The notes under the pieces were generated by a model. It did not search any database. It was not told the origin of the DNA and saw only the letters and a program-made list of their open reading frames with translations. This document shows, one piece after another, positions 1 to 64,000 of a DNA stretch of 64,000 nt; the first letter of the stretch is position 1; the number at the start of each line of letters is the position of its first letter. The DNA comes from Chlorobiota bacterium (GTDB lineage: Bacteria > Bacteroidota > Bacteroidia > Bacteroidales > JAADGE01), in contig JAADGE010000001.1 of assembly GCA_013152535.1 (NCBI GenBank), positions 126,007-190,006 on the forward strand, given 5' to 3'. The position numbers and the translations under genes are program-made.

Positions 1-2
1 GT

Positions 3-227
3 TTTTGCGGTGCAGAAGGTATTGATACTGCCGTAACCATTTCAGATCATAAAGATTTGGATTTCGGTAAAAAATACGGTTTTGTTATGGAATCTTTAAG
101 ACTTTTAGCAAGAGGAGTAATAATTGTTGATACAGATAATACGGTACAATATGTTGAATATGTTTCTGAAGTTACTACTGAACCGGATTATGAAACTGCA
201 TTAAAAAAAGCAAAAGAACTTTTATAA
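3..227 (+). CDS. tpx: Thiol peroxidase, C-terminal part (gene runs in from the left)
   Basis: The window opens inside this gene; 74 codons and the stop are present. The fragment starts with FCGAEG, the Tpx motif that carries the resolving cysteine, and continues with ISDH, the LLARGVIIVD strand and a VTTEPDYE ending, all in the order seen in 2-Cys peroxiredoxins of the Tpx type. Such enzymes reduce hydroperoxides with electrons from thioredoxin. The peroxidatic cysteine lies outside the window, so activity cannot be judged. A strong hairpin with a T-run follows the stop, so this gene ends its transcript. Identification is from motif recognition only but the match is clear. Confidence 0.88.
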   Translation, partial: FCGAEGIDTAVTISDHKDLDFGKKYGFVMESLRLLARGVIIVDTDNTVQYVEYVSEVTTEPDYETALKKAKELL

Positions 228-244
228 ATTATCTTAACAATTTG

Positions 245-280
245 AAAAAATCGCATTTTAAAAAAGATGCGGTTTTTTTT
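245..280 (+). terminator. Rho-independent terminator after tpx
   Basis: Arms 245-259 and 264-278 pair around a 4-base loop; the core is CGCAT/ATGCG with A-rich and T-rich outer arms and a closing run of T. It sits 17 bases after the tpx stop. Confidence 0.85.
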
Positions 281-399
281 ATTCTTTATATCAAATATAC
301 AGTTCAAATTAAAAACCGAAAATAAAAGAATAAAATAATTCTATGCTTTCGGTATTTTTATATTTTCTTTGTACTGTTAAAAATTAAATAAGAAAACAT

Positions 400-2556
400 A
401 TGAAACGATTTTTTTTGATATTAACGATTATTTTAAGTTCTGTTCTTTTTGCTGTTTCTCAACAAAAGCAACTTACAATTGTAGATGCGGTAACAGGGCA
501 ATGGCGTCAATTATACCCGAAGCATATTCAGGGAATAAAAGCCTATTCAGATAATGATTTCACTTATGTAACGGATTATAAAGAAATTCATTTAATGAAT
601 AAAAACGGGAAAGACATCAAAATGATTGCCAATTTAAAAGAACTTAATTCGGCATTAAAAGAAGCCGGACATAAAGAGATGAAATTATTTCCTTATTGGA
701 ATTACAAGTGGGCAGATGCACAACATTTAAGTTTTATAACCGACGGTATATTTTACGTTTACAATATTCAAAATAAAAAAATTGAAACTGATGTTTTGCT
801 TCCGGAAAATTCAAAAAATATAAATGTTTGTTATAAAAATGATTACGTAGCTTTTACAATTAAAAATAACTTATATTTTTCCGATGAAAAATCCAAAACA
901 GTTCAAATTACTTTTGATGAAAACAAAGGAATCGTAAACGGCAGCAATTATGTTCATCGACAAGAATTCGGTATAGATAAAGGAATTTTTTGGTCTCCTA
1001 AAGGAAATGCAATTGCGTTCTACAGAAAAGATGAAACTATGGTTGCCGATTATCCTTTAGTGGATATTTCAACTCGTATAGCAACCGTTAAAAATATCAA
1101 ATACCCGATGATTGGTGAAAAAAGTGAAGAAGTTACACTCGGAATTTACAATTTAAAAACCGGAAAAACAGTTTTTTGCGATGTACAAGATTTTACCAAA
1201 GAACATTATCTCACAAGTATCACATGGCGTCCCGACGGAAAATATATTTTTATCGGAGTGCTTAACAGAGGACAAGATTATTTAAAAATGAATATGTATA
1301 ATGCTTCAACCGGAGCGTTTGTAAAAACTTTATTTGAAGAGAGAAACGACCGCTATGTAGAACCCGAGCATCCTCTTTATTTTTTGCCAAACAACAATGA
1401 CAATTTTTTATATTACAGTGAAAGAGACGGTTATGATCACTTATATCTTTACAATACAGACGGAGAATTATTAAAACAAGTAACAAAAGGGAACTGGGTT
1501 GTTCTTGATTTTAAGGGTTTTGATAAAACAGGAAAAAATATTTTTATTACTTCAACAAAAGAAAGCCCTATTGAAAAACAATTATATAAAGTAAATATCA
1601 AAACGGGGAAAATACTAAAATTAACAACGGATAAAGGAACTCACACAATTGTTTTTTCAAATTCAAAAAAATATTTCTTCGATTCTTATTCAAATATAAA
1701 AGTTGCAAATAATAACAGAATTTGTAACGATAAAGGAAAGATTGTTCGTAATATTTTAAATGCGAAAGACCCGCTTAATGAATACAACTTAGGCAAAATG
1801 TCAATAGGAACAATAAAAGCAGCCGACGGCAAAACCGATTTATATTACAGATTAATAACTCCTCCGAATTTCGACCCTAAAAAGAAATATCCTGTTGTTG
1901 TTTATGTTTACGGCGGACCTCATGCCCAATTAGTTACGAATTCACGTCTCGGAGGTGCAAGATTATGGAATTATTATATGGCTCAAAAAGGATATATTAT
2001 GTTTACACTTGACAACAGAGGTTCTGCAAACAGAGGTTTTGAATTTGAAAGTATAATTCACCGACAGTGCGGACAAGAAGAAATGAAAGACCAAATGAAA
2101 GGTATCGAATTTCTTGAAAAATTACCCTATGTTGATGCCGACAGAATAGGAGTTCATGGCTGGAGTTACGGCGGATTTATGACAGTCTCTTTAATCACAA
2201 ATTATCCCGAGACATTTAAAGTTGCCGTTGCAGGCGGTCCTGTTATTGATTGGAAATATTACGAAGTTATGTACGGCGAACGCTATATGGACACACCAAA
2301 AGAAAATCCGGAAGGGTTTAAAAAAACAAGTTTATTAAACAAAGCAAAAGATTTAAAAGGCAGATTATTAATAATACACGGCTATGTTGATCCGGTAGTT
2401 GTTCCGCAAAACAGTTTGGATTTTATTCGTTCCTGCATAAAAGCCGGTACCGATATTGATTATTTTTTATATCCCGAAAGCGAACATAACATGAAAGGAA
2501 AAAAACGCATACATTTAATGAAAAAAGTAACACGATATTTTGATGATTATTTGTAA
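400..2556 (+). CDS. Dipeptidyl peptidase IV (S9B prolyl oligopeptidase family)
   Basis: A secreted serine peptidase of 718 residues that should remove Xaa-Pro dipeptides from peptide N-termini. The first ~20 residues form a signal peptide ending near VSQQ. Residues ~60-480 have the repeated blades of the DPP IV beta-propeller, including an HRQEFG segment that probably supplies the glutamate gripping the substrate N-terminus. The C-terminal alpha/beta hydrolase domain has GWSYGG with catalytic Ser589, Asp664 in YVDPVV and His696 in SEHNM, in the right order and spacing for S9. Length matches the ~720 residues of known bacterial DPP IV. It stands alone, ends at a bidirectional terminator, and fits the peptide-degrading theme of this window (two other S9 peptidases at 44062 and 55211). 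Confidence 0.93.
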   Translation: MKRFFLILTIILSSVLFAVSQQKQLTIVDAVTGQWRQLYPKHIQGIKAYSDNDFTYVTDYKEIHLMNKNGKDIKMIANLKELNSALKEAGHKEMKLFPYWNYKWADAQHLSFITDGIFYVYNIQNKKIETDVLLPENSKNINVCYKNDYVAFTIKNNLYFSDEKSKTVQITFDENKGIVNGSNYVHRQEFGIDKGIFWSPKGNAIAFYRKDETMVADYPLVDISTRIATVKNIKYPMIGEKSEEVTLGIYNLKTGKTVFCDVQDFTKEHYLTSITWRPDGKYIFIGVLNRGQDYLKMNMYNASTGAFVKTLFEERNDRYVEPEHPLYFLPNNNDNFLYYSERDGYDHLYLYNTDGELLKQVTKGNWVVLDFKGFDKTGKNIFITSTKESPIEKQLYKVNIKTGKILKLTTDKGTHTIVFSNSKKYFFDSYSNIKVANNNRICNDKGKIVRNILNAKDPLNEYNLGKMSIGTIKAADGKTDLYYRLITPPNFDPKKKYPVVVYVYGGPHAQLVTNSRLGGARLWNYYMAQKGYIMFTLDNRGSANRGFEFESIIHRQCGQEEMKDQMKGIEFLEKLPYVDADRIGVHGWSYGGFMTVSLITNYPETFKVAVAGGPVIDWKYYEVMYGERYMDTPKENPEGFKKTSLLNKAKDLKGRLLIIHGYVDPVVVPQNSLDFIRSCIKAGTDIDYFLYPESEHNMKGKKRIHLMKKVTRYFDDYL

Positions 2557-2580
2557 ATTAATATAATAAAAGAACCAAAT

Positions 2581-2615
2581 AAAAAAGAGAGTTTTGTAAT
2601 GAAACTCTCTTTTTT
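2581..2615. terminator. Bidirectional terminator between DPP IV and rplS
   Basis: Perfect 14-base arms (2581-2594 and 2602-2615) with a 7-base loop; A-run on the left and T-run on the right serve both converging genes. Confidence 0.92.
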
Positions 2616-2634
2616 TATAATTGTAAGAATATAT

Positions 2635-2982
2635 TTAGAATCTTTTTTCTTTAATTCTGGCTTTTTTACCTGTCAGTTTTCTGAAGTAATAAATTCTTGC
2701 TCTTCGGACTTTTCCTTTTTTATTAACGACAATTTTATCAATAAAAGGAGAATAAAGCGGAAAAATTCTTTCGATACCGATTCCTCCCGTAGATTTTCTT
2801 ACGGTAAAAGTTTTTGTGGTTCCTTCACCTTTTTTTTGAATAACAACACCTCGGTAATCTTGTATTCTTTCTTTTTCGCCTTCTTTAATTTTATAACTTA
2901 CTGTTATAGTATCACCTGCTCCGAATTCGGGGAAATTAAGTTCTTTTGCAAATGCCGTTTCAACTACTTTTAATAAATCCAT
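2635..2982 (-). CDS. rplS: 50S ribosomal protein L19 (bL19)
   Basis: A 115-residue protein with the L19 layout: an N-terminal helix, [19 protein letters not shown], the [21 protein letters not shown] core and a basic C-terminus with [19 protein letters not shown]19 sits at the 30S-50S interface of the ribosome. The gene is alone here rather than in the rpsP-rimM-trmD cluster found in many other phyla, as is usual in Bacteroidota. A promoter -7 element lies at 3021-3028 and a shared terminator downstream. Confidence 0.97.
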
Positions 2983-3020
2983 CTCTGTTTATATTTTGTA
3001 TTTCTTTAAAATTGAGGACG

Positions 3021-3028
3021 CAAAAATA
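3021..3028 (-). promoter_or_regulatory. Promoter -7 element of rplS
   Basis: Reads TATTTTTG on the minus strand, an exact fit to the Bacteroidota TAnnTTTG consensus, about 40 bases before the rplS start. Confidence 0.6.
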
Positions 3029-3075
3029 TAATAAATTTATTTATCAGCAATTAATTACGCCTCTTTTTTTCTTTT

Positions 3076-3735
3076 TTATTCCGTAAAAACATATTGAATA
3101 ATATTTGCCCCTGCTTTTAATGCCTGCAAATGCTTTTCTACAGGGTCATGATATACTTCAGTATCTTCCCAACCGTTACCCAAATCACATTCATAAGTAT
3201 AAAGTAAAACAAGTCGATTATCAAAAAAAATACCGAATGCCTGCGGACGTTTTCCGTTGTGCTTATGAATTTTAGGCAAACCGTTCGGGAAATCATATTT
3301 TTGATGAAATATCGGATGTGAATACGGCAATTCAACAAGCTGCCGACCGGGAAATAATTTCTTAATTTCTCTGCGAATATATTTATCCATACCGTAATTA
3401 TCATCAATATGCAAAAAACCGCCGCCGAGAAGATATGTTCTTAAATTTTTTTGTTCTTCAACGGAAAAAATAACATTTCCGTGCCCTGTCATGTGCAAAA
3501 AAGGATAATTAAAAATTTCGGGACTTCCGACCTCAACCGTTGCAGGTTCTTTATTTATTGAAGTATGAAGATTTTTATTACAAAATTTTATCAGATTGGG
3601 TAATGACGTAGGATTTGCATACCAATCACCGCCGCCGTTATATTTTAATCGGGCTATTTGATATGAACTTTGAGCTTGAACTTTAATTCCGAATAAGCTT
3701 AAAAATATAATCAATAATGTTAATTTATATCTCAT
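3076..3735 (-). CDS. Secreted DUF4159 domain protein
   Basis: A 219-residue protein with a clear signal peptide ending in VQAQ and then a single DUF4159 domain. The domain resembles the glutamine-amidotransferase-like fold; visible landmarks are FLHMTGHGNV, LLGGGFLHIDD and the ELPYSHPIFH and GNGWED segments. In Bacteroidota and relatives this family is often near aerotolerance (Bat) or gas-vesicle-like clusters, but no such genes are here. It lies 14 bases after rsmE on the same strand and is probably co-transcribed with it. The molecular function is unknown. Confidence 0.8.
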   Translation of the reverse strand: MRYKLTLLIIFLSLFGIKVQAQSSYQIARLKYNGGGDWYANPTSLPNLIKFCNKNLHTSINKEPATVEVGSPEIFNYPFLHMTGHGNVIFSVEEQKNLRTYLLGGGFLHIDDNYGMDKYIRREIKKLFPGRQLVELPYSHPIFHQKYDFPNGLPKIHKHNGKRPQAFGIFFDNRLVLLYTYECDLGNGWEDTEVYHDPVEKHLQALKAGANIIQYVFTE

Positions 3736-3749
3736 AATTCACAATCAGA

Positions 3750-4454
3750 TTAAATATTCATAAAATCAATAATTTGGCAGGCAACAATGCCGGCAGTTTC
3801 GGTCCTTAATCGAGAATCAGAAATACTGATCTCCGTAAAGCCCTCTGAAACTGCTTGTTGTATTTCTTCTTCAGAGAAGTCCCCTTCGGGTCCGATTAAT
3901 ATGAGAACATCTTTTCCTTTTTCGTAAACTTCTTTTATATGCTTTTTAGTATCCGAATCGTAACAATGTGCAATATATTTTTTGCCTGTAAATTCAGAAT
4001 TAATAATATCTTCAAAACTCATTAATTTTTTCAAAGTCGGTTTAAAAAATGCTTTTGATTGCTTAGTTGCCGATATAATAACTTTTTCGAGCCGCTCCGG
4101 TTTTAATATTTTCCTTTCGGAATAGCGGCTTGTGAAAGGAATAATCTCATCAACACCAATTTCAGTTGCTTTTTCAAGAAAAGTTTCAAAACGTGCAATA
4201 TTCTTCGTAGGTGCAACGGCAATATGAAATTTATAATTTTTTCTGCTTTCTTTTTTTTCAACTTCAATAACTTTTACGGAACATTTTTTAGGATTGTCAT
4301 CCGTTATTTCAGAAATATACAATTTGCCTTTCCCGTCAATAAGTTGCACTTTGTTACCAATATTCAGTCTCAAAACTTTCACACAGTGTTTTGATTCTTC
4401 CTGAGAAAGTGTATAAAAATTATTTTTAATATCCGGAGTATAAAAAATGTGCAT
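3750..4454 (-). CDS. rsmE: 16S rRNA (uracil-1498-N3)-methyltransferase RsmE
   Basis: Methylates N3 of U1498 in 16S rRNA at the ribosomal decoding region. The 234-residue protein has an N-terminal PUA-like domain (SHCVKVLRLNIGNKVQLIDGKG within residues ~20-50) and a C-terminal SPOUT domain. The trefoil-knot signature LILIGPEGDFSEEEI and the closing LRTETAGIVA are both present. Length is normal. It leads an operon with the DUF4159 gene, and its promoter at 4473-4480 overlaps that of the divergent phosphoesterase. Confidence 0.95.
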   Translation of the reverse strand: MHIFYTPDIKNNFYTLSQEESKHCVKVLRLNIGNKVQLIDGKGKLYISEITDDNPKKCSVKVIEVEKKESRKNYKFHIAVAPTKNIARFETFLEKATEIGVDEIIPFTSRYSERKILKPERLEKVIISATKQSKAFFKPTLKKLMSFEDIINSEFTGKKYIAHCYDSDTKKHIKEVYEKGKDVLILIGPEGDFSEEEIQQAVSEGFTEISISDSRLRTETAGIVACQIIDFMNI

Positions 4455-4472
4455 AAGATTTCTTTATAAATG

Positions 4473-4491
4473 CAAAAATACTTTAATTTCG
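4473..4491. promoter_or_regulatory. Overlapping divergent promoter elements, rsmE and phosphoesterase
   Basis: On the minus strand 4473-4480 reads TATTTTTG; on the plus strand 4484-4491 reads TAATTTCG, one base off the TAnnTTTG consensus. The two genes start only 56 bases apart, so their promoters must be interleaved here. Confidence 0.5.
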
Positions 4492-4510
4492 TTATCGAAA
4501 AAACTGTTAA

Positions 4511-5002
4511 ATGATAAAAATAGGACTTATTTCAGATACACACGGACATATTGACGATAAATTGCTTGATTTCTTTAAAGATGTTGATGAAATTTGGCAT
4601 GCGGGCGATATCGGAAACATTTCCGTAATTGAAAATTTAGAAAAGATAAAACCCGTAAGAGCCGTATTCGGAAACATTGACGGACAAGATATTCGGATTC
4701 GATACCCGGAGCATAATCGTTTCAGAATTGAAGACACTGATGTTTGGATGACACACATCGGCGGTTATCCCGGAAGATACGACAGAAAAGTAAAACCTGA
4801 AATATTCAGAAATCCGCCGCGTTTGTTTATAAGCGGACATTCGCATATTCTGAAAGTTATATTTGACGATAAATTGAATTGTCTGCACATTAATCCCGGT
4901 GCTTACGGAAAATCAGGTATGCACAAAGTCAGAACAGCAATTCGATTTGATATCAGGGGACGCGATTTTTTGAATATGGAAATATTGGAAGTAACAAGAT
5001 AA
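4511..5002 (+). CDS. YfcE/MJ0936-type metallophosphoesterase
   Basis: A 163-residue calcineurin-like phosphoesterase. Metal-binding motifs are all present: DTHGH near the N-terminus, AGDIGN, GNIDG in place of the usual GNCD/GNHE, a HIGG histidine and GHSHI. Members of this compact family hydrolyse phosphodiesters, often tested with bis-p-nitrophenyl phosphate; the natural substrate is usually unknown. The gene starts 56 bases from the divergent rsmE. A weak hairpin (CCGAAATCG paired with CGATTTTGG, around 5017-5057) follows it but has no T-run. Confidence 0.88.
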   Translation: MIKIGLISDTHGHIDDKLLDFFKDVDEIWHAGDIGNISVIENLEKIKPVRAVFGNIDGQDIRIRYPEHNRFRIEDTDVWMTHIGGYPGRYDRKVKPEIFRNPPRLFISGHSHILKVIFDDKLNCLHINPGAYGKSGMHKVRTAIRFDIRGRDFLNMEILEVTR

Positions 5003-5159
5003 AATATTTTACATCTGCCGAAATCGGTGTTGCGAAGGAGAAAGCGATTTTGGTAGTTTAACATTTACTTTAATGATTATAATTTGTTAATTTTGAAGAA
5101 TAAAGACTGAACAGATAAGAAAGTTGTTTTATTCAGTTGTTAACGATTATTACAAAAAA

Positions 5160-6028
5160 ATGAGAATTTTTTTTTTATTATTTTGATAGTTTTCCCGATT
5201 GATGTTTTCTCTCAAATATTGATTCAAGGAATTATTAAAGATATTCAGGGCGAAGTTATCCCAAGAGCAATAATTAATGAAATTGGGACTGAAAATAAGA
5301 CTACTTCTGATTTAGAAGGAAATTTTATTTTAAAAACCATTCACGATTCTTGCTCAATTAGTTTCTCTTTTATCGGATTAGAAATTAAGACAATTAATTT
5401 CACAAAGGATTCAACAGTTAATGTCACACTAGAATATGGAAACTACTATAATTCCAGATGGTTGACAATTGGAACAAACTATGGTTTTTATAGTTCAGTA
5501 TTTGGATTTCAACTAAGTAACGGAACTGACGAAGAACCATTAATTCATTTTGAGGAATTTCAAGACAAATTACTGATAAAAATCCAAGGGCAAACAGATT
5601 TTGATTCCAACTATTCTTATCGTTCAGAAATTGGGTGGTCTCATCCAATTCATTACCTTGCTCGCATATCCTGTGAATATACGGTTCGCAATTATGAATC
5701 AACCGAATTTTACCTTAAAAACTTCAATTTATCGTCAAAAATTGGGTATTTCAGAAATACTTTATTGCTATTTAAGGTAGGGTATACAAAACTTCAAGAA
5801 AGAAATAATTTTGGAATAACAATTGGAATAGAGCAAAATATTAAGAGTTTATACTTCGGCTTTTCATCCGGTTATTATTCTGAGTATTTCTATCATAATG
5901 CATATTTACAAATAGGACTTTATAAAAACGGACTTTTTAGTTTCAGAGCAACATATGACAGAATAAATAATTTTAATTTATTAACGCTAGGAATTCATTA
6001 TACATTTGTAAGAAACAACAATCGCTAA
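5160..6028 (+). pseudogene. Outer-membrane protein with CarboxypepD-regulatory-like domain; start broken by a T10 tract
   Basis: The open frame from a TTG at 5183 encodes a ~70-residue beta-sandwich of the carboxypeptidase regulatory-like type (QGIIKDIQGEVIPRAII, then TTSDLEGNFIL) followed by ~190 residues of alternating hydrophobic strands rich in Tyr/Phe, probably an outer-membrane barrel. The only ATG nearby, at 5160, reads MRIFFLLF and then hits TGA. If the run of ten T at 5167-5176 had eleven, that ATG would enter the long frame and give a textbook signal peptide ending DVFSQ. So the gene is disrupted, phase-variable, corrected by slippage, or the sequence has a homopolymer error; with a correct T11 it would be intact. 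No close named family was recognised. Confidence 0.6.
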
Positions 6029-6186
6029 CAAAAATGCTTATTGCCCACACCGTAAAATATAAAAATGTTTACATCAAATCCTTTTCCGAAGACCAAATAC
6101 CGTGAATATTACATCCGCATTCCGCTTTTAATGTCTTAACATTATCAGTTTTTATTTTAAAAACAGCATAAACAAAATGTAACAAA

Positions 6187-9100
6187 TTATCTGAGAAGAG
6201 TAACGCTGCCGGCTAATTCAAAAGGAGTACCGTTTAAAAAGAAACCGTCGGCACGCCATACATAAACATCCTGCATTGCACTAATTCCGTTAAAATAACC
6301 GTTCCATCCTTTTGTAATATCATTTGTATAAAACATTTTCTCACCCCAACGATTGTAGATATACATTTCAAACGATTTTACTGATGAATATTCCGCAGGA
6401 CCGAAAATATCATTAATTCCGTTCCCGTTCGGAGAAAATGCACTCGGAAAAATAACTTTCCCTTCCGGCAAAACTATTACTTGCGATGTTAATGTAAGCG
6501 AATCTACACATTTATTGACAGAAGTTACTGTTAAAGTAATATCATATGTTCCGGGAGCAGAATAATAATAAATCGGATTTTCATCTTCTGAATTACCGCC
6601 GTCTCCGAATTCCCAATAAAATAAATCGGCATCATCAGAACTTAAATTATTACAATGTATCGGTTGATTCGGAAGCATTACTGTATCGGGCATAACTTCA
6701 AAATTTACAATCGGACTTTGAAACACATAAATAGTTGTATCCCGGGAATCAAAAGTATTGCAATACCCGGTTGTGTTAAGTGTAACAATATATTCTCCCG
6801 GCGTAGTATAAGTATATGAAAAATTATTATCATAAATTATTGTTCCGTCTCCCATATCCCATTCAAATGTATCTATATACATTGATTGATTTTCAAAATT
6901 AATTGTTACCGGAACACAAGACTGAGAAGTATCAACACTGAATATTGCTTCAGGTTGCATTGCTGTTATAGTAACAGTTTGCTTAACCGTATCCGAGCAC
7001 CAAGTATTATTTGCCGACAATTCAATATCATAACTTCCGCAATCATCGTATGTATGAGAACCCGGATTTTCATCGGAAGAAGTTCCGCCGTCACCGAAAT
7101 CCCAATTATAATTTGTATATCCGCCCGGACTGTTATTTGTAATCGTAATTTCTGATTGAGGGAAATAAGCCGTTAAAGGATTTGCAGTAAAATTTAATTG
7201 AGGGCGAGGATAAACAGTAATTATTCTTTCCGCTGTATCCAAACAATTATTAGGAGAAACCGAATAAGCCGTAACTGTATAATCAACAGGATTTAAAGTT
7301 GTATTAATAAAAGTATGGTTCGGCTCATTTTGTGTTACAGTTTCACCATCTCCAAAATCCCACAGATAAGTTGATCCGGGCGTTGTTCGGGTAAATTGAA
7401 CTATTAAAGGACTGCATCCGATACTGTCGCTCACATCAAATAAAGAAGCATCTTGGGGAGAACCTATTGTTACCGGATTTCCCGTAGCCGGACAAGAATT
7501 TGCATCTCTTACATAAGAAGTATATGTTCCCGGAGAAAGATTTCCTATAGTCTTATCAGATTGCCAAATAATTCCGTCAATTGAAAATTCAAAAGGATAA
7601 GTCCCGCCGGAAGTATTGACAGTAATTGTTCCGTCATCAGAGCCGACACATTGTTCATCTTCGGCAACAACACTTGTTATTATTAATGAATCAGGTTCAT
7701 AAATTGATTTAGGATAAGAACTGCTCATACAATTATTATCATCACGAACTTTTACAAAATAATCACCGGCAGGTAAATTATTAAAAGTTCCTGTAATATC
7801 AGGAAAAGTTGTTCCGTCATCTATAGAATAATGCAATGCACCTGTTCCTCCGTTTGCTGTTATCGTGATTATTCCGTTATTATTTCCGTAACACAAAATA
7901 TCTGTTGTTTCAATATCCGTAATTTGAACACGTGAAGGTTGTGTAATTCTGACAGTATCCCAATTTAATGAATTATCTAACCAAGAAGCCGGGCAAAGAT
8001 TTGCATCATAGAGCTTAATATAGTATGTACCGGGAGATAAATTTGAAAATGTTCCGCCGTTATCATAATACGAATCTCCTTGATTTATTGAATACATATA
8101 ATTAACAACACCGCCGGAAGCATGTATTGTAATCTGTCCGTCATTATCACCATAACATCCGTTGATATTTTGAACTGTAACAGAATCAATTGAAAGGGTA
8201 TCCGGTTCGTTAATAATTACCAAGGGTCCCGGTTTTACACAATCATATATATCTTTTACGTATGTTTGATACGAACCTGCAATTAAACCGTTGAAAAAGG
8301 AACCTGAACTGTATGTAACACCATTATTAATTGAAAAATAATGCGGTGCTTGTCCGCCTGTTGCCGTTAAATTTATATATCCGGTTGCATCACCGTAACA
8401 TTTTACATCTTGTTTTTCAACTAAACTCGGAATTAACTCTTCGGGTTCATTAATAGTAACAGGATTTCCGTTTGCCGGACAATTATTGGTATCTCTGATT
8501 ACAATATCATAATTTCCTGCTGCCAGTCCCGTAAAGTCTCCGTTATTAGAGAAGTAAGTTGTTCCGCCGTCAATAGAATATTGAACAGGTGCTGTTCCGC
8601 CAAGATAATCTATATGTATTTCTCCGATTAAATCACCGTGACATCCGAGAATATCTTTTTTAGATTGGTAAGAAACTTGTAAAATATCCGGTTGAGTGAT
8701 ATGTACCAAATCTCCGACTTGTTTACATTTATTTGCATCTTTTACTAATGTTTGATAATTTCCGGCAGATAAACCTGAAAAGATATTTGAAGCCTGATAG
8801 GTAACTTCTCCGTCATCTGAGAATTCCAAAGGTAATGTTCCGCCGTGTGCAAATATTGTAATTGAACCGTTAGTACCTCCGTTACAATCATTTACATTTA
8901 CTCCGACTACGGAATCTATTATTAATTCTGCAGGTTGCCCCAGAATATGAGAACCACCGACTGTTGTACATCCGTGAGCATCTTTTACGACAATTTGATA
9001 AGTGGGTCCGGAAGATAATCCGGATAGAATATTATTTGTAAAAAAATGTGTACCGTTATCCGGAGAATAAGTTATTTGTCCGGTTCCTCCGGTAGCATTT

Positions 9101-10746
9101 ACGGTAATACTTCCTGTTGAATCACCAAAACATTTCGGTTCTGATTCAATTTCAGAATTTATAACTAACTGAGCCGGTTCACCGATTTCAACAACTCTAG
9201 TTTTAAACGTATCCGTACAACTATGAGCATCTCTGACAATCACATCATAAATTCCGGCAGTTAAATTTAAAAAATCATTTGTCGGAAAATAATTGCTTCC
9301 GCCGTCAACTGAAAAATTATAAGCAGTAGTACCGCCACCGTTGGTAACAATATGAATAGTCCCGTCGTTTCCGCCGAAACAAGTTGAAACATTTGTTGTA
9401 TTTACATCATTTATAAGTAACAATGTCGGTTGTTCAATTAAATGATCTTGTCCGGTAACCATGCAGTTATTAAAATCTTTCACAACCGTACTGTATGAAT
9501 TAGACGGTAAATTATTAAAAAGATTACTTGCTTGAAATGTAGTTCCTGAATTAACAGAGTATTCTAAAGGTGCTATTCCTCCGTGAGCCGTAATTGTAAT
9601 TTGACCTGTTGAATCACCGAAACAAGTAGAAACATCTGATTTAGTCTCCGAATCTATGACTATTTGGGGTGGTTGACCTACATTTACTGTATCACCGAAT
9701 ACCGTACATAAATTATCATCTTTTACTACGGTTATGTATGTTCCGGCATATAAATTATTAAAATTTCCTCCGTTAGCAAAATAATTTGTTTCTCCGTCAA
9801 TAGAATAATATAAAGTTCCTGTTCCTCCGGAAGCGTTAATAGTAATTATTCCTGTATGATCTCCGAAACATGTATTCACATCCGTAAAAGTTTCGGAATT
9901 AATGGTTACGGCAGGAGGTTCCGTTATGGTTAAGTTGCTTCCGACTGTTGTACAACCGTTTGCATCCTGAGCCATTACTTGGTAATTCCCGGGTATTAAT
10001 GAAGGAAAAAAATGACCGGTACCATAAGATGTGCCGCCGTCTATTGAGTATTTTATTGTCGGGGTTCCGCCGGTAGTCGTTATATCAATAATTCCGTTAT
10101 TATCACCGTGACATCCTGTTACATCGGTTTTGTTTTCTGCAGTTATAACAAGTTCAAGCGGTTGTGTTACAATAATGTCAGAACCGGCTTTCGGACACAA
10201 ATTAGAATCTCTTACCCAAACCTGGTATGTTCCACCCGAAACACCGACAAAATTACCGCCGTTAGTATAATAATTTGCCCCGTTATCAATTGAATATTGT
10301 AGAGTTCCCGTTCCGCCGGATGCTGTAATTGAAATTGTACCGTTAGAATCTCCGTAGCATCCCGTAACATTTGTATGTACTTCATTATTTATTATTATCT
10401 CCGAAGGTTCGTCAATATATGCAACATCCGAAACCACAACATTAAAAAAATCTTTAACATATACCGAATATACCCCGGAAGTCAATCCGACAAATGAATT
10501 TGATCCCTGATAAGTTACACCTCCGTCAATAGAATATTGATAAGATGTTGTTCCGCCTGAAACATAAACGGTTATAGTTCCGTCATTTCCTCCGTAGCAT
10601 GTTGTAACATCAGTAGTAACAATGGAATCAAGTGTAAGAGCCATCGGTTTAGAACCTGTACTTTCTATTTTATCCGACAAAGAATATGCAGAGTGAGACA
10701 GACCTAACAATAAAAAAATTATATAAAAAGTTATTCGAATTTTCAT
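6187..10746 (-). CDS. Giant surface protein: 13 SprB repeats, 4 PKD domains, type B T9SS sorting domain
   Basis: A 1519-residue exported protein. A signal peptide (residues 1-22) is followed from about residue 38 to 1097 by thirteen ~80-residue SprB-type repeats, each with a C-G/Y/F-G-D-x-x-G start, an ITxxGGT strand, YSIDGG and a VKDxNxC ending before the next (Q/E)P. Four PKD domains follow, three with WDFGDG or close variants WDMGDG/WEFGDG. The last ~85 residues are the gliding-motility type C-terminal domain (FPSAFSPNGNGINDIF, YNRWGE), which directs export by the type IX system and surface attachment. SprB itself is the motility adhesin of Flavobacterium johnsoniae; this protein is far shorter and may be an adhesin or matrix protein without a role in gliding. 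It is monocistronic. Confidence 0.93.
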   Translation of the reverse strand: MKIRITFYIIFLLLGLSHSAYSLSDKIESTGSKPMALTLDSIVTTDVTTCYGGNDGTITVYVSGGTTSYQYSIDGGVTYQGSNSFVGLTSGVYSVYVKDFFNVVVSDVAYIDEPSEIIINNEVHTNVTGCYGDSNGTISITASGGTGTLQYSIDNGANYYTNGGNFVGVSGGTYQVWVRDSNLCPKAGSDIIVTQPLELVITAENKTDVTGCHGDNNGIIDITTTGGTPTIKYSIDGGTSYGTGHFFPSLIPGNYQVMAQDANGCTTVGSNLTITEPPAVTINSETFTDVNTCFGDHTGIITINASGGTGTLYYSIDGETNYFANGGNFNNLYAGTYITVVKDDNLCTVFGDTVNVGQPPQIVIDSETKSDVSTCFGDSTGQITITAHGGIAPLEYSVNSGTTFQASNLFNNLPSNSYSTVVKDFNNCMVTGQDHLIEQPTLLLINDVNTTNVSTCFGGNDGTIHIVTNGGGTTAYNFSVDGGSNYFPTNDFLNLTAGIYDVIVRDAHSCTDTFKTRVVEIGEPAQLVINSEIESEPKCFGDSTGSITVNATGGTGQITYSPDNGTHFFTNNILSGLSSGPTYQIVVKDAHGCTTVGGSHILGQPAELIIDSVVGVNVNDCNGGTNGSITIFAHGGTLPLEFSDDGEVTYQASNIFSGLSAGNYQTLVKDANKCKQVGDLVHITQPDILQVSYQSKKDILGCHGDLIGEIHIDYLGGTAPVQYSIDGGTTYFSNNGDFTGLAAGNYDIVIRDTNNCPANGNPVTINEPEELIPSLVEKQDVKCYGDATGYINLTATGGQAPHYFSINNGVTYSSGSFFNGLIAGSYQTYVKDIYDCVKPGPLVIINEPDTLSIDSVTVQNINGCYGDNDGQITIHASGGVVNYMYSINQGDSYYDNGGTFSNLSPGTYYIKLYDANLCPASWLDNSLNWDTVRITQPSRVQITDIETTDILCYGNNNGIITITANGGTGALHYSIDDGTTFPDITGTFNNLPAGDYFVKVRDDNNCMSSSYPKSIYEPDSLIITSVVAEDEQCVGSDDGTITVNTSGGTYPFEFSIDGIIWQSDKTIGNLSPGTYTSYVRDANSCPATGNPVTIGSPQDASLFDVSDSIGCSPLIVQFTRTTPGSTYLWDFGDGETVTQNEPNHTFINTTLNPVDYTVTAYSVSPNNCLDTAERIITVYPRPQLNFTANPLTAYFPQSEITITNNSPGGYTNYNWDFGDGGTSSDENPGSHTYDDCGSYDIELSANNTWCSDTVKQTVTITAMQPEAIFSVDTSQSCVPVTINFENQSMYIDTFEWDMGDGTIIYDNNFSYTYTTPGEYIVTLNTTGYCNTFDSRDTTIYVFQSPIVNFEVMPDTVMLPNQPIHCNNLSSDDADLFYWEFGDGGNSEDENPIYYYSAPGTYDITLTVTSVNKCVDSLTLTSQVIVLPEGKVIFPSAFSPNGNGINDIFGPAEYSSVKSFEMYIYNRWGEKMFYTNDITKGWNGYFNGISAMQDVYVWRADGFFLNGTPFELAGSVTLLR
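7455..10640 (-). repeat. Array of 13 degenerate ~240 bp SprB repeat units
   Basis: The coding repeats run head to tail; units differ at many positions so the array is old, not a recent amplification. Conserved blocks per unit are the Gly-Asp pair after the first cysteine, a SGGT-like turn, YSIDGG and a lone cysteine near the unit end. Confidence 0.88.
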
Positions 10747-10901
10747 CTGTGTTCTTTAAAAAATATTACCGTTCGGATAAAGACATTAATACATTTAAAA
10801 AAGTTGCATCTCTAATTTCTTAATATTAATTTAAGTTTATACAAATAAACAAAATCCTTTTATGAATACAAAAAATATTCCTTTATTACCAAGAAAATAA
10901 A

Positions 10902-10929
10902 ACGTGTCAGATTTAAAAACATGACACGT
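10902..10929 (-). terminator. Hairpin terminator after tnaA
   Basis: ACGTGTCA (10902-10909) pairs perfectly with TGACACGT (10922-10929); on the minus strand the stem is followed by TTTTATTTT. It lies 32 bases past the tnaA stop. Confidence 0.7.
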
Positions 10930-10960
10930 CAGTTGAAATTGAAATATATTGACAGAAAAC

Positions 10961-12340
10961 TTACTTAATTTTCTCAAATTCGGCAGTAAAATGTCGCATA
11001 ATCGGAGCCTCGTAAGTTATTTTCAAACCGTATTTTGCTTCATGTCGTGTATCAAATATTTTTTTACAAACAGCCGCAACATAATCCATATGACTGTTTG
11101 TGTATGTTCTGCGCGGAATTGCTAACCTGACAAATTCCAAATTCGGATAGCGATTTTCTCTCGTTACGGGATCTCTGTCTGCAAGAACAGTTCCTATTTC
11201 AACTCCTCTTATACCGCCGACAATATATAATTCAACGGCAACGGTTTGTGCAATAAACTCTTCTTTATTAATTTGCGGCAAAAATAACTTTGCATCAATA
11301 AAAACAGCATGACCGCCTATAGGATGCTGAACCGGAATACCGGCTTCAATTAACTTATTTCCGAGATATTCAACTTGCTTAATTCTTGCTTCCAAAACCT
11401 CAAATTCTGTATTTTCATCTAATCCCTGAGCCAGTGCATTCATATCTCTGCCGGACATACCGCCGTATGTAACAAATCCTTCAAACATAATATTAAAAGT
11501 TGAGGCCTTTTTAAAAAGATCTTCACTCTTCATTCCGATAAAACCGCCCATATTAACAATTGCATCTTTTTTGCTGCTCATGGTCATTCCGTCGGCATAA
11601 GAGAACATTTCTTTTACAATTTCCTTAATCGTATAATTTTTATAAGCTTTTTCTCGAATTTTTATAAAATAAGCATTTTCAGCAAATCGAGCCGAGTCGT
11701 AAAATACCGGAATTCCGTATTTATCTGCCAAAGTTTTTACATCTTTCATATTTTGTAAAGAAACCGGTTGACCGCCCGAAGAATTATTGGTAATCGTAAC
11801 GATGATTAATGGGATTTTTTCTTTCGGATATTTTTTTAAAACATTTTCCAGTTTATTCAAATCCACATTTCCCTTAAAAGGATGATTTAAAGTTGTGTCA
11901 AAAGCTTCGTCAATTGTACAATCAATTGCTTTTGCTTTACGGAATTCAATATGTCCTTTTGTTGTATCGAAATGAGAATTTCCCGGAACAATATCGCCTT
12001 CTTTTATCATAGCGGAAAACAATACATTCTCTGCCGCTCGGCCTTGATGAGTAGGTAAAAAATAATCGAAGTCGAAGATATTTTTTATAGCTTCTTTCAT
12101 TTTATAATAAGAAGATGCTCCGGCATAACTTTCATCCCCGAGCATCATTGCCGACCACTGTTTATCCGACATTGCACCGGTTCCGGAATCTGTCAGTAAA
12201 TCAATATAAACTTGCGAACTCTTGAGTTTAAATAAATTGTATTTTGCTTCTTTTATCCACTGTTCACGCTCTTCTTGCGTACTTCGATAAATTTGTTCTG
12301 TCATTTTTATTCTGTACGGTTCTGCATATGGTAGTGTCAT
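10961..12340 (-). CDS. tnaA: Tryptophanase (L-tryptophan indole-lyase)
   Basis: PLP enzyme that splits tryptophan into indole, pyruvate and ammonia. The 459-residue chain covers the full beta-eliminating lyase fold: DLLTDSGTGAMSDKQW near the N-terminus, PTHQGRAAEN, DSARFAENAYF and MSSKKDA with the PLP lysine at about Lys258. It is close to tyrosine phenol-lyase in length and start, but the residues that separate the two families favour tryptophanase: HFDTT (Asp, not Thr), VEIG (not MERG) and MRHFTA (His, not Phe). No TnaC-like Trp-containing peptide is visible in the ~165-base leader. Its presence suggests amino-acid fermentation and indole release. Confidence 0.93.
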   Translation of the reverse strand: MTLPYAEPYRIKMTEQIYRSTQEEREQWIKEAKYNLFKLKSSQVYIDLLTDSGTGAMSDKQWSAMMLGDESYAGASSYYKMKEAIKNIFDFDYFLPTHQGRAAENVLFSAMIKEGDIVPGNSHFDTTKGHIEFRKAKAIDCTIDEAFDTTLNHPFKGNVDLNKLENVLKKYPKEKIPLIIVTITNNSSGGQPVSLQNMKDVKTLADKYGIPVFYDSARFAENAYFIKIREKAYKNYTIKEIVKEMFSYADGMTMSSKKDAIVNMGGFIGMKSEDLFKKASTFNIMFEGFVTYGGMSGRDMNALAQGLDENTEFEVLEARIKQVEYLGNKLIEAGIPVQHPIGGHAVFIDAKLFLPQINKEEFIAQTVAVELYIVGGIRGVEIGTVLADRDPVTRENRYPNLEFVRLAIPRRTYTNSHMDYVAAVCKKIFDTRHEAKYGLKITYEAPIMRHFTAEFEKIK

Positions 12341-12511
12341 AATTTCAGTTTTTAAATTTTACATTATAATAATAAATTTTGAATTTTGAATGTTATTATT
12401 AAAAAATATTAATTTTCTCGAAAAGATTAGCTTAAATTATAATTATCCCTTTGCTTTATACAACGAAATAATTGCTTGTTGGTAATATGCAAAGAAATAT
12501 TAAGCATAATG

Positions 12512-12519
12512 CAAAAATA
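12512..12519 (-). promoter_or_regulatory. Candidate -7 element of tnaA
   Basis: TATTTTTG on the minus strand, about 170 bases before the tnaA start, which would give a long untranslated leader. No leader peptide with Trp codons was found between here and the start. Confidence 0.45.
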
Positions 12520-12578
12520 TAAAATTATCGGTTAAATATATATTTCTTCATTTTTTTTAAAATCCCTATTTATTGGTA

Positions 12579-12608
12579 TTGACAAATTAAAAATAAAACA
12601 TATATTTG
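12579..12608 (+). promoter_or_regulatory. Promoter of the DUF2249 operon
   Basis: TTG at 12579-12581, 19 bases, then TATATTTG at 12601-12608: an exact Bacteroidota -33/-7 arrangement 30 bases before the ATG at 12639. The 298-base gap 12341-12638 between this operon and tnaA otherwise holds only AT-rich sequence and the tnaA promoter. Confidence 0.7.
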
Positions 12609-12638
12609 CATCTTTATATTTATTTAATCTAAATAAGA

Positions 12639-13442
12639 ATGATTGTAAGTAAAACGACAAAGATTTCTGAAATAATTAATGAGGATAAAAATGCCATTGA
12701 TGTTATTGCATCAGTAAACAAGAATTTCAAAAAACTTGAAAATCCTTTTTTACGAAAACTTTTTGCTCCGCGAGTAAATATTAAAGATGCGGCAAAAATA
12801 GGCGGAACTTCCGTTAATATAATTCTTAATAAATTGAAAGCAATAGGATTTAATGTGGAATATATTTCCGAAGAAGATATTGAAAATACAAATATTAAAA
12901 ATAATATGACAATGAATAAAGAAAATACAGTAACATTGGATGTTCGTCCGATATTGAAAACAGGTACAGATCCGTATCATGCAATAATGGAAACATTAAA
13001 AACAATGAATGAGAATGAAACATTATTAATAATAAATACTTTTGAACCCGTACCTTTGCTTAATAAATTAAAAAGTCAAGGATACGAATACGAAGTAGAA
13101 CGTCCGGACGAAAATACGGTTTATACTTATCTTTCAAAAAACGAAAATAATAAAGAATCTGAGCAGACTGAAAACGAAGATAATTCAGAATTTACATTTG
13201 AAGATGCAGAAAAAAAATATGCCGGCAGAATGCACGAAATAGATGTAAGAGATTTGGAAATGCCGATGCCGATGGTAACAATTTTAGAAGAAATTGAAAA
13301 AATTTCGGATGATAAAGTACTTTATGTTCACCATAAAAGACTGCCTCAATATCTTCTTCCCGAGTTAAAAACAAGGGGTTGGAAATACGTCAATAAAGAA
13401 GTTGATAAAGATAATATGAAGTTTATAATCTATAAAAATTAA
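12639..13442 (+). CDS. DUF1858 + tandem DUF2249 protein
   Basis: A soluble 267-residue protein. Residues 1-80 match the DUF1858 (ScdA N-terminal-like) pattern, with ISEIINED and NIKDAAKIGGTSVNIILNKL. Two DUF2249 domains follow, one starting LDVRPILKTGTDPYHAIMET (~95-165) and one starting IDVRDLEMPMPMVTILEEIE (~195-265). These small domains are found with hemerythrin-like and nitric-oxide-stress proteins; biochemical roles are poorly known. First gene of a tight operon: the membrane protein starts 3 bases after its stop, and an Fe-S assembly factor follows. Joint function in redox or NO physiology is inferred from that context. Confidence 0.75.
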   Translation: MIVSKTTKISEIINEDKNAIDVIASVNKNFKKLENPFLRKLFAPRVNIKDAAKIGGTSVNIILNKLKAIGFNVEYISEEDIENTNIKNNMTMNKENTVTLDVRPILKTGTDPYHAIMETLKTMNENETLLIINTFEPVPLLNKLKSQGYEYEVERPDENTVYTYLSKNENNKESEQTENEDNSEFTFEDAEKKYAGRMHEIDVRDLEMPMPMVTILEEIEKISDDKVLYVHHKRLPQYLLPELKTRGWKYVNKEVDKDNMKFIIYKN

Positions 13443-13445
13443 ACT

Positions 13446-14744
13446 ATGCAAGCAGGATTAAGTACAAAAAATGCTCCTTCACCAAGTGTTGTTTTACCGC
13501 ATTATGCTGCGGGTGCAATTTTTTTCATTATTGCATCTGTTCTGTTGTTTTTTGCATCGGAAAATTTGGCAAATACATTTATAGGTCCGAAAATTTTAGG
13601 ACTTACTCATATTTTAGTTCTCGGCTGGATAACAGTCATAATTTTCGGTGCACTGTACCAATTGATACCGGTTGTTATGGAAGTTAAATTATTCAGTGAA
13701 CCTTTGGCACATATCAGTTTTTATACTTTGGTTACAGGAACTGTTTTATTAAGTTATACTTTTTGGAATAACTACATTAACCAAACAATATACTTGCAAA
13801 CAGGAGGAACTTTAATCTTTATTTCCGTAATTTTATTTGTTATTAATGTATTATTCAGTGCTTTAAAAACAAAACAAAAAACACTTGAAAATTTATTTAT
13901 CGTTACATCTGCCGGATGGCTGTTACTTACTGTTTTGCTCGGTATTTTTATAACACTGAATCCGGTATTACATTTTGTTCCGAAATCTAATTTAGAATTA
14001 TTGAAGATTCATGTTAATTTCGGACTTATCGGTTGGTTTATGATGCTTGTAATCGGTGTTTCAAGTACTCTGTTGCCGATGTTCTTTATTGCTCATAAAT
14101 TGAACAGAACTTTTATACACCTTGCTTATTATTTTACTAACGGAGGACTTATTTTTTTAATGTTAACATTATATTTTGATACAAATATTTTGTTTAAAAT
14201 AACAGCAGGATTAATTCTTGTAGCAGGAATTATATTTTTCATAAAATACAACTTTGATGCTTATAAAAAGCGACTGAGAAAAAAATTGGATATCGGAATG
14301 AAACTCTCTGTTTTTGCATTTGTTCTGTTATTTTTAACATTAATTTTCGGAATCTTTTCAGTTCTTAATATTGAAATTTTAACGGAATATAACAGCAGTA
14401 TTTATGCTGCCTACGGAATTAGTTTAATATTAGGTTTTTTCAGTGCTTTAATTTTGGGACAAATGTATAAAACCCTTCCTTTTATTGTTTGGTTAAAATT
14501 ATATCAGGATAAAGTCGGTAAATTTAAAATCCCGATGCCGGCACACATTTATTCCGCTAAAGTTGCCGATTGGCATTACTATTCTTTTATTACCGCAATA
14601 ATAATTATTTTGACAGGTGTATTTTTAAAAGAAAGTATTCTTATAAAAATAAGTGCTGTTGCTTTTTTTATTACTGCATCATTATACACATTCAATACTT
14701 TTAAAATATTATTTCATAAAGACAAATCAGAACTTTTAAATTAA
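13446..14744 (+). CDS. Polytopic membrane protein resembling cytochrome oxidase subunit I / NnrS
   Basis: A 432-residue integral membrane protein with about 12 hydrophobic helices. Several helices carry a histidine in a haem-copper-oxidase-like setting: LPHYAAGAIFF, LTHILVLGWITVIIFGALYQ and KIHVNFGLIGWF. The twin His of the copper site is not visible, so a catalytic oxidase is unlikely; a haem-binding relative such as NnrS (linked to nitric oxide stress) is more plausible. It is packed between a DUF2249 protein (3-base gap) and a MIP18-type Fe-S factor (5-base gap), so the three products probably act together. Confidence 0.65.
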   Translation: MQAGLSTKNAPSPSVVLPHYAAGAIFFIIASVLLFFASENLANTFIGPKILGLTHILVLGWITVIIFGALYQLIPVVMEVKLFSEPLAHISFYTLVTGTVLLSYTFWNNYINQTIYLQTGGTLIFISVILFVINVLFSALKTKQKTLENLFIVTSAGWLLLTVLLGIFITLNPVLHFVPKSNLELLKIHVNFGLIGWFMMLVIGVSSTLLPMFFIAHKLNRTFIHLAYYFTNGGLIFLMLTLYFDTNILFKITAGLILVAGIIFFIKYNFDAYKKRLRKKLDIGMKLSVFAFVLLFLTLIFGIFSVLNIEILTEYNSSIYAAYGISLILGFFSALILGQMYKTLPFIVWLKLYQDKVGKFKIPMPAHIYSAKVADWHYYSFITAIIIILTGVFLKESILIKISAVAFFITASLYTFNTFKILFHKDKSELLN

Positions 14745-14749
14745 AAATT

Positions 14750-15067
14750 ATGTTAGAAAATTTATCCGTTACCGAAAAACAAATACTCGAAAGACTAAAA
14801 ACCATCCCCGATCCGGAAGTAGAAGTTAATATTGTCGATTTAGGTCTTATTTATGAAATCCGTCATAATGAAAAAGAAAAAAACATTAATATTGTAATGA
14901 CCTTATCTGCAAGAGGTTGTCCTGTCGGAGATACCATTATGCAACATGTTGAAACAGTTACAAAAGCTTTTCTTCCCGAATATGATGTAAACGTAGAATT
15001 AACTTGGGAACCGCAATGGACTCCGGAAATGATTACTCCTGACGGTAAAGCTTTGTTAAATATGTAA
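14750..15067 (+). CDS. MIP18/SufT-type Fe-S cluster assembly factor (DUF59)
   Basis: A 105-residue single-domain DUF59 protein: IPDPEVEVNIVDLGLIYEI, then MTLSARGCPVGDTIMQHVE with the conserved cysteine, and a closing VELTWEPQWTPEMIT. The family helps mature iron-sulfur proteins (SufT, yeast Cia2/MIP18) and includes PaaD, which serves a ring-oxygenase. Third gene of the operon that starts at 12639, so it may serve a metal centre of that operon. Length and motifs are normal. Confidence 0.88.
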   Translation: MLENLSVTEKQILERLKTIPDPEVEVNIVDLGLIYEIRHNEKEKNINIVMTLSARGCPVGDTIMQHVETVTKAFLPEYDVNVELTWEPQWTPEMITPDGKALLNM

Positions 15068-15146
15068 AAATTTAAAAGAATATTTTTTTCGAAAAAATTG
15101 TTTGCCCAATGCAACTATATAAAAGTATTTATGCGATAAAAAATCA

Positions 15147-15179
15147 TTGCTGATTAAACCGGATTTATTTTTATTTTTG
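15147..15179 (+). promoter_or_regulatory. Promoter of the CDF transporter gene
   Basis: TTG at 15147-15149, 22 bases, then TATTTTTG at 15172-15179, 28 bases before the ATG. Confidence 0.6.
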
Positions 15180-15207
15180 CAAAAGATTTGAAATAAAAAC
15201 GATTTCA

Positions 15208-16080
15208 ATGCCGAATACAAAACAGAAAAAGAATAATAAACTTGCTTATACCGAAGGGTGGTTGTCAATTTTTGCCAATATCATTCTTTTCGGACTAAAA
15301 TATTGGGCAGGAATTGTTTCGGGCTCAGTTGCATTAATTAGTGATGCATGGCACTCGTTGAGCGATTCTATAAGTTCGGCTGCTGTTATTATAGGAACAA
15401 AAATATCATCAAAACCACCGGATAATAAACATCCTTTCGGCCACGGACGAGCCGAATTAATTACATCTACATTAATCGGAGCTTTTCTTGCAATTGTGGC
15501 ATACAGTTTTTTTATTGAATCTGTCAAATCTTTACTAAATCATAAAAAAGCCGTTTTCGGGACTTTATCAATTGTTGTTTTAATTATTTCAATTCTTATT
15601 AAAGAACTCTCAGCTCAATACGCATTTTACACAGCAAGAAAAACAGGTTTTATGTCTCTTAAAGCAGACGGCTGGCATCATCGCTCCGATGCAATCACAT
15701 CTGTATTAATACTTATCGGTATATTTATCAATCCGTACTTTCCGTTAATAGACGGAATTCTCGGAATTATTGTTTCTTTTTTCATACTTTACACGGCTTA
15801 TTCAATTATTAAAGAAACTTCAAGTGCTGTACTTGGTGAGGCTTGTGATAAAAAATTTATACAGAAATTAAAAAAAATTGCCGATAAATCTGCCGGCTTC
15901 GATGTTCAAATGCACCATGTTCATTCTCATAATTACGGAAATCATAAAGAAATTACATTTCATATATATCTTCCTGAAAATATGACAGTTAAAGAAGCTC
16001 ACAATATTGCTGAAGCTATTGAAAAAACTTTGCATAAAGATCAAAATATATTTGCTACCGTTCATATTGATGCTAAATAA
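15208..16080 (+). CDS. Cation diffusion facilitator (zinc/iron/manganese efflux) transporter
   Basis: A 290-residue CDF-family exporter that trades a divalent metal ion for protons across the inner membrane. It has six predicted helices; metal-site motifs are DAWHSLSDS in helix II and DGWHHRSDA in helix V (a H/D-rich pair typical of the family), with the HPFGHGRAE loop between helices II and III. The cytoplasmic C-terminal domain follows from about residue 205, with MHHVHSHNYGNHKEITFHI. The exact metal cannot be read from sequence. It has its own promoter and no obvious partner gene. Confidence 0.92.
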   Translation: MPNTKQKKNNKLAYTEGWLSIFANIILFGLKYWAGIVSGSVALISDAWHSLSDSISSAAVIIGTKISSKPPDNKHPFGHGRAELITSTLIGAFLAIVAYSFFIESVKSLLNHKKAVFGTLSIVVLIISILIKELSAQYAFYTARKTGFMSLKADGWHHRSDAITSVLILIGIFINPYFPLIDGILGIIVSFFILYTAYSIIKETSSAVLGEACDKKFIQKLKKIADKSAGFDVQMHHVHSHNYGNHKEITFHIYLPENMTVKEAHNIAEAIEKTLHKDQNIFATVHIDAK

Positions 16081-16232
16081 TAAATACAGCAGCGTTAATA
16101 ACGGAACCTGAAAACGTGTTCAGTTTAAAGAAATTCTCGGTATCGGATTTTCCGTTAAATTTTAATTTTTCCTAAAAATAATTTTTTTATTCAAAATATT
16201 TCGATTTTATTTGCAGAATAGAAATAAGAAGA

Positions 16233-16301
16233 ATGAATTTTTTACAAAATAATTGGTGGCATAACAAAATTTTAACACAAGGAGAAATCTTTTTGCGATA
16301 G
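16233..16301 (+). CDS. trpL: Putative trp leader peptide (22 residues, tandem Trp)
   Basis: An ATG-initiated 22-codon frame whose codons 8 and 9 are TGG TGG (16254-16259), with sequence around them NNWWHNK. Two adjacent Trp codons in such a short frame, just upstream of a terminator and trpB, are the hallmark of a leader peptide that senses charged tRNA-Trp by ribosome stalling. It is too short for routine ORF calling. No protein function is expected. Confidence 0.75.
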   Translation: MNFLQNNWWHNKILTQGEIFLR

Positions 16302-16325
16302 TTTTGTTATACATTAATCTCATTC

Positions 16326-16357
16326 AAAGCCGCAGGATTTTCTCCTGCGGCTTTTTT
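16326..16357 (+). terminator. Intrinsic terminator of the trp leader
   Basis: Perfect GC-rich 12-base stem (AAAGCCGCAGGA and its complement) with a 5-base loop and six T. It lies inside the trpB 5' region rather than after a normal gene, which points to attenuation. Confidence 0.88.
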
Positions 16358-16497
16358 ATTTTATTAATTTTTATATGATGAAAAAATACATCTTAACCTG
16401 GTTAAATATTATCGAAAATCGTTGGCAGCATACAGACTACTTACATTCACCTAAAAGCAAAATATATTTAACTGATTTACAAATAAATAAAACAAAA

Positions 16498-17676
16498 ATG
16501 ACAACTCAAACACAACAACATACAGATAATAAACAAGGATATTTCGGAGAATTCGGTGGTGCTTTTGTTCCTCCGGTATTGGAAAGCAAATTAAAAGATT
16601 TAGCCGACTTCTTTTATAAAACAGCATTTACGAAAGATTTTGAAAAAGAATTTATTCACCTTCTGAAAACTTATGTCGGAAGACCTTCGCCCTTGTACTA
16701 TGCAAAACGTTTATCCGAACACATCGGCAGCAAAATTTATCTGAAACGCGAAGATTTAAACCACACCGGAGCACATAAAATTAACAACACCGTCGGACAA
16801 ATATTATTGGCAAAACGATTGGGAGCCACGCAAATTCTTGCTGAAACCGGTGCCGGACAACACGGCGTAGCAACCGCAACGGCTGCCGCACTTTTCGGTA
16901 TAAAATGCAAAGTATTTATGGGGGCAAAAGACGTAAAAAGACAAAAATTAAATGTTGACAGAATGAAACTGCTCGGTGCTGAAATTGTAAGTATCGAAGA
17001 AGGACAAGGCACTTTAAAAGATGCCGTAGATGCCGCTTTGGGATATTACATCGAACATCCGGATGCATATTATTTGCTCGGATCGGCGGTAGGACCACAC
17101 CCCTATCCCACTATGGTGGCACATTTTCAAAGCATCATCGGAAAAGAAGCTCGCAAACAATTTCTCGAAGCCGAAGGCAAACTGCCTGACGCAATCGTTG
17201 CGTGTATAGGAGGAGGTTCTAATGCAATCGGTTTGTTCAAAGAATTTATTCCGGATGAAAGCGTTAAAATTTATGCTGCCGAAGGTGCCGGCGAAGGTTT
17301 AAATACCAAACACACTGCTGCTACTTTAAATCTCGGCAAACGTATGATTTTTCAAGGTGCCGACTCGCTTTGTCTGGCAGATGATGAAGGCAAGCCTGTT
17401 GGCTCTTATTCAATTGCCGCCGGATTGGATTACCCGGGTATCGGACCGGAACATGCTTATTTACATAAGATTAAACGTGTCGAATATCATGCCGTTACGG
17501 ATAAAGAAGCCGTTGATGCTTTTAAATTGTTATCCGAAAAAGAAGGTATAATTCCGGCAATAGAATCGGCACATGCCGTTGCTCTTGCAGCGAAAATATT
17601 TAAAAATAAGAACAAAACCATTATAATAAATCTTTCGGGAAGAGGTGATAAGGATGTTGAACGAAAAGAAATATAA
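16498..17676 (+). CDS. trpB: Tryptophan synthase beta chain
   Basis: Joins indole and L-serine to give tryptophan, with PLP. I place the start at the ATG at 16498 rather than 16375: it gives a 392-residue protein of normal TrpB1 length with GYFGEFGGAFVPP near the N-terminus, whereas the 41 extra codons upstream have no TrpB similarity. The PLP lysine is Lys94 in LNHTGAHKINN, and the phosphate-binding loop is CIGGGSNAIG. TrpA and the remaining trp genes are not next to it; in many Bacteroidota trpB is the first gene of the trp operon, so here the operon is split. A Trp attenuator precedes it. With tryptophanase 4 kb away, indole salvage is a possible role. Confidence 0.95.
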   Translation: MTTQTQQHTDNKQGYFGEFGGAFVPPVLESKLKDLADFFYKTAFTKDFEKEFIHLLKTYVGRPSPLYYAKRLSEHIGSKIYLKREDLNHTGAHKINNTVGQILLAKRLGATQILAETGAGQHGVATATAAALFGIKCKVFMGAKDVKRQKLNVDRMKLLGAEIVSIEEGQGTLKDAVDAALGYYIEHPDAYYLLGSAVGPHPYPTMVAHFQSIIGKEARKQFLEAEGKLPDAIVACIGGGSNAIGLFKEFIPDESVKIYAAEGAGEGLNTKHTAATLNLGKRMIFQGADSLCLADDEGKPVGSYSIAAGLDYPGIGPEHAYLHKIKRVEYHAVTDKEAVDAFKLLSEKEGIIPAIESAHAVALAAKIFKNKNKTIIINLSGRGDKDVERKEI

Positions 17677-17707
17677 AGAATAAGATACACGGTAACAATT
17701 CAAATAC

Positions 17708-17790
17708 AGTCAAGGCTTCACTTTGTCAACATACTGCAAATAACTCTATTAATATTTTTGTGATTTTGCAAAAATAGTGAAACCTTGACT
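17708..17790. terminator. Long-range inverted repeat between converging trpB and 17804 gene
   Basis: AGTCAAGGCTTCACT (17708-17722) pairs with AGTGAAACCTTGACT (17776-17790) with one mismatch, across a 53-base loop, followed by TTTTT on the plus strand. It fills the 127-base gap between two converging genes and probably stops transcription from trpB. Confidence 0.5.
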
Positions 17791-17803
17791 TTTTGACAGC
17801 TCT

Positions 17804-19513
17804 TTATTCAGATATAATTTTCCTGACTGCCTCGCTGATTTCATCTTCCGAAATATCAATAATCAGTGCGTCCGTAATTCCGAAACGACGCAAAATATCG
17901 TAAACCAAATTTTTTCTGACAAGGAAAACCAATTTAAATTCCGGATGTTTAAGCAGATTTTCCACAGATGCAGACCATCCTTTTCCTTTCAATTCAAACG
18001 GGCCGAGTTCATCAATAAAAACATAATCGGAACCGACAAGATTTTCAGTTTTTAAAATTGTCTTCCCGAACATTAAACCACTTTCTTTAAAATAAAAACG
18101 TCCTTCCCTTTTTTTATTTTCACCAATTTTATTTGTACAAAGCAATTCCGATTTTCCTGTTTTTAAATCCGAAATATAAAATTCGGAACGTAAGTTGTTT
18201 TCAAATTTTCCGGGTGCTGAAAATCCGGCAACATTATAGTTTAATGCTTGTAAATGCTTTGAAAGTTTTTGTGCATATGATGTTTTGCCGGTATGTTTTC
18301 CTCCTGAAATAACAATGACTCTTACGCTGTAACGCATCTTTTTAAATTGCTCAAAAATATATTCGGCATCAAGAAGATTAGCGATTAATGTTTTTTCGGG
18401 ACTTTTAAGAATAGCTTTCGGACGAGCCGAGTGTTTCATTAAATACGGCAATACGGAAAATGCTAAGCTCAAAGCCATATAAAATTGCCAAAAGCCCTTT
18501 CGGTATAACAAAACCCGAATTAAAGGATTTCTTAATTCTGAACTTATTGCGGAAAAACCTATAACAATTAATACGGCTCGCAATCCCATTTTCAATCCGG
18601 CATCCATACCTTCCGGTGAAAAATAGTTTCCTTTACTTAAACCGTCATAAAAAACAGCTGAAATTAAAATAAATAAGGCTATTTGCACCCAAAATCCAGG
18701 ACGTTTGAAGTAATTTAATGCACGTTTGTATTTCAGCAGAACCAATACAATATACAACAGAGCAGCAGCAGCAGCAACAGTAAGCGAATACATATTCGTA
18801 ATCGTCAGAATTGCAATAATCAAAATAATGTGTAAAATTAAAAACAATAAAGAGCGATTTTTTTCATCGGGATGTACGACATCTCTTTTTTGGTCAAATT
18901 CAATCGTATTTTCAAAACTGTAAGTCGCTTTCATTTTCAAAGCTTTTTTACCGGTTAAAAGACCGATAAATGCGGCAATTATACCTAGAATTACATAAAA
19001 CGAACTCAATACCGCCAATGCCTGAAGAAATGTCAGATTTTCAATATTCAACTGTTTAATAATAAAAAAATACAGATTTTCCGTTATTTTTACCAAATCT
19101 AACCCGTATATAATCAGCAAAGTAACCAACTTATGAATAACAACGCTGTAAAGAGCAAAAATACCGCCGAGAAAATAAGAAAAATTATTTCTTCCGAAAA
19201 CGGTAACGGCAAACTCAAATAACAAAGCTTCCAAAAAAATACCGGTCATCGGGCCGATTAAAACAGCACTCGGCGAAACCGATTTCATTACGGCGGCAAT
19301 CAAACCTGCACGCCAAAACAGCCCTTTATCTTTCCATATTTGACCAAATGCAACTAACAGACTAATACCCAAAACAGCTAAAATTGTTCCGGACATCGGC
19401 ATTTTAATATTATGAAAAAAACTACCCACAATAATTTCTATACTTCCCCACAAACTGCCGACTACAGCAGCTTTCAACCAAATGTCTTTTATCTGTTTTT
19501 TATAAATTTGCAT
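17804..19513 (-). CDS. Fusion: ECF-transporter-like membrane domains + THEP1-type NTPase
   Basis: A 569-residue protein in three parts. Residues ~1-200 form about six helices with an ECF S-component look (SLWGSIEIIVGSFFHN, then LIGPMTGIFLEALLFE). Residues ~220-375 form further helices and a segment ELRNPLIRVLLYRKGFWQFY that recalls the coupling part of EcfT. Residues ~395-569 are a P-loop NTPase of the THEP1 family: ISGGKHTGKTSYAQ (Walker A) and DYVFIDELGPFEL (Walker B). THEP1 enzymes hydrolyse nucleoside triphosphates and are not ABC ATPases, so the energising scheme is unclear. It overlaps the DUF364 gene by 14 bases; with the MFS gene they form one operon, perhaps for metal or cofactor uptake. 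The domain calls for the membrane part are tentative. Confidence 0.65.
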   Translation of the reverse strand: MQIYKKQIKDIWLKAAVVGSLWGSIEIIVGSFFHNIKMPMSGTILAVLGISLLVAFGQIWKDKGLFWRAGLIAAVMKSVSPSAVLIGPMTGIFLEALLFEFAVTVFGRNNFSYFLGGIFALYSVVIHKLVTLLIIYGLDLVKITENLYFFIIKQLNIENLTFLQALAVLSSFYVILGIIAAFIGLLTGKKALKMKATYSFENTIEFDQKRDVVHPDEKNRSLLFLILHIILIIAILTITNMYSLTVAAAAALLYIVLVLLKYKRALNYFKRPGFWVQIALFILISAVFYDGLSKGNYFSPEGMDAGLKMGLRAVLIVIGFSAISSELRNPLIRVLLYRKGFWQFYMALSLAFSVLPYLMKHSARPKAILKSPEKTLIANLLDAEYIFEQFKKMRYSVRVIVISGGKHTGKTSYAQKLSKHLQALNYNVAGFSAPGKFENNLRSEFYISDLKTGKSELLCTNKIGENKKREGRFYFKESGLMFGKTILKTENLVGSDYVFIDELGPFELKGKGWSASVENLLKHPEFKLVFLVRKNLVYDILRRFGITDALIIDISEDEISEAVRKIISE

Positions 19514-20231
19514 ACTCTTTATTAATTAAAGCAAACTTTTTACCGTATTTTTTCAAGCAATTCGTTCCTTCATTTTCCCGTATCAAACGAATAACATTCT
19601 TATCGTTTGTATTAAATTGTGTTCCGAAAATACCTTTAATCTTTTTGATATTTAATAAACTCTCGAAAAAAGTTGCGGAAGGACCTATTAAAAATACATC
19701 ACATTTTTCATTTACGGTTTCAATAATTACTTTAAAACTGTTATTAATAATTGAAGTTCCTGTTAAAATAACTGAATCTGCCTTTTTTAAATATTCCGAA
19801 ATTAATCTTTGTTCAATTATTAATTTTTCGTCTGATTGATTATCGAACACAAAAGGCACGCAATTTCGTTCTTTCAATTTTTTAAACATCGGAATTGAAT
19901 ACCCTACCATTACAATATTTTCATACTCAGAAAAATCAATAATATCAAAGATATCCCCTCCGGATAATTTATTCGGCAGATTATTAAAAACAGCATTAAA
20001 AAAAGCAAGCAAAAATAATCTGTGTGTAAGATTCTCAATATCAAATAATTTTACGGTTTTGAAATCGAACTTATCGACATTTATAATATTTGCTGCCAAG
20101 CCGATATTTCCGTTTTTCAAAATAACGGCGGCATATTTTTCTCCGAGAATATATTCTTTAACAAGCGATATATCAACACCGATTTTATCAATAAATAAAA
20201 TTATAGGATCAAAGGTTTTCAAATTGAGCAT
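19500..20231 (-). CDS. DUF364 (putative heavy-metal-chelation domain) protein
   Basis: A 243-residue soluble protein. The C-terminal Rossmann-like half matches the DUF364 pattern: ENIVMVGYSIPMFKKLKE, SVILTGTSIINNSF and CDVFLIGPSATFFESLL; the N-terminal half matches the companion DUF4213/enolase-like region. The family is annotated as heavy-metal chelating, on structural grounds, and commonly neighbours metal transporters; direct biochemistry is scarce. It starts 1 base after the MFS gene ends and overlaps the membrane/NTPase fusion, so all three are translationally linked. Confidence 0.7.
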   Translation of the reverse strand: MLNLKTFDPIILFIDKIGVDISLVKEYILGEKYAAVILKNGNIGLAANIINVDKFDFKTVKLFDIENLTHRLFLLAFFNAVFNNLPNKLSGGDIFDIIDFSEYENIVMVGYSIPMFKKLKERNCVPFVFDNQSDEKLIIEQRLISEYLKKADSVILTGTSIINNSFKVIIETVNEKCDVFLIGPSATFFESLLNIKKIKGIFGTQFNTNDKNVIRLIRENEGTNCLKKYGKKFALINKEYANL

Positions 20232-20232
20232 A

Positions 20233-21462
20233 TTATTGTTTTCGTAAAAAGAGACTGATTACAAAACCGATAAGTAACAGAACCAAAGTAAAAAGTATCA
20301 GAATATCAAAATTAAAAGCTTTATAAATAATTCCTCCGAGTATCGGAAAAAACATTCCTATTGATGATAAATTATTTTGAACGGCAATATACATCGGACG
20401 TTTATCAGGCGGAGCAATAATTAAAATTAAGTTACTGAAAGCCAATCGAAAACCGTCAATTGCTGCCCCTATTAAAAAATAAACAATGTAAAGATACCAA
20501 AAGTGCGTTGCAAATAATGTTAAACTAACTGAGAAAACAGCAATTATAAATGAAATTAAAATGACATTTTTATTTTTATTCTTTCCCGAAAGGTATCCCC
20601 AAATAAAGTTACTCAACACAGCACCTGCCATTTGAACAGAAATAATTAACCCTACAGATTTTCCCGAAACACCGAATTTATCTTTTGCATGCAGAATTAT
20701 AAAGGGCAAAACCAAAAACAAAGCATAAGACACCAATCTACTGAATACCTGCAATTTAAGAGCCTTATCAGAATTAAATAATTTGACGGCATTTTTCAAA
20801 AAAATTCCGAAATGTTTTTCTTTGATTACGGTTTCTTTTTTCGGTTCTTCTTTAAAAGTCCAAAAAGCCCAAAACCCCAAAGCCATTATCAAACCGCTGA
20901 ATAAAAATAGAAAGGCAAAACTGTTCGGTTTCGAAAAATATTCAAGAATAAATCCTGAAATTCCGCCGCTTAATATACCTGCAATTCCCGCTGCAATTTG
21001 TTTATAGGAAATCGCTTTTCCCCGATATTCTTTCGTAAATGATTTTCCTAAAATTTCCTGATAATAAATAATACCGATACCTGCAGAAAAAGAAAATAAG
21101 AATAAAAAAATGCTGATTAAAATAAGAATAAGATAATTAGAAAAATCAGCAAAAAACAAAATAGATAATCCGACAAAAAACCAAGACAGAAATCGGAAAA
21201 TAAATACTTTTTTTAATGAACCCAAAACCAAAGAGCGTTCCTGTGCTTTAAAAGCTGTCCAAAGCTGCATAATAACAGCTCCTCCTTTCATTAATGATGA
21301 CAACACACCTACCAATATTTTACCGCCGCCGAAATAATCAACTATTAAAGGCAGTACCGTAGAAGTATCAGCCACAGCAACAGCTGTTGCTAAAAAGAAA
21401 CCTTGTATAATAAATTTTGTACGATTTGATTTAAGATTGATATAGTTTGTAAATTTCGGCAT
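20233..21462 (-). CDS. Major facilitator superfamily transporter
   Basis: A 409-residue protein with 12 hydrophobic helices in two halves joined by a basic cytoplasmic loop (EEPKKETVIKEKHFG). The helix 4-5 region has KEYRGKAISYKQ, similar to the conserved charged stretch of MFS carriers. The substrate is not evident. It is the first gene of the operon with the DUF364 protein and the ECF-like/NTPase fusion, which suggests transport of a metal, a metal complex or a cofactor. The N-terminus begins with a short cytoplasmic tail and no signal peptide. Confidence 0.82.
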   Translation of the reverse strand: MPKFTNYINLKSNRTKFIIQGFFLATAVAVADTSTVLPLIVDYFGGGKILVGVLSSLMKGGAVIMQLWTAFKAQERSLVLGSLKKVFIFRFLSWFFVGLSILFFADFSNYLILILISIFLFLFSFSAGIGIIYYQEILGKSFTKEYRGKAISYKQIAAGIAGILSGGISGFILEYFSKPNSFAFLFLFSGLIMALGFWAFWTFKEEPKKETVIKEKHFGIFLKNAVKLFNSDKALKLQVFSRLVSYALFLVLPFIILHAKDKFGVSGKSVGLIISVQMAGAVLSNFIWGYLSGKNKNKNVILISFIIAVFSVSLTLFATHFWYLYIVYFLIGAAIDGFRLAFSNLILIIAPPDKRPMYIAVQNNLSSIGMFFPILGGIIYKAFNFDILILFTLVLLLIGFVISLFLRKQ

Positions 21463-21595
21463 TATTTTTTCAGTATAAAAGATGCAAATTTAGAAAACTT
21501 ATCGTTTAAGTATAAATTCTGTTTCATTTAGTTACCCTAAAAATTATAAAAAAGGAATTTAACAATGAAATGATGCAAAAATTAAAGTTTTTTTT

Positions 21596-21603
21596 TAAAT
21601 TTG
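21596..21603 (+). promoter_or_regulatory. -7 element of the SiaB operon
   Basis: TAAATTTG, exact consensus, 28 bases before the ATG at 21631. It also shows that the TTG at 21601 cannot be the start codon. No clear -33 TTG was found. Confidence 0.5.
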
Positions 21604-21630
21604 TTTCTTAATAACAATAAACAATCGAAA

Positions 21631-22164
21631 ATGGAAAGTCAAAGTTTATTTACCAGAGTAACGGGAAAGAATGTATTGATGTCATTTACAGGACCTTTCG
21701 ATACAGAAGTTCTTTCAATATTCGGTAAAAATATTGAAAATTCAATTTCAAAAAACTTAAAACTTAATAAAACAATATTTAAAGTATTTATTGAATTAGC
21801 ACAAAATGTTTCATATTATTCGCTTGAGAAAGAAATGACAAAAAAAGGTGAACATGCAGGTGTAGGGACTTTTATAATTCAGGATTTTAAAGACTATTAT
21901 TATTTTATATTAGGAAACCCGATTGACGAAAAACATGAAGCTATTCTAAGAGATAAATGCAGTAAAATAAATTCATTCGACAGAGAAGGATTAAGAGCCT
22001 ATAAAAGAGAGTTAAGAAAATTACCTCCGGGAGAACGCGGTACGGGAAATATCGGATTGGTGCAAGCCACATTAGTTTCCCGAAATCCTTTAGATTATTC
22101 TTTCATTGAACTTAATGATAAAGAAGCTTTTTATATAGTTGCAGTAAAAATTAATAAAGAATAA
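21631..22164 (+). CDS. SiaB-family protein kinase, copy 1
   Basis: A 177-residue cytoplasmic protein of the SiaB (DUF6272) family. SiaB of Pseudomonas aeruginosa phosphorylates the switch protein SiaC, and the phosphatase SiaA reverses this. Visible features are FTGPFDTEVLSIFG, an N-box-like FIELAQNVSYYS (Glu55 and Asn59) recalling GHKL ATPases, GVGTFII and a closing ERGTGNIGLVQA glycine-rich segment. I start it at 21631, because an upstream TTG lies in the promoter. One base separates it from a second SiaB gene and a SiaC gene follows, so it belongs to a partner-switch operon. Confidence 0.82.
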   Translation: MESQSLFTRVTGKNVLMSFTGPFDTEVLSIFGKNIENSISKNLKLNKTIFKVFIELAQNVSYYSLEKEMTKKGEHAGVGTFIIQDFKDYYYFILGNPIDEKHEAILRDKCSKINSFDREGLRAYKRELRKLPPGERGTGNIGLVQATLVSRNPLDYSFIELNDKEAFYIVAVKINKE

Positions 22165-22165
22165 A

Positions 22166-22708
22166 ATGAATACAATAAATAAAAAAATGAGTTTAGGGCA
22201 AAGTTTGTTTTCCGAAGAAATCAGAATATCATACAAAGGTCCTGTTGACGGTAAAATTATCACATTTTTAGCAGATTACATATATGTTATTAATGAATTA
22301 TCCGAATCAGCAACAAAGAAAATTTTTAAAATATTTTTTGAATTAGCAGAAAATATTTCGAAATATTCGTCAGAAAAAATAAAACTTAAAAACGGTAAAG
22401 AAGTCGGTACAGGAACAATTATCCTCAAAGAAACCGTTAAAAATTTTATTTTAGTTACCGGAAATCCGATTAAAAATAAAGATCTTATACCTGTAATGGA
22501 AAACAGTAAAAATATTAATACTTTAGATCATGAAGAATTGAGAAAAATTAAAAGAGAGGTACGAAAAGACAATACCGTTGAAAGAGACAGCCCTAATATC
22601 GGATTAATTGCAGTTGCTTTAACTTCAGGAAATCCCCTTGATATTGAAATAAATCCTATTGATGAAGACAGTTCATATTTCTCATTAGCAGTAAAAGTTG
22701 ATAAATAA
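22166..22708 (+). CDS. SiaB-family protein kinase, copy 2
   Basis: A 180-residue paralogue of the preceding gene. It keeps the same layout: YKGPVDGKIITFLADYI, the N-box FFELAENISKYS (Glu59, Asn63), GTGTIIL, the GNPI strand and SPNIGLIAVALTSGNPL. Identity with copy 1 is moderate over the whole length, so the duplication is not recent. Two kinases for one SiaC-type substrate would allow two inputs, or a heterodimer; either is inference. It is 1 base after copy 1 and 17 bases before siaC. Confidence 0.8.
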   Translation: MNTINKKMSLGQSLFSEEIRISYKGPVDGKIITFLADYIYVINELSESATKKIFKIFFELAENISKYSSEKIKLKNGKEVGTGTIILKETVKNFILVTGNPIKNKDLIPVMENSKNINTLDHEELRKIKREVRKDNTVERDSPNIGLIAVALTSGNPLDIEINPIDEDSSYFSLAVKVDK

Positions 22709-22725
22709 ATAAAAATAATAAATAA

Positions 22726-23127
22726 ATGGAAAATATAAATATTGAAGGATCACATACCAATTTTTTTGTTCCGTCCGTAGATTTTAATTTTGAAACAGGA
22801 GTTTGTACTCTTTCCGGAGAATCGTTTTTGGAAGATACTATTGAATTTTATGACCCCTTAGTTCAATGGCTGGAAGAATATACATCAGAAATAAAAAAAC
22901 CTATCACTTTTGAAATCAAACTTACCTATTTCAATACAAGTACTTCAAGAAGTATTCTTGATTTGTTAAATATATTGAAAGAATATGAAGATGACGGAGG
23001 TGAAGTAACCGTTAATTGGCATTATGATGAAGATGATATTGATATGGAAGAAGATATTGAAGATTATATGCTTGATACCGGATTAGAAATCAATATGATA
23101 CCTTTTGACGAAGATATGGATTATTAA
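22726..23127 (+). CDS. SiaC-family regulatory phosphoprotein (DUF1987)
   Basis: A 133-residue protein with the DUF1987 fold pattern: PSVDFNFETGVCTLSGESFLED at the start, IKLTYFNTSTSRSILDLL in the middle and a very acidic C-terminal tail. In Pseudomonas SiaC a threonine is phosphorylated by SiaB and the unphosphorylated form activates a partner (the diguanylate cyclase SiaD). The NTSTS segment, with Thr71, is the likely phosphosite by analogy. No diguanylate cyclase gene is in the window, so the output partner is unknown. It follows two SiaB kinases and precedes xseB by 2 bases. Confidence 0.86.
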   Translation: MENINIEGSHTNFFVPSVDFNFETGVCTLSGESFLEDTIEFYDPLVQWLEEYTSEIKKPITFEIKLTYFNTSTSRSILDLLNILKEYEDDGGEVTVNWHYDEDDIDMEEDIEDYMLDTGLEINMIPFDEDMDY

Positions 23128-23129
23128 TT

Positions 23130-23333
23130 ATGGCGAAAAAAAACTTCTCTTATAATGAAGCAATTCAAGAAATAGAAGAAATTCTTTATGAGGTTGAAAA
23201 TAATGAAATCGATATTGATAAGTTATCTGACAAAGTTAAAAGAGTTTCATTCTTGATAGGTGCTTGCAAAAATAAATTGTTGAAAACAGAAGAACATATA
23301 GACAAAATTCTGAAGACAAATAATGAAGAATAA
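23130..23333 (+). CDS. xseB: Exodeoxyribonuclease VII small subunit
   Basis: A 67-residue helical protein. The line-up FSYNEAIQEIEEILYEVENN, then LSDKVKRVSFLIGACKNKL and EEHIDKIL is the XseB pattern, in the form usual for Bacteroidota. XseB binds XseA to form exonuclease VII, which degrades single-stranded DNA. The large-subunit gene, normally adjacent, is absent within this window. Instead it closes the SiaB/SiaC operon, just before a terminator. Either xseB moved here or its product has a second role. Confidence 0.8.
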   Translation: MAKKNFSYNEAIQEIEEILYEVENNEIDIDKLSDKVKRVSFLIGACKNKLLKTEEHIDKILKTNNEE

Positions 23334-23361
23334 AAAAGTATCAACAATTTGATACTTTTTT
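23332..23361 (+). terminator. Terminator closing the siaB-siaC-xseB operon
   Basis: AAAAAAGTATCA (23332-23343) and its perfect complement (23350-23361) with a 6-base loop. It separates the operon from the sensor phosphatase gene and shows that a start at 23349 for the latter is unlikely. Confidence 0.85.
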
Positions 23362-23393
23362 GTTTAACAGAACAATTATTATTTCCAAACCAT

Positions 23394-26300
23394 ATGAAAA
23401 AAATTTCATTATTAATAATATTTTTTTTTCCGTTTTTTATTAATGCTCAAACTTTAAGCAAAATAAAAAAAGAAGGTAAAATTAATATTGGATTAACCGA
23501 AAGTTGGAAAAATACAGTAAATTATAAAATAGCCGAAGAATTTGCTAAATTCTTAGATGTAAAATTTAATCCTGTTACAATTGATTGGGAAGAAGTCTTT
23601 TCAGAAAACGGAAAAATCCCTGATGACTATAAAACAAATCCGAATGTTTCATATACTCCCGATGCACTGACAAAATCTGACGTAATTTGCGGAACAATAT
23701 ATGTTCTTGATTGGCGTAAAAAATTCTTTGATTATGCAGGTATCATTAAAATAAGCGATTTATTGATTATTGACAGAAAACATTCAAAAAAAGTAAAAAA
23801 TTATAAAGATTTAAAAGGACTGAAAATCGCCATACTCGAAAATTCTACTTACGAAACTAATATTAATAAAATTAATGATAAAATTGGCGGAGGAATTACA
23901 ATAGTAAAAACAAAATCTGAAAATGAATCTTTAAAATTACTAAAAAGTCACAAAGTTGACGGACTTATAACAGTTTCATTTTTAGCACTTTCATATTTAA
24001 AAGATAATCAAAACCTTAAACTTGCTTTTCCTGTAAACAAACCGAAAGAAGTCGGTTGGGCAATAAAAAAAGGACATTCCGGGATTAAAAATGAAATACA
24101 AAATTTCTTCAGAACAATAAAAGGAAACGGAAAATTAGACGAACTTTTCCGAAGCCAATACGGAATTGACTATTCTACATATCTTGAAATTATAAATTCC
24201 TATTCAAATGCCGGAAAAGATGCAGAAACACGAGATTTTGACGAGATTAAAAATTCAGGAAAAATAATTATTGCACTGAGAGACAGGGATTTAGTATGGC
24301 ATCCCAAAGGCAAAAAACAATTCAACACACTCCTTGCCGAAAGTTTTGCAAAATATTTAGGATTAAAAGCCGAATACGTAATAACACCTAAATTTTCAAA
24401 ATACTGGGAAAATAAAAACGGTAAAATTATTAAAGACAGTTCATATACTCCCGAATGGTTTAATCATTTTGACGTTGCCTGTGACCTTATCGACCCGTTA
24501 GATTGGCGATTAAAAAAAGTTGATGTTTTAGATTTTATGCCTAATGCAAAAGTTGTTATCGGCAGAAAAGATACGAAAATAACCTCTGTAAACGATCTCA
24601 AAAATCTAAAAGGTGTTACGTCAAAAGGCTCTTCTTATGAACATGCCCTGCTCCAAAATAATATCAGCAATTATTATTATAATACAGGAAATAATTTTTT
24701 CAGCGATGTTATTTCAGGCAAAGCAGACTATACCATTTCAAATATTTCAGTTTTTAAACTGGCGGATTATCCTAAATTAGAAGCAAAATTTATTATCGGA
24801 GAAATACGAAAAATGGGATGGGCAATTAAAAAAAATCAACCCTTATTACGACAAAAAATACTTGAATTTTTTGAATACGCCCGTAAAAACGGAATTTTTG
24901 ACGAATATTTTAAACATCAGGCAGGTATGACAATGCAGTCTGCACAAAACTATCTGACGGTACTGCACGAAACTTACCAAGAAGGATATTTTCCTTTTGT
25001 TTTTTACGGTAAAGACAAAGGTTTGCCCCAGGAAGATGTTCTGTCAATATTTCAGGATAAAGAAGGCTATATGTGGTTTGGCACATACTCGGGTGTAGTA
25101 AAATACAACGGCCGAAAAATGAAATTATATAATAAAGAAAAAGGATTAGTCGGCAATTCGGTTTTTGCAATAAATCAAGATAAAAACGGAAAAATATATT
25201 TTGCGGGATTAGACGGAATTTCAATATTAGATAAAAAAACAGAGAAAATTACAACAAAATTTAAAGGAATTCCTTTTAAAGGAATATTTATCGATGATAC
25301 CGCTGTTTATTTTTACGGAGACTTCGGATTGTTTAAAATTGATAAAAACGGAAATGAAATCCGTTTAAATAAAAAATATAAAAACCTGCCGGTCAGAATA
25401 AATTCAATTTCAAAAAATCCGAAAACCAATCAATTTATTATTGCATCAGGAAACGGTATTTATCTTTTTAAAGCCGGCAGAGTAAAAAAAATATCAAACG
25501 AATTTTGCTTAACAGCGTTTTTCGATGTTGACGGAAATGCATGGATATCAAATGAATCAGGTATATATTATACAGACAGCATCAATAACGGCATAAGTAA
25601 GTCTGATAACATTAATGATTTATTAAACATTCATGATATTCCGATTAATAAAATTAAAGAAACAAAAGACGGATCAATTTGGTTAATTTCAGATTTTAAA
25701 ATCTACCAACTTCTTACATTAAAACAAAAACCCATTGTTTATGACAGCAGAATCGGTTTAATGAACCATAAAATACTCTCATTCATAACTGATAATGAAG
25801 GAAATCTCTGGTTCGGATTTTCCGGAGGAATTCAAAAATTAACAAACAAAAGTCTGCGTAACCTATATCCCGAAAATTTAAACAGTACAGTAAATTCCGT
25901 ATTTAAAGATAAATCAGGAAGAGTATGGATAGGCATGAGTTCCGGTATTCATTATATTAAAGGAAATCTCACAAATTTTACCGATAAGCTGAAATTTAAA
26001 AACAATTCGTTTGTAATCGGTCAAACAAAAAATAAAAATATAGTAATTGCAGATAATAAAAACATATATTATGTTGACCAAAAATCACTTAGAATAATAA
26101 AATCTAAAAAATTCAAAAACCCTTTGTTTCATTTAAATGATATTTTTATTTCATCCGATAACAAGATTTTCCTTCTTACCGGAAGTGCGGGCATTGTATA
26201 TTATCTTAAAGATTTTAATTCAGATTTGATACATATTGAAAATAAAAATACAACACTTCTGACACAACTTACCGAATATAATAATCAAATCATCGGTGCA

Positions 26301-28070
26301 AATAATACCGGTTTGGTCGTGTTTGATTCAATAACTTTTAAACCTCTTAAACAATTAAATTATCATACTTGGGCTTTAAGACTGGATTCAATAAAGAAAA
26401 AAGATGCAGAAACATATACCAAGTTTATTTGGATAGGCACACAAAACGGCTTAGCAAAATATATGAATGATTCTTTAAGTTTTGTAAATAATAATATTTT
26501 ATCGGGAACTTTGGTAACCGCCGTTGAACATGCAGAAAACCCTGATATGATGTGGATAGGTACTGATAAGGGCGTTAAGTATTACAATAAAAAAACAAAT
26601 CAAATTGAATTTACAATTGATTCCAAAGACGGATTGCTGGGAAATGAAATCTCAGTTGACGGACTGTATCTTGATCGTTCAAATATCTTGTGGATAGGGA
26701 CTTATCACGGAATTGCCACTTTTGATTTAAAAAAGAAAAAAACCGAGAAAACAACTCCGGTTTGCAGAATCGAATCAATAACTATCAACGGAAAGAATTA
26801 TATTAAAATGCCTGATGAATTAAAATCTAATCAAAATAATATCAGTTTTGAAATTTCAGGTCTTTCTTTTAAAGATGAAAATTCCGTAGAATACGAATAT
26901 TATCTGCAAGGACTTGAGAATGAATATGCATCGTCGAAAGGAGATAAAAATATTGCAATATTTCCTTATTTGCCGCCCGGAAAGTACAGTTTTAAATACA
27001 GAGCAAAAGGAAAAGACGGCATTTGGAGTTATTATCAAAGTGTTGATTTTATAATAAGAAAACCTTTTTGGCTGGAATGGTGGTTTATTATTCCTCTTAT
27101 TTTAATTGTACTTATTGGTTTTTGGTTAATTTCAAAATGGCGAATGCGAATTCTGCAAAAGAAAAATGAGAAGTTAGAAAAATTAGTGGAAGTAAGAACA
27201 CACGAAATTACAGAAAAAAATACCGAACTGGAAGCACAAAAAGAAGAAATAGAAGCACAAAGAGATTTAGCAGAAGAACAAAGAGACGAAATTACTCATC
27301 AGAAAAAAGATATTGAGGACAGTATTCTTTACGCAAAGCGTATTCAAAATGCTATATTACCGCCTAAAAAACTCATAAGTAAATCAATGCCCGAAAATTT
27401 CATTTTATTTAAACCCCGAGATATTGTAAGCGGCGATTTTTACTGGGCAGCAGAAAAAAACAATATAACTTATTATGCAGCAGCTGATTGTACCGGACAC
27501 GGAGTTCCGGGTGCATTTATGAGTATGCTCGGTATTTCTTTTCTTAATGACATAATAAGAACTTCTAAAACAGAATTGAAAGCATCCGATGTTCTTGATA
27601 AATTAAAAGAAAAAGTAATTGAAGCCCTGCACCAAACAGGTGAGGCACAAGAAGCAAAAGACGGAATGGACATTGCCTTATGCAAAGTAAACAGCAAAAA
27701 AGGAATTGTTGAATTTGCCGGAGCTTTTAATCCTCTTTACATCGTCAGAAATAACGAAATTCTAATTTATGAAGCCGATCGTATGCCTATCGGTATTTAT
27801 GATTTTGAAGGTGCAGGAGATAAATTTACCAATAATGAAATAAAACTTCTTAAAGGCGACTCACTTTACACTTTCTCCGACGGTTATTCAGACCAATTCG
27901 GCGGACCGAGAGATAAAAAATTTATGATAGGAAGATTTAAAAAAATGCTTTTGCAAATTCAAAATTTATCAATGGAAGAACAAAGACAATTTCTTGATGA
28001 TACTATTGAAAGATGGATGGAAAATTACGAACAGGTTGATGATATTTTAGTAATCGGAACAAAATTCTAA
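23394..28070 (+). CDS. Giant sensor phosphatase: 2 SBP domains, beta-propeller, Y_Y_Y, TM, SpoIIE PP2C
   Basis: A 1558-residue transmembrane protein (start at 23394, which gives a signal peptide ending INAQ). Domains: two SBP_bac_3 ligand-binding domains (~21-262 and ~283-509), a Reg_prop two-component-type propeller (~538-1115, with repeated DKEGYMWFGTYSG-like blades), a Y_Y_Y domain (~1149-1212), one membrane helix (~1226-1247), a coiled coil rich in EAQKEEIEAQ (~1255-1310) and a SpoIIE/PP2C phosphatase (~1330-1555). Metal-binding aspartates are intact: Asp1348 in GDFYW, Asp1365 in DCTGHG, Asp1496 in SDGYSD. It directly follows two SiaB kinases and SiaC, so it is the likely SiaA counterpart that dephosphorylates SiaC in response to periplasmic ligands. 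Histidine-kinase and DNA-binding domains, usual after such propellers, are absent. Confidence 0.88.
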   Translation: MKKISLLIIFFFPFFINAQTLSKIKKEGKINIGLTESWKNTVNYKIAEEFAKFLDVKFNPVTIDWEEVFSENGKIPDDYKTNPNVSYTPDALTKSDVICGTIYVLDWRKKFFDYAGIIKISDLLIIDRKHSKKVKNYKDLKGLKIAILENSTYETNINKINDKIGGGITIVKTKSENESLKLLKSHKVDGLITVSFLALSYLKDNQNLKLAFPVNKPKEVGWAIKKGHSGIKNEIQNFFRTIKGNGKLDELFRSQYGIDYSTYLEIINSYSNAGKDAETRDFDEIKNSGKIIIALRDRDLVWHPKGKKQFNTLLAESFAKYLGLKAEYVITPKFSKYWENKNGKIIKDSSYTPEWFNHFDVACDLIDPLDWRLKKVDVLDFMPNAKVVIGRKDTKITSVNDLKNLKGVTSKGSSYEHALLQNNISNYYYNTGNNFFSDVISGKADYTISNISVFKLADYPKLEAKFIIGEIRKMGWAIKKNQPLLRQKILEFFEYARKNGIFDEYFKHQAGMTMQSAQNYLTVLHETYQEGYFPFVFYGKDKGLPQEDVLSIFQDKEGYMWFGTYSGVVKYNGRKMKLYNKEKGLVGNSVFAINQDKNGKIYFAGLDGISILDKKTEKITTKFKGIPFKGIFIDDTAVYFYGDFGLFKIDKNGNEIRLNKKYKNLPVRINSISKNPKTNQFIIASGNGIYLFKAGRVKKISNEFCLTAFFDVDGNAWISNESGIYYTDSINNGISKSDNINDLLNIHDIPINKIKETKDGSIWLISDFKIYQLLTLKQKPIVYDSRIGLMNHKILSFITDNEGNLWFGFSGGIQKLTNKSLRNLYPENLNSTVNSVFKDKSGRVWIGMSSGIHYIKGNLTNFTDKLKFKNNSFVIGQTKNKNIVIADNKNIYYVDQKSLRIIKSKKFKNPLFHLNDIFISSDNKIFLLTGSAGIVYYLKDFNSDLIHIENKNTTLLTQLTEYNNQIIGANNTGLVVFDSITFKPLKQLNYHTWALRLDSIKKKDAETYTKFIWIGTQNGLAKYMNDSLSFVNNNILSGTLVTAVEHAENPDMMWIGTDKGVKYYNKKTNQIEFTIDSKDGLLGNEISVDGLYLDRSNILWIGTYHGIATFDLKKKKTEKTTPVCRIESITINGKNYIKMPDELKSNQNNISFEISGLSFKDENSVEYEYYLQGLENEYASSKGDKNIAIFPYLPPGKYSFKYRAKGKDGIWSYYQSVDFIIRKPFWLEWWFIIPLILIVLIGFWLISKWRMRILQKKNEKLEKLVEVRTHEITEKNTELEAQKEEIEAQRDLAEEQRDEITHQKKDIEDSILYAKRIQNAILPPKKLISKSMPENFILFKPRDIVSGDFYWAAEKNNITYYAAADCTGHGVPGAFMSMLGISFLNDIIRTSKTELKASDVLDKLKEKVIEALHQTGEAQEAKDGMDIALCKVNSKKGIVEFAGAFNPLYIVRNNEILIYEADRMPIGIYDFEGAGDKFTNNEIKLLKGDSLYTFSDGYSDQFGGPRDKKFMIGRFKKMLLQIQNLSMEEQRQFLDDTIERWMENYEQVDDILVIGTKF

Positions 28071-28137
28071 AAATTAATACAACCGTTTATGATAACTTCA
28101 TATCATTAAAATAACTCCGGCTTAACGAACATTCGAA

Positions 28138-29196
28138 ATGTATAAAATATTTTTATTCACACTACTGTTTACAGTATCAATTTCATATTCTCAAAAATCT
28201 GTTCCTGATTTTAACATAACGGATATATACGGGCATAAACATAAATTATATACCGATTATTTAAACAAAGGGAAAAACGTATATATTAATTTTTTTTCGG
28301 TCGGATGCCAATCCTGTCAAGACTTAAGTCCGATTGTTGATACTGTTTACCGTTATTTCGGTTGCAACTGCGGAGATGTAATATTTTTAGGAATTGACGG
28401 TAATTACAATAATAATGATGTTTGGAATTTTACTCAAAATTTTTCAATGACTTTTCCTGCCGTCAGCGGAAATGACGGAGGCGGCAATGATGTTTTTACT
28501 TCTTACACAATAAATTATTATCCTTATGATATGCTGATTGATAAAACCGGTAAAATTATTTATGATATTCCGGATGCATACAATATAAACAATGCAACGA
28601 GTTTACAGGATTCTTTAATAAAATATAATTCGGAATTACAACAACGAACTTGCTCGGGAAATAAGTTTTTATTTTATTCTTTAATTTCAAAAAACGACTC
28701 AATTGTCGGAGAAATTAACGAAACGGATAAAACTGTGCTCCTAACAATGCCCGGCGGAACTGATTTAACTCAATTAAAAGCTTTTTTTGTTGCCGAAACA
28801 AACTCTGTTGTTAAAGTAAACGGAACAGAACAAATAAGCGGCGAAACAACCAATGATTTTTCGCAATATGCCGTTGTTTATGATATAACTTCCGAAGACG
28901 GAAACTCAAAAACTTGGACCGTTAATGCCTCAATAACTTCAATAAGAAACTTTTTACAAAAAAATATTGAAATATACCCTACCCTTGTTTGTGATGTTTT
29001 TTTTATTGATTTTAACAAACTTAAAATCTCTAATGTTCAATTAAATATTATTAATATTGAAGGTAAAACTGTTAAAATACTTGAATTAAATAATTCGACT
29101 TCTCAAATTAATATTGCCGGTTTTCCTAAAGGTATATATTTCCTGAAAATAAATGTTGGTAACACAGTATTATTTAAAAAAATTATTAAACAATAA
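28138..29196 (+). CDS. Secreted thioredoxin-like (redoxin) protein with type A T9SS sorting domain
   Basis: A 352-residue exported protein. After a signal peptide ending SYSQ, residues ~22-155 form a thioredoxin-like TlpA/AhpC domain with VGCQSCQDLSP, where Cys-Gln-Ser-Cys is the active-site CxxC. A middle region (~175-265) looks like the small DUF5018-type beta domain (FAVYDITSEDGNSKTWTVNA is its usual ending). The last ~75 residues are a short T9SS type A sorting domain (IYPTLVCDVFFIDF, then GFPKGIYFLKI). It probably acts outside the cell in thiol redox chemistry, with partner unknown. It stands alone before two palindromes. Confidence 0.85.
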   Translation: MYKIFLFTLLFTVSISYSQKSVPDFNITDIYGHKHKLYTDYLNKGKNVYINFFSVGCQSCQDLSPIVDTVYRYFGCNCGDVIFLGIDGNYNNNDVWNFTQNFSMTFPAVSGNDGGGNDVFTSYTINYYPYDMLIDKTGKIIYDIPDAYNINNATSLQDSLIKYNSELQQRTCSGNKFLFYSLISKNDSIVGEINETDKTVLLTMPGGTDLTQLKAFFVAETNSVVKVNGTEQISGETTNDFSQYAVVYDITSEDGNSKTWTVNASITSIRNFLQKNIEIYPTLVCDVFFIDFNKLKISNVQLNIINIEGKTVKILELNNSTSQINIAGFPKGIYFLKINVGNTVLFKKIIKQ

Positions 29197-29223
29197 TTCG
29201 AAACTGTTATTTTTAAAAAGCAA

Positions 29224-29254
29224 TACCTGACAGGTTTAAAAAACCTGTCAGGTA
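29224..29254. repeat. Perfect palindrome with ACCTGACAGGT arms
   Basis: Arms 29224-29237 and 29241-29254 are perfect complements with a 3-base loop. Each arm contains ACCTGACAGGT, itself an 11-base palindrome. A partial copy, ACCTGTCAG, occurs at 38413-38421. It may serve as a terminator for the redoxin gene. Confidence 0.8.
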
Positions 29255-29278
29255 TGAGAAAGTTTTATTCGATATTAC

Positions 29279-29335
29279 TAACCTGAACTCGATATAAGAT
29301 TTCTCTCACAGAAATCTTATATCGAGTTCAGGTTA
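29279..29335. repeat. Long perfect palindrome, 26-base arms
   Basis: Arms 29279-29304 and 29310-29335 are perfectly complementary around loop CTCAC. No T-run follows on either strand, so it is not a standard terminator. It lies 7 bases beyond the lepB stop. Confidence 0.88.
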
Positions 29336-29342
29336 CTGTGAA

Positions 29343-30761
29343 TTATTTCACATTTGCAGATTCAAGCAATCTGTTCCATCTGATTTTTCCGGTAAATATT
29401 GTTTTGTCTTTATCCATCGACATCCAAATAAATATCGGTTTGCCCACAATGTGATCTTCCGGAACAAATCCCCAATATCTTGAATCGGCAGAATTGCTTC
29501 TGTTATCTCCCATCATCAAATAATAATTCATTTTAAAAGTATATTCGCCGGTTTCTTTTCCGTTGATAAATATTTTACCGTTTTCAACTTTTAAATTATT
29601 ACCTTCATACACTTCTATAATACGTCTGTATAAAGGCAAATTAAAGGTATCAATTTTAATCGTTCGTCCTTTTTCAGGAATATACAAGGGTCCTAAATTA
29701 TCGACATTCCATTTAAAGTTAGGACTGTGAGGAATAATATCCGGATTATAAACACCGGAATCTTCAACCATTTTGACAACTTCTTTAACACTTTTAAATT
29801 TCTCAATCTTTTTCAAATATTCTTCTGTCAGCGGCAGTACATATCCTTCAACAGGATATTGTCCGGAATATCCGAAATCTTCTTTACTTATACCCATATC
29901 GTACAATGCCTTCGGATTTAACGATTTTCCAGGCTTCATAATAATATGATAATTATGTTCTTCAAATTTATGAATTTTCCCCTTTTTACCGTTGATATAA
30001 ACAAAACTTTTTCGCATTTCCAAAGTATCACCGGCAACAGCAACACATCTTTTCACATAATTATCTTCTTTATCAATAGGCCTGGTAACAATTGTATAAT
30101 TTCTCTTTACCAAATCTCGTGCATTATTAAGATAAATATTACCATTCAAAAGTTTCTTACCCGACTGTATGTCAGCCTGTTTCAATTGCCAAGCATAGTT
30201 TCTGATAATTTTATAATAACTTTCTGCAGAACGTTCTAATACCACTGTATCACCTTCCGGAAAATTAAAAACTACAATATCATTTCGCTTAATATGTCCT
30301 AATCCTTTTAATCGTTTATAAGGAGCTTTAATCCATTCAAGATACGGTTCAAAAGTACTTCCCTGAAAGGTGTGGGTAAAAGGAATTGCTATCGGTGTCA
30401 TAGGCATTCGAGGTCCGTAACTGACTTTGCTGACAAAAAGATAATCACCTACAAGCAATGATTTTTCCAAAGATGAAGTCGGAATCATATATGCTTCAAT
30501 AAAGAAAGAACGAATGATTGTTGCGGCAATTACGGCAAATACCAGAGCATCAACCCATTCAATCAGTTTACTTTTCTTTTCCAAATCACGTTTTTTCCAG
30601 AATGTCCAATTAACTTTTTTAGAAATGTAATAATCAAAAATTATCGGAATTCCGATTAATAGCCACCAACTTTTTATCCATAATACAAACAGGATAAAAA
30701 CAACGGTCCAAAAAACGAATTTAAAGTATTTATTTTTCAGAAATTTAAAATATTTATTCAT
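29343..30761 (-). CDS. lepB: Signal peptidase I
   Basis: Cleaves signal peptides from exported proteins at the outer face of the inner membrane. I start it at the ATG at 30761, giving 472 residues; the longer frame begins at a TTG. An N-terminal pair of hydrophobic segments precedes a third helix, then the catalytic core: IPTSSLEKSLLVGDYLFVSK with the nucleophile serine, NYVKRCVAVAGDTLEMR with the general-base lysine and MGDNRSNSADSRYWG. The ~200-residue insertion between core motifs is typical of Bacteroidota LepB, which are longer than the 324 residues of the E. coli enzyme. It follows dapB by 39 bases and is probably co-transcribed with it. Confidence 0.94.
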   Translation of the reverse strand: MNKYFKFLKNKYFKFVFWTVVFILFVLWIKSWWLLIGIPIIFDYYISKKVNWTFWKKRDLEKKSKLIEWVDALVFAVIAATIIRSFFIEAYMIPTSSLEKSLLVGDYLFVSKVSYGPRMPMTPIAIPFTHTFQGSTFEPYLEWIKAPYKRLKGLGHIKRNDIVVFNFPEGDTVVLERSAESYYKIIRNYAWQLKQADIQSGKKLLNGNIYLNNARDLVKRNYTIVTRPIDKEDNYVKRCVAVAGDTLEMRKSFVYINGKKGKIHKFEEHNYHIIMKPGKSLNPKALYDMGISKEDFGYSGQYPVEGYVLPLTEEYLKKIEKFKSVKEVVKMVEDSGVYNPDIIPHSPNFKWNVDNLGPLYIPEKGRTIKIDTFNLPLYRRIIEVYEGNNLKVENGKIFINGKETGEYTFKMNYYLMMGDNRSNSADSRYWGFVPEDHIVGKPIFIWMSMDKDKTIFTGKIRWNRLLESANVK

Positions 30762-30800
30762 TTTACAGAGTTTTAAAATATAAAAGTAACAATTATTCAA

Positions 30801-31517
30801 TTAAAAATTCAACAAATCCGCCATACTTAAAAAACCGGATTTTTTTTGTGTTAATTCTGCAGCTGAAACAGCTCCCAAAGCAAATCCTTTACGACTTTTA
30901 GCACTGTGTTTAATTTCAATGTAGTCAACGTCGGATTCATATGTTACAGTATGTGTGCCGGGAACTTTTCCTTCTCTGAACGAACGAATTACAAGTTCAG
31001 TATCACTAACGGCATGTTCTTTAACCCAATTTTCCTTTCTATCAGAATGTTTGATTATATCTTGTGCAATTGTAATTGCTGTTCCGCTCGGTGCATCTTT
31101 TTTTTCGGTATGATGGGTTTCCGAAATCGAGACATCATAACCTTTAACAGGATTCATTAAATCGGCTAAAAAATTATTCAATTTAAAAAACAGATTTACG
31201 CCTATACTGAAATTTGAAGCATAAAAAAATGTTTGATTATTATTTTCGCATTCATTCTTAATTTCCGGCAATTTATCAAGCCAGCCGGTTGTGCCTGAAA
31301 CTACGGGAATATTTGCTTCAAAACATTTCATATAATTTTCGTATGCCGAATCCGGTTGTGTAAATTCAATGGCAACATCTGCTTGTTTTAAATTTTCAAC
31401 CGTAAATTCATTTTTATTGTTTACATCAAATTTGAATAAAATCTCGTGTCCTCTTTCTCGGGCAGTTTTTTCAATTTCTTTGCCCATTTTTCCGTATCCG
31501 ATTAGTGCGATTTTCAT
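30801..31517 (-). CDS. dapB: 4-hydroxy-tetrahydrodipicolinate reductase
   Basis: NAD(P)H-dependent enzyme of the lysine and diaminopimelate pathway. The 238-residue chain has GYGKMGKEIE for nucleotide binding, SGTTGW, YASNFSIGVNLF, and the substrate site ETHHTEKKDAPSGTA with catalytic histidine and lysine. The closing FALGAVSAAEL is also normal. Length is at the short end typical of Bacteroidota. A -7 element TATATTTG lies at 31550-31557. It leads an operon with lepB, an arrangement common in this phylum. Confidence 0.95.
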   Translation of the reverse strand: MKIALIGYGKMGKEIEKTARERGHEILFKFDVNNKNEFTVENLKQADVAIEFTQPDSAYENYMKCFEANIPVVSGTTGWLDKLPEIKNECENNNQTFFYASNFSIGVNLFFKLNNFLADLMNPVKGYDVSISETHHTEKKDAPSGTAITIAQDIIKHSDRKENWVKEHAVSDTELVIRSFREGKVPGTHTVTYESDVDYIEIKHSAKSRKGFALGAVSAAELTQKKSGFLSMADLLNF

Positions 31518-31549
31518 AATATTCCTTTAAAATAAACTATTTCATTCTG

Positions 31550-31557
31550 CAAATATA
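31550..31557 (-). promoter_or_regulatory. -7 element of dapB-lepB
   Basis: TATATTTG on the minus strand, 33 bases before the dapB start; exact consensus. Confidence 0.55.
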
Positions 31558-31616
31558 TAATAATGATATATAGAACAGTCCGAAAAAATAAAATTATGAA
31601 AACAAAATATTTTTTT

Positions 31617-33362
31617 TTATAGTTCATTTAAGCGGTCGTAAATAGTATAGGATCTTTGCAAGCCCATTTTTTTACGAAGATTATATCTTGCTGTTTTCAC
31701 ACTGCCGTCGGATATGTTCAGCAAAGATGCGGTTTCTTTTATGCTGAAACCTAATTTTACCAAAACAGCCAATTTCATTTCTGAAGGAGTAATATTTTTA
31801 TTTATTTTTTTAAGTTTCACAAAGAAGTTTTTATTAAGCTCTTCAAAATATTTACGAAAAACTTCCCAATCTTTTTCCGATTGCATACTGTAACGCAAAC
31901 GCCGCTTCAATTTTGTAAGTTCTTTATTATTATCGCTTCCGGTTATTTCAATTTCGGATAATACATTTGATATTTCTTTTAATAATTTATTTTTTTGTAA
32001 CATCATAAGTGCTTGAGATGTCAGTTCTCGAGTTTTATATTGTAAATTTTCATCAAGTTTTTCTTTTTCGGTCTTTAAGAGTTCTTTCTCCAAAATATTT
32101 TTTTTACGTTTTAATACAAAACTCCTGATAATGAGAGCAAAAATTAAAATAAAAAGAAACAACAGAGCCAAAAGCATTATTCTTATTTTAGTATCGGATT
32201 TTTGTTTTTCTTCTAATTTTTCAATAGTCAATTTATTTTTTGCGTTTTCATATTTTGATTTTAAATTTTCAATTTCTACGTTTGCCTGTTCATATTTTAT
32301 TGAATCTTTTGCCTCATAATATTTTTCGTGATGATAAAGTGATTTTTTATAATTTCCTATATTTTGATAGGACCGATACAGATAAAAATGTGCAATTTCT
32401 TTTCCGTTAAGATTATGTAATTTTTCGGAAATCTCAAGCGATTTATTTAAAGGTGCAATACTTTTAAAATATTCCTTTTTTTCAAAATACGTTTTACCGA
32501 TTGCGGCATATACGGCTTTTTGCAAGTTAATATTATTCTTGTTTAAAATTTTTAATGTTAAATTTAAATAATACAATGCAGAATCTTTATTTTTTATGTA
32601 ATGCCCGTACAAATCGCCTATATTGTAATAATTTGTCGCTGTTTCGTTAATAAAATTATTTTTTCGTGAAATTTTTAAAGATTTGTTATAATACCATATC
32701 GCACTGTCGGACATATTTAAATGTTTATACTGCGAACCTATATTAAGAAACAATTTCACTTTCAATATTTCAGGGATTTGTTCGGATGATTTTAAAACCG
32801 CAAAATAATATTTAAGTGCTTTTTTAAAATTACCCGAAGCTCCGTAAAGACTTCCGAGATTGGAATAGGCACCGGCTATACCTTGTTTGTCTTTTAATTT
32901 TTCAAATATTTTCAATGATTTAAAAGTGTATTCAACGGATTTTGACAAATTATTATTATAATAATTTATTCGAGACAATTCCTTATATACCGATGCAAGT
33001 TTTTTGTATTTTTTTTGTTTCTTATATATTTCAACAGTCTTTAAATATTCTTCCGCAGCTTTTGGAAATTTTCCGTTTCTGAAATAAACCATCCCCGTAT
33101 GTTCGTATGATAAAGCCATAAAACTCTTATTATTAGTATCTTCTGACACTTTTCTTAACTCCTCGGCATAATAAAATGCAGTGTCGGTATTTACATTTAT
33201 ATAGTATTGAAATAAAACATCTAAACTGTTCATTTTTTCAATCCCGCTTTGTAAAGCTATAATTCTTAATACAGAATCTTTATGAACCCGAGATGTTTGA
33301 GCTTGCATTTTAAAAACAATTATAATAAATACAAGCCAAAGATATTTTTTAATAAAATTCAT
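31617..33362 (-). CDS. TPR-repeat membrane regulator with C-terminal HTH
   Basis: A 581-residue one-component regulator of a kind common in Bacteroidota. A signal peptide (ends KMQAQ) is followed by about eight TPR repeats (~40-350), a coiled coil, a membrane helix (~392-412, MLLALLFLFILIFALII), another coiled coil and a LuxR-like helix-turn-helix near residues 535-570 (ITPSEMKLAVLVKLGFSIKETASLLNISDGSVKTAR in two adjoining helices). The TPRs would lie in the periplasm and the HTH in the cytoplasm. Two small secreted proteins start 275 bases upstream on the opposite strand and are possible targets; this is inference. Confidence 0.86.
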   Translation of the reverse strand: MNFIKKYLWLVFIIIVFKMQAQTSRVHKDSVLRIIALQSGIEKMNSLDVLFQYYINVNTDTAFYYAEELRKVSEDTNNKSFMALSYEHTGMVYFRNGKFPKAAEEYLKTVEIYKKQKKYKKLASVYKELSRINYYNNNLSKSVEYTFKSLKIFEKLKDKQGIAGAYSNLGSLYGASGNFKKALKYYFAVLKSSEQIPEILKVKLFLNIGSQYKHLNMSDSAIWYYNKSLKISRKNNFINETATNYYNIGDLYGHYIKNKDSALYYLNLTLKILNKNNINLQKAVYAAIGKTYFEKKEYFKSIAPLNKSLEISEKLHNLNGKEIAHFYLYRSYQNIGNYKKSLYHHEKYYEAKDSIKYEQANVEIENLKSKYENAKNKLTIEKLEEKQKSDTKIRIMLLALLFLFILIFALIIRSFVLKRKKNILEKELLKTEKEKLDENLQYKTRELTSQALMMLQKNKLLKEISNVLSEIEITGSDNNKELTKLKRRLRYSMQSEKDWEVFRKYFEELNKNFFVKLKKINKNITPSEMKLAVLVKLGFSIKETASLLNISDGSVKTARYNLRKKMGLQRSYTIYDRLNEL

Positions 33363-33636
33363 TTTTTCAAGTTATCGGTAAATATTAAATATTATGCTTG
33401 TTGGTAACACAAATATACTGTTTTTGACTTTCCGAAAAAAACTATTTGCCTTATACTTAAATATATACTCCTGTATATCAAGAAATAAAAAATAAATACC
33501 TGACTTTTTACTGACATCTTTTTTGCCTATGACTGACTTTATATTGACATTGATTATTTGCAACACAGGTAAAATGCTCATATTTTTACTTAAAATTATT
33601 TGCAAACATATTTTATTAATCTAAAAAAATTAAGTT

Positions 33637-34032
33637 ATGAAAATTAAAATCTTATTATTTACGGGAATATTCTTATTATTTTTTACTGCAAACACAAATG
33701 CTCAAACAAACAAACTCTACGGAACATTTTGCAGTTATTCCTCTTCGGGTTACGGTTCATCTTCTTCTTATTCTTCATCAGAACACATAACTTTTGACGG
33801 AAAAGGTCATTATCAATACAACACAGAAAGCTCATACAGCGGAGGAGGTAACGGATATTACGGCGGAAACGGAGGATACGGAGGAACTTACAGAGTAAAA
33901 GGCAACAAGGTAATTATTACTTCGTCAGACGGAGAAGTATTTGTTGCTTATGTATATTACGTGCAATCAAGCGGAGAAATTACCGAACTGAAATACGACG
34001 GGACAATGTATGCAAAATCATTATGTGACTAA
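33637..34032 (+). CDS. Small secreted Gly/Ser/Tyr-rich protein
   Basis: A 131-residue protein with a clean signal peptide ending TNAQ. The mature part has a Ser/Tyr-rich stretch (SYSSSGYGSSSSYSSS) and a Gly/Tyr-rich stretch (GGGNGYYGGNGGYGG) around a short strand, then a C-terminal region KVIITSSDGEVFVAYVYYV. Such composition suggests a structural or surface protein, or low-complexity spacers in a small beta fold. I do not recognise a family. It lies 43 bases before a PKD lipoprotein and is probably co-transcribed. The 273-base gap before it holds only AT-rich promoter-like sequence. Confidence 0.75.
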   Translation: MKIKILLFTGIFLLFFTANTNAQTNKLYGTFCSYSSSGYGSSSSYSSSEHITFDGKGHYQYNTESSYSGGGNGYYGGNGGYGGTYRVKGNKVIITSSDGEVFVAYVYYVQSSGEITELKYDGTMYAKSLCD

Positions 34033-34075
34033 TTAAAATTTTAAACTATTTATATTAACCTTTAAATCATAAAAA

Positions 34076-34882
34076 ATGAAACAAAAGAAATTATCAACAG
34101 TTATTTTATCATTTGCAGTTTTTGCAATTTTTTCAAGCTGCCAAAAACAACCCGAAGCTGATTTTACAATGAATAAAACGGAAGCATTTACCGGAGACAC
34201 AATACTTTTTACAAACACTACAATTAACGGAGATCATTATAAATGGGATTTCGGCGACGGGGCAAATTCAACAGATGATAGTCCTTCTCACATTTATACA
34301 AAAGCCGGCGAATACAACATTGTATTAACAGCCTATTCCGAAAAAGACAAAAAAACAAGTAAGCGAGAACAAAGTATTAAAACAGAAAAAGCAAACGAAA
34401 TTGAATACAACGGTAATAAATATCCTGTATCAAAAGCGTATGTTGACATTTGGGGCGACCACAACGGAACTTACGATTATTATCATTTTTCGGTGTCTTT
34501 AGTCAGCGAAGGAGTAACTTTTACCGAAGATGACGTACTCGGTATCGGGAATGTTATTATGGGCAGTCTTTGGTCCCCGTCACCAACGAGCATTGTTCCC
34601 GGAATTTATACTTTTGCAGATAATTATGCCGCTATGTCTTATAATTTCGGACTTACAGGTTTAAATTATGATGTTGCAAACGATATCGGAACCTCTTTTG
34701 AATGTACCGGCGGAAGTATAAGTGTAGCACAAGAAGACACAGAATACATTTTTGATTTTAATTATACATTGGCAACAGGAAAAATTGTCAAAGCACATTT
34801 TAAAGGAACTCTGCTATTTTACGACCATACTGACAAACAATTTCTAAATACAAATAAATTCAGAATTCTTTCAAAAAAATAG
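34076..34882 (+). CDS. PKD-domain lipoprotein
   Basis: A 268-residue lipoprotein: the signal sequence ends FSSCQK with the lipobox cysteine at about residue 22. One PKD domain follows (~25-105) with YKWDFGDGANSTDDSPSHIY, then a ~150-residue C-terminal domain rich in beta strands (YHFSVSLVSEGVTFTEDD, GTSFECTGGSISV) without a family I can name. It is probably anchored to the outer membrane and exposed in the periplasm or on the surface. A strong bidirectional terminator follows and separates it from rplT. Confidence 0.82.
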   Translation: MKQKKLSTVILSFAVFAIFSSCQKQPEADFTMNKTEAFTGDTILFTNTTINGDHYKWDFGDGANSTDDSPSHIYTKAGEYNIVLTAYSEKDKKTSKREQSIKTEKANEIEYNGNKYPVSKAYVDIWGDHNGTYDYYHFSVSLVSEGVTFTEDDVLGIGNVIMGSLWSPSPTSIVPGIYTFADNYAAMSYNFGLTGLNYDVANDIGTSFECTGGSISVAQEDTEYIFDFNYTLATGKIVKAHFKGTLLFYDHTDKQFLNTNKFRILSKK

Positions 34883-34914
34883 TATCCGAAAAAATACTGT
34901 TTTTAAGAAAACAT

Positions 34915-34939
34915 AAAGCCCGAGAAATTCGGGCTTTTT
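34915..34939. terminator. Bidirectional terminator, PKD lipoprotein and rplT
   Basis: AAAGCCCGA (34915-34923), loop GAAAT, TCGGGCTTT (34929-34937), then TT. Confidence 0.9.
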
Positions 34940-34967
34940 ATATTTCAGAAATCAGATACATTAATAT

Positions 34968-35312
34968 TTACTTAACGGCATCAACGATAGCTTTAAAAGC
35001 ATCGGGATGGTTCATTGCCAAATCGGCAAGAGCTTTTCGGTTAAGTTCAATACCTTTTTTATGGACTTTTCCCATAAATTCGGAATAAGACATATCGTAT
35101 TGTCTCACGCCTGCATTAATTCTTTGAATCCACAAAGCTCTGAAATTTCTTTTTTTCGTTTTTCTGTCTCGGTATGCGTATTGCAAACCTTTTTCGTGTG
35201 CATTTTTTGCAACTGTCCAAACATTTTTTCTTCTTCCGAAGTATCCTTTTGTTTGTTTAAGGATTTTTTTTCTTCTGGCTCTTGAAGCCACTGCATTTAC
35301 TGAACGCGGCAT
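34968..35312 (-). CDS. rplT: 50S ribosomal protein L20 (bL20)
   Basis: A 114-residue basic protein with the L20 signature: [36 protein letters not shown] and [22 protein letters not shown]20 is an early-assembly protein of the large subunit and, in several bacteria, represses its own operon. Last gene of the thrS-infC-rpmI-rplT operon. It is separated from rpmI by 140 bases without a gene, which is long for this operon and might hold a regulatory RNA element; I could not identify one. Confidence 0.97.
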
Positions 35313-35452
35313 AATTTAATTGTTTTTGAATAAGGCGACCGAATTTCCGATACTTAATGCCTTTTTTCTTGTTAATAATTCTTTTTTTTTAGCGAATGCG
35401 ATCTTTAAAGATTCTTTATAACATTCAACCGGGTATTAAAACCGAAATTTAC

Positions 35453-35650
35453 TTATTTTAAAGCAAGAAGTTGTCTTACGTTTCTGTCGTCAGCTTTATG
35501 AACGATAGCCACATAACCCAAGTTTCTTTTACGCTTTTTACTTTTTTTTGTCAAAATATGACTTTTATAAGCATGTTTTCGTTTAATTTTACCGGTTCCT
35601 GTTAATTTGAACCTTTTCTTTGCTCCGCCTTTTGTTTTCATTTTAGGCAT
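35453..35650 (-). CDS. rpmI: 50S ribosomal protein L35 (bL35)
   Basis: A 65-residue basic protein: [20 protein letters not shown] at the start, then [20 protein letters not shown], a normal L35. It lies between infC (49 bases upstream) and rplT in the conserved translation operon. Confidence 0.97.
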
Positions 35651-35699
35651 AACTCTTTCCTTTTTTTAATTAATAATTATTATTTGTTAATTTCTGAAT

Positions 35700-36254
35700 T
35701 TACTTTTTTAAAGGGGCAATAAACATAGTCATTTTTTTACCTTCCAATTTCGGCATGGATTCAACTTTTCCGAATTCTTCAAGTGCTTGAGCAAATTCCA
35801 ATAATTTTATTTTCCCTTGGTCTTTATATACAATTGTTCTTCCCTTGAAAAAAACAAAAACTTTAACTTTTGCTCCGTTTTCTAAAAATTTTTGAGCATG
35901 ATTCAATTTAAAATTGAAATCGTGTTCATCAATATTCGGTCCGAAACGGATTTCTTTGACAACAACCTGAGATTGTTTTGATTTCAGTTCTTTTTGTTTC
36001 TTTTTTTGTTCAAAAATAAACTTTTGAAAATCCGTAACTTTACAAACAGGCGGATTAGCATTAGGAGATATTTCAACTAATGTCATATCCAAATCTTCAG
36101 CAATTCGTAAAGCTTCATCCAGCGAATATATTCCGTTTTCAACATCCTCGCCTACCAACCTTACTGTTTTGGCACTGATATATTTACCCGTTTTGTATTT
36201 ATACTTCAAGTCGTCTTTTCTGCGACCGGAATAATTTGATCTTCTTTTTGCGAT
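35700..36254 (-). CDS. infC: Translation initiation factor IF-3, probably starting at ATC
   Basis: IF-3 keeps the subunits apart and checks the start codon. N-terminal domain: VRLVGEDVENGIYSLDEAL and LVEISPNANPPVCKV; C-terminal domain: KEIRFGPNIDEHDFNFKL and VFFKGRTIVYKDQG. No ATG is available for a full-length protein. Reading upstream in frame from the TTG at 36209 gives the expected basic extension (AKRRSNYSGRRKD) back to an ATC at 36252-36254, two codons after an in-frame TAA. GGAGG lies at 36263-36267, 8 bases before the ATC, although other genes here lack such a site. Non-AUG starts of infC are known (AUU in E. coli) and allow IF-3 to limit its own synthesis. The product would be 184 residues. 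Confidence 0.93.
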   Translation of the reverse strand: MAKRRSNYSGRRKDDLKYKYKTGKYISAKTVRLVGEDVENGIYSLDEALRIAEDLDMTLVEISPNANPPVCKVTDFQKFIFEQKKKQKELKSKQSQVVVKEIRFGPNIDEHDFNFKLNHAQKFLENGAKVKVFVFFKGRTIVYKDQGKIKLLEFAQALEEFGKVESMPKLEGKKMTMFIAPLKK

Positions 36255-36262
36255 TTTTTAGG

Positions 36263-36267
36263 CCTCC
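36263..36267 (-). promoter_or_regulatory. Strong Shine-Dalgarno site deciding the infC start
   Basis: GGAGG on the minus strand with an 8-base spacer to the ATC codon at 36254-36252. No comparable site is seen before neighbouring genes, so it marks the start. Confidence 0.75.
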
Positions 36268-36307
36268 TATTATTTAGTTAAAAAAATTCAATTTGCAAAG
36301 ATATAAT

Positions 36308-38245
36308 TTATTTTAATTCTTCTGCAACTCTTTGAGTAATAAATTCTGCAAATTTTTCAATTATCATTTTTCCGATTTCTCCTTCACCTTGTTTTCTTAC
36401 CGATAATGTTCCGGATTCAAGTTCTTTTTCTCCGACTATTACCATATACGGAATACGTTTCATCTCATTGTCTCTTATCTTCTTACCGACTTTTTCATTA
36501 CGGTCGTCAACAATTGCTCTGACATCACTTTCATTTAATTTTGCTTTTACTTCATATGCAAAATCATTAAAACGTTCACTTACCGGAAGAATTGCAACTT
36601 GTTCGGGCGTTAACCAAATCGGGAATTTTCCGGCTGTATGTTCAATTAAAACAGCCACAAAACGCTCCATAGAACCGAATGGTGCTCTGTGAATCATCAC
36701 AGGTCGATGTTTTTTATCATCACTTCCGGTATATTCCAATTCAAAACGTTCGGGTAAATTATAATCCACCTGAATGGTTCCGAGTTGCCAACTTCTGCCG
36801 AGTGCATCTTTTACCATAAAATCGAGTTTAGGTCCGTAAAATGCCGCTTCACCGTATTCTACAACTGTTTTCAAACCTTTTTCATCACAAGCTTCTACAA
36901 TTGCAGCTTCTGCTTTTTCCCAATTTTCATCCGAACCTATGTATTTACTTTTATCTTCTTTATCACGTAAAGATATTTGCGTTGTAAAATTTTCAAAATC
37001 CAAAGTTTTAAAAATATATAAGACAATATCAATAACTTTAATGAATTCTTCCTTCAATTGATCGGGACGACAAAAAATATGTGCATCATCCTGGGTAAAT
37101 CCTCTTACACGTGTTAGTCCGTGTAACTCACCACTTTGTTCGTATCTGTAAACGGTTCCGAATTCGGCATATCTTATAGGTAAATCTTTATAGGAATGCG
37201 GTTTAAATTTATAAATTTCGCAATGATGCGGACAATTCATCGGTTTCAAAAGGAATTCTTCGCCTTCGGCAGGAGTATGAATAGGCTGAAACGAATCTTT
37301 ACCGTATTTTGCATAGTGTCCGGAAGTTACATACAATTCTTTTTGTCCGATGTGCGGTGTTATAACCGGTTCATAACCGTATTTTTTTTGAACATTTTTC
37401 AGAAATTGTTCCAAACGTTCGCGCAACATAGCACCTTTGGGTAACCATAAAGGTAATCCGAGCCCTACTCTGTTTGAGAAGGTAAATAATTCAAGTTCTT
37501 TTCCGATTTTACGATGGTCTCGTTTTTTTGCTTCTTCAAGTAAAATCAAATACTCATCCAGCAATTTCTTTTTCGGAAAGGTAATTCCGTAAACACGGGT
37601 TAATTGTTTATTATGTTCATCACCTTTCCAATATGCACCGGCAATACTCATAATTTTTACGGCTTTAATGTATCCGGTATTCGGCAAATGCGGACCGCGA
37701 CATAAATCCGTAAAATTGCCTTGCTTATAAAATGTAATAGTACCGTCTTCGAGTCCGTCAATTAAATCAACTTTATATTCATCTCCTTTGTCGGAATAAA
37801 ATTTCAATGCTTCTTTCTTGGCAATTTCAGTTCTCTCAAATTTATTTTTTTGTTGTGCCAGTTCAAGCATTTTCTTCTCCAGTTTCGGGAAATCTTTATC
37901 GGTAATTACCTGTTCTTCAGGCAAATCAATATCATAATAAAAACCGTTTTCAACAGCAGGACCGACCCATAATTTTACGCCGGGATACAGAACTTCAATC
38001 GCTTCGGCCATAAGATGTGCCGATGAATGCCAAAAGGCGTGTTTGCCTTCATCATCATCCCATTTGTAAAATACAATTTTCGCATCTTCGTTAATCGGAC
38101 GTGATAAATCAAAAGTTTCGCCGTTTACTGCTACGGATAAAACATCTTTTGCCAATCCGTGACTGATACTTTTTGCAATTTCATAGCCGGAAATTCCTTT
38201 CGGAAATTCCTTGGTATTATTATCGGGAAATGTAATTGTTATCAT
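36308..38245 (-). CDS. thrS: Threonyl-tRNA synthetase
   Basis: Charges tRNA-Thr. I start it at the ATG at 38245 (645 residues) instead of the GTG seven codons earlier. Domains in order: TGS (~1-62), editing/SAD domain (~65-240, with [10 protein letters not shown]), class II core (~245-530, with [13 protein letters not shown] for zinc and [26 protein letters not shown] split over motif 2) and anticodon-binding domain (~540-640). Sizes are normal. It is the first gene of the thrS-infC-rpmI-rplT operon. A long 5' region would be expected for T-box or autogenous control but the 189 bases to the next gene show no clear structure. Confidence 0.97.
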
Positions 38246-38434
38246 AATTATATATTTTTTGTACACAAATACAAAATGTGCACAATATTAAGCCGACAAA
38301 GTTAATATTGAAAATTAAAATATGAAATTGTTTTTTAATTAATTTTGTAAATCTGAGACTAATATACATTTAATGAGACGCACGTAACAAGATAAAGTTT
38401 CATAAAAATGCAGACCTGTCAGATCTTTATTAAA

Positions 38435-40990
38435 CTATTTCTTAGGGAACAAAGGCAACTTATACCGCCTGATTTTGTCAAACTGATAATAAGCATTTGC
38501 AACTGCTCCTGCTGTCGGAACCAAACCTATTTCTCCGATACCTTTTGCTCCGTACGGGCCGACAGGGTCGGAAACTTCAATGCCTTTGACAATTATTTCC
38601 GGGGTTTCGTGAGCACGTAATATGCCGAGTTTTCTGTACTTATCGTGAACAAGATACCCGTCTTTCATAGGCAAATTTTCGGTAAGAGCATAGCCCAAAC
38701 CCATATGTACACCGCCTTCGATTTGTCCTTCAAACAACATCGGGTTCATAATTTTTCCGGCATCGTGAGCAGCAACAAATTTTTCAATCTTACCTTCATC
38801 GTTAATAATACAAAGTTGTGCCGCATAACCGTAGGAATAATGAATAATCGGATTTTCAACATTATCAGTCGGTTTATTGGATAATGTAAATTCAAACTGT
38901 CCCTTATATTTTTTTCCGGCAAGTTCCTGAAGTGATTTTGTTTTTAAATCTTCTGATAATGATTTTGCCGCATTAATAACAGCGAGCCCTACAAGTGCCG
39001 TAGCTCTTGACGATGTGGTCATTCCGGTTTTTATTTGAGCTTCGGTATCTACTTTTACTTCAATTATTTCCGGATTAATTCCGGTTTCTTCGCAAAGAGT
39101 TTGAAGAGCCATATTATGAACGCCTTGTCCCATTTCAGTCCACCCGTGTTGTAACAAGATTTTGTTTTTTGAAATTATATCAATAATAACTTTCGATTCG
39201 TCAATCATACCGTTTCCTACACCCGAATTTTTAATTCCACAGGCAAGTCCGGCATATTTTGCATTATAAAAATCGTCTTTCAGAGCTTCAAGACATTGCC
39301 TGACTCCTACTCCGTAAACAGTTTGACCTGTTGAAGTTTTAAGTCCGTCAACAAGTGCATTATTCCAGCGAAATTGCCAACGGTCAAAATTGCCTTGTTC
39401 GCAAATGTCGTCAATACAACTTTCCAAAGCAAAAGTTACTTGATTTGCACCGAAACCGCGCATAGCACCGCACGGAATATTGTTTGTATAAACGGTTTTA
39501 GCAATCATATCCACATCCGGAATAAAATAACCTCCGGCAGCATGCCCGGCTACGCGTTCCAAAACTTTCATTCCTACGGAAGCATAAGCACCGGTATCAC
39601 CTACGGCATTTAATTTTAAAGCAATAAGTTTTCCCTTTTCATCGGCACCTACTTCAATATCCATAAAAACGGGATGACGTTTAGGGTGCATACGGATAGA
39701 TTCTTCACGTGTAAGTGTTATTTTAACAGGTTTTTTCATAAGAAACGCAAATAAAGACGTATGACCTTGAATTGTCATATCTTCTTTACCTCCGAAACCT
39801 CCGCCGTTAGGAATAAGAGTAACACGAACTTTATCTTCCGGTAAATTTAAAATCATTGCAACTTGTCGACGGTCTTCATAAATACCTTGTGACTGGCTTA
39901 ACAATTCAATACCGTCTTTTCCGTCAGGTTGAGCAATTGCCGCTTCTTTTTCAAGAAAACCATGTTCAATACGTTGAGTTTCGTAATGTCCTTTTGAGAT
40001 ATATTTTGCCTTTTTCATAGCCTCGGCGGCATTTCCTACAGTAAATTTAACGGTATCGAAATTATTCGGACGTTCGGGGTGTATGCGTTCTGCTTCAATT
40101 GCTTTAAAAACATCGGTAATCGGTTCATATACCTCGTATTCAACTTTTATAAGTTCGATTGCTTTTCGAGCAATTTCATCAGTATCAGCAACAACACCGG
40201 CAATAACATCACCGATATAATGTGTTGTTTCGCCTTCATCAATCATTACTGACCAATCTTGTAATATTAAACCTACTTTTTTTTCACCCGGAATATCTTT
40301 TGCTGTAAAAATACGATGCACACCTTCGAGTTTTTCAGCTTCAGAAGTGTCTATGTTTAAAACTTTTGCTTTCGGATAATCACTGAATTTTAAAACCCCG
40401 TAAAGCATACCGGGAAGAGTTATATCGTCAACAAATTTACGTTCGCCTGTTGCCGTTTCATAAGCTTCATACTTTGGTTGAGAAACACCAATTTTCCCTG
40501 ATGTTTTTCGAATCTCAAGAGTTTTATGATGTTTTACGGCTTCAGCTGCCGTCAAAATACCTTTTTCTATTTTTTTGTAACCGGAGCATCTGCAAATATG
40601 AGATTTTACGGCTTTACGAATTTCTTCAATTGTAGGATTCGGATTATCCTGAAGTAACACCTTGGTTCGACTGATAAAACCGGGAGTACAAAATCCGCAT
40701 TGTACACCGCCCTCATTTACAAAAGCTTTTGCTATGGTATCTTTAACATATTCAGGAAATCCCTCCGGTGTAAATATCTCGGTATCTTGTAATTTACTCA
40801 TTTTAGTTACACAAGACAAAACAGCTTTTCCGTTTATTTCCACAGTACATGCACCGCAAGCCGCCTGACCCGAACAACCGTCTTTCACTGAAGTTAGATG
40901 TTTGTCTTTTCTGATAAAATCAAGTAATGTTCTGTTTTCATCTCCTTCATACCTAATTTCTTCATCATTGAGTTTAAAAGTAATCATCAT
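38435..40990 (-). CDS. Molybdenum hydroxylase of the xanthine dehydrogenase family, fused Fe-S and Mo domains
   Basis: An 851-residue cytoplasmic oxidoreductase (start at ATG 40990; the longer frame begins at TTG). Residues ~1-160 hold two [2Fe-2S] clusters: DGCSGQAACGACTV and QCGFCTPGF with CRCSGY. Residues ~185-850 hold the molybdopterin domains, with the active-site glutamate in GIGEIGL (about Glu820), NGGGFGGKED and RGFGANQ. The single-chain layout without an FAD domain is that of the selenium-dependent xanthine dehydrogenase type, which uses a non-cysteine selenium ligand. Substrate may be xanthine or another purine or N-heterocycle. Accessory genes for selenium or molybdenum insertion are not adjacent. 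Confidence 0.88.
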   Translation of the reverse strand: MMITFKLNDEEIRYEGDENRTLLDFIRKDKHLTSVKDGCSGQAACGACTVEINGKAVLSCVTKMSKLQDTEIFTPEGFPEYVKDTIAKAFVNEGGVQCGFCTPGFISRTKVLLQDNPNPTIEEIRKAVKSHICRCSGYKKIEKGILTAAEAVKHHKTLEIRKTSGKIGVSQPKYEAYETATGERKFVDDITLPGMLYGVLKFSDYPKAKVLNIDTSEAEKLEGVHRIFTAKDIPGEKKVGLILQDWSVMIDEGETTHYIGDVIAGVVADTDEIARKAIELIKVEYEVYEPITDVFKAIEAERIHPERPNNFDTVKFTVGNAAEAMKKAKYISKGHYETQRIEHGFLEKEAAIAQPDGKDGIELLSQSQGIYEDRRQVAMILNLPEDKVRVTLIPNGGGFGGKEDMTIQGHTSLFAFLMKKPVKITLTREESIRMHPKRHPVFMDIEVGADEKGKLIALKLNAVGDTGAYASVGMKVLERVAGHAAGGYFIPDVDMIAKTVYTNNIPCGAMRGFGANQVTFALESCIDDICEQGNFDRWQFRWNNALVDGLKTSTGQTVYGVGVRQCLEALKDDFYNAKYAGLACGIKNSGVGNGMIDESKVIIDIISKNKILLQHGWTEMGQGVHNMALQTLCEETGINPEIIEVKVDTEAQIKTGMTTSSRATALVGLAVINAAKSLSEDLKTKSLQELAGKKYKGQFEFTLSNKPTDNVENPIIHYSYGYAAQLCIINDEGKIEKFVAAHDAGKIMNPMLFEGQIEGGVHMGLGYALTENLPMKDGYLVHDKYRKLGILRAHETPEIIVKGIEVSDPVGPYGAKGIGEIGLVPTAGAVANAYYQFDKIRRYKLPLFPKK

Positions 40991-41096
40991 ATTATTCAAT
41001 TTTCGACAAATATAAAAAAAGTCATGTTTTCATTAACTAAACTTAATACATATTATTCCGGTAAACAGAAAATATTAAAATAAAAACAATAAGTTG

Positions 41097-41126
41097 TTGA
41101 AAAAATCTAATTTTATTGTATTTTTG
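41097..41126 (+). promoter_or_regulatory. Promoter of the 41157 gene
   Basis: TTG at 41097-41099, exactly 19 bases, then TATTTTTG at 41119-41126. It fixes the start of the downstream gene at 41157 because the upstream TTG at 41094 would lie before the transcript start. Confidence 0.7.
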
Positions 41127-41156
41127 AGTTCACAAATAAATAAAAAAACGATTACT

Positions 41157-41708
41157 ATGTCAGAAAAAGAAACAATTAAAAATCAGGTTATTTTTATAAG
41201 AAATACATTTAAAGAAATGCGTAATAAAACAGAACGTTTTTCTAAAGACAGAGATTTTAATATGTCCAATCCTCAGCTTTTCACTTTTTTATATAATGCT
41301 CCGGCAACTTTATCAATTGCAGGTGACGGAACAGTTGACGAAATTGAGATTGCTATTATTGAGAAACTTGCCCGTTCCATTGACGTAAACAAGACTGTGA
41401 ACTTAAATCTTTTGGAAATTATGTCTGTTGCTCCGGAACCTGAAAACTGTATGACAAATGAAGAATTTAATCTTCGTGTAGGTTCCGAATTACTTTATTT
41501 AAGCAGAAACATGGAAAAATATGAACGCGACTTTATTGAAGGAATTCAAGCACTTTTAAAATTTGACAAAAATCCGAAAAAAGATGGTTCTATGACTTCT
41601 GCTTTGAATAAATTAATGGATTTTGTAATTGAAAACAATGCCGGACAAAGCAAAGTAAAAGAATTACGAAAAGTGAAGGATTATAAAAAACGACTTGGTC
41701 TGTTGTAA
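41157..41708 (+). CDS. Uncharacterised 183-residue cytoplasmic protein
   Basis: Mostly helical, no signal peptide or membrane segment. The part SIAGDGTVDEIEIAIIEKLA resembles the acidic loop-helix of TerB-like proteins, which carry D/E-rich metal sites, but the match is too weak to name a family. The C-terminus is basic (KELRKVKDYKKRLGLL). It has its own strong promoter and terminator, so it is a single-gene transcript. Function unknown. Confidence 0.75.
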   Translation: MSEKETIKNQVIFIRNTFKEMRNKTERFSKDRDFNMSNPQLFTFLYNAPATLSIAGDGTVDEIEIAIIEKLARSIDVNKTVNLNLLEIMSVAPEPENCMTNEEFNLRVGSELLYLSRNMEKYERDFIEGIQALLKFDKNPKKDGSMTSALNKLMDFVIENNAGQSKVKELRKVKDYKKRLGLL

Positions 41709-41749
41709 ACATAAAACTTCGGGTTTTTCGCTCGAAGTTTTATGTTTTT
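41707..41749 (+). terminator. Strong terminator
   Basis: 15-base perfect arms (41707-41721 and 41733-41747) around an 11-base loop, ending in T; overlaps the stop codon of the preceding gene. Confidence 0.9.
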
Positions 41750-41816
41750 ATAAACCAAATTACAATTTTTTTATACTTTCGCAGTTAAATCTGTTAAGAA
41801 CAAAAACACAATAACT

Positions 41817-43112
41817 ATGTACCCGAGAATAAGTGATTTTTTAAGAGAAATATTCGGAATTGAGATTCCTTTACCAATACAATCCTACGGTTTTTTTGTT
41901 GCAAGTGCTTTTCTTATAGGTGTTTGGATTTTAATAAAAGAAATAAAACGGAAAGAACGACAAGGTTTATTTTATGCAAGTGATAAAAAAGTTTTGGTGG
42001 GTGCACCGGCAAGTGCTAAAGAAATAATTTTTTCTTCGCTAATCGGTTTTCTTATCGGTTACAAACTTATTGATGCAGCATTAAGATACTCGGTATTTGT
42101 TGCAAATCCGCAAGATTTTATTTTATCATCAAGCGGAAATTTTATCGGGGGAATAATTGTTGCCGTAATATCAGGTTTCTTTACTTGGAGAGATAAACAT
42201 AAGAAAAGACTTGAAAATCCGAAATGGGAGACAAAAAAAGTTTATCCTCACGATTTAGCAGGCAACATTTTAGTTATTGCCGGTATTTTCGGACTTTTAG
42301 GAGCAAAGTTATTTGATAGTTTGGAAAACATAGACAGATTAATTGCCGACCCCATAAATACATTAATTTCATTCAGCGGATTATCTTTTTTGGGCGGATT
42401 AATACTCGGCGGTATTGCCGTAATTTGGTATGCAAAAAAAAATAATATCAGTATTATTCATCTTGCCGATACTGCCGCAGTTGTAATGCCGCTCGCCTAT
42501 GCTGTAGGCAGAATCGGTTGCCAAGTCTCCGGAGACGGATGTTGGGGTGTTTACAACGAAGCATTTGCCGATCCGGGAACTATCCCTGCCTCAGCATATC
42601 AATTAGGACATGTTGCATCATTTGCACCGCCGCATTGGCTGAGTTTTTTACCCGATTGGCTTTGGGCATATAATTATCCGCATAATATCATTAATGAAGG
42701 TATTTTAATACCGGGATGCGACGGCAGTGCCTGGGCAAATTGTCATGTGTTATCTGCTCCGGTTTTTCCTACTCCGTTTTATGAAACAATATTAATGACC
42801 CTTGTTTTTATTGTTTTGTTCAGTATCAGAAAAAAAATAAAAATTCCGGGTTTATTGTTTACACTTTATTTCATATTAGCCGGTTTTGAACGTTTCTTTA
42901 TTGAAAGAATTCGTGTTAACAACCTCTATGATGTCTTCGGCTTCAAATTTACACAAGCTGAGTTTTTATCAACTCTTATGGTTGTTTCAGGTATCATCGT
43001 TTTAATTTTATTATTTAAAAGAAAAGATAAAATAATTGCCAAATACGGAGATGCCTCTGTCGCTGAGACTATTCTGATTGATGACGAAAAAAACAAAAAT
43101 GAAAAGAATTAG
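41817..43112 (+). CDS. lgt: Prolipoprotein diacylglyceryl transferase
   Basis: Transfers diacylglycerol to the lipobox cysteine of prelipoproteins, the first step of lipoprotein maturation. The 431-residue protein has about seven membrane segments. Signature stretches are IQSYGFFVASAF near the N-terminus, the Lgt box as AVGRIGCQVSGDGCWG (GRIG kept, the later residues diverged from the common NFxNGE), FYETILM and GFERFFIERIR. It is longer than the ~290-residue proteobacterial enzyme because of an insertion around residues 55-155, as seen in other Bacteroidota. A -7-like TACTTTCG is at 41774-41781. Lipoproteins are plentiful in this window. Confidence 0.88.
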   Translation: MYPRISDFLREIFGIEIPLPIQSYGFFVASAFLIGVWILIKEIKRKERQGLFYASDKKVLVGAPASAKEIIFSSLIGFLIGYKLIDAALRYSVFVANPQDFILSSSGNFIGGIIVAVISGFFTWRDKHKKRLENPKWETKKVYPHDLAGNILVIAGIFGLLGAKLFDSLENIDRLIADPINTLISFSGLSFLGGLILGGIAVIWYAKKNNISIIHLADTAAVVMPLAYAVGRIGCQVSGDGCWGVYNEAFADPGTIPASAYQLGHVASFAPPHWLSFLPDWLWAYNYPHNIINEGILIPGCDGSAWANCHVLSAPVFPTPFYETILMTLVFIVLFSIRKKIKIPGLLFTLYFILAGFERFFIERIRVNNLYDVFGFKFTQAEFLSTLMVVSGIIVLILLFKRKDKIIAKYGDASVAETILIDDEKNKNEKN

Positions 43113-43216
43113 GGAGTTTCAGGAAATGTTATGTGTTTATATTTCAGCAAATCGCCAATGTCTTTTTAATATAACTATTCCAATTTAAGCCTATTTTGTG
43201 TATTTTTGGGGTAATT

Positions 43217-43272
43217 TATGTTTTCTTTTACTTTTTTCTTAATATATGTTTTCTTTTACTTTTTTCTTAATA
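43217..43272 (+). repeat. Perfect 28 bp tandem duplication
   Basis: Two identical 28-base units, 43217-43244 and 43245-43272, each beginning TATGTTTTCTTTTACTTTTT. They lie in the 234-base gap after lgt; the rest of the gap is AT-rich with no gene visible. Confidence 0.92.
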
Positions 43273-43346
43273 AAAAAGTAACAAAAAATCAAGACTGCAA
43301 ATAAACTTTGTATTTTCTGAAAGTCCCTAAAGAAATATCCGAGAAT

Positions 43347-43985
43347 TTATAAAATAACTCTGTTAATTCCGATTTTATATTCCCGATTAAAAATAACATC
43401 CTTTATTTTATTATAATCTTTTGGATTTCTGACAAAATCAATGTTATTAGTATCTATAACCAAAAATTTATATTCTTCACTGTGTTGTTTCATATATTCA
43501 AAATATCCGTTTTGTATTTTCTGAAGATATGAAGCTTTAATTTGTTTTTCGTAATCTCGTCCTCTTCGCTTAATATTTTTAATTAAATGATTGATATCCA
43601 AATATAAATAAACATAAATATCCGGTTTTGGAAGAGAAGTATATATAATATTGAATATTTTTCTGTAGAGACCGAATTCATCGTCGGTTAATGTATTTTT
43701 TGCAAATATTAATGATTTTGTAAAATAATAATCTGCGACAACAAAAGACTTAAATAAATCTCGATTGCTTATTTGTGTGTTTAATTGATAAAACCTGTCA
43801 GCAAGGAAAGATAATTCCAGTGGGAAGGAATATTTATCCGGATTTTTATAAAATTTCGGTAAAAAAGGATTCTCGGCAAATTCTTCGGGTATTAACTTTG
43901 CATTATAATCTTCGGCGATTTTTTTAGATAAACTTGTCTTACCTGCACCGATATTTCCTTCAATAACAACAAAATTATAGTTCAT
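43347..43985 (-). CDS. Deoxynucleoside kinase
   Basis: Phosphorylates a deoxynucleoside (dG, dA or dC) for nucleotide salvage. The 212-residue protein has EGNIGAGKTS (Walker A), a PEEFAENPFLPKFY substrate loop, FLADRFYQ with the DR pair and RRGRDYEKQI for the lid. It is of the dGK/dAK/dCK-like family, not thymidine kinase; specificity cannot be set from sequence alone. The gene is alone and followed by a gap that contains the tandem duplication. Confidence 0.88.
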   Translation of the reverse strand: MNYNFVVIEGNIGAGKTSLSKKIAEDYNAKLIPEEFAENPFLPKFYKNPDKYSFPLELSFLADRFYQLNTQISNRDLFKSFVVADYYFTKSLIFAKNTLTDDEFGLYRKIFNIIYTSLPKPDIYVYLYLDINHLIKNIKRRGRDYEKQIKASYLQKIQNGYFEYMKQHSEEYKFLVIDTNNIDFVRNPKDYNKIKDVIFNREYKIGINRVIL

Positions 43986-44016
43986 TACAGCAAACCACTC
44001 TAAAATTTATAAAAAA

Positions 44017-44046
44017 AGACCCGACACGTATAATAATATCGGGTCT
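44017..44046 (-). terminator. Terminator after prolyl oligopeptidase
   Basis: AGACCCGA (44017-44024) pairs with TCGGGTCT (44039-44046); on the minus strand it is followed by seven T. Confidence 0.82.
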
Positions 44047-44061
44047 GTAATAATAAAAAAA

Positions 44062-46179
44062 TTATTTATAAGGTACTACTCCGATATTTTTAAATGCAAA
44101 TGCATAAATATCAGCACTTTCTTCAATTTGTTTGGCAATCGGTTTTCCGGCACCGTGACCGGCTTTTTTCTCAATACGAATTAAAGTCGGATGATTACCT
44201 TTGTATTTGGCTTGCAAAGTAGCAATATATTTAAACGAATGTGCCGGAACTACTCTGTCATCGTGATCGGCAGTAAGAACCAAAACAGCAGGATATTCAA
44301 CACCCTCTTTGATATTATGAATCGGTGAATATTTATAAAGATATTGAAACATTGTTGAATCTTCACTTAAACCGTAATCAGCAGACCAAGCACGCCCTAT
44401 TGTAAAATACTGATAACGAAGCATGTCCATAACTCCGACATGAGCCAATGTAACGGCAAACAATTCCGGATGCTGATTGGTAACAGCACCCATTAATAAA
44501 CCGCCGTTTGAACCGCCTTCAATAACAAGTTTTTTCGGTGAAGTATATTTTTTATTGATTAAATATTCAGCAGCAGCAACAAAATCATCAAATACATTTT
44601 GTTTGTTTTTCAGTGTTCCCGCTTTATGCCATTCTTCACCGTATTCACCTCCGCCTCTGATATTTGCAACCGCATAAACACCTCCGTTTTCGAGCCAAAT
44701 CATTCTGGTAACACTGAAACGCGGAGTAATACTGATATTAAAACCGCCGTAAGCATATAATAAAGTCGGATTATTTCCGTCGAGTTTAATACCTTTTTTA
44801 TGGGTTATAAACATAGGAATTTTTGTACCGTCTTTACTTGTATAAAAAATTTGTTCGGTAACGTAATCGTCAAAATTTATTCCTTTTATATTTGGTTTTC
44901 TGTAAATTTCCGATTTTCCGTTTTTAATATCGTATTTAAAAATAACCGAAGGAAATGTGTAGGAAGTGAAAGAATAAAATGCTGTATTATCTCCTTTTTC
45001 GGAGCTGAAATCTCTCATTGTTCCTATACCCGGTAATTTTAATTCGGTTTCGTTTTTTCCGTCGAAATCATAAATTAAGACTTTACTTTTTGCATCTTGC
45101 ATATAACTTGCTATTAACTTATTTCCGCCTATATTTATACTTCGTAAAACTTCTTCTTTCTCAGGAATAATATCGGTTTTTTCGCCGGTAATTATATTAT
45201 AAGTAATTAATTTATAACGCGGGGCATTTTCGTTGGTTTGAATTAAAAATTTCCCGTCAATATCATCAACCACACTGTAATCGTAATCAAAGCCGTCAGC
45301 AATAAGTTTAAAGTCTGAATTACTTTTTAAATCCTTAAAGTACAGCCCGTTACCACTTGTTGTTTCAGAAAAAGAAATAATTAAATAAGTCTCATCATCA
45401 GTAACTTTTGCACCGAACATTCTGTTAGGATGTTTACTGTCTTCAAAAATAATTTTGTCATCTTTTTGAAGAGTTCCGATTTTATGATAATACACTTTTT
45501 GAAATTTATTGGCTTTGGTCAAAACTTTATCATCGGAAGGTTCGGGGTAGCGGCTGTAATAAAACCCGTTTCCTTGCCATGAAATACCGGAAAATTTAAC
45601 CCAATTGATTTTATCGTCAAGCAAAGTTCCCGTTTTAATATTTTTAACATAAATTTCATTCCAATCCGACCCTCCTCGGGCAACAGAATATGCTAAATAT
45701 TTACCGTCTTTAGAAATTCCCAAACCGGATAATGCAACCGTTCCGTCTTCAGAAAGTTTATTCGGGTCAAGAATAATTTTCGGTTCAGCATTCAAGCTGT
45801 CCTGCATATACATAACACTTTGATTTTGCAAACCGTTATTTTTAAAATAAAAATATTTACCGGCTTTTTTAAAGGGAGTTGAATAGCGTTCGTAATTCAA
45901 AATTTCGGTTAATCGGTCAATAATTTTTTGTCTGAAAGGAATTTTATGCAAATAGTTAAAAGTAACTTTATTTTGAGAATCAACCCAAGCTTTTGTTTCT
46001 GCGGAATTATCATCTTCTAACCATCTGTACGGATCGGCAACTTTTGTTCCGAAATAATTATCGACAACTGTATCTTTTCTTGTTTCGGGGTAATTTAATC
46101 TTTTTTGTTTCACATCTTTTTGATTACAAGAACTTATTAATATCAAAAAAATTGAGCAAACGGAAAATAAATATTTCAT
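44062..46179 (-). CDS. Prolyl oligopeptidase (S9A), predicted lipoprotein
   Basis: Cuts short peptides after proline. The 705-residue chain has a lipoprotein signal (ILISSCNQK) so it probably acts in the periplasm or at the outer membrane, unlike the cytosolic animal enzyme. A seven-bladed propeller spans ~75-430 and the hydrolase domain ~435-705. The triad is Ser557 in EGGSNGG, Asp640 in ADHDDRVVP and His675 in AGHGAGKP, nearly the same numbering as pig POP. The linker opening YPETRKDTVVDNYFGTKVAD is typical. It stands alone with a clear terminator. Confidence 0.95.
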   Translation of the reverse strand: MKYLFSVCSIFLILISSCNQKDVKQKRLNYPETRKDTVVDNYFGTKVADPYRWLEDDNSAETKAWVDSQNKVTFNYLHKIPFRQKIIDRLTEILNYERYSTPFKKAGKYFYFKNNGLQNQSVMYMQDSLNAEPKIILDPNKLSEDGTVALSGLGISKDGKYLAYSVARGGSDWNEIYVKNIKTGTLLDDKINWVKFSGISWQGNGFYYSRYPEPSDDKVLTKANKFQKVYYHKIGTLQKDDKIIFEDSKHPNRMFGAKVTDDETYLIISFSETTSGNGLYFKDLKSNSDFKLIADGFDYDYSVVDDIDGKFLIQTNENAPRYKLITYNIITGEKTDIIPEKEEVLRSINIGGNKLIASYMQDAKSKVLIYDFDGKNETELKLPGIGTMRDFSSEKGDNTAFYSFTSYTFPSVIFKYDIKNGKSEIYRKPNIKGINFDDYVTEQIFYTSKDGTKIPMFITHKKGIKLDGNNPTLLYAYGGFNISITPRFSVTRMIWLENGGVYAVANIRGGGEYGEEWHKAGTLKNKQNVFDDFVAAAEYLINKKYTSPKKLVIEGGSNGGLLMGAVTNQHPELFAVTLAHVGVMDMLRYQYFTIGRAWSADYGLSEDSTMFQYLYKYSPIHNIKEGVEYPAVLVLTADHDDRVVPAHSFKYIATLQAKYKGNHPTLIRIEKKAGHGAGKPIAKQIEESADIYAFAFKNIGVVPYK

Positions 46180-46216
46180 AACTTATTTTTTTAGTTAATA
46201 TATCGTTTTATGATGT

Positions 46217-46711
46217 TTATAATATTAAATCACTATTTTTTTTAACTTTATCTTTCCTGTTTCCGTATATTCTTCCTGCTATAATTCCTATCGTAAATCC
46301 TAAGAATAATCCCCATTTTAAAAATACGTTATTAATGAGATATGCTGTAAATCCGAAAACTAAAGTACCGAATAAAAGACCTGTTAATGACCAAATTGAT
46401 GAATAATATTGTTCGGGGACTAAACCGTGTTTTTGTTTCAAATGCTTAACGATTTTATCAGTTCGTTTTTCATATTCTCCTCGCATTCCGGGTGTTCCGT
46501 TAATATATTCGGGCAATTTACTCACAATATCTTCCGCTTCTTTTTTAAAATTTTGACATTGTTCACAATTATCGGAAAAAATATCAATACGTTCATTAAT
46601 TCTTTCAAGACGGTCGATTTTAAAGAATTTATAATCTCTTTTAAATATTTCTTCTTTTTTCAACTCAATTTCATCATTTAATTTCTTCGACCAAACTTTT
46701 AGCTTTCCCAT
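46217..46711 (-). CDS. Uncharacterised two-helix membrane protein
   Basis: A 164-residue protein with a charged N-terminal half (helices rich in Lys/Glu, with a CEQC pair near residue 50) and two closely spaced membrane helices near residues 110-145 (LTGLLFGTLVFGFTAYLI and LFLGFTIGIIAGRIYG). It has no signal peptide, so the N-terminus is probably cytoplasmic. No family was recognised. It lies between glyA (42 bases away) and prolyl oligopeptidase on the same strand and may be co-transcribed with glyA. Confidence 0.65.
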   Translation of the reverse strand: MGKLKVWSKKLNDEIELKKEEIFKRDYKFFKIDRLERINERIDIFSDNCEQCQNFKKEAEDIVSKLPEYINGTPGMRGEYEKRTDKIVKHLKQKHGLVPEQYYSSIWSLTGLLFGTLVFGFTAYLINNVFLKWGLFLGFTIGIIAGRIYGNRKDKVKKNSDLIL

Positions 46712-46753
46712 TTCAAATTTAATATTTTAATAATCTGATTTATTGTTAAATTT

Positions 46754-48034
46754 TTAATGTGTCGTTAAAGGAAAATTTTTCATCAACTCATTAACTTCTT
46801 GCCTAACTTTTGCGATAAGTTCTTCATTTTCAGGGTCTGTAATTACTCTGTCAATTTTATCAACAATTATCGACATCATATCTTCTTTTACACCGCGAGT
46901 TGTAATTGCCGGTGTTCCCACTCTTATTCCCGAAGTTTGAAAAGGCGAACGTGTATCGAAAGGCACCATATTTTTATTTAAAGTAATATCTGCTTTTTCA
47001 AGTGCTTTCTCAACAATTTTTCCTGATGTTTCGGGCACTTTAGTTCTTAAATCTATTAACATTGAATGATTATCCGTTCCGCCGGAAATCACTTTATATC
47101 CTTTATCGGTAAATGCTTTTGCCAATGCTTTGGAGTTTTTCAGAACCTGTTTTTGATATTCTTTAAACTCATCGGTTAATGCTTCACTGAATGCAACCGC
47201 TTTTGCAGCAATAATATGCTCCAGCGGTCCGCCTTGAGTTCCGGGAAAAACTCCGGAATCAAGAATTGAAGACATCATTCTTATTTTTCCTTTGGGTGTT
47301 TTTTTACCCATCGGGTTTTCAAAATCTTTACCCATCATAATCAATCCGCCTCTGGGACCTCTTAATGTTTTATGTGTTGTTGTTGTAATAATATGAGCAT
47401 AAGGTAAGGGGTCTTTTAATAATCCGACAGCAATTAATCCGGCAGGATGTGAGATGTCAAACATCAATAATGCACCGACTTTATCCGCAATTTCTCTCAT
47501 ACGTTTATAATCCCAATCACGCGAATAAGCAGAAGCCCCTCCGATAATTAATTTCGGTTTTTCTTTAACAGCCAATTCTTCCATTTCGTCATAATCAACG
47601 GTTCCTGTTTCTTCTTTGACGTTATATGAAACGGCATTATACAAAATACCGGAATAATTTACGAACGAACCGTGAGTAAGATGACCGCCATGAGATAAAT
47701 TAAGACCGAGAAAAGTATCTCCGGGTTTTAAAACAGCTAACATTACGGCAGCATTAGCCTGTGCTCCTGAATGCGGTTGCACATTTGCCCATTCGGCACC
47801 AAATAATTCTTTAACTCTGTCGATAGCAAGTTGTTCGGTTTGATCTACAATTTGGCAACCTCCGTAATAACGTTTACCGGGATAACCTTCGGCATATTTA
47901 TTGGTTAAAGGCGAACCCATAGCTTCCATAACTTGCTTACTGACAAAATTTTCTGAAGCTATCAACTCTATACCTCTTTTTTGTCTGTTTAATTCTTGTT
48001 CTATTAAATCAAAAATTTGAGTATCTCGTTTCAT
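46754..48034 (-). CDS. glyA: Serine hydroxymethyltransferase
   Basis: PLP enzyme that interconverts serine and glycine with transfer of a one-carbon unit to tetrahydrofolate. The 426-residue chain has [27 protein letters not shown], the PLP-lysine motif [14 protein letters not shown] and [20 protein letters not shown]. All parts are full length. A -7 element TAAATTTG lies at 48068-48075, 34 bases upstream. Serine use here is also relevant to the nearby trpB. Confidence 0.97.
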
Positions 48035-48067
48035 TATTTGAATTTTTATATTTTTGTGTTAATCATG

Positions 48068-48075
48068 CAAATTTA
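48068..48075 (-). promoter_or_regulatory. -7 element of glyA
   Basis: TAAATTTG on the minus strand, exact consensus, 34 bases before the glyA ATG. Confidence 0.5.
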
Positions 48076-48135
48076 TAAAAGAATGCTGATTTTTATAAAT
48101 TTGAGTTACATAAAAAAAGTATTATTAAACATTTC

Positions 48136-48489
48136 TTAATTTTCCGGTAATTTCCGAAATTTTTCAGGAATACCGGAAATTACTAAATTATAAGAATTAT
48201 TTATCAACTCAGTAATGAAATTATCAGAAAGTGAACCGTCAATTTCGATACTTATCCAATGTTTTTTATTCATATGATATGCTCCGGAAATACATTTATA
48301 TTGTTCAATCAATAAAATTACATCTTCAGGTTTTGCTTTAAGCACAATTTTAAAATCTTCTTCCAAATCTGTTAAAGCGAATATTTTATTAAAAACTTTT
48401 AAAACCAAAGTAGTTTCATTAAAAGGAAAAGATTCCGATACACTATTTTTTTTCAAACAATAATTTCTGAACAATTCAATATTCAACAT
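48136..48489 (-). CDS. MmcQ/YjbR family protein
   Basis: A 117-residue protein of the YjbR/CyaY-like fold: an N-terminal helix with LFRNYCLKKNSVSESFPF, the strand pair TLVLKVFNKIFALTDL, FKIVLKAKPEDVILLIEQY and GAYHMNKKHWISIEID. The family is often called DNA-binding on weak grounds; the real role is unknown. It is upstream of glyA on the same strand with a 101-base gap that has its own glyA promoter, so the two are probably separate transcripts. Confidence 0.85.
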   Translation of the reverse strand: MLNIELFRNYCLKKNSVSESFPFNETTLVLKVFNKIFALTDLEEDFKIVLKAKPEDVILLIEQYKCISGAYHMNKKHWISIEIDGSLSDNFITELINNSYNLVISGIPEKFRKLPEN

Positions 48490-48624
48490 AATATATAAAA
48501 AAATATATCAATTAACAAATTCATTTATAAGACAATAAAAGTACTAATTTTTAAGTTATTAAAGAAATTTATCAAACATTATAAAATATTATAAAAAAAA
48601 ATAGGTGCTTTTATAAAAATTATA

Positions 48625-48632
48625 TAACTTTG
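48625..48632 (+). promoter_or_regulatory. -7 element of the small lipoprotein gene
   Basis: TAACTTTG, exact consensus, 31 bases before the ATG at 48664. Confidence 0.5.
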
Positions 48633-48663
48633 TAATATAAGTTTAATTTTTTAATACAATAAA

Positions 48664-48843
48664 ATGAAAAAAATACTTTCTGTTTTCGCTGTTTTATTAT
48701 TCACATTCGGTATATTATTAACATCTTGTAATACAAGCAGCAGATTATGTCCGGCTTATCCGCCCTCTGTTATACAGGGAGATGCAGGATCACAAAATAT
48801 TAATCAGGCTATTCCTGTAATTAATCAGAATTCTGATTTATAA
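48664..48843 (+). CDS. Small lipoprotein, 59 residues
   Basis: A short frame with a strong lipoprotein signal: MKKILSVFAVLLFTFGILL then TSCNTS, with the lipobox cysteine at about residue 22. The mature peptide is only ~38 residues (RLCPAYPPSVIQGDAGSQNI and a short tail). A consensus promoter and a downstream hairpin support a real transcript. Similar tiny lipoproteins of unknown role are frequent in Bacteroidota. Confidence 0.7.
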   Translation: MKKILSVFAVLLFTFGILLTSCNTSSRLCPAYPPSVIQGDAGSQNINQAIPVINQNSDL

Positions 48844-48863
48844 TATTTTGTTTAAATAATTTT

Positions 48864-48895
48864 AACAGAGTTTGTAATTATTTTTACAAACTTTG
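48864..48895 (+). terminator. Hairpin after the small lipoprotein gene
   Basis: AGTTTGTAA (48869-48877) pairs with TTACAAACT (48884-48892) with further weak pairing outside and T-rich sequence after it. Confidence 0.55.
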
Positions 48896-48910
48896 TTTGT
48901 TTACGGCTGT

Positions 48911-49690
48911 ATGAAATCACTATTTACAATATTATTAGTTATATTTTTTTATCAATCTGTATTTTCACAGGGAGAAATAGATACAGAACATAAAATTTTA
49001 TTTCGAAATGAAAAAAGTTACGGTATTAATATAAATACAAACGGATTCGGTGTCGGATACAGATACGGAAAACGTATAAATATCCACAGAAAACAACTAT
49101 TTGAAGGAAATATAAATATTGTAAGGCACGAAAAAGAAAAAAAAATAAGAAATCCTTACAGTGAAAATCTAACCAGATTTGTTTACGGAAAGACTAATTC
49201 TGCATTTAATCTTCAAATCGGTTACGGAATGCATCATGAGTTATATAAGAAATTTGACCGTAACAGTGTTTCAATTCGATGGTTTTATATTGCCGGTATT
49301 ACGGCAACATTTCTTAAGCCCATTTATTATTATGTGTATAATAAAGATGCAGAGAATTTTGAATGGCAAAAATTTGTTAAAAACACACCATATTGGTATA
49401 TTTACGGAAAAGAATCCTATTTCTACGGTATCAGCGAAATGAAAATTATTCCGGGGATATATGCAAAAACAGGATTTTGTTTTGATTTCGGAAATACCGA
49501 CAAGAAGTTAAATATACTGGAATTAGGTTTTAAATTTGAAGCCTATCCTAAACGAGTTAAGATAATGGAAACAGAAAAAAATCCGCAATTTCTCCCGATT
49601 CTGTATTTAAGTTACCGTTTCGGTAAAGTTGAAAGCGGCTATTATCTTAAAGAACAAGATGAAGGAATTCCTTCCTCAACCGACAAATAA
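48911..49690 (+). CDS. Probable outer-membrane beta-barrel protein
   Basis: A 259-residue exported protein, start chosen at the ATG at 48911, which opens a signal peptide ending SVFSQ. The mature part consists of alternating strands with many aromatic residues (INTNGFGVGYRYGKRI, FNLQIGYGMHHELY, FLPILYLSYRFGKVESGYY), like a small outer-membrane barrel of the PorT/OprF-like kind. No family could be named. It converges with the penicillin-acylase gene, 9 bases away. Confidence 0.7.
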   Translation: MKSLFTILLVIFFYQSVFSQGEIDTEHKILFRNEKSYGININTNGFGVGYRYGKRINIHRKQLFEGNINIVRHEKEKKIRNPYSENLTRFVYGKTNSAFNLQIGYGMHHELYKKFDRNSVSIRWFYIAGITATFLKPIYYYVYNKDAENFEWQKFVKNTPYWYIYGKESYFYGISEMKIIPGIYAKTGFCFDFGNTDKKLNILELGFKFEAYPKRVKIMETEKNPQFLPILYLSYRFGKVESGYYLKEQDEGIPSSTDK

Positions 49691-49699
49691 ATTATCAAA

Positions 49700-52108
49700 T
49701 TATTTTTCAATAGGTCTTAATACTAATTTATCCTTACAAACAGAAATAATTTCCTTTTTATTCATCATTTGTTTTCTGAATTTTCCGTCATTATACATTT
49801 GTGCCTGGTCAGCATAATGTTTGCTCATAAATACTCCGGACTGACCTGTAGGTATGATACTTACAGAATTCTCAATATCAGAAAAATCAAGGATAATTCG
49901 CATAGAAGGTCCGGAATTCACCTGATATTTTCCGTTCTTACTCAAATTAAAATTTATTTTATTTATTACTTGTCTTCCTCCCCAAACTCCAAACGGTCCG
50001 ACATTAAATATTTTAGCAAATAAAGGTGAAGCATTGCCTATGAAATGGTGATATTCAACAGTATGTACATCTTTCCATTTATAATTATCAACATCATTTC
50101 CCAACTCGTTTTCCAAACAAACCACAGCGGAATCAAATGCAGCAGTAAAAATATCTTTTCGTGTTTCTTTAACATTCTTTGTGTTTATATTATCCCACCA
50201 AACCGAGGAATCATCATTTATTAATACCGGAATTGAGCGTGCTGCCGTATGCCCGTGTGTCATAAAGTCAAAATCTTTTTCTCCGAGCTCATCTTCCATT
50301 GCAAATTCAAGAATTTTTCGTAATAACCGATAATATATCACGGGAGCAGTACTTTCCTTCAAATGATTTCCGTCCCATTTTTTAAGAATATCGAATACTT
50401 TTTGATGGTTTTTCGATTTTGAAAGAATATTTTTATCCATAACATTCAAAATTTCAGCAACAATTTTCGGTGCTTTAACAGAAGTTACATCCGTACTGAT
50501 ATTTTTAATTTTATCAACAGTCCAATCAGAATCGGAATTTATCAAACTTATAATTCGTTTTGCTCTGTCTTCCGGTGCATAATAACCCGGATATAAAATT
50601 CCGTTTACAGAGTCCGGTTGATTATTAGCGGAATAAACAAAGCCGGAAGGCGGATTTACGGATTGCGGATTATCTTTAAAATCATAATAAGCTACAGGAA
50701 CATTCTTCCAAGATTCTATTCTGTCTGTTTTAACAGAATCATCATATTTAAGAATTGAAGCCGATGCCCAATAAGCAATATTTCCGTTTTTATCTCCATA
50801 CATAATATTAAGACCGGGTGCATTAATCAACTTAACAGCTTTTTCTGCTTCTTTAATTGAATGCATATTATTAAAACCGTAAAATGCTTGTATAATACTT
50901 AACGGTTGATGTGTATAAGTCCAAAAAACAGATATCGGATTTTTATCTTTCAATCCTTTTGTAACATCATTAATAACAGGACCTCTGTCAGTTGTTTTAA
51001 TCGAAATCTTAACATCGGCACTGTCTTTTACCTTAATATTTTCTGTAATCGTTTCAAATTTTTTCCATCCGCCGGCCACTTTGTATTCATTTGAATTTTC
51101 AGGATTCAGTTCCTCGAAATAATAATTCACATCGTCATTTTCAAACATTGTAATACCCCATGCAACATCGTGATTATGACCGATTAATGAAAAAGGAATT
51201 CCGGCAATAAAATTTCCGTAAAGATTAAAATCGGGTGTTTCCAAATAAGCTTCATACCAAACTGAAGGCTGAGAATAAGCGATATGTGCATCATTAGCAA
51301 AAATAACCCGTCCGGATTTTGTTCTGCTTCCCGAAAGCACCCAAGAGTTGCTTCCGTGAAAAAAAGGTATCGATAAATTTTCGGTTAATTCACTAACACT
51401 CGCCGTTATATTGCTCAAAACGGAATAATCAGCCGATGCATCTTTATACAACGGAATACGCTCTGTTCCGGGCACATATGAAGAAACTATATCCTTTAAA
51501 TAATCTTCGCCCAATGTATTTCTGATTTTAGTAATCATTGGATCAGATTTAAAACCTTCCGCAAAACTGAAAGCCATATATCCGGCAATGTTAAAAATAT
51601 CTTCGGGAGTAAAATCCTCTTTTTTAATTCCCATCAGTTGGTATTCAATCGGAGTTTTACCATTGTGAAGAAATTCATTAACACCTTTTAAATAATTTTT
51701 TGCATCTGCGGTAAAATCGCTGTTGTTATCAGAAAAAAAATGTTTAACTGCTTCTTTTGATTTCCTGTTAACTTGTAAAGTCCTGAAGAACTTATCGTAT
51801 TTCAGTGTTTTTGTTCCTGCAATTTCCGATAATCTGCCGCTTGCTATTCGCCTTAATATTTCCATTTGAAACAAACGATCTTGAGCATGAATATATCCGA
51901 AAGCATAATATAAATCTGCTTTATTTTGTGCATAAATATGCGGAATACCGTAATTATCAAAATAAACATCAACTGTATTTTGCAAACCGGGCAATTCCTT
52001 TAAGCCTGAATATTGAGGTTTGAAACTGCGTAAATAGAAAAATGCAAAAATTGAAATAAGTGCAATAAAAATCAAAAATATTTTTAATATTATTTTCAGA
52101 ATTTTCAT
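49700..52108 (-). CDS. Penicillin acylase family (Ntn hydrolase) protein
   Basis: An 802-residue amidohydrolase related to penicillin G acylase and acyl-homoserine-lactone acylases, start taken at ATG 52108. One N-terminal membrane anchor (ILKIILKIFLIFIALISIFAF) holds it at the outer face of the inner membrane or it is released. Landmarks: GIPHIYAQNKADLYYAFGYIHAQDRLFQ in the alpha part and HGSNSWVLSGSRT, where Ser253 after Gly becomes the N-terminal nucleophile on self-cleavage. SNSW, DAHIAY and ANDAH are as in the family. The substrate may be an N-acylated amino acid, peptide or signal; it cannot be set here. Confidence 0.9.
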   Translation of the reverse strand: MKILKIILKIFLIFIALISIFAFFYLRSFKPQYSGLKELPGLQNTVDVYFDNYGIPHIYAQNKADLYYAFGYIHAQDRLFQMEILRRIASGRLSEIAGTKTLKYDKFFRTLQVNRKSKEAVKHFFSDNNSDFTADAKNYLKGVNEFLHNGKTPIEYQLMGIKKEDFTPEDIFNIAGYMAFSFAEGFKSDPMITKIRNTLGEDYLKDIVSSYVPGTERIPLYKDASADYSVLSNITASVSELTENLSIPFFHGSNSWVLSGSRTKSGRVIFANDAHIAYSQPSVWYEAYLETPDFNLYGNFIAGIPFSLIGHNHDVAWGITMFENDDVNYYFEELNPENSNEYKVAGGWKKFETITENIKVKDSADVKISIKTTDRGPVINDVTKGLKDKNPISVFWTYTHQPLSIIQAFYGFNNMHSIKEAEKAVKLINAPGLNIMYGDKNGNIAYWASASILKYDDSVKTDRIESWKNVPVAYYDFKDNPQSVNPPSGFVYSANNQPDSVNGILYPGYYAPEDRAKRIISLINSDSDWTVDKIKNISTDVTSVKAPKIVAEILNVMDKNILSKSKNHQKVFDILKKWDGNHLKESTAPVIYYRLLRKILEFAMEDELGEKDFDFMTHGHTAARSIPVLINDDSSVWWDNINTKNVKETRKDIFTAAFDSAVVCLENELGNDVDNYKWKDVHTVEYHHFIGNASPLFAKIFNVGPFGVWGGRQVINKINFNLSKNGKYQVNSGPSMRIILDFSDIENSVSIIPTGQSGVFMSKHYADQAQMYNDGKFRKQMMNKKEIISVCKDKLVLRPIEK

Positions 52109-52147
52109 AGAAGTATTTTTAAACAAATTAAATTTACAAATAATCGG

Positions 52148-52264
52148 TTAATCTTTTTTGCTATTTTTATTTTTTCCCTTCATCTGATTAATAATAAGAA
52201 AAATAACTACACCAATTAAAATCGGTAAAGTAAATAACTTTAAGATTGCAATAATTTTAAACAT
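52148..52264 (-). CDS. Single-helix membrane miniprotein, 38 residues
   Basis: A short ATG frame in the 192-base gap between two longer genes: a hydrophobic stretch of ~25 residues (AILKLFTLPILIGVVIFLII) followed by a basic tail rich in Lys and Asn. The layout is that of a single-span inner-membrane protein with cytoplasmic basic C-terminus. The codon use matches its neighbours. No family is known to me. Confidence 0.5.
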   Translation of the reverse strand: MFKIIAILKLFTLPILIGVVIFLIINQMKGKNKNSKKD

Positions 52265-52319
52265 ATATATTTTATAAAAGTGAACTGTCTTTTTCTAAAT
52301 AATATTGAATTCTCAGTCT

Positions 52320-53834
52320 CTAGCCGGAATAAACTTCATCTTGTGTGATAACTGCCAATACCCAAGAAAAATCTCCGTTACTGATTTTTGTACCGCAATA
52401 TTCACAAACTCCTGCTTGCCCCATTTTATCGGCAGGTGCACCGCAGTTCGGACAAGTTGCATAATCATAGGCATCTTTTTCCACACCTGTTCTTCGAATA
52501 AATGTCCAATATTCGCTGAATGTTCGCGGTCTTTTATTTGATCCTCCTTTAACATCTCCGTTTGCATCAACAACATAATCTAAAGAAGATGCAAAAATAC
52601 GAACAGTAATTGATTCATAAAACCTATCTGAATCAATTCTTGCAAATTGAATATTCTGAATAGTTATATTCTCAAGTTTATTAGTTAAACCGGCATTTTT
52701 ATAGGCATTAATCCAAAACATAAACGATTCATACAATCTGTCGGACAATAAATTACGAACATTGTCTAATTTATTTCTGCTCCAAGCATCATATATTTTA
52801 ATAAAAAAAGCTTTAACAACTTTATCTGCAAAAGTAAGTCGCCACGAGTTCCAATCCAAATTATGCAATTGAGCAAATTCTCCGGCATAACTCGTAATTC
52901 CGCTCTGATAAATTGTTTGTAAATTTGTTCCGCTTTCCGGTTCGTAATGTGCCAATCCGGTTGTTCTGAAAACTTCCTGACTTAAAATTTTATGTTTTTT
53001 TACAAACCATTGCATTTCACCTAAATTAATTTTTGTTCCGCAACTTTGACAAACACCGTTATCGGTAAAATTTACGGGTGCACCGCAATTCGGACAAGAC
53101 AATTTGTGCATTTTGTCCGGTTCGGGAGATAAGATTCCGTTTTTACGATTGAAATACCAACGCTCAGTTATAACGTAACGCGTTTTTTTACCGTGAGTTT
53201 CAAATGTGTAATTGGCTTCAATATCGACAGAAATACCTGTAATATCCTGAAAAAAATTAATTTCGCTGACACGCATGTTTCCGATAACTATTTCTGTTAT
53301 TCGTTGATTATTTCTCAAACTTTCAGATTTCAGGAATTCATCTTGTCCGAAAAACGGAGACAAATTTTTAAATTCTTTTGTCCCGAACCAAGTATAGTAT
53401 TTATTGAAAATTGAAGATACAAAATCAAGGAATAAAACTTTTGAAAAATTCGGATCGACACTTTTCAGCTGCAAAACGGCATTTTCGACATTATTGTGTC
53501 TTACTGTTCTTGCTTGTATGCCGGGCGATGATACTATTGTTGTCCTGTCACTGTTCTTTCTTTTTTGCAAATAAAGTCTCAGCACAATAATTCCTATTAT
53601 TAAAGGAATAGAAATTTGAGGCGGTAATTGGCTGAAGATAAGATAGATTAGAAATCCTATACCTTCACCGCCGCCTCCGCCGCCTCCGGAAAAAGAACCT
53701 CCGCCACCACCGGAAAAAGAATGTCCGCCTCCGGGTCGTGCCCATAATAAATCTAAAAATAAAGGACTTATTACGAAAATGACAGTCAATAAACTTGTTA
53801 TTATTATAAATAATCGTTGATTTTTCTTTATCAT
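52320..53834 (-). CDS. Tim44-like membrane protein with two zinc ribbons
   Basis: A 504-residue protein. One signal-anchor helix is followed by a Gly/Ser-rich stretch (GGGHSFSGGGGGSFSGGGGG) and a second helix (~residues 68-87). Then comes a repeated unit: a Tim44-like alpha-beta domain (~115-240), a zinc ribbon CPNCGAPVNFTDNGVCQSCG, a second Tim44-like domain (~315-445) and a second zinc ribbon CPNCGAPADKMGQAGVCEYCG. Such glycine-rich/Tim44 proteins in bacteria commonly neighbour TPM-domain proteins, as here (30 bases downstream of the 53864 gene). Function unknown; a membrane-linked role is likely. Confidence 0.78.
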   Translation of the reverse strand: MIKKNQRLFIIITSLLTVIFVISPLFLDLLWARPGGGHSFSGGGGGSFSGGGGGGGEGIGFLIYLIFSQLPPQISIPLIIGIIVLRLYLQKRKNSDRTTIVSSPGIQARTVRHNNVENAVLQLKSVDPNFSKVLFLDFVSSIFNKYYTWFGTKEFKNLSPFFGQDEFLKSESLRNNQRITEIVIGNMRVSEINFFQDITGISVDIEANYTFETHGKKTRYVITERWYFNRKNGILSPEPDKMHKLSCPNCGAPVNFTDNGVCQSCGTKINLGEMQWFVKKHKILSQEVFRTTGLAHYEPESGTNLQTIYQSGITSYAGEFAQLHNLDWNSWRLTFADKVVKAFFIKIYDAWSRNKLDNVRNLLSDRLYESFMFWINAYKNAGLTNKLENITIQNIQFARIDSDRFYESITVRIFASSLDYVVDANGDVKGGSNKRPRTFSEYWTFIRRTGVEKDAYDYATCPNCGAPADKMGQAGVCEYCGTKISNGDFSWVLAVITQDEVYSG

Positions 53835-53863
53835 AATATTCAGATTAATAAAATTAAAAAAGA

Positions 53864-54487
53864 TTAGAAATTAACTTCCAAATCATCAGGGAGTTCATTA
53901 ATGTCATTTTCTACAGGTAAAATATATTTTGCAAATATTTCTTTACATTTTTTCAATTCGGCAATATAAGCATCAGCCGGATTTTTTTCGGAAAAAACGG
54001 TCAGAAATCGTTCATTCATTTTTTGCCATTCTTCATCGGGAACTGCTGTAAAAGCACCTCTGTCAGGCAAAATAAGAACTTGTTTTTCAAATAATGAAAG
54101 ATAGAATAATACTCCGATACGTTCATTTGTAAATCGAATTCCGCCTTTTTGAAAAATTGCTCTTCCGTATATTTCAACGTTTCTTTTCATCCTCTTTTTC
54201 TTAACAAAAAGATATTTCCATGGTTTTATTATTTCCGTCAGCAGATACACAATAATAAATGTTAAAATCGGTATCAGCCAAATTAACCAAACACTGAATA
54301 CAATTCGAGAAAACATCATCCAAGAAGAAACCGAGAATAAAGAAATACTCGCAACCCATAAAGAAATATCTCTGTATAATCCTGATTGGGATTTAATTAT
54401 AGATACAATTTCAACAAGAGAATTATTCTCAATGTCTTCAATCGTTTCGTATAATTTTGATTTAAAATCGTCATTAAATCGTTTCAT
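53864..54487 (-). CDS. TPM-domain membrane protein (YgcG-like)
   Basis: A 207-residue protein with two adjacent membrane helices (~40-85) and a soluble C-terminal part. The C-terminal segment GVLFYLSLFEKQVLILPDRGAFTAVPDEEWQKM is the recognisable end of a TPM domain; the N-terminal part (SLVEIVSIIKSQSGLY) also resembles the family. TPM proteins are small phosphatase-like domains of uncertain role, known in plants for photosystem repair. It lies 29 bases before the Tim44-like gene, so the two form an operon. Confidence 0.7.
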   Translation of the reverse strand: MKRFNDDFKSKLYETIEDIENNSLVEIVSIIKSQSGLYRDISLWVASISLFSVSSWMMFSRIVFSVWLIWLIPILTFIIVYLLTEIIKPWKYLFVKKKRMKRNVEIYGRAIFQKGGIRFTNERIGVLFYLSLFEKQVLILPDRGAFTAVPDEEWQKMNERFLTVFSEKNPADAYIAELKKCKEIFAKYILPVENDINELPDDLEVNF

Positions 54488-54628
54488 TTGTATTTTTTTA
54501 AATTAAAATCTAAATTTATATAAAATTAACAAAAAGAAAAAAATTTGTTTATGAATGTGAGAAATTACATTTTTGAATTTTAAAAAAGTATTTAATTATA
54601 TATTCTGACAATATCAAAAAAATAAGCT

Positions 54629-55204
54629 ATGACAGGCAAACTTATTGTATTTTCGGCACCTTCGGGAGCAGGCAAAACAACTATTGTAAAAGAACTGTTA
54701 AAAGATAAAGGTTTTAATGCTGAATTCTCGGTTTCTGCAACCAGCAGAGCAAAAAGACCGCATGAAAAAGAAGGAAAAGATTATTATTTTTTATCTGTCA
54801 ATAAATTTAAAGAAAAGATTAACAACAAGGAGTTTGCTGAATGGGAAGAAGTTTACAATAATCAATTTTACGGTACTTTGAAATCTGAAATTAAAAGTAT
54901 TACCGAAAGAGGTCATAATGTGATTTTCGATATTGATGTTGCCGGAGGGCTTTCAATAAAAAAACTATACAAAACTATTTGTCTTACTGTTTTTATAATG
55001 CCTCCCTCAATTGAAGAGTTAGAAAAACGCCTGCGACACAGGGGAACCGAAACCGAAGAAAGTTTAAAAAAACGTTTGGCAAAAGCTTCTAAAGAAATGG
55101 CTTATGCTGAATATTTTGATACTGTAATAATTAACGATATTTTAGAAATTGCAGTTGAAAAAGTCAAAGAAAAAGTTATTACATTCTTAAATTCAACAAA
55201 TTAA
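54629..55204 (+). CDS. gmk: Guanylate kinase
   Basis: Phosphorylates GMP to GDP with ATP. The 191-residue protein has the P-loop FSAPSGAGKTTIVKE at residues ~7-20, VSATSRAKRPHEKEGKDYYF for GMP binding, VIFDIDVAGG and the lid RGTETEESLKKRL. Length and motifs are normal. It ends 6 bases before the converging oligopeptidase B gene. Confidence 0.97.
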   Translation: MTGKLIVFSAPSGAGKTTIVKELLKDKGFNAEFSVSATSRAKRPHEKEGKDYYFLSVNKFKEKINNKEFAEWEEVYNNQFYGTLKSEIKSITERGHNVIFDIDVAGGLSIKKLYKTICLTVFIMPPSIEELEKRLRHRGTETEESLKKRLAKASKEMAYAEYFDTVIINDILEIAVEKVKEKVITFLNSTN

Positions 55205-55210
55205 TCGGTA

Positions 55211-57337
55211 TTATTTTTCACTTAAAATATCTAAAATAAAGGCATAAATTAAAGCTGTTTCTTTATATGCTTTATATCTTCCGGACATACCGCTGTGCCC
55301 GGCATCCATATTTGTGAAGAGATAAATAGGATTATTACTTGTATTGTATTCTCGCAATTTTGCAGTCCATTTTGCCGGTTCCCAATACTGCACTTGAGAA
55401 TCGTGTAACCCGGCAGTTATTAACATTGCCGGATAAGCTTGCTTTTTTACATTATCATAAGGCGAATACGACAACATATAATCATAATATTTCTTTTTAT
55501 GAGGATTTCCCCACTCGTCATATTCTCCGGTTGTGAGCGGTACAGATTCATCAAGCATCGTTGTAACAACATCAACAAAAGGAACTTCCGCAATAATACC
55601 GGCATACAAATCGGGATGCATATTAGAAACCGCTCCTGTAAGCAAACCTCCGGCACTTCCTCCTTCCGCAAAAGTATATTCAGGAGAGGAATATCCTAAA
55701 TCCTGTAAATACTTTGTACAAGCAATAAAATCAGTAAATGTGTTCTTTTTATGAAGTAATTTTCCGTCCTCATACCATTTTCTTCCGTTCTCCTGCCCGC
55801 CTCTGACATGAGCAACTGCGTAAACAAAACCTCGGTTTAACAGACTTAAAACAGAAGAATGAAAACTTGCATCTGTACTGTAACCATAAGAACCATAGGC
55901 ATATATCAGCATAGGATTTGTACTGTTCAATTTTAAACCTTTTTTATAAACAATCGAAATCGGAATTTTAACTCCGTCAGCGGCTGTTGCATATAAACGT
56001 TTTGATTGATAATTATTTTTATTAAAAATTTTTCCTGCAAATTTCTGTTTTAATAATATTTTTTCTCCGGTTTTCATATTATAATCATAGTATGAAACGG
56101 GAGTTGTCAGTGAACTGTATCCGAAACGCAAAATATCGGTATCGAACTCATCATTATCGGAAATCCAAATTTCATAGGCATCTTCACCACAATCAATATA
56201 TTTACTTTCAGAAGTCTTTAAATTTAAAACTCTCAAACGCATCAAACCGTTTTTGCGTTCATTAATAACTAAATAATTTTTAAAAACATCAAAATCTTCA
56301 ATAAATACATTTTTATTATAAGGAACAATTTCAAATGCTGTTTGAATATTCGGCTTTGCGAATGAAGTTTTAACAATTTTAAAATTTACGGCATTTCCGG
56401 CATTTGTTAAAATGTACAGTCCGTTACCATGCGGTTCGGCATGATATTCAAGATTCTCAGAACGCGGAATTAATATATGAAATTTGTCATTCGGCTTTTC
56501 TGCATTTATATATCGATATTCTGTTGAGAGAGTACTGAATACAGAAAGAAATATATATTTATCTGATTTACTTTTGGATACAGAGATATAAAAGGTGTCA
56601 TCATCTTCTTCATAAACTTTAATATCTTTATCGGGAGACGTTCCGAGTACATGTTTCCAAAGTTGATATTCTCTTAAAGTTTCTTCGTCTTTTCTTATAT
56701 AAAAAACTGTTTTATTATCATTTGCCCAAACAAGTTCTCCGTCAGTATTTTTAATAATATCCGATAAATTTTCTTCGGTTTCAAGATTTTTAAAATGTAT
56801 CTCATATCTTCTTCGGCCTAATGTATCAACAGAATAAGCCATTAATTTATTATCATAACTTATGCTGAAATCTTCCACATTAAAGAAAGGATGCCCTTCG
56901 GCAAGCTCATTTACATCTAATAAAATTTCTTCCGGATTTTGGAGTTTTTCTTTTTTTCTGCAATAAATAGGATGTTCTTCTTGCTCTTCATATCTTTGAT
57001 AATAATAGTAACCGTTATCTTTATACGGCACCGAACTGTCATCCGGTTTTATACGTTCCGCAATTTCGTCAAACAGAGTTTCCCGTAATTTCTCCGTATG
57101 CTTCAAACTCTTTTCTGTATAGGCATTTTCGTCTTCAAGGTATTTTAATACTTTCGGGTTTTCATGTTCATTCATCCAATAATAATTATCAATTCTGGTA
57201 TTGCCGAAATTCACAAGTTTCTTTTTTATTTTTTCTGCAACGGGAGCATGTATAGTATCATTCGTTTTGCACGAAGTTGTAGTCATAATTTCTGAAATTA
57301 TTAATAAAAATACTGTAAAGTAAAGTAGTCTTTTCAT
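55211..57337 (-). CDS. Oligopeptidase B-like S9A peptidase, predicted lipoprotein
   Basis: Related to protease II (PtrB), which cuts after Arg/Lys in short peptides. The 708-residue chain has a lipoprotein signal (TTTSCKTN), then an opening NFGNTRIDNYYWMNEHENP typical of the family, a propeller (~75-400) and a hydrolase domain (~410-708). The triad is Ser561 in EGGSAGG, Asp646 in GLHDSQVQYW and His681 in DAGHSGMSGR. PtrB-type features YDEWGNP and ARG-type basic specificity residues are consistent, but substrate preference needs biochemical proof. It is the third S9 enzyme in the window. Confidence 0.92.
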   Translation of the reverse strand: MKRLLYFTVFLLIISEIMTTTSCKTNDTIHAPVAEKIKKKLVNFGNTRIDNYYWMNEHENPKVLKYLEDENAYTEKSLKHTEKLRETLFDEIAERIKPDDSSVPYKDNGYYYYQRYEEQEEHPIYCRKKEKLQNPEEILLDVNELAEGHPFFNVEDFSISYDNKLMAYSVDTLGRRRYEIHFKNLETEENLSDIIKNTDGELVWANDNKTVFYIRKDEETLREYQLWKHVLGTSPDKDIKVYEEDDDTFYISVSKSKSDKYIFLSVFSTLSTEYRYINAEKPNDKFHILIPRSENLEYHAEPHGNGLYILTNAGNAVNFKIVKTSFAKPNIQTAFEIVPYNKNVFIEDFDVFKNYLVINERKNGLMRLRVLNLKTSESKYIDCGEDAYEIWISDNDEFDTDILRFGYSSLTTPVSYYDYNMKTGEKILLKQKFAGKIFNKNNYQSKRLYATAADGVKIPISIVYKKGLKLNSTNPMLIYAYGSYGYSTDASFHSSVLSLLNRGFVYAVAHVRGGQENGRKWYEDGKLLHKKNTFTDFIACTKYLQDLGYSSPEYTFAEGGSAGGLLTGAVSNMHPDLYAGIIAEVPFVDVVTTMLDESVPLTTGEYDEWGNPHKKKYYDYMLSYSPYDNVKKQAYPAMLITAGLHDSQVQYWEPAKWTAKLREYNTSNNPIYLFTNMDAGHSGMSGRYKAYKETALIYAFILDILSEK

Positions 57338-57417
57338 ACTTTATTATTTACTTTTTTTTGGTACTCAAAAGTAGAATTTTATCTGTTAAAATAAAAAAAG
57401 AATAAAACTTGTAAGAT

Positions 57418-58140
57418 TTATCTCAATTCGAAGTTTTTACCAAGATATTTCTCTCTTACTTCTTCATTATTTGCTAAGTCTTCGGCAGTTCCGGATTCAA
57501 GAATTCTTCCTTCATACAGCAAATAAGCACGATTTGTAATTTTTAATGTTTCATGAACATTATGATCGGTTATTAACACTCCGATATTTTTCTCTTTCAG
57601 TTTAGAAACAATTCCCTGAATATCCTCAACGGCAATGGGATCAACACCGGCAAAAGGTTCATCTAATAAAATAAAAGCAGGGTCAATTGCCAAAGCACGA
57701 GCGATTTCAGTTCGTCTTCTTTCTCCTCCCGAAAGTTGAATCCCTTTACTTTTTCGAATCCGGGTAAGACCAAATTCTTCCAGAAGTCGTTCGGTTTTCA
57801 TTTTTTGTTCTTTACGTGAAAGATTTGTCATTTCAAGAACACTCAAAATATTATCTTCAACACTTAATTTTCGAAACACAGATGCTTCTTGCGGCAAATA
57901 ACCAATTCCCATTTTTGCTCGTTTATACATCGGCAGATTAGTAATATCCATATTATCTAAAAATACTTTTCCCGAAAAAGGTTTAATAAATCCGACAATT
58001 ATATAAAAAGTTGTTGTTTTTCCGGCACCGTTAGGACCCAAAAGTCCGACAACTTCGCCTTTATTAACTTCTAACGAAATACCTTTAACAACTGTTCTTT
58101 TACCGTATTTTTTTATTACTGAATCTGTATATAACTTCAT
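57418..58140 (-). CDS. lptB: LPS export ABC transporter ATPase
   Basis: ATPase of the LptB2FG complex that extracts LPS from the inner membrane. The 240-residue protein has Walker A GLLGPNGAGKTTTF, Q-loop YLPQEASVFRKL, signature LSGGERRRTEIARAL, Walker B AFILLDEPFAGVDP and the H-loop ITDHNVHE. The FRKLSVEDNI and LLEEFGLTRI stretches are those of LptB rather than of generic ABC ATPases. The permease genes are elsewhere, as is usual in this phylum. Confidence 0.94.
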   Translation of the reverse strand: MKLYTDSVIKKYGKRTVVKGISLEVNKGEVVGLLGPNGAGKTTTFYIIVGFIKPFSGKVFLDNMDITNLPMYKRAKMGIGYLPQEASVFRKLSVEDNILSVLEMTNLSRKEQKMKTERLLEEFGLTRIRKSKGIQLSGGERRRTEIARALAIDPAFILLDEPFAGVDPIAVEDIQGIVSKLKEKNIGVLITDHNVHETLKITNRAYLLYEGRILESGTAEDLANNEEVREKYLGKNFELR

Positions 58141-58267
58141 TTAGAAAATATTTTAACACACCATAATGCTTATTTAACTGCAATTATACATTATTATTTT
58201 ATGAGATAAAAATTTTATATAAAATAGCTGAGAAAGTTTAATTTTGTAATAAATTTCAATTTATATA

Positions 58268-59098
58268 ATGTATAAAAAGGCAAAATATTTTATATCTGGA
58301 AATGCTGTTATTGAAACTGTAAATTTTGATATACAAGAACTTGAAATCGGTTTTTCTGTTTATGAAGTTGTTAAAATAATCGGAGGAATCCCTTTATTTT
58401 TTGAAGATCATTTAAGACGATTGTATCAATCCGCCGGATTTAAAAATACGAAAATAACTTTTAAAGAAGAGGAAATTAAAGAAACTGTTTACAAATTGAT
58501 TCAAATTAACACTATTCAAGAGGGCAGATTAAAATTTGCGGTCAGATTTCATAAATCGGGGAATAAACTAATTTGTTTTTTCTTAAAACCGATAATTCCG
58601 ACTGAAGATAACTATAAAAACGGAGTAAAAATAATTTCGGTACAAGCGGAAAGAGAAAACCCAAATGCGAAAGTAATTAACTATAATTTAAGAACATACA
58701 TTAATAAAGTCATCGAAAATAATGATATTTTTGAAGTTTTGCTTTACAACAAAAAACATATTATAAGCGAATGCGGAAAATCAAATATTTTTTTTGTAAA
58801 AGATGCTGTTATTTATACTTCGTTTTCCGAGAATGTATTGTCAGGGATTACAGGAAGTTATATTTCGGAAATTTGCAAAAATGAAAATATTAAAATTACA
58901 AATTGTAATATTAAACTTTCGGATATTCCGGAATATGAAGCTGCATTTATAACCGGAACATCAATTGCTGTTCTGCCGATAAAGCAAATTGATTCATCTT
59001 ATTTTTCAGCAAATAACGAAGTAATTAGCTTACTATCTGATAATTACAATAGAATGGCAGCTAACTATATTAATTCAAAAAGATTACAGCAAATATAA
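58268..59098 (+). CDS. Class IV aminotransferase (branched-chain aminotransferase/ADC lyase-like)
   Basis: A 276-residue PLP fold type IV protein. Signs: GFSVYEVVKIIGGIPLFFEDHLRRLYQSA at the N-terminus, the lysine in NAKVINYNLRTYIN as likely PLP lysine, and the ISECGKSNIFFV glutamate followed by LSGITGSYI and ITGTSIAVLPI. The family includes branched-chain aminotransferase, D-amino-acid aminotransferase and 4-amino-4-deoxychorismate lyase; this small, divergent member cannot be placed safely among them. It is monocistronic between lptB and a TonB receptor. Confidence 0.8.
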   Translation: MYKKAKYFISGNAVIETVNFDIQELEIGFSVYEVVKIIGGIPLFFEDHLRRLYQSAGFKNTKITFKEEEIKETVYKLIQINTIQEGRLKFAVRFHKSGNKLICFFLKPIIPTEDNYKNGVKIISVQAERENPNAKVINYNLRTYINKVIENNDIFEVLLYNKKHIISECGKSNIFFVKDAVIYTSFSENVLSGITGSYISEICKNENIKITNCNIKLSDIPEYEAAFITGTSIAVLPIKQIDSSYFSANNEVISLLSDNYNRMAANYINSKRLQQI

Positions 59099-59135
59099 CT
59101 GAACAACAATTCGATATATTTTTATCAGTATTTGA

Positions 59136-61526
59136 TTATATGGCAGCAGACAAGCTGAAAAAATAATTTCTTCCGGGAGCCACAATTCCGGATGAATAAG
59201 GTCTGTATTGCAAATCAGTTATATTTTCGACTCCGCCTTTTAATCTAAAATTCTTATTTAACTGATAAGAGATACTAAAATTTAATGTGTGCCAAGCCGG
59301 TGAATATGGATTTCCTTCATTATCAACAGCATACATATAGGTTTTATCTCTTTCGGAATCTGCTAAATCGGCATAAGAGACCTCAGCATTATATTCGGCA
59401 AAAAAGTCAGCTCTTATTTTATTCGTTCTAAAAATAAAATGTGCTGTTCCGAAAGCCGGGGGAACATGCCTCAAAGGTTTATTAAAAGAATCTTTTCCTT
59501 TGGAATAATTGTATGTTGATTTTACACTGAAAAGTTTAGAAATATCAGCATTAAAAGTAATATTAAATCCGTAAACATTTGCAAAATCAGCATTTATAAC
59601 TGCCTGAACTCCACTCATTTCTCCGTCATACATAATTGAATCTGCACCGTTAAAAATATAGTCTCCTCTAATTAATGCATTATTAAGATAAGACCAAAAA
59701 GCAGAAATATCAATTTGAAATTTATTTAAAAAGGTTTTTGAAATTCCTAAATCCGTATTGTAAATATATTCAGGTTTTAGCTTATCGTTCGGAACGACAA
59801 CATTTCCGGGTTCTGAGTCAAATATTTTTGCCATATCGTCAATATTCGGAGCTCTGAATCCGGTACCCGCATTAAATTTCAAAAGCCAAGTTTGAGGTCT
59901 GTATGTTATTCCTATACTTCCGTTTAAAGCTCCCGTATTCAAATTAATTTCCGTAAACGGAAAATTATAAAAACTTGTATCAAGTACGGCATCGGCATAA
60001 ATTCTGCTGTAACGAATTCCCGAATTAATTGTCAATTTATCCGATAAATTATTTTTAAACGAAGCATAAGCAGCATAAGACGAATAATTCGAATTATTAG
60101 GATATCTGCTTGAACTTGTTTCAGTTACACCGGTAAAAATATCACGTATTTCACCTCTTGAAAAAACTTTATTCAGCACTGCTTCACTGCCGTAATAAAC
60201 TGAGGATTTATCGGAAATATGTTTTACAAAATCAAGGTTAAAAGAAAGTGCTTTCACATTTTCATAACGTTCTCTTATTTCACTCTTCCCGAATTTTCTG
60301 TCATGTCTGCTTTCGGAATAATCTTGATATGCAGTCAGAAACTTTATATTATCAAATAGTTTCGTATTTTTTTTATATTTAAGTTTTAAATTATGCATCA
60401 TCCATTTCTGCGGACCGTAATACCATTCGGCATATTTTAATTGACCGCTTTTGTATTGCAACAATCTGTCATATCTCGGAACATCAGAAGATTCAGAAAA
60501 AAAGAAACCATAATCTGCCTTTAATTTATCGGAAATTTTCCAAGAAAATCGTTGTAAAAAATTTAATTGCGAAAAACCGGAATATTTTTGAATTAAAGAA
60601 TTTTCATTTTGAATAATAAAATCAATTCCGTTTACGGTTTTAACATATTCTTTTCGTAAATATTCATCGTGTCCTCGGTTTTTACCCATTTTTAAATCAT
60701 CATAATTACTGTATGAAAAACTTGTTAAAGAAGCAAATTTTCTTGTTCCGATATTAAAATCTATATGCCCGGTTTTTTCGAAATCTGCCGATGAAAATTC
60801 AGTCAGAAAATTACTTTTAAAATAGAGTTTCTGTTTTAACGAAAATTTTGGTTTTAAAGAGTGAAAATCTATAACTCCGCCAATTGCATCGCTCCCGTAT
60901 ATAACAGATCCGCTTCCGAGAATAACTTCAGAACTTTCAATGCTGTGTGCATCTAATAAAATTACATTCTGTAAATTACCGCTTCTGAAAATGGCATTAT
61001 TTATCCGCACACCGTCAACAACCAATAAAATACGATTTGCAGAATAACCTCTGATCATAGGACTGCCGCCGCCGAGCTGACTTTTTTGAATAAATACTTC
61101 GCCGGATAATTTTAATAAATCTGCCGTAGTTTGAAAGTTTGCATTTGCAATGCTTCTTTTAGAAATTATTTTTATACGATTTGATACCTCATTTTTATTT
61201 TGTTCCCAACTGTTAGCTGAAATAACTACTTCATTTAAATCTAAAGCACTTTCAACCATCATAATTTTAAAATTCAATTTTTCAATATCAGAAAAAGTCA
61301 AGTGTAAATCAAAAAAAGATGTATGTTTAAAAATAAAATTTGATGATTTATCGAAATTGCTTATATCAGCTTTTCCGTATTTATCGGTCATTACATATTT
61401 AGATTTACCGTAAATGAAAACATTTTCAATCGGTTCTAAATTAGTTTCATCAACAAGTGTAACTATTTGAGAATAAAATGGTAACGATATAAAAATCAAC
61501 AAAAAAAATAAAATGTGTTTTTTCAT
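59136..61526 (-). CDS. TonB-dependent outer-membrane receptor
   Basis: A 796-residue outer-membrane transporter. After the signal peptide (ending YSQ) a short carboxypeptidase-regulatory-like domain (~20-95, LVDETNLEPIENVFIYGKS) precedes the plug (~105-220, with LLKLSGEVFIQKSQLGGGSPMIRG and ILGSGSVIYGSDAIGGVIDF split over two strands) and a 22-strand barrel ending in FSLSAAI. The GGGSPMIRG and NRILLVVDGVRINN stretches are as in vitamin B12, haem and siderophore receptors. The substrate is unknown and no SusD partner is present, so it is not a glycan receptor of the SusC type. Confidence 0.92.
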   Translation of the reverse strand: MKKHILFFLLIFISLPFYSQIVTLVDETNLEPIENVFIYGKSKYVMTDKYGKADISNFDKSSNFIFKHTSFFDLHLTFSDIEKLNFKIMMVESALDLNEVVISANSWEQNKNEVSNRIKIISKRSIANANFQTTADLLKLSGEVFIQKSQLGGGSPMIRGYSANRILLVVDGVRINNAIFRSGNLQNVILLDAHSIESSEVILGSGSVIYGSDAIGGVIDFHSLKPKFSLKQKLYFKSNFLTEFSSADFEKTGHIDFNIGTRKFASLTSFSYSNYDDLKMGKNRGHDEYLRKEYVKTVNGIDFIIQNENSLIQKYSGFSQLNFLQRFSWKISDKLKADYGFFFSESSDVPRYDRLLQYKSGQLKYAEWYYGPQKWMMHNLKLKYKKNTKLFDNIKFLTAYQDYSESRHDRKFGKSEIRERYENVKALSFNLDFVKHISDKSSVYYGSEAVLNKVFSRGEIRDIFTGVTETSSSRYPNNSNYSSYAAYASFKNNLSDKLTINSGIRYSRIYADAVLDTSFYNFPFTEINLNTGALNGSIGITYRPQTWLLKFNAGTGFRAPNIDDMAKIFDSEPGNVVVPNDKLKPEYIYNTDLGISKTFLNKFQIDISAFWSYLNNALIRGDYIFNGADSIMYDGEMSGVQAVINADFANVYGFNITFNADISKLFSVKSTYNYSKGKDSFNKPLRHVPPAFGTAHFIFRTNKIRADFFAEYNAEVSYADLADSERDKTYMYAVDNEGNPYSPAWHTLNFSISYQLNKNFRLKGGVENITDLQYRPYSSGIVAPGRNYFFSLSAAI

Positions 61527-61668
61527 ATTTTATCAGATATAAATACTTTGAAAAACTTTACCGAAATTTAAAATCGTTTTTTTTTAATACGAACAAAATT
61601 GTACAAAAAACGTGCAGTAATGTTTAATTTGTGATATTATCAAATACAGAAATCAGTTTTTAAAATAA

Positions 61669-61703
61669 AAAATCCTGATTCTTCAATAAAAAATCAGGAT
61701 TTT
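61669..61703 (-). terminator. Terminator after rho
   Basis: 12-base perfect arms (61669-61680 and 61692-61703) with an 11-base loop; on the minus strand the stem is followed by TTTTTTATTTT. Confidence 0.85.
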
Positions 61704-61723
61704 GAAATTATTAATTAAAAAAA

Positions 61724-63511
61724 TTATAAATCAGAATTCATTGAGATAATAAATTCTTCATTGCTCCGGGTTGATTCAATCCGTTGTTTCATAAACTCCA
61801 TAGCTTCAACAGGGTTCATATCGGACAAATAACGTCTTAATATCCAAAGTTTATTGAGCATATTCCCCGATAACAATAAATCTTCCCTACGCGTTCCGGA
61901 AGCATTAATATTTAATGCAGGATAAATTCTTTTGTTTGAGAGATTTCGGTCTAATTGAAGCTCCATATTACCGGTACCTTTAAATTCCTCAAAAATTACT
62001 TCGTCCATTTTAGAACCGGTATCAATTAATGCTGTTGCAATAATTGTAAGGGAACCGCCGTCTTCAATATTTCGTGCTGCACCGAAAAAACGTTTAGGTT
62101 TATGCAAAGCACTTGCTTCAACACCACCGGAAAGTACTTTCCCCGATGATGGTGAAACAGTATTATAAGCACGTGCCAAACGCGTTATAGAATCTAATAA
62201 TATTACCACATCATGACCCGACTCAACCAATCGTTTTGCTTTTTGAATAACCATTTCAGAAACTCTTACGTGTCTGTCGGCAGGTTCGTCAAAAGTTGAA
62301 GCAACAACTTCCGCATTTACACTGCGTTCCATATCCGTAACCTCTTCCGGACGTTCATCTATTAATAAAATAATCATATAAACTTCAGGATGATTGGCTG
62401 CTATGGCATTTGCAATATCTTTAAGGAGAACTGTTTTTCCTGTTTTAGGTTGTGCCACAATTAAACCTCTTTGTCCTTTCCCTATCGGTGAAAATAAATC
62501 AATAATTCGTGTTGCCGTTGTTGACGCTTTATCTGTAATATTAAATTTTTCTTCAGGAAATAAAGGCGTAAGATGTTCAAAATGAATTCGATCTCTTATT
62601 TCTTCCGGTTTTCTTCCGTTAATTGCGTCAATTTTAATTAAAGGAAAATATTTTTCGCTGTCTTTAGGCGGTCTGATTTGTCCTTTTACCGTATCACCGG
62701 TCTTTAAACCGAATAGTTTAATTTGCGATTGAGAAACATAAATATCATCAGGCGAGTTAAAATAGTTATAATCCGATGACCTTAAAAAGCCATATCCGTC
62801 GGGCATTATTTCCAGTACACCTACACTTTGGATTATTGCATTAAATTCAAATTTTGAATTAAATCCCTTACTCTTTTCGTATGAATAATCTTCATTTTTT
62901 CTTCCGGAATGAGAATTTGAATGTTCGTTTTGATTATTATGAGCTCTTTTATCAAACGTTTTACTTTTATTATCATTTATACCGTCTGTTCTGCTTTTAT
63001 TTTTACTAAACGGTTTACGATCACGGTTTTTAGGATTTTGATTTACAGGACGATCCGGTTTTTTATCTTCCTTTAAATCAGTATCCTTTTTCTTATTCTC
63101 CGCAGTATATTTTTTCGGACTCTCCGGAGCATGTTTCTTCGTTTTCTCTGAAATATGTTGTTTCGAATCTTCGGATTTTATTTTGTCAGAAACAGGATTG
63201 TTGGCTTTTTGCAGTTTTTCCGGCTTCCCGACTTTTCGTGTTTCTTTATTTTCAGAAATAACTTTTTTTTCAGGAACAGGTTTTTTATTCCGAGTTTGAT
63301 TTCCTTTAGTTTTAATTTTATTAACAGGATTTGATTTTACAAGATTAGATTTTGCAGAATTTGATTTTGCACCTTTTATAGCTGCCTGATCTAATATTTC
63401 ATATATTAAATCTTGTTTTTTAAATTTTTCAACTCGTTTTATATCAAGTTCTTTTGCAATATCTCGCAAATCTAATACCTTCATCTTCTGAAGTTCCAGA
63501 ATATCATACAT
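61724..63511 (-). CDS. rho: Transcription termination factor Rho with long disordered insertion
   Basis: RNA-dependent ATPase that stops transcription. Of 595 residues, ~1-43 are the Rho N-terminal helical domain, ~45-220 a low-complexity insertion rich in Lys, Asn, Ser and Glu, ~225-300 the cold-shock-like RNA-binding domain ([15 protein letters not shown]) and ~310-595 the ATPase ring with Walker [15 protein letters not shown] and [14 protein letters not shown]. coli Rho has 419 residues, so the extra length is this insertion. In Bacteroides such an insertion has been shown to form condensates. A -7 element TAATTTTG lies at 63613-63620 and an intrinsic terminator ends the gene. Confidence 0.95.
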
Positions 63512-63612
63512 GTATTTTTAAATTTAGTTTAATAATTTTGAAGATTTTAAAATAGTATATTTAACAGTAGAATACTGTATATTTTTTTATCATAAATAGA
63601 TAGTTATCGAAG

Positions 63613-63620
63613 CAAAATTA
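63613..63620 (-). promoter_or_regulatory. -7 element of rho
   Basis: TAATTTTG on the minus strand, about 100 bases before the rho start. The whole gap 63512-63859 holds this element, the promoter of the rightward gene and AT-rich sequence; no other gene is visible. Confidence 0.45.
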
Positions 63621-63825
63621 TATATAAGATTTTTATTATTGAGATGAGATCCTAATTGATCGTTATATTTTGATAATGCAAGTGTAAGAATAAAGTTTTA
63701 AATAAAAAAATATTCTGCATTTTTAATTCAATATGACACAAAAAAAGTATAAACCGGTTCATTTTATCTAATATTCTGTTTTTATGTATTAAAAATAAAC
63801 ATATATAAGTTTGATTATTTTTTTT

Positions 63826-63833
63826 TAATTTTG
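63826..63833 (+). promoter_or_regulatory. -7 element of the last gene
   Basis: TAATTTTG, exact consensus, 27 bases before the GTG at 63860; no clear -33 element seen. Confidence 0.4.
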
Positions 63834-63859
63834 TTATTTTTATAAAATAATCATAGTTA

Positions 63860-64000
63860 GTGAAAGAGATTATTATTGAAATAAGAGATTTTTTAAAGTC
63901 CGATTTTAATATTTACGCATACGGTTATACCTTTTTTTTCTTAATTGCAGCAGTATTTTTTAATTACAAATACGATTTTGAAGACAGCTTTATTAATAGT
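63860..64000 (+). CDS. Membrane protein, N-terminal part (gene runs off the right edge)
   Basis: 47 codons from a GTG start. The segment begins with an amphipathic stretch (KEIIIEIRDFLKSDFNIY) and then a hydrophobic helix (YTFFFLIAAVFFNY) followed by an acidic loop (DFEDSF). This opening resembles the start of Bacteroidota CPBP-type intramembrane proteases, but too little is present to name it. Codon use is like the rest of the window. Confidence 0.5.
   Translation, partial: MKEIIIEIRDFLKSDFNIYAYGYTFFFLIAAVFFNYKYDFEDSFINS

Follow-up and report, generated by a model that had tools for sequence, protein, structure and literature searches.

The locus described here carries trpB, the gene for the tryptophan synthase beta chain, preceded on the same strand by a short open reading frame with two adjacent Trp codons (uORF1), an intrinsic terminator and a second short reading frame with two Trp codons (uORF2). 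The window is the whole stretch of DNA analyzed, 64,000 nucleotides long, and the genome it belongs to comprises 3.3 Mb in 92 contigs and is 98% complete. A first-pass annotation had proposed a tryptophan attenuator made up of a 22-codon frame with two adjacent Trp codons, a 9-base pairing after those codons, an 8-base pairing and a 12-base terminator stem. All four are present where they were placed (Table 1), and a scan finds one terminator where 0.1 is expected from shuffled sequences. The annotation had overlooked the second uORF at 16378, which in this genome is in frame with trpB. Upstream of uORF1 lies a promoter-like sequence with one mismatch to TAnnTTTG, the Bacteroidota -7 promoter element. 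NNNNTTTG precedes the uORF1 start by 18-20 nt in the 11 genus genomes with this type of trpB, and an exact TAnnTTTG lies no more than 70 nt away in 18 of 45 loci.

Table 1. Features of the trpB locus and of the nearby tnaA gene (positions in the window).
Feature	Position	Strand	Evidence and remarks
Promoter-like TTTATTTG	16206..16213	+	One mismatch to TAnnTTTG
uORF1, Trp leader peptide MNFLQNNWWHNKILTQGEIFLR	16233..16301	+	ATG at 16233, 22 codons, stop TAG 16299-16301; read directly
uORF1 Trp codon pair TGGTGG	16254..16259	+	Read directly; invariant in alignment A3
P1 hairpin	16261..16310	+	ATAACAAAA 16261-16269 with TTTTGTTAT 16302-16310, 9 bp; fold and covariation
P1b, inner stem of P1	16278-16284 with 16289-16295	+	Fold and covariation
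Antiterminator strand	16280..16287	+	AGGAGAAA pairs with TTTCTCCT 16339-16346, 8 bp; own covariation weak
Intrinsic terminator	16326..16357	+	12-bp stem 16326-16337 with 16343-16354; U-run 16352-16357
uORF2 conserved core MKKYILTWLNIIENRW	16378..16425	+	Trp codons 16399-16401 and 16423-16425; frame open into trpB
trpB, tryptophan synthase beta chain, distinct lone-type clade	16498..17676	+	TIGR00263 555.7 bits, cut-off 392; tree
tnaA, tryptophanase	10961..12340	-	NF053783 835 bits, cut-off 750
Trp-free leader ORF before tnaA, MLNISLHITNKQLFRCIKQRDNYNLS	12427..12507	-	Conserved in relatives

The product of trpB is above the TIGR00263 cut-off, and the gene downstream of the leader is thus one that makes tryptophan. 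Its start is most likely at 16498, because an MTT.. start is conserved in the family; the mechanically called ORF begins at 16375, uORF2 being in frame with trpB. The nearest named relatives of this TrpB are from two Bacteroidales MAGs and one called Chitinophagales, at 67-68% identity, and the organism is accordingly treated as Bacteroidota. The claim that trpB occurs here without the other trp genes is supported. No trpA in the genome is over its cut-off (best 19.5 bits against 102), and the sole chorismate-binding gene encodes 328 aa, compared with 473-497 aa in G022, G024, G026 and G027. The genus set consists of 14 genomes (the host and 13 others), of which 11 have the same lone-type trpB, and none of these 11 has a trpA over cut-off. 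Genome G011 has an operon-type trpB, and no trpB over cut-off is found in G009 and G013. The gene seems to be truly alone, in an organism that appears to be without de novo tryptophan synthesis and able to rebuild tryptophan from indole.

A lone-type TrpB profile matches 39 of 393 genomes of the order at or above the threshold of 630 bits, the next match scoring 560, and 32 of the 39 have no other TrpB match at E 1e-100. Sampling 395 genomes across the phylum adds one locus besides the host's own at E 1e-175 (L187), and no short two-Trp ORF occurs in the 700 bases upstream of that trpB. Phylogenetic reconstruction by a quick method, rooted at the midpoint, groups the lone-type proteins together (a single clade of 53 rows, with some loci present twice; SH-aLRT 98). 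The main operon-type clade is separate (33 rows, all but one from Bacteroidota or the same order; support 100). The 51 lone-type loci compared below comprise 14 from the window's family, 35 from elsewhere in the order and two named MAGs. tblastn with TrpA, C, D, E and F gives no match at any of the 51, in stretches of 1.5 to 11.6 kb, and at least one match at 20 of 22 operon-type loci. A second TrpB present in some genomes of the order (L041, L043, L179, L180) groups in the tree with Chromatiales L068 and not with Bacteroidota.

A Trp-rich uORF followed by a terminator precedes trpB at 47 of the 51 lone-type loci, where dinucleotide shuffles give an expectation of 0.0. The Trp codons are adjacent in 44 of these leaders and one codon apart in three; for L162 and L172 it is doubtful whether the automatic procedure picked the right uORF1. 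Two of the four loci that lack a leader have fewer than 200 bases of upstream sequence, and no Trp leader is found in the lone-clade members L187 and L054, the latter a named MAG. At locus L034 (genome G014) a single trpB is preceded by two tandem units of Trp leader and terminator (MTTKTQNNNRWWLSF.. and MITINNTYSWLWWLF..), behind which uORF2 takes a form that lacks the second Trp.

Loss of the Trp pair or of the stems in relatives had been named in advance as evidence that would speak against an attenuator. Both are kept. Every one of the 11 lone-trpB genus genomes has the Trp pair, as do three genomes from two further genera of the family, and the leader reads NNWW in the same 11 and in 13 of 13 aligned family members. 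Alignment A3 contains the 11 genus genomes and family members G018 and G020; G014 is excluded, its leaders being longer and doubled. On this alignment the terminator state (P1, P1b and terminator; 28 pairs) is paired in 94.8% of cells and has five pairs with changes on both sides, and on each of five measures 0 of 500 shuffles are as good. Versions of this state slid out of register reach at most 55.5% paired. The hairpins of the terminator state are therefore kept through compensatory change in relatives. In the window itself, 16220-16375 folds at -44.1 kcal/mol compared with -21.3 for dinucleotide-shuffled sequences (z -7.5; none of 200 reaches the native value), and 16261-16357 has a z of -8.7. 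Each of the 13 genomes that went into a covariance model of the attenuator (R1) contains a single strong match to it (E 7e-11 or better). At the seven weaker places inspected (L202-L208) a paired-Trp leader ORF is found in none. Across the 11 genus genomes uORF1 has pS 0.099 and pN 0.109, a ratio of about 1.1, which indicates constraint on the RNA rather than on the peptide.

The terminator is the best-conserved part of the element; taken alone it has three pairs with changes on both sides and 100% of cells paired. The upstream gene ends at 16080, and in a scan of 16080-16520 no second terminator besides that of Table 1 is found. Both observations could be read to mean that the terminator alone is functional, as a Trp-blind premature terminator or as the terminator of the upstream gene, and that the Trp codons before it are accidental. 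This is very improbable, however, given the adjacent or nearly adjacent Trp codons at 47 of 51 loci and the covariation of P1 and P1b. The covarying stems and the leaders and terminators found across the clade instead support the reading as a ribosome-mediated Trp attenuator.

The antiterminator is less simple than the first-pass annotation had it. The 8-bp helix exists, but its own covariation is weak and in the fold it lies within a larger antiterminator, one that includes the terminator's 5' arm. The helix is paired in 88.2% of cells on A3, a value that 6 of 500 shuffles reach; 273 of 500 shuffles are as good on pairs changed and 24 of 500 on score. Sliding the helix by -2 gives a higher covariation score than the given register, and some relatives seem to pair the antiterminator in another register. 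The transcript expected behind a stalled ribosome, 16272-16350, folds at -19.6 kcal/mol with 16280-16287 paired to 16339-16346 and the 5' arm of the terminator trapped as well. In 20 representatives uORF1 pairs with its own terminator at -10.8 kcal/mol, compared with -8.7 for swapped combinations (Wilcoxon p about 0.001). Pairing with the own leader is better than with shuffled leaders at p<0.05 in 21 of 49 cases; G004 and G005 have no such advantage (-5.6 kcal/mol, p about 0.6).

Folding with the ribosome in three positions was computed for 45 loci, L034b, L150b, L162 and L172 having been dropped from 49 as doubtful or duplicate. With the stem four bases short of completion, the mean terminator probability is 0.55 with the ribosome stalled, 0.97 with the ribosome at the stop codon and 0.93 without a ribosome (p below 1e-6 for the stalled state against either other state). 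The corresponding values for the window are 0.05, 0.97 and 0.97. At this point 18 of the 45 loci are below 0.5 when stalled, none at the stop codon and one without a ribosome. The window and G002 (0.10) are the only members of the genus below 0.5 in the stalled state, and six genus genomes are intermediate (0.66-0.77). No switch is predicted in G001, G004 and G005 of the genus or in G018 and G020 of the family, that is, in five of 13 aligned relatives. The full-length terminator dominates every state (0.91 stalled, 0.94 at the stop codon, 0.93 without a ribosome), and a working switch would therefore need to be kinetic.

Leaving aside the role of uORF2, the element is very probably a ribosome-mediated transcription attenuator that ties the lone trpB to the level of charged tRNA-Trp. 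When tryptophan is plentiful, the ribosome would pass through uORF1 to its stop codon and cover the antiterminator strand, and the terminator would end transcription. When tryptophan is scarce, the ribosome would stall on TGGTGG and prevent P1 from forming, which would leave 16280-16310 free to pair with the terminator arms; with these sequestered, RNA polymerase would continue into trpB. The reading draws on the sequence, its conservation and covariation, the occurrence of the element across the clade and the lone status of trpB; the direction of the response to tryptophan and the kinetics we infer. It is hardly credible that the attenuator merely survives from a lost trp operon and is now irrelevant: trpB-first operons of the same order do carry similar leaders, but the separation of the lone-type from the operon-type TrpB clade (SH-aLRT 98 and 100, quick method) argues against a leftover and the parts are still under covarying constraint.

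TrpB would make tryptophan from indole and serine, and the indole may come from a nearby tryptophanase or from neighbours. tnaA lies 4 kb from trpB on the opposite strand. Ten of the 11 lone-trpB genus genomes carry it (G004 is the one in which it was not found), as does G009, and it shares a contig with trpB in five of the 11 (G000, G002, G003, G006 and G012). This proximity points to indole recycling under tryptophan control, and tnaA together with a lone trpB could let a cell degrade tryptophan to indole and rebuild it. Such a cycle would agree with a trpB that is switched on only under a shortage of charged tRNA-Trp. If the attenuator works as proposed, tryptophan attenuation here serves the salvage of indole and not de novo synthesis. 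The TrpB clade concerned is the sole TrpB match in 32 of 39 genomes, and the genus mostly has tryptophanase. The leader ORF before tnaA occupies the position where tnaC would sit. Its consensus is about ITKKxLFxCIKQRDx[YF], and the motif occurs in 11 of 14 stretches upstream of tnaA, including L220 and L222 from two other families. The core has pS 0.885 and pN 0.209 in eight genus genomes.

Between the terminator and trpB, all lone-trpB members of the genus encode uORF2 as M-K-x-Y-I-L-I-W-L-N-I-I-E-N-R-W with few changes. Other families have MNRYILKWLNEITRFW, MKNEILSWLQKVIFRWHR, MNRIIIIWIKKVIKRW, MQYIIRWFNKIDFLW, MTYKIFWENRTDFRW and the like, and judged by eye the consensus may be about [IF]-x-W-[LIWFY]-x6-W-[RQH]. 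uORF2 was counted at 44 of the 51 loci, leaving out two named MAGs, two loci with too little sequence and three in which no terminator was found. An ATG-led peptide with W-x7-W occurs at 26 of these 44 loci, where dinucleotide shuffles give an expectation of 0.04, and is represented in 10 of 19 families; 13 of the loci belong to the window's own family and 13 are among the 30 outside it. Two Trp residues within a short uORF are found at 32 of the 44 (0.6 expected), in 13 of 19 families. Among the 18 loci that lack W-x7-W, six have a short gap between the terminator and the trpB motif (81-91 nt) and six have another two-Trp uORF; those in G014, G119, G040, G166, G336 and G194 have neither. As controls, none of 204 pieces from further upstream and none of 44 reverse strands contain W-x7-W, and the one occurrence among 22 operon-type loci is the Trp leader of L027 itself. 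In all 11 lone-trpB genus genomes the uORF2 pattern, which was designed on these sequences, occurs once per genome and only at trpB. It is absent from G009 and G011, and no second place was found in 21 genomes with two mismatches allowed.

Unlike uORF1, uORF2 is conserved in its amino acids within the genus: over codons 1-16 in the 11 genomes pS is 0.605 and pN 0.084, a ratio of 0.14 (0.06-0.28, bootstrap over codons). Selection ends after the second Trp, and the C-terminal tails vary in length and sequence. The window's uORF2 is the only one of 34 compared that has no stop before trpB, and in L162 and L168 it overlaps the trpB start by four bases. Here uORF2 and trpB form one open frame, 16375-17676 (433 aa from 16375), which may reflect a genuine fusion, loss of the stop codon or an error in the assembly. 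Translation from 16378 gives TrpB with a 40-residue extension, for which no confident order is predicted (pLDDT under 30; no related rows covered this part), and uORF2 as a folded part of TrpB was accordingly set aside.

Selection at the peptide level, the fixed Trp spacing and the free tail favour arrest of the ribosome at uORF2, through the nascent chain or on its Trp codons. The reading of uORF2 as a second, post-terminator Trp sensor or brake on trpB, acting at the peptide level, is tentatively favoured. Kept as a peptide behind the terminator, it would read tryptophan via its nascent chain or its Trp codons. A possible but rather doubtful alternative is that uORF2 encodes a small protein with a function of its own, such as a TrpB partner, that is co-transcribed by chance and senses nothing. 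The purifying selection on its amino acids (pN/pS 0.14) and its presence wherever the genus has a lone trpB would suit such a protein. The end of selection after the second Trp with differing tails, the low pLDDT of the fusion part in the window and the fixed Trp spacing, which suggests Trp sensing, would not.

uORF2 might also act as RNA, by pairing with the trpB start so that a ribosome held on the Trp codons would free that start (translational attenuation). In family f25, where uORF2 reads ..APWWWRG.. (three loci) or ..WAWCWRG.. (L161), pairing with the trpB start region is predicted at -20 to -23 kcal/mol and is significant in all four loci tested (p 0.04 or less), which suggests that this family may use translational attenuation at uORF2. 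The f25-like uORF2 of named MAG L053 gives -13.8 (p 0.09). Among the 26 W-x7-W forms, however, only L144 is at p<0.05, the window having p 0.68, and such pairing is improbable for uORF2 in general; it was rejected as a general mode. In L143, L150, L151 and L053 uORF2 is of the variant ..APWWWRG(L/V/T)PA, and a CCATGGTGG stretch can pair with the trpB start.

If uORF2 is the peptide-level sensor favoured here, one mRNA would carry two leaders under opposite rules, RNA in one and peptide in the other, and would offer a natural test case for the evolution of peptide-level sensing. Tentatively, two Trp sensors would then act in series, a codon/RNA sensor in uORF1 and an arrest peptide in uORF2 that sets trpB translation or mRNA fate, and together with the tnaA leader a pair of leader peptides would tune the breakdown and rebuilding of tryptophan.

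In the E. coli tna operon, tnaC is a short Trp leader kept at the peptide level. uORF2 is comparable in being a short, peptide-conserved Trp leader that may be sensed through the nascent chain; it differs in having no final Pro and in preceding a gene for synthesis. Likeness of uORF2 to TnaC or to the leader of tnaA was judged by eye alone, and we make no claim of it. Of the features of a TnaC-type arrest peptide, the conserved Trp peptide is present in uORF2, as far as peptide conservation goes. E. coli trpL and its proteobacterial relatives (RF00513, Trp_leader) have in common with the window a Trp-Trp leader, alternative hairpins (here predicted) and an intrinsic terminator, but no trp operon follows the window's element. 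RF00513 (cut-off 41) gives no match in the window up to E 10, and the lone-type relative L141 scores 29.6, under the cut-off. The 'trpB ncRNA motif' RF04312, with a similar layout of hairpin and terminator, is the window's highest-scoring weak match at 31.9 bits (cut-off 59). None of 119 genomes of the order has it over the cut-off, and two have it below.

Bacteroid-trp RNA (Rfam RF01692), named in Table 1 of PMC2864571, is a Trp leader peptide RNA found in Bacteroidetes. Trp leaders in Bacteroidetes are thus already known. RF01692 (cut-off 49) is not matched in the window up to E 10 or, at the cut-off, in any of 12 lone-type loci. The operon-type loci L009, L012 and L016 reach the cut-off (three of eight scanned). 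The window's element differs from RF01692 in acting on the lone trpB of another TrpB clade and in being followed by uORF2. PMC7755916 describes indole salvage in Chlamydia trachomatis through trpRBA and a WWW motif in YtgR. The likeness lies in salvage of tryptophan from indole with stalling at Trp codons as the signal, but the Chlamydia system acts in trans via a repressor on trpBA, and the element of the window would act in cis on trpB alone. We recognised no description of a Trp attenuator before a lone trpB, or of uORF2, in a partial search of the literature. The kind of attenuator is known; as far as these searches go, its lone-trpB version with uORF2 is new.

The trpB-first operons L006, L008, L009, L012, L013, L016 and L024, which have trpE in the flank, carry WW or WWW leaders. 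By eye, several trpB-first operons have a GTCGTGAG-like stretch near the leader stop that is complementary to the terminator.
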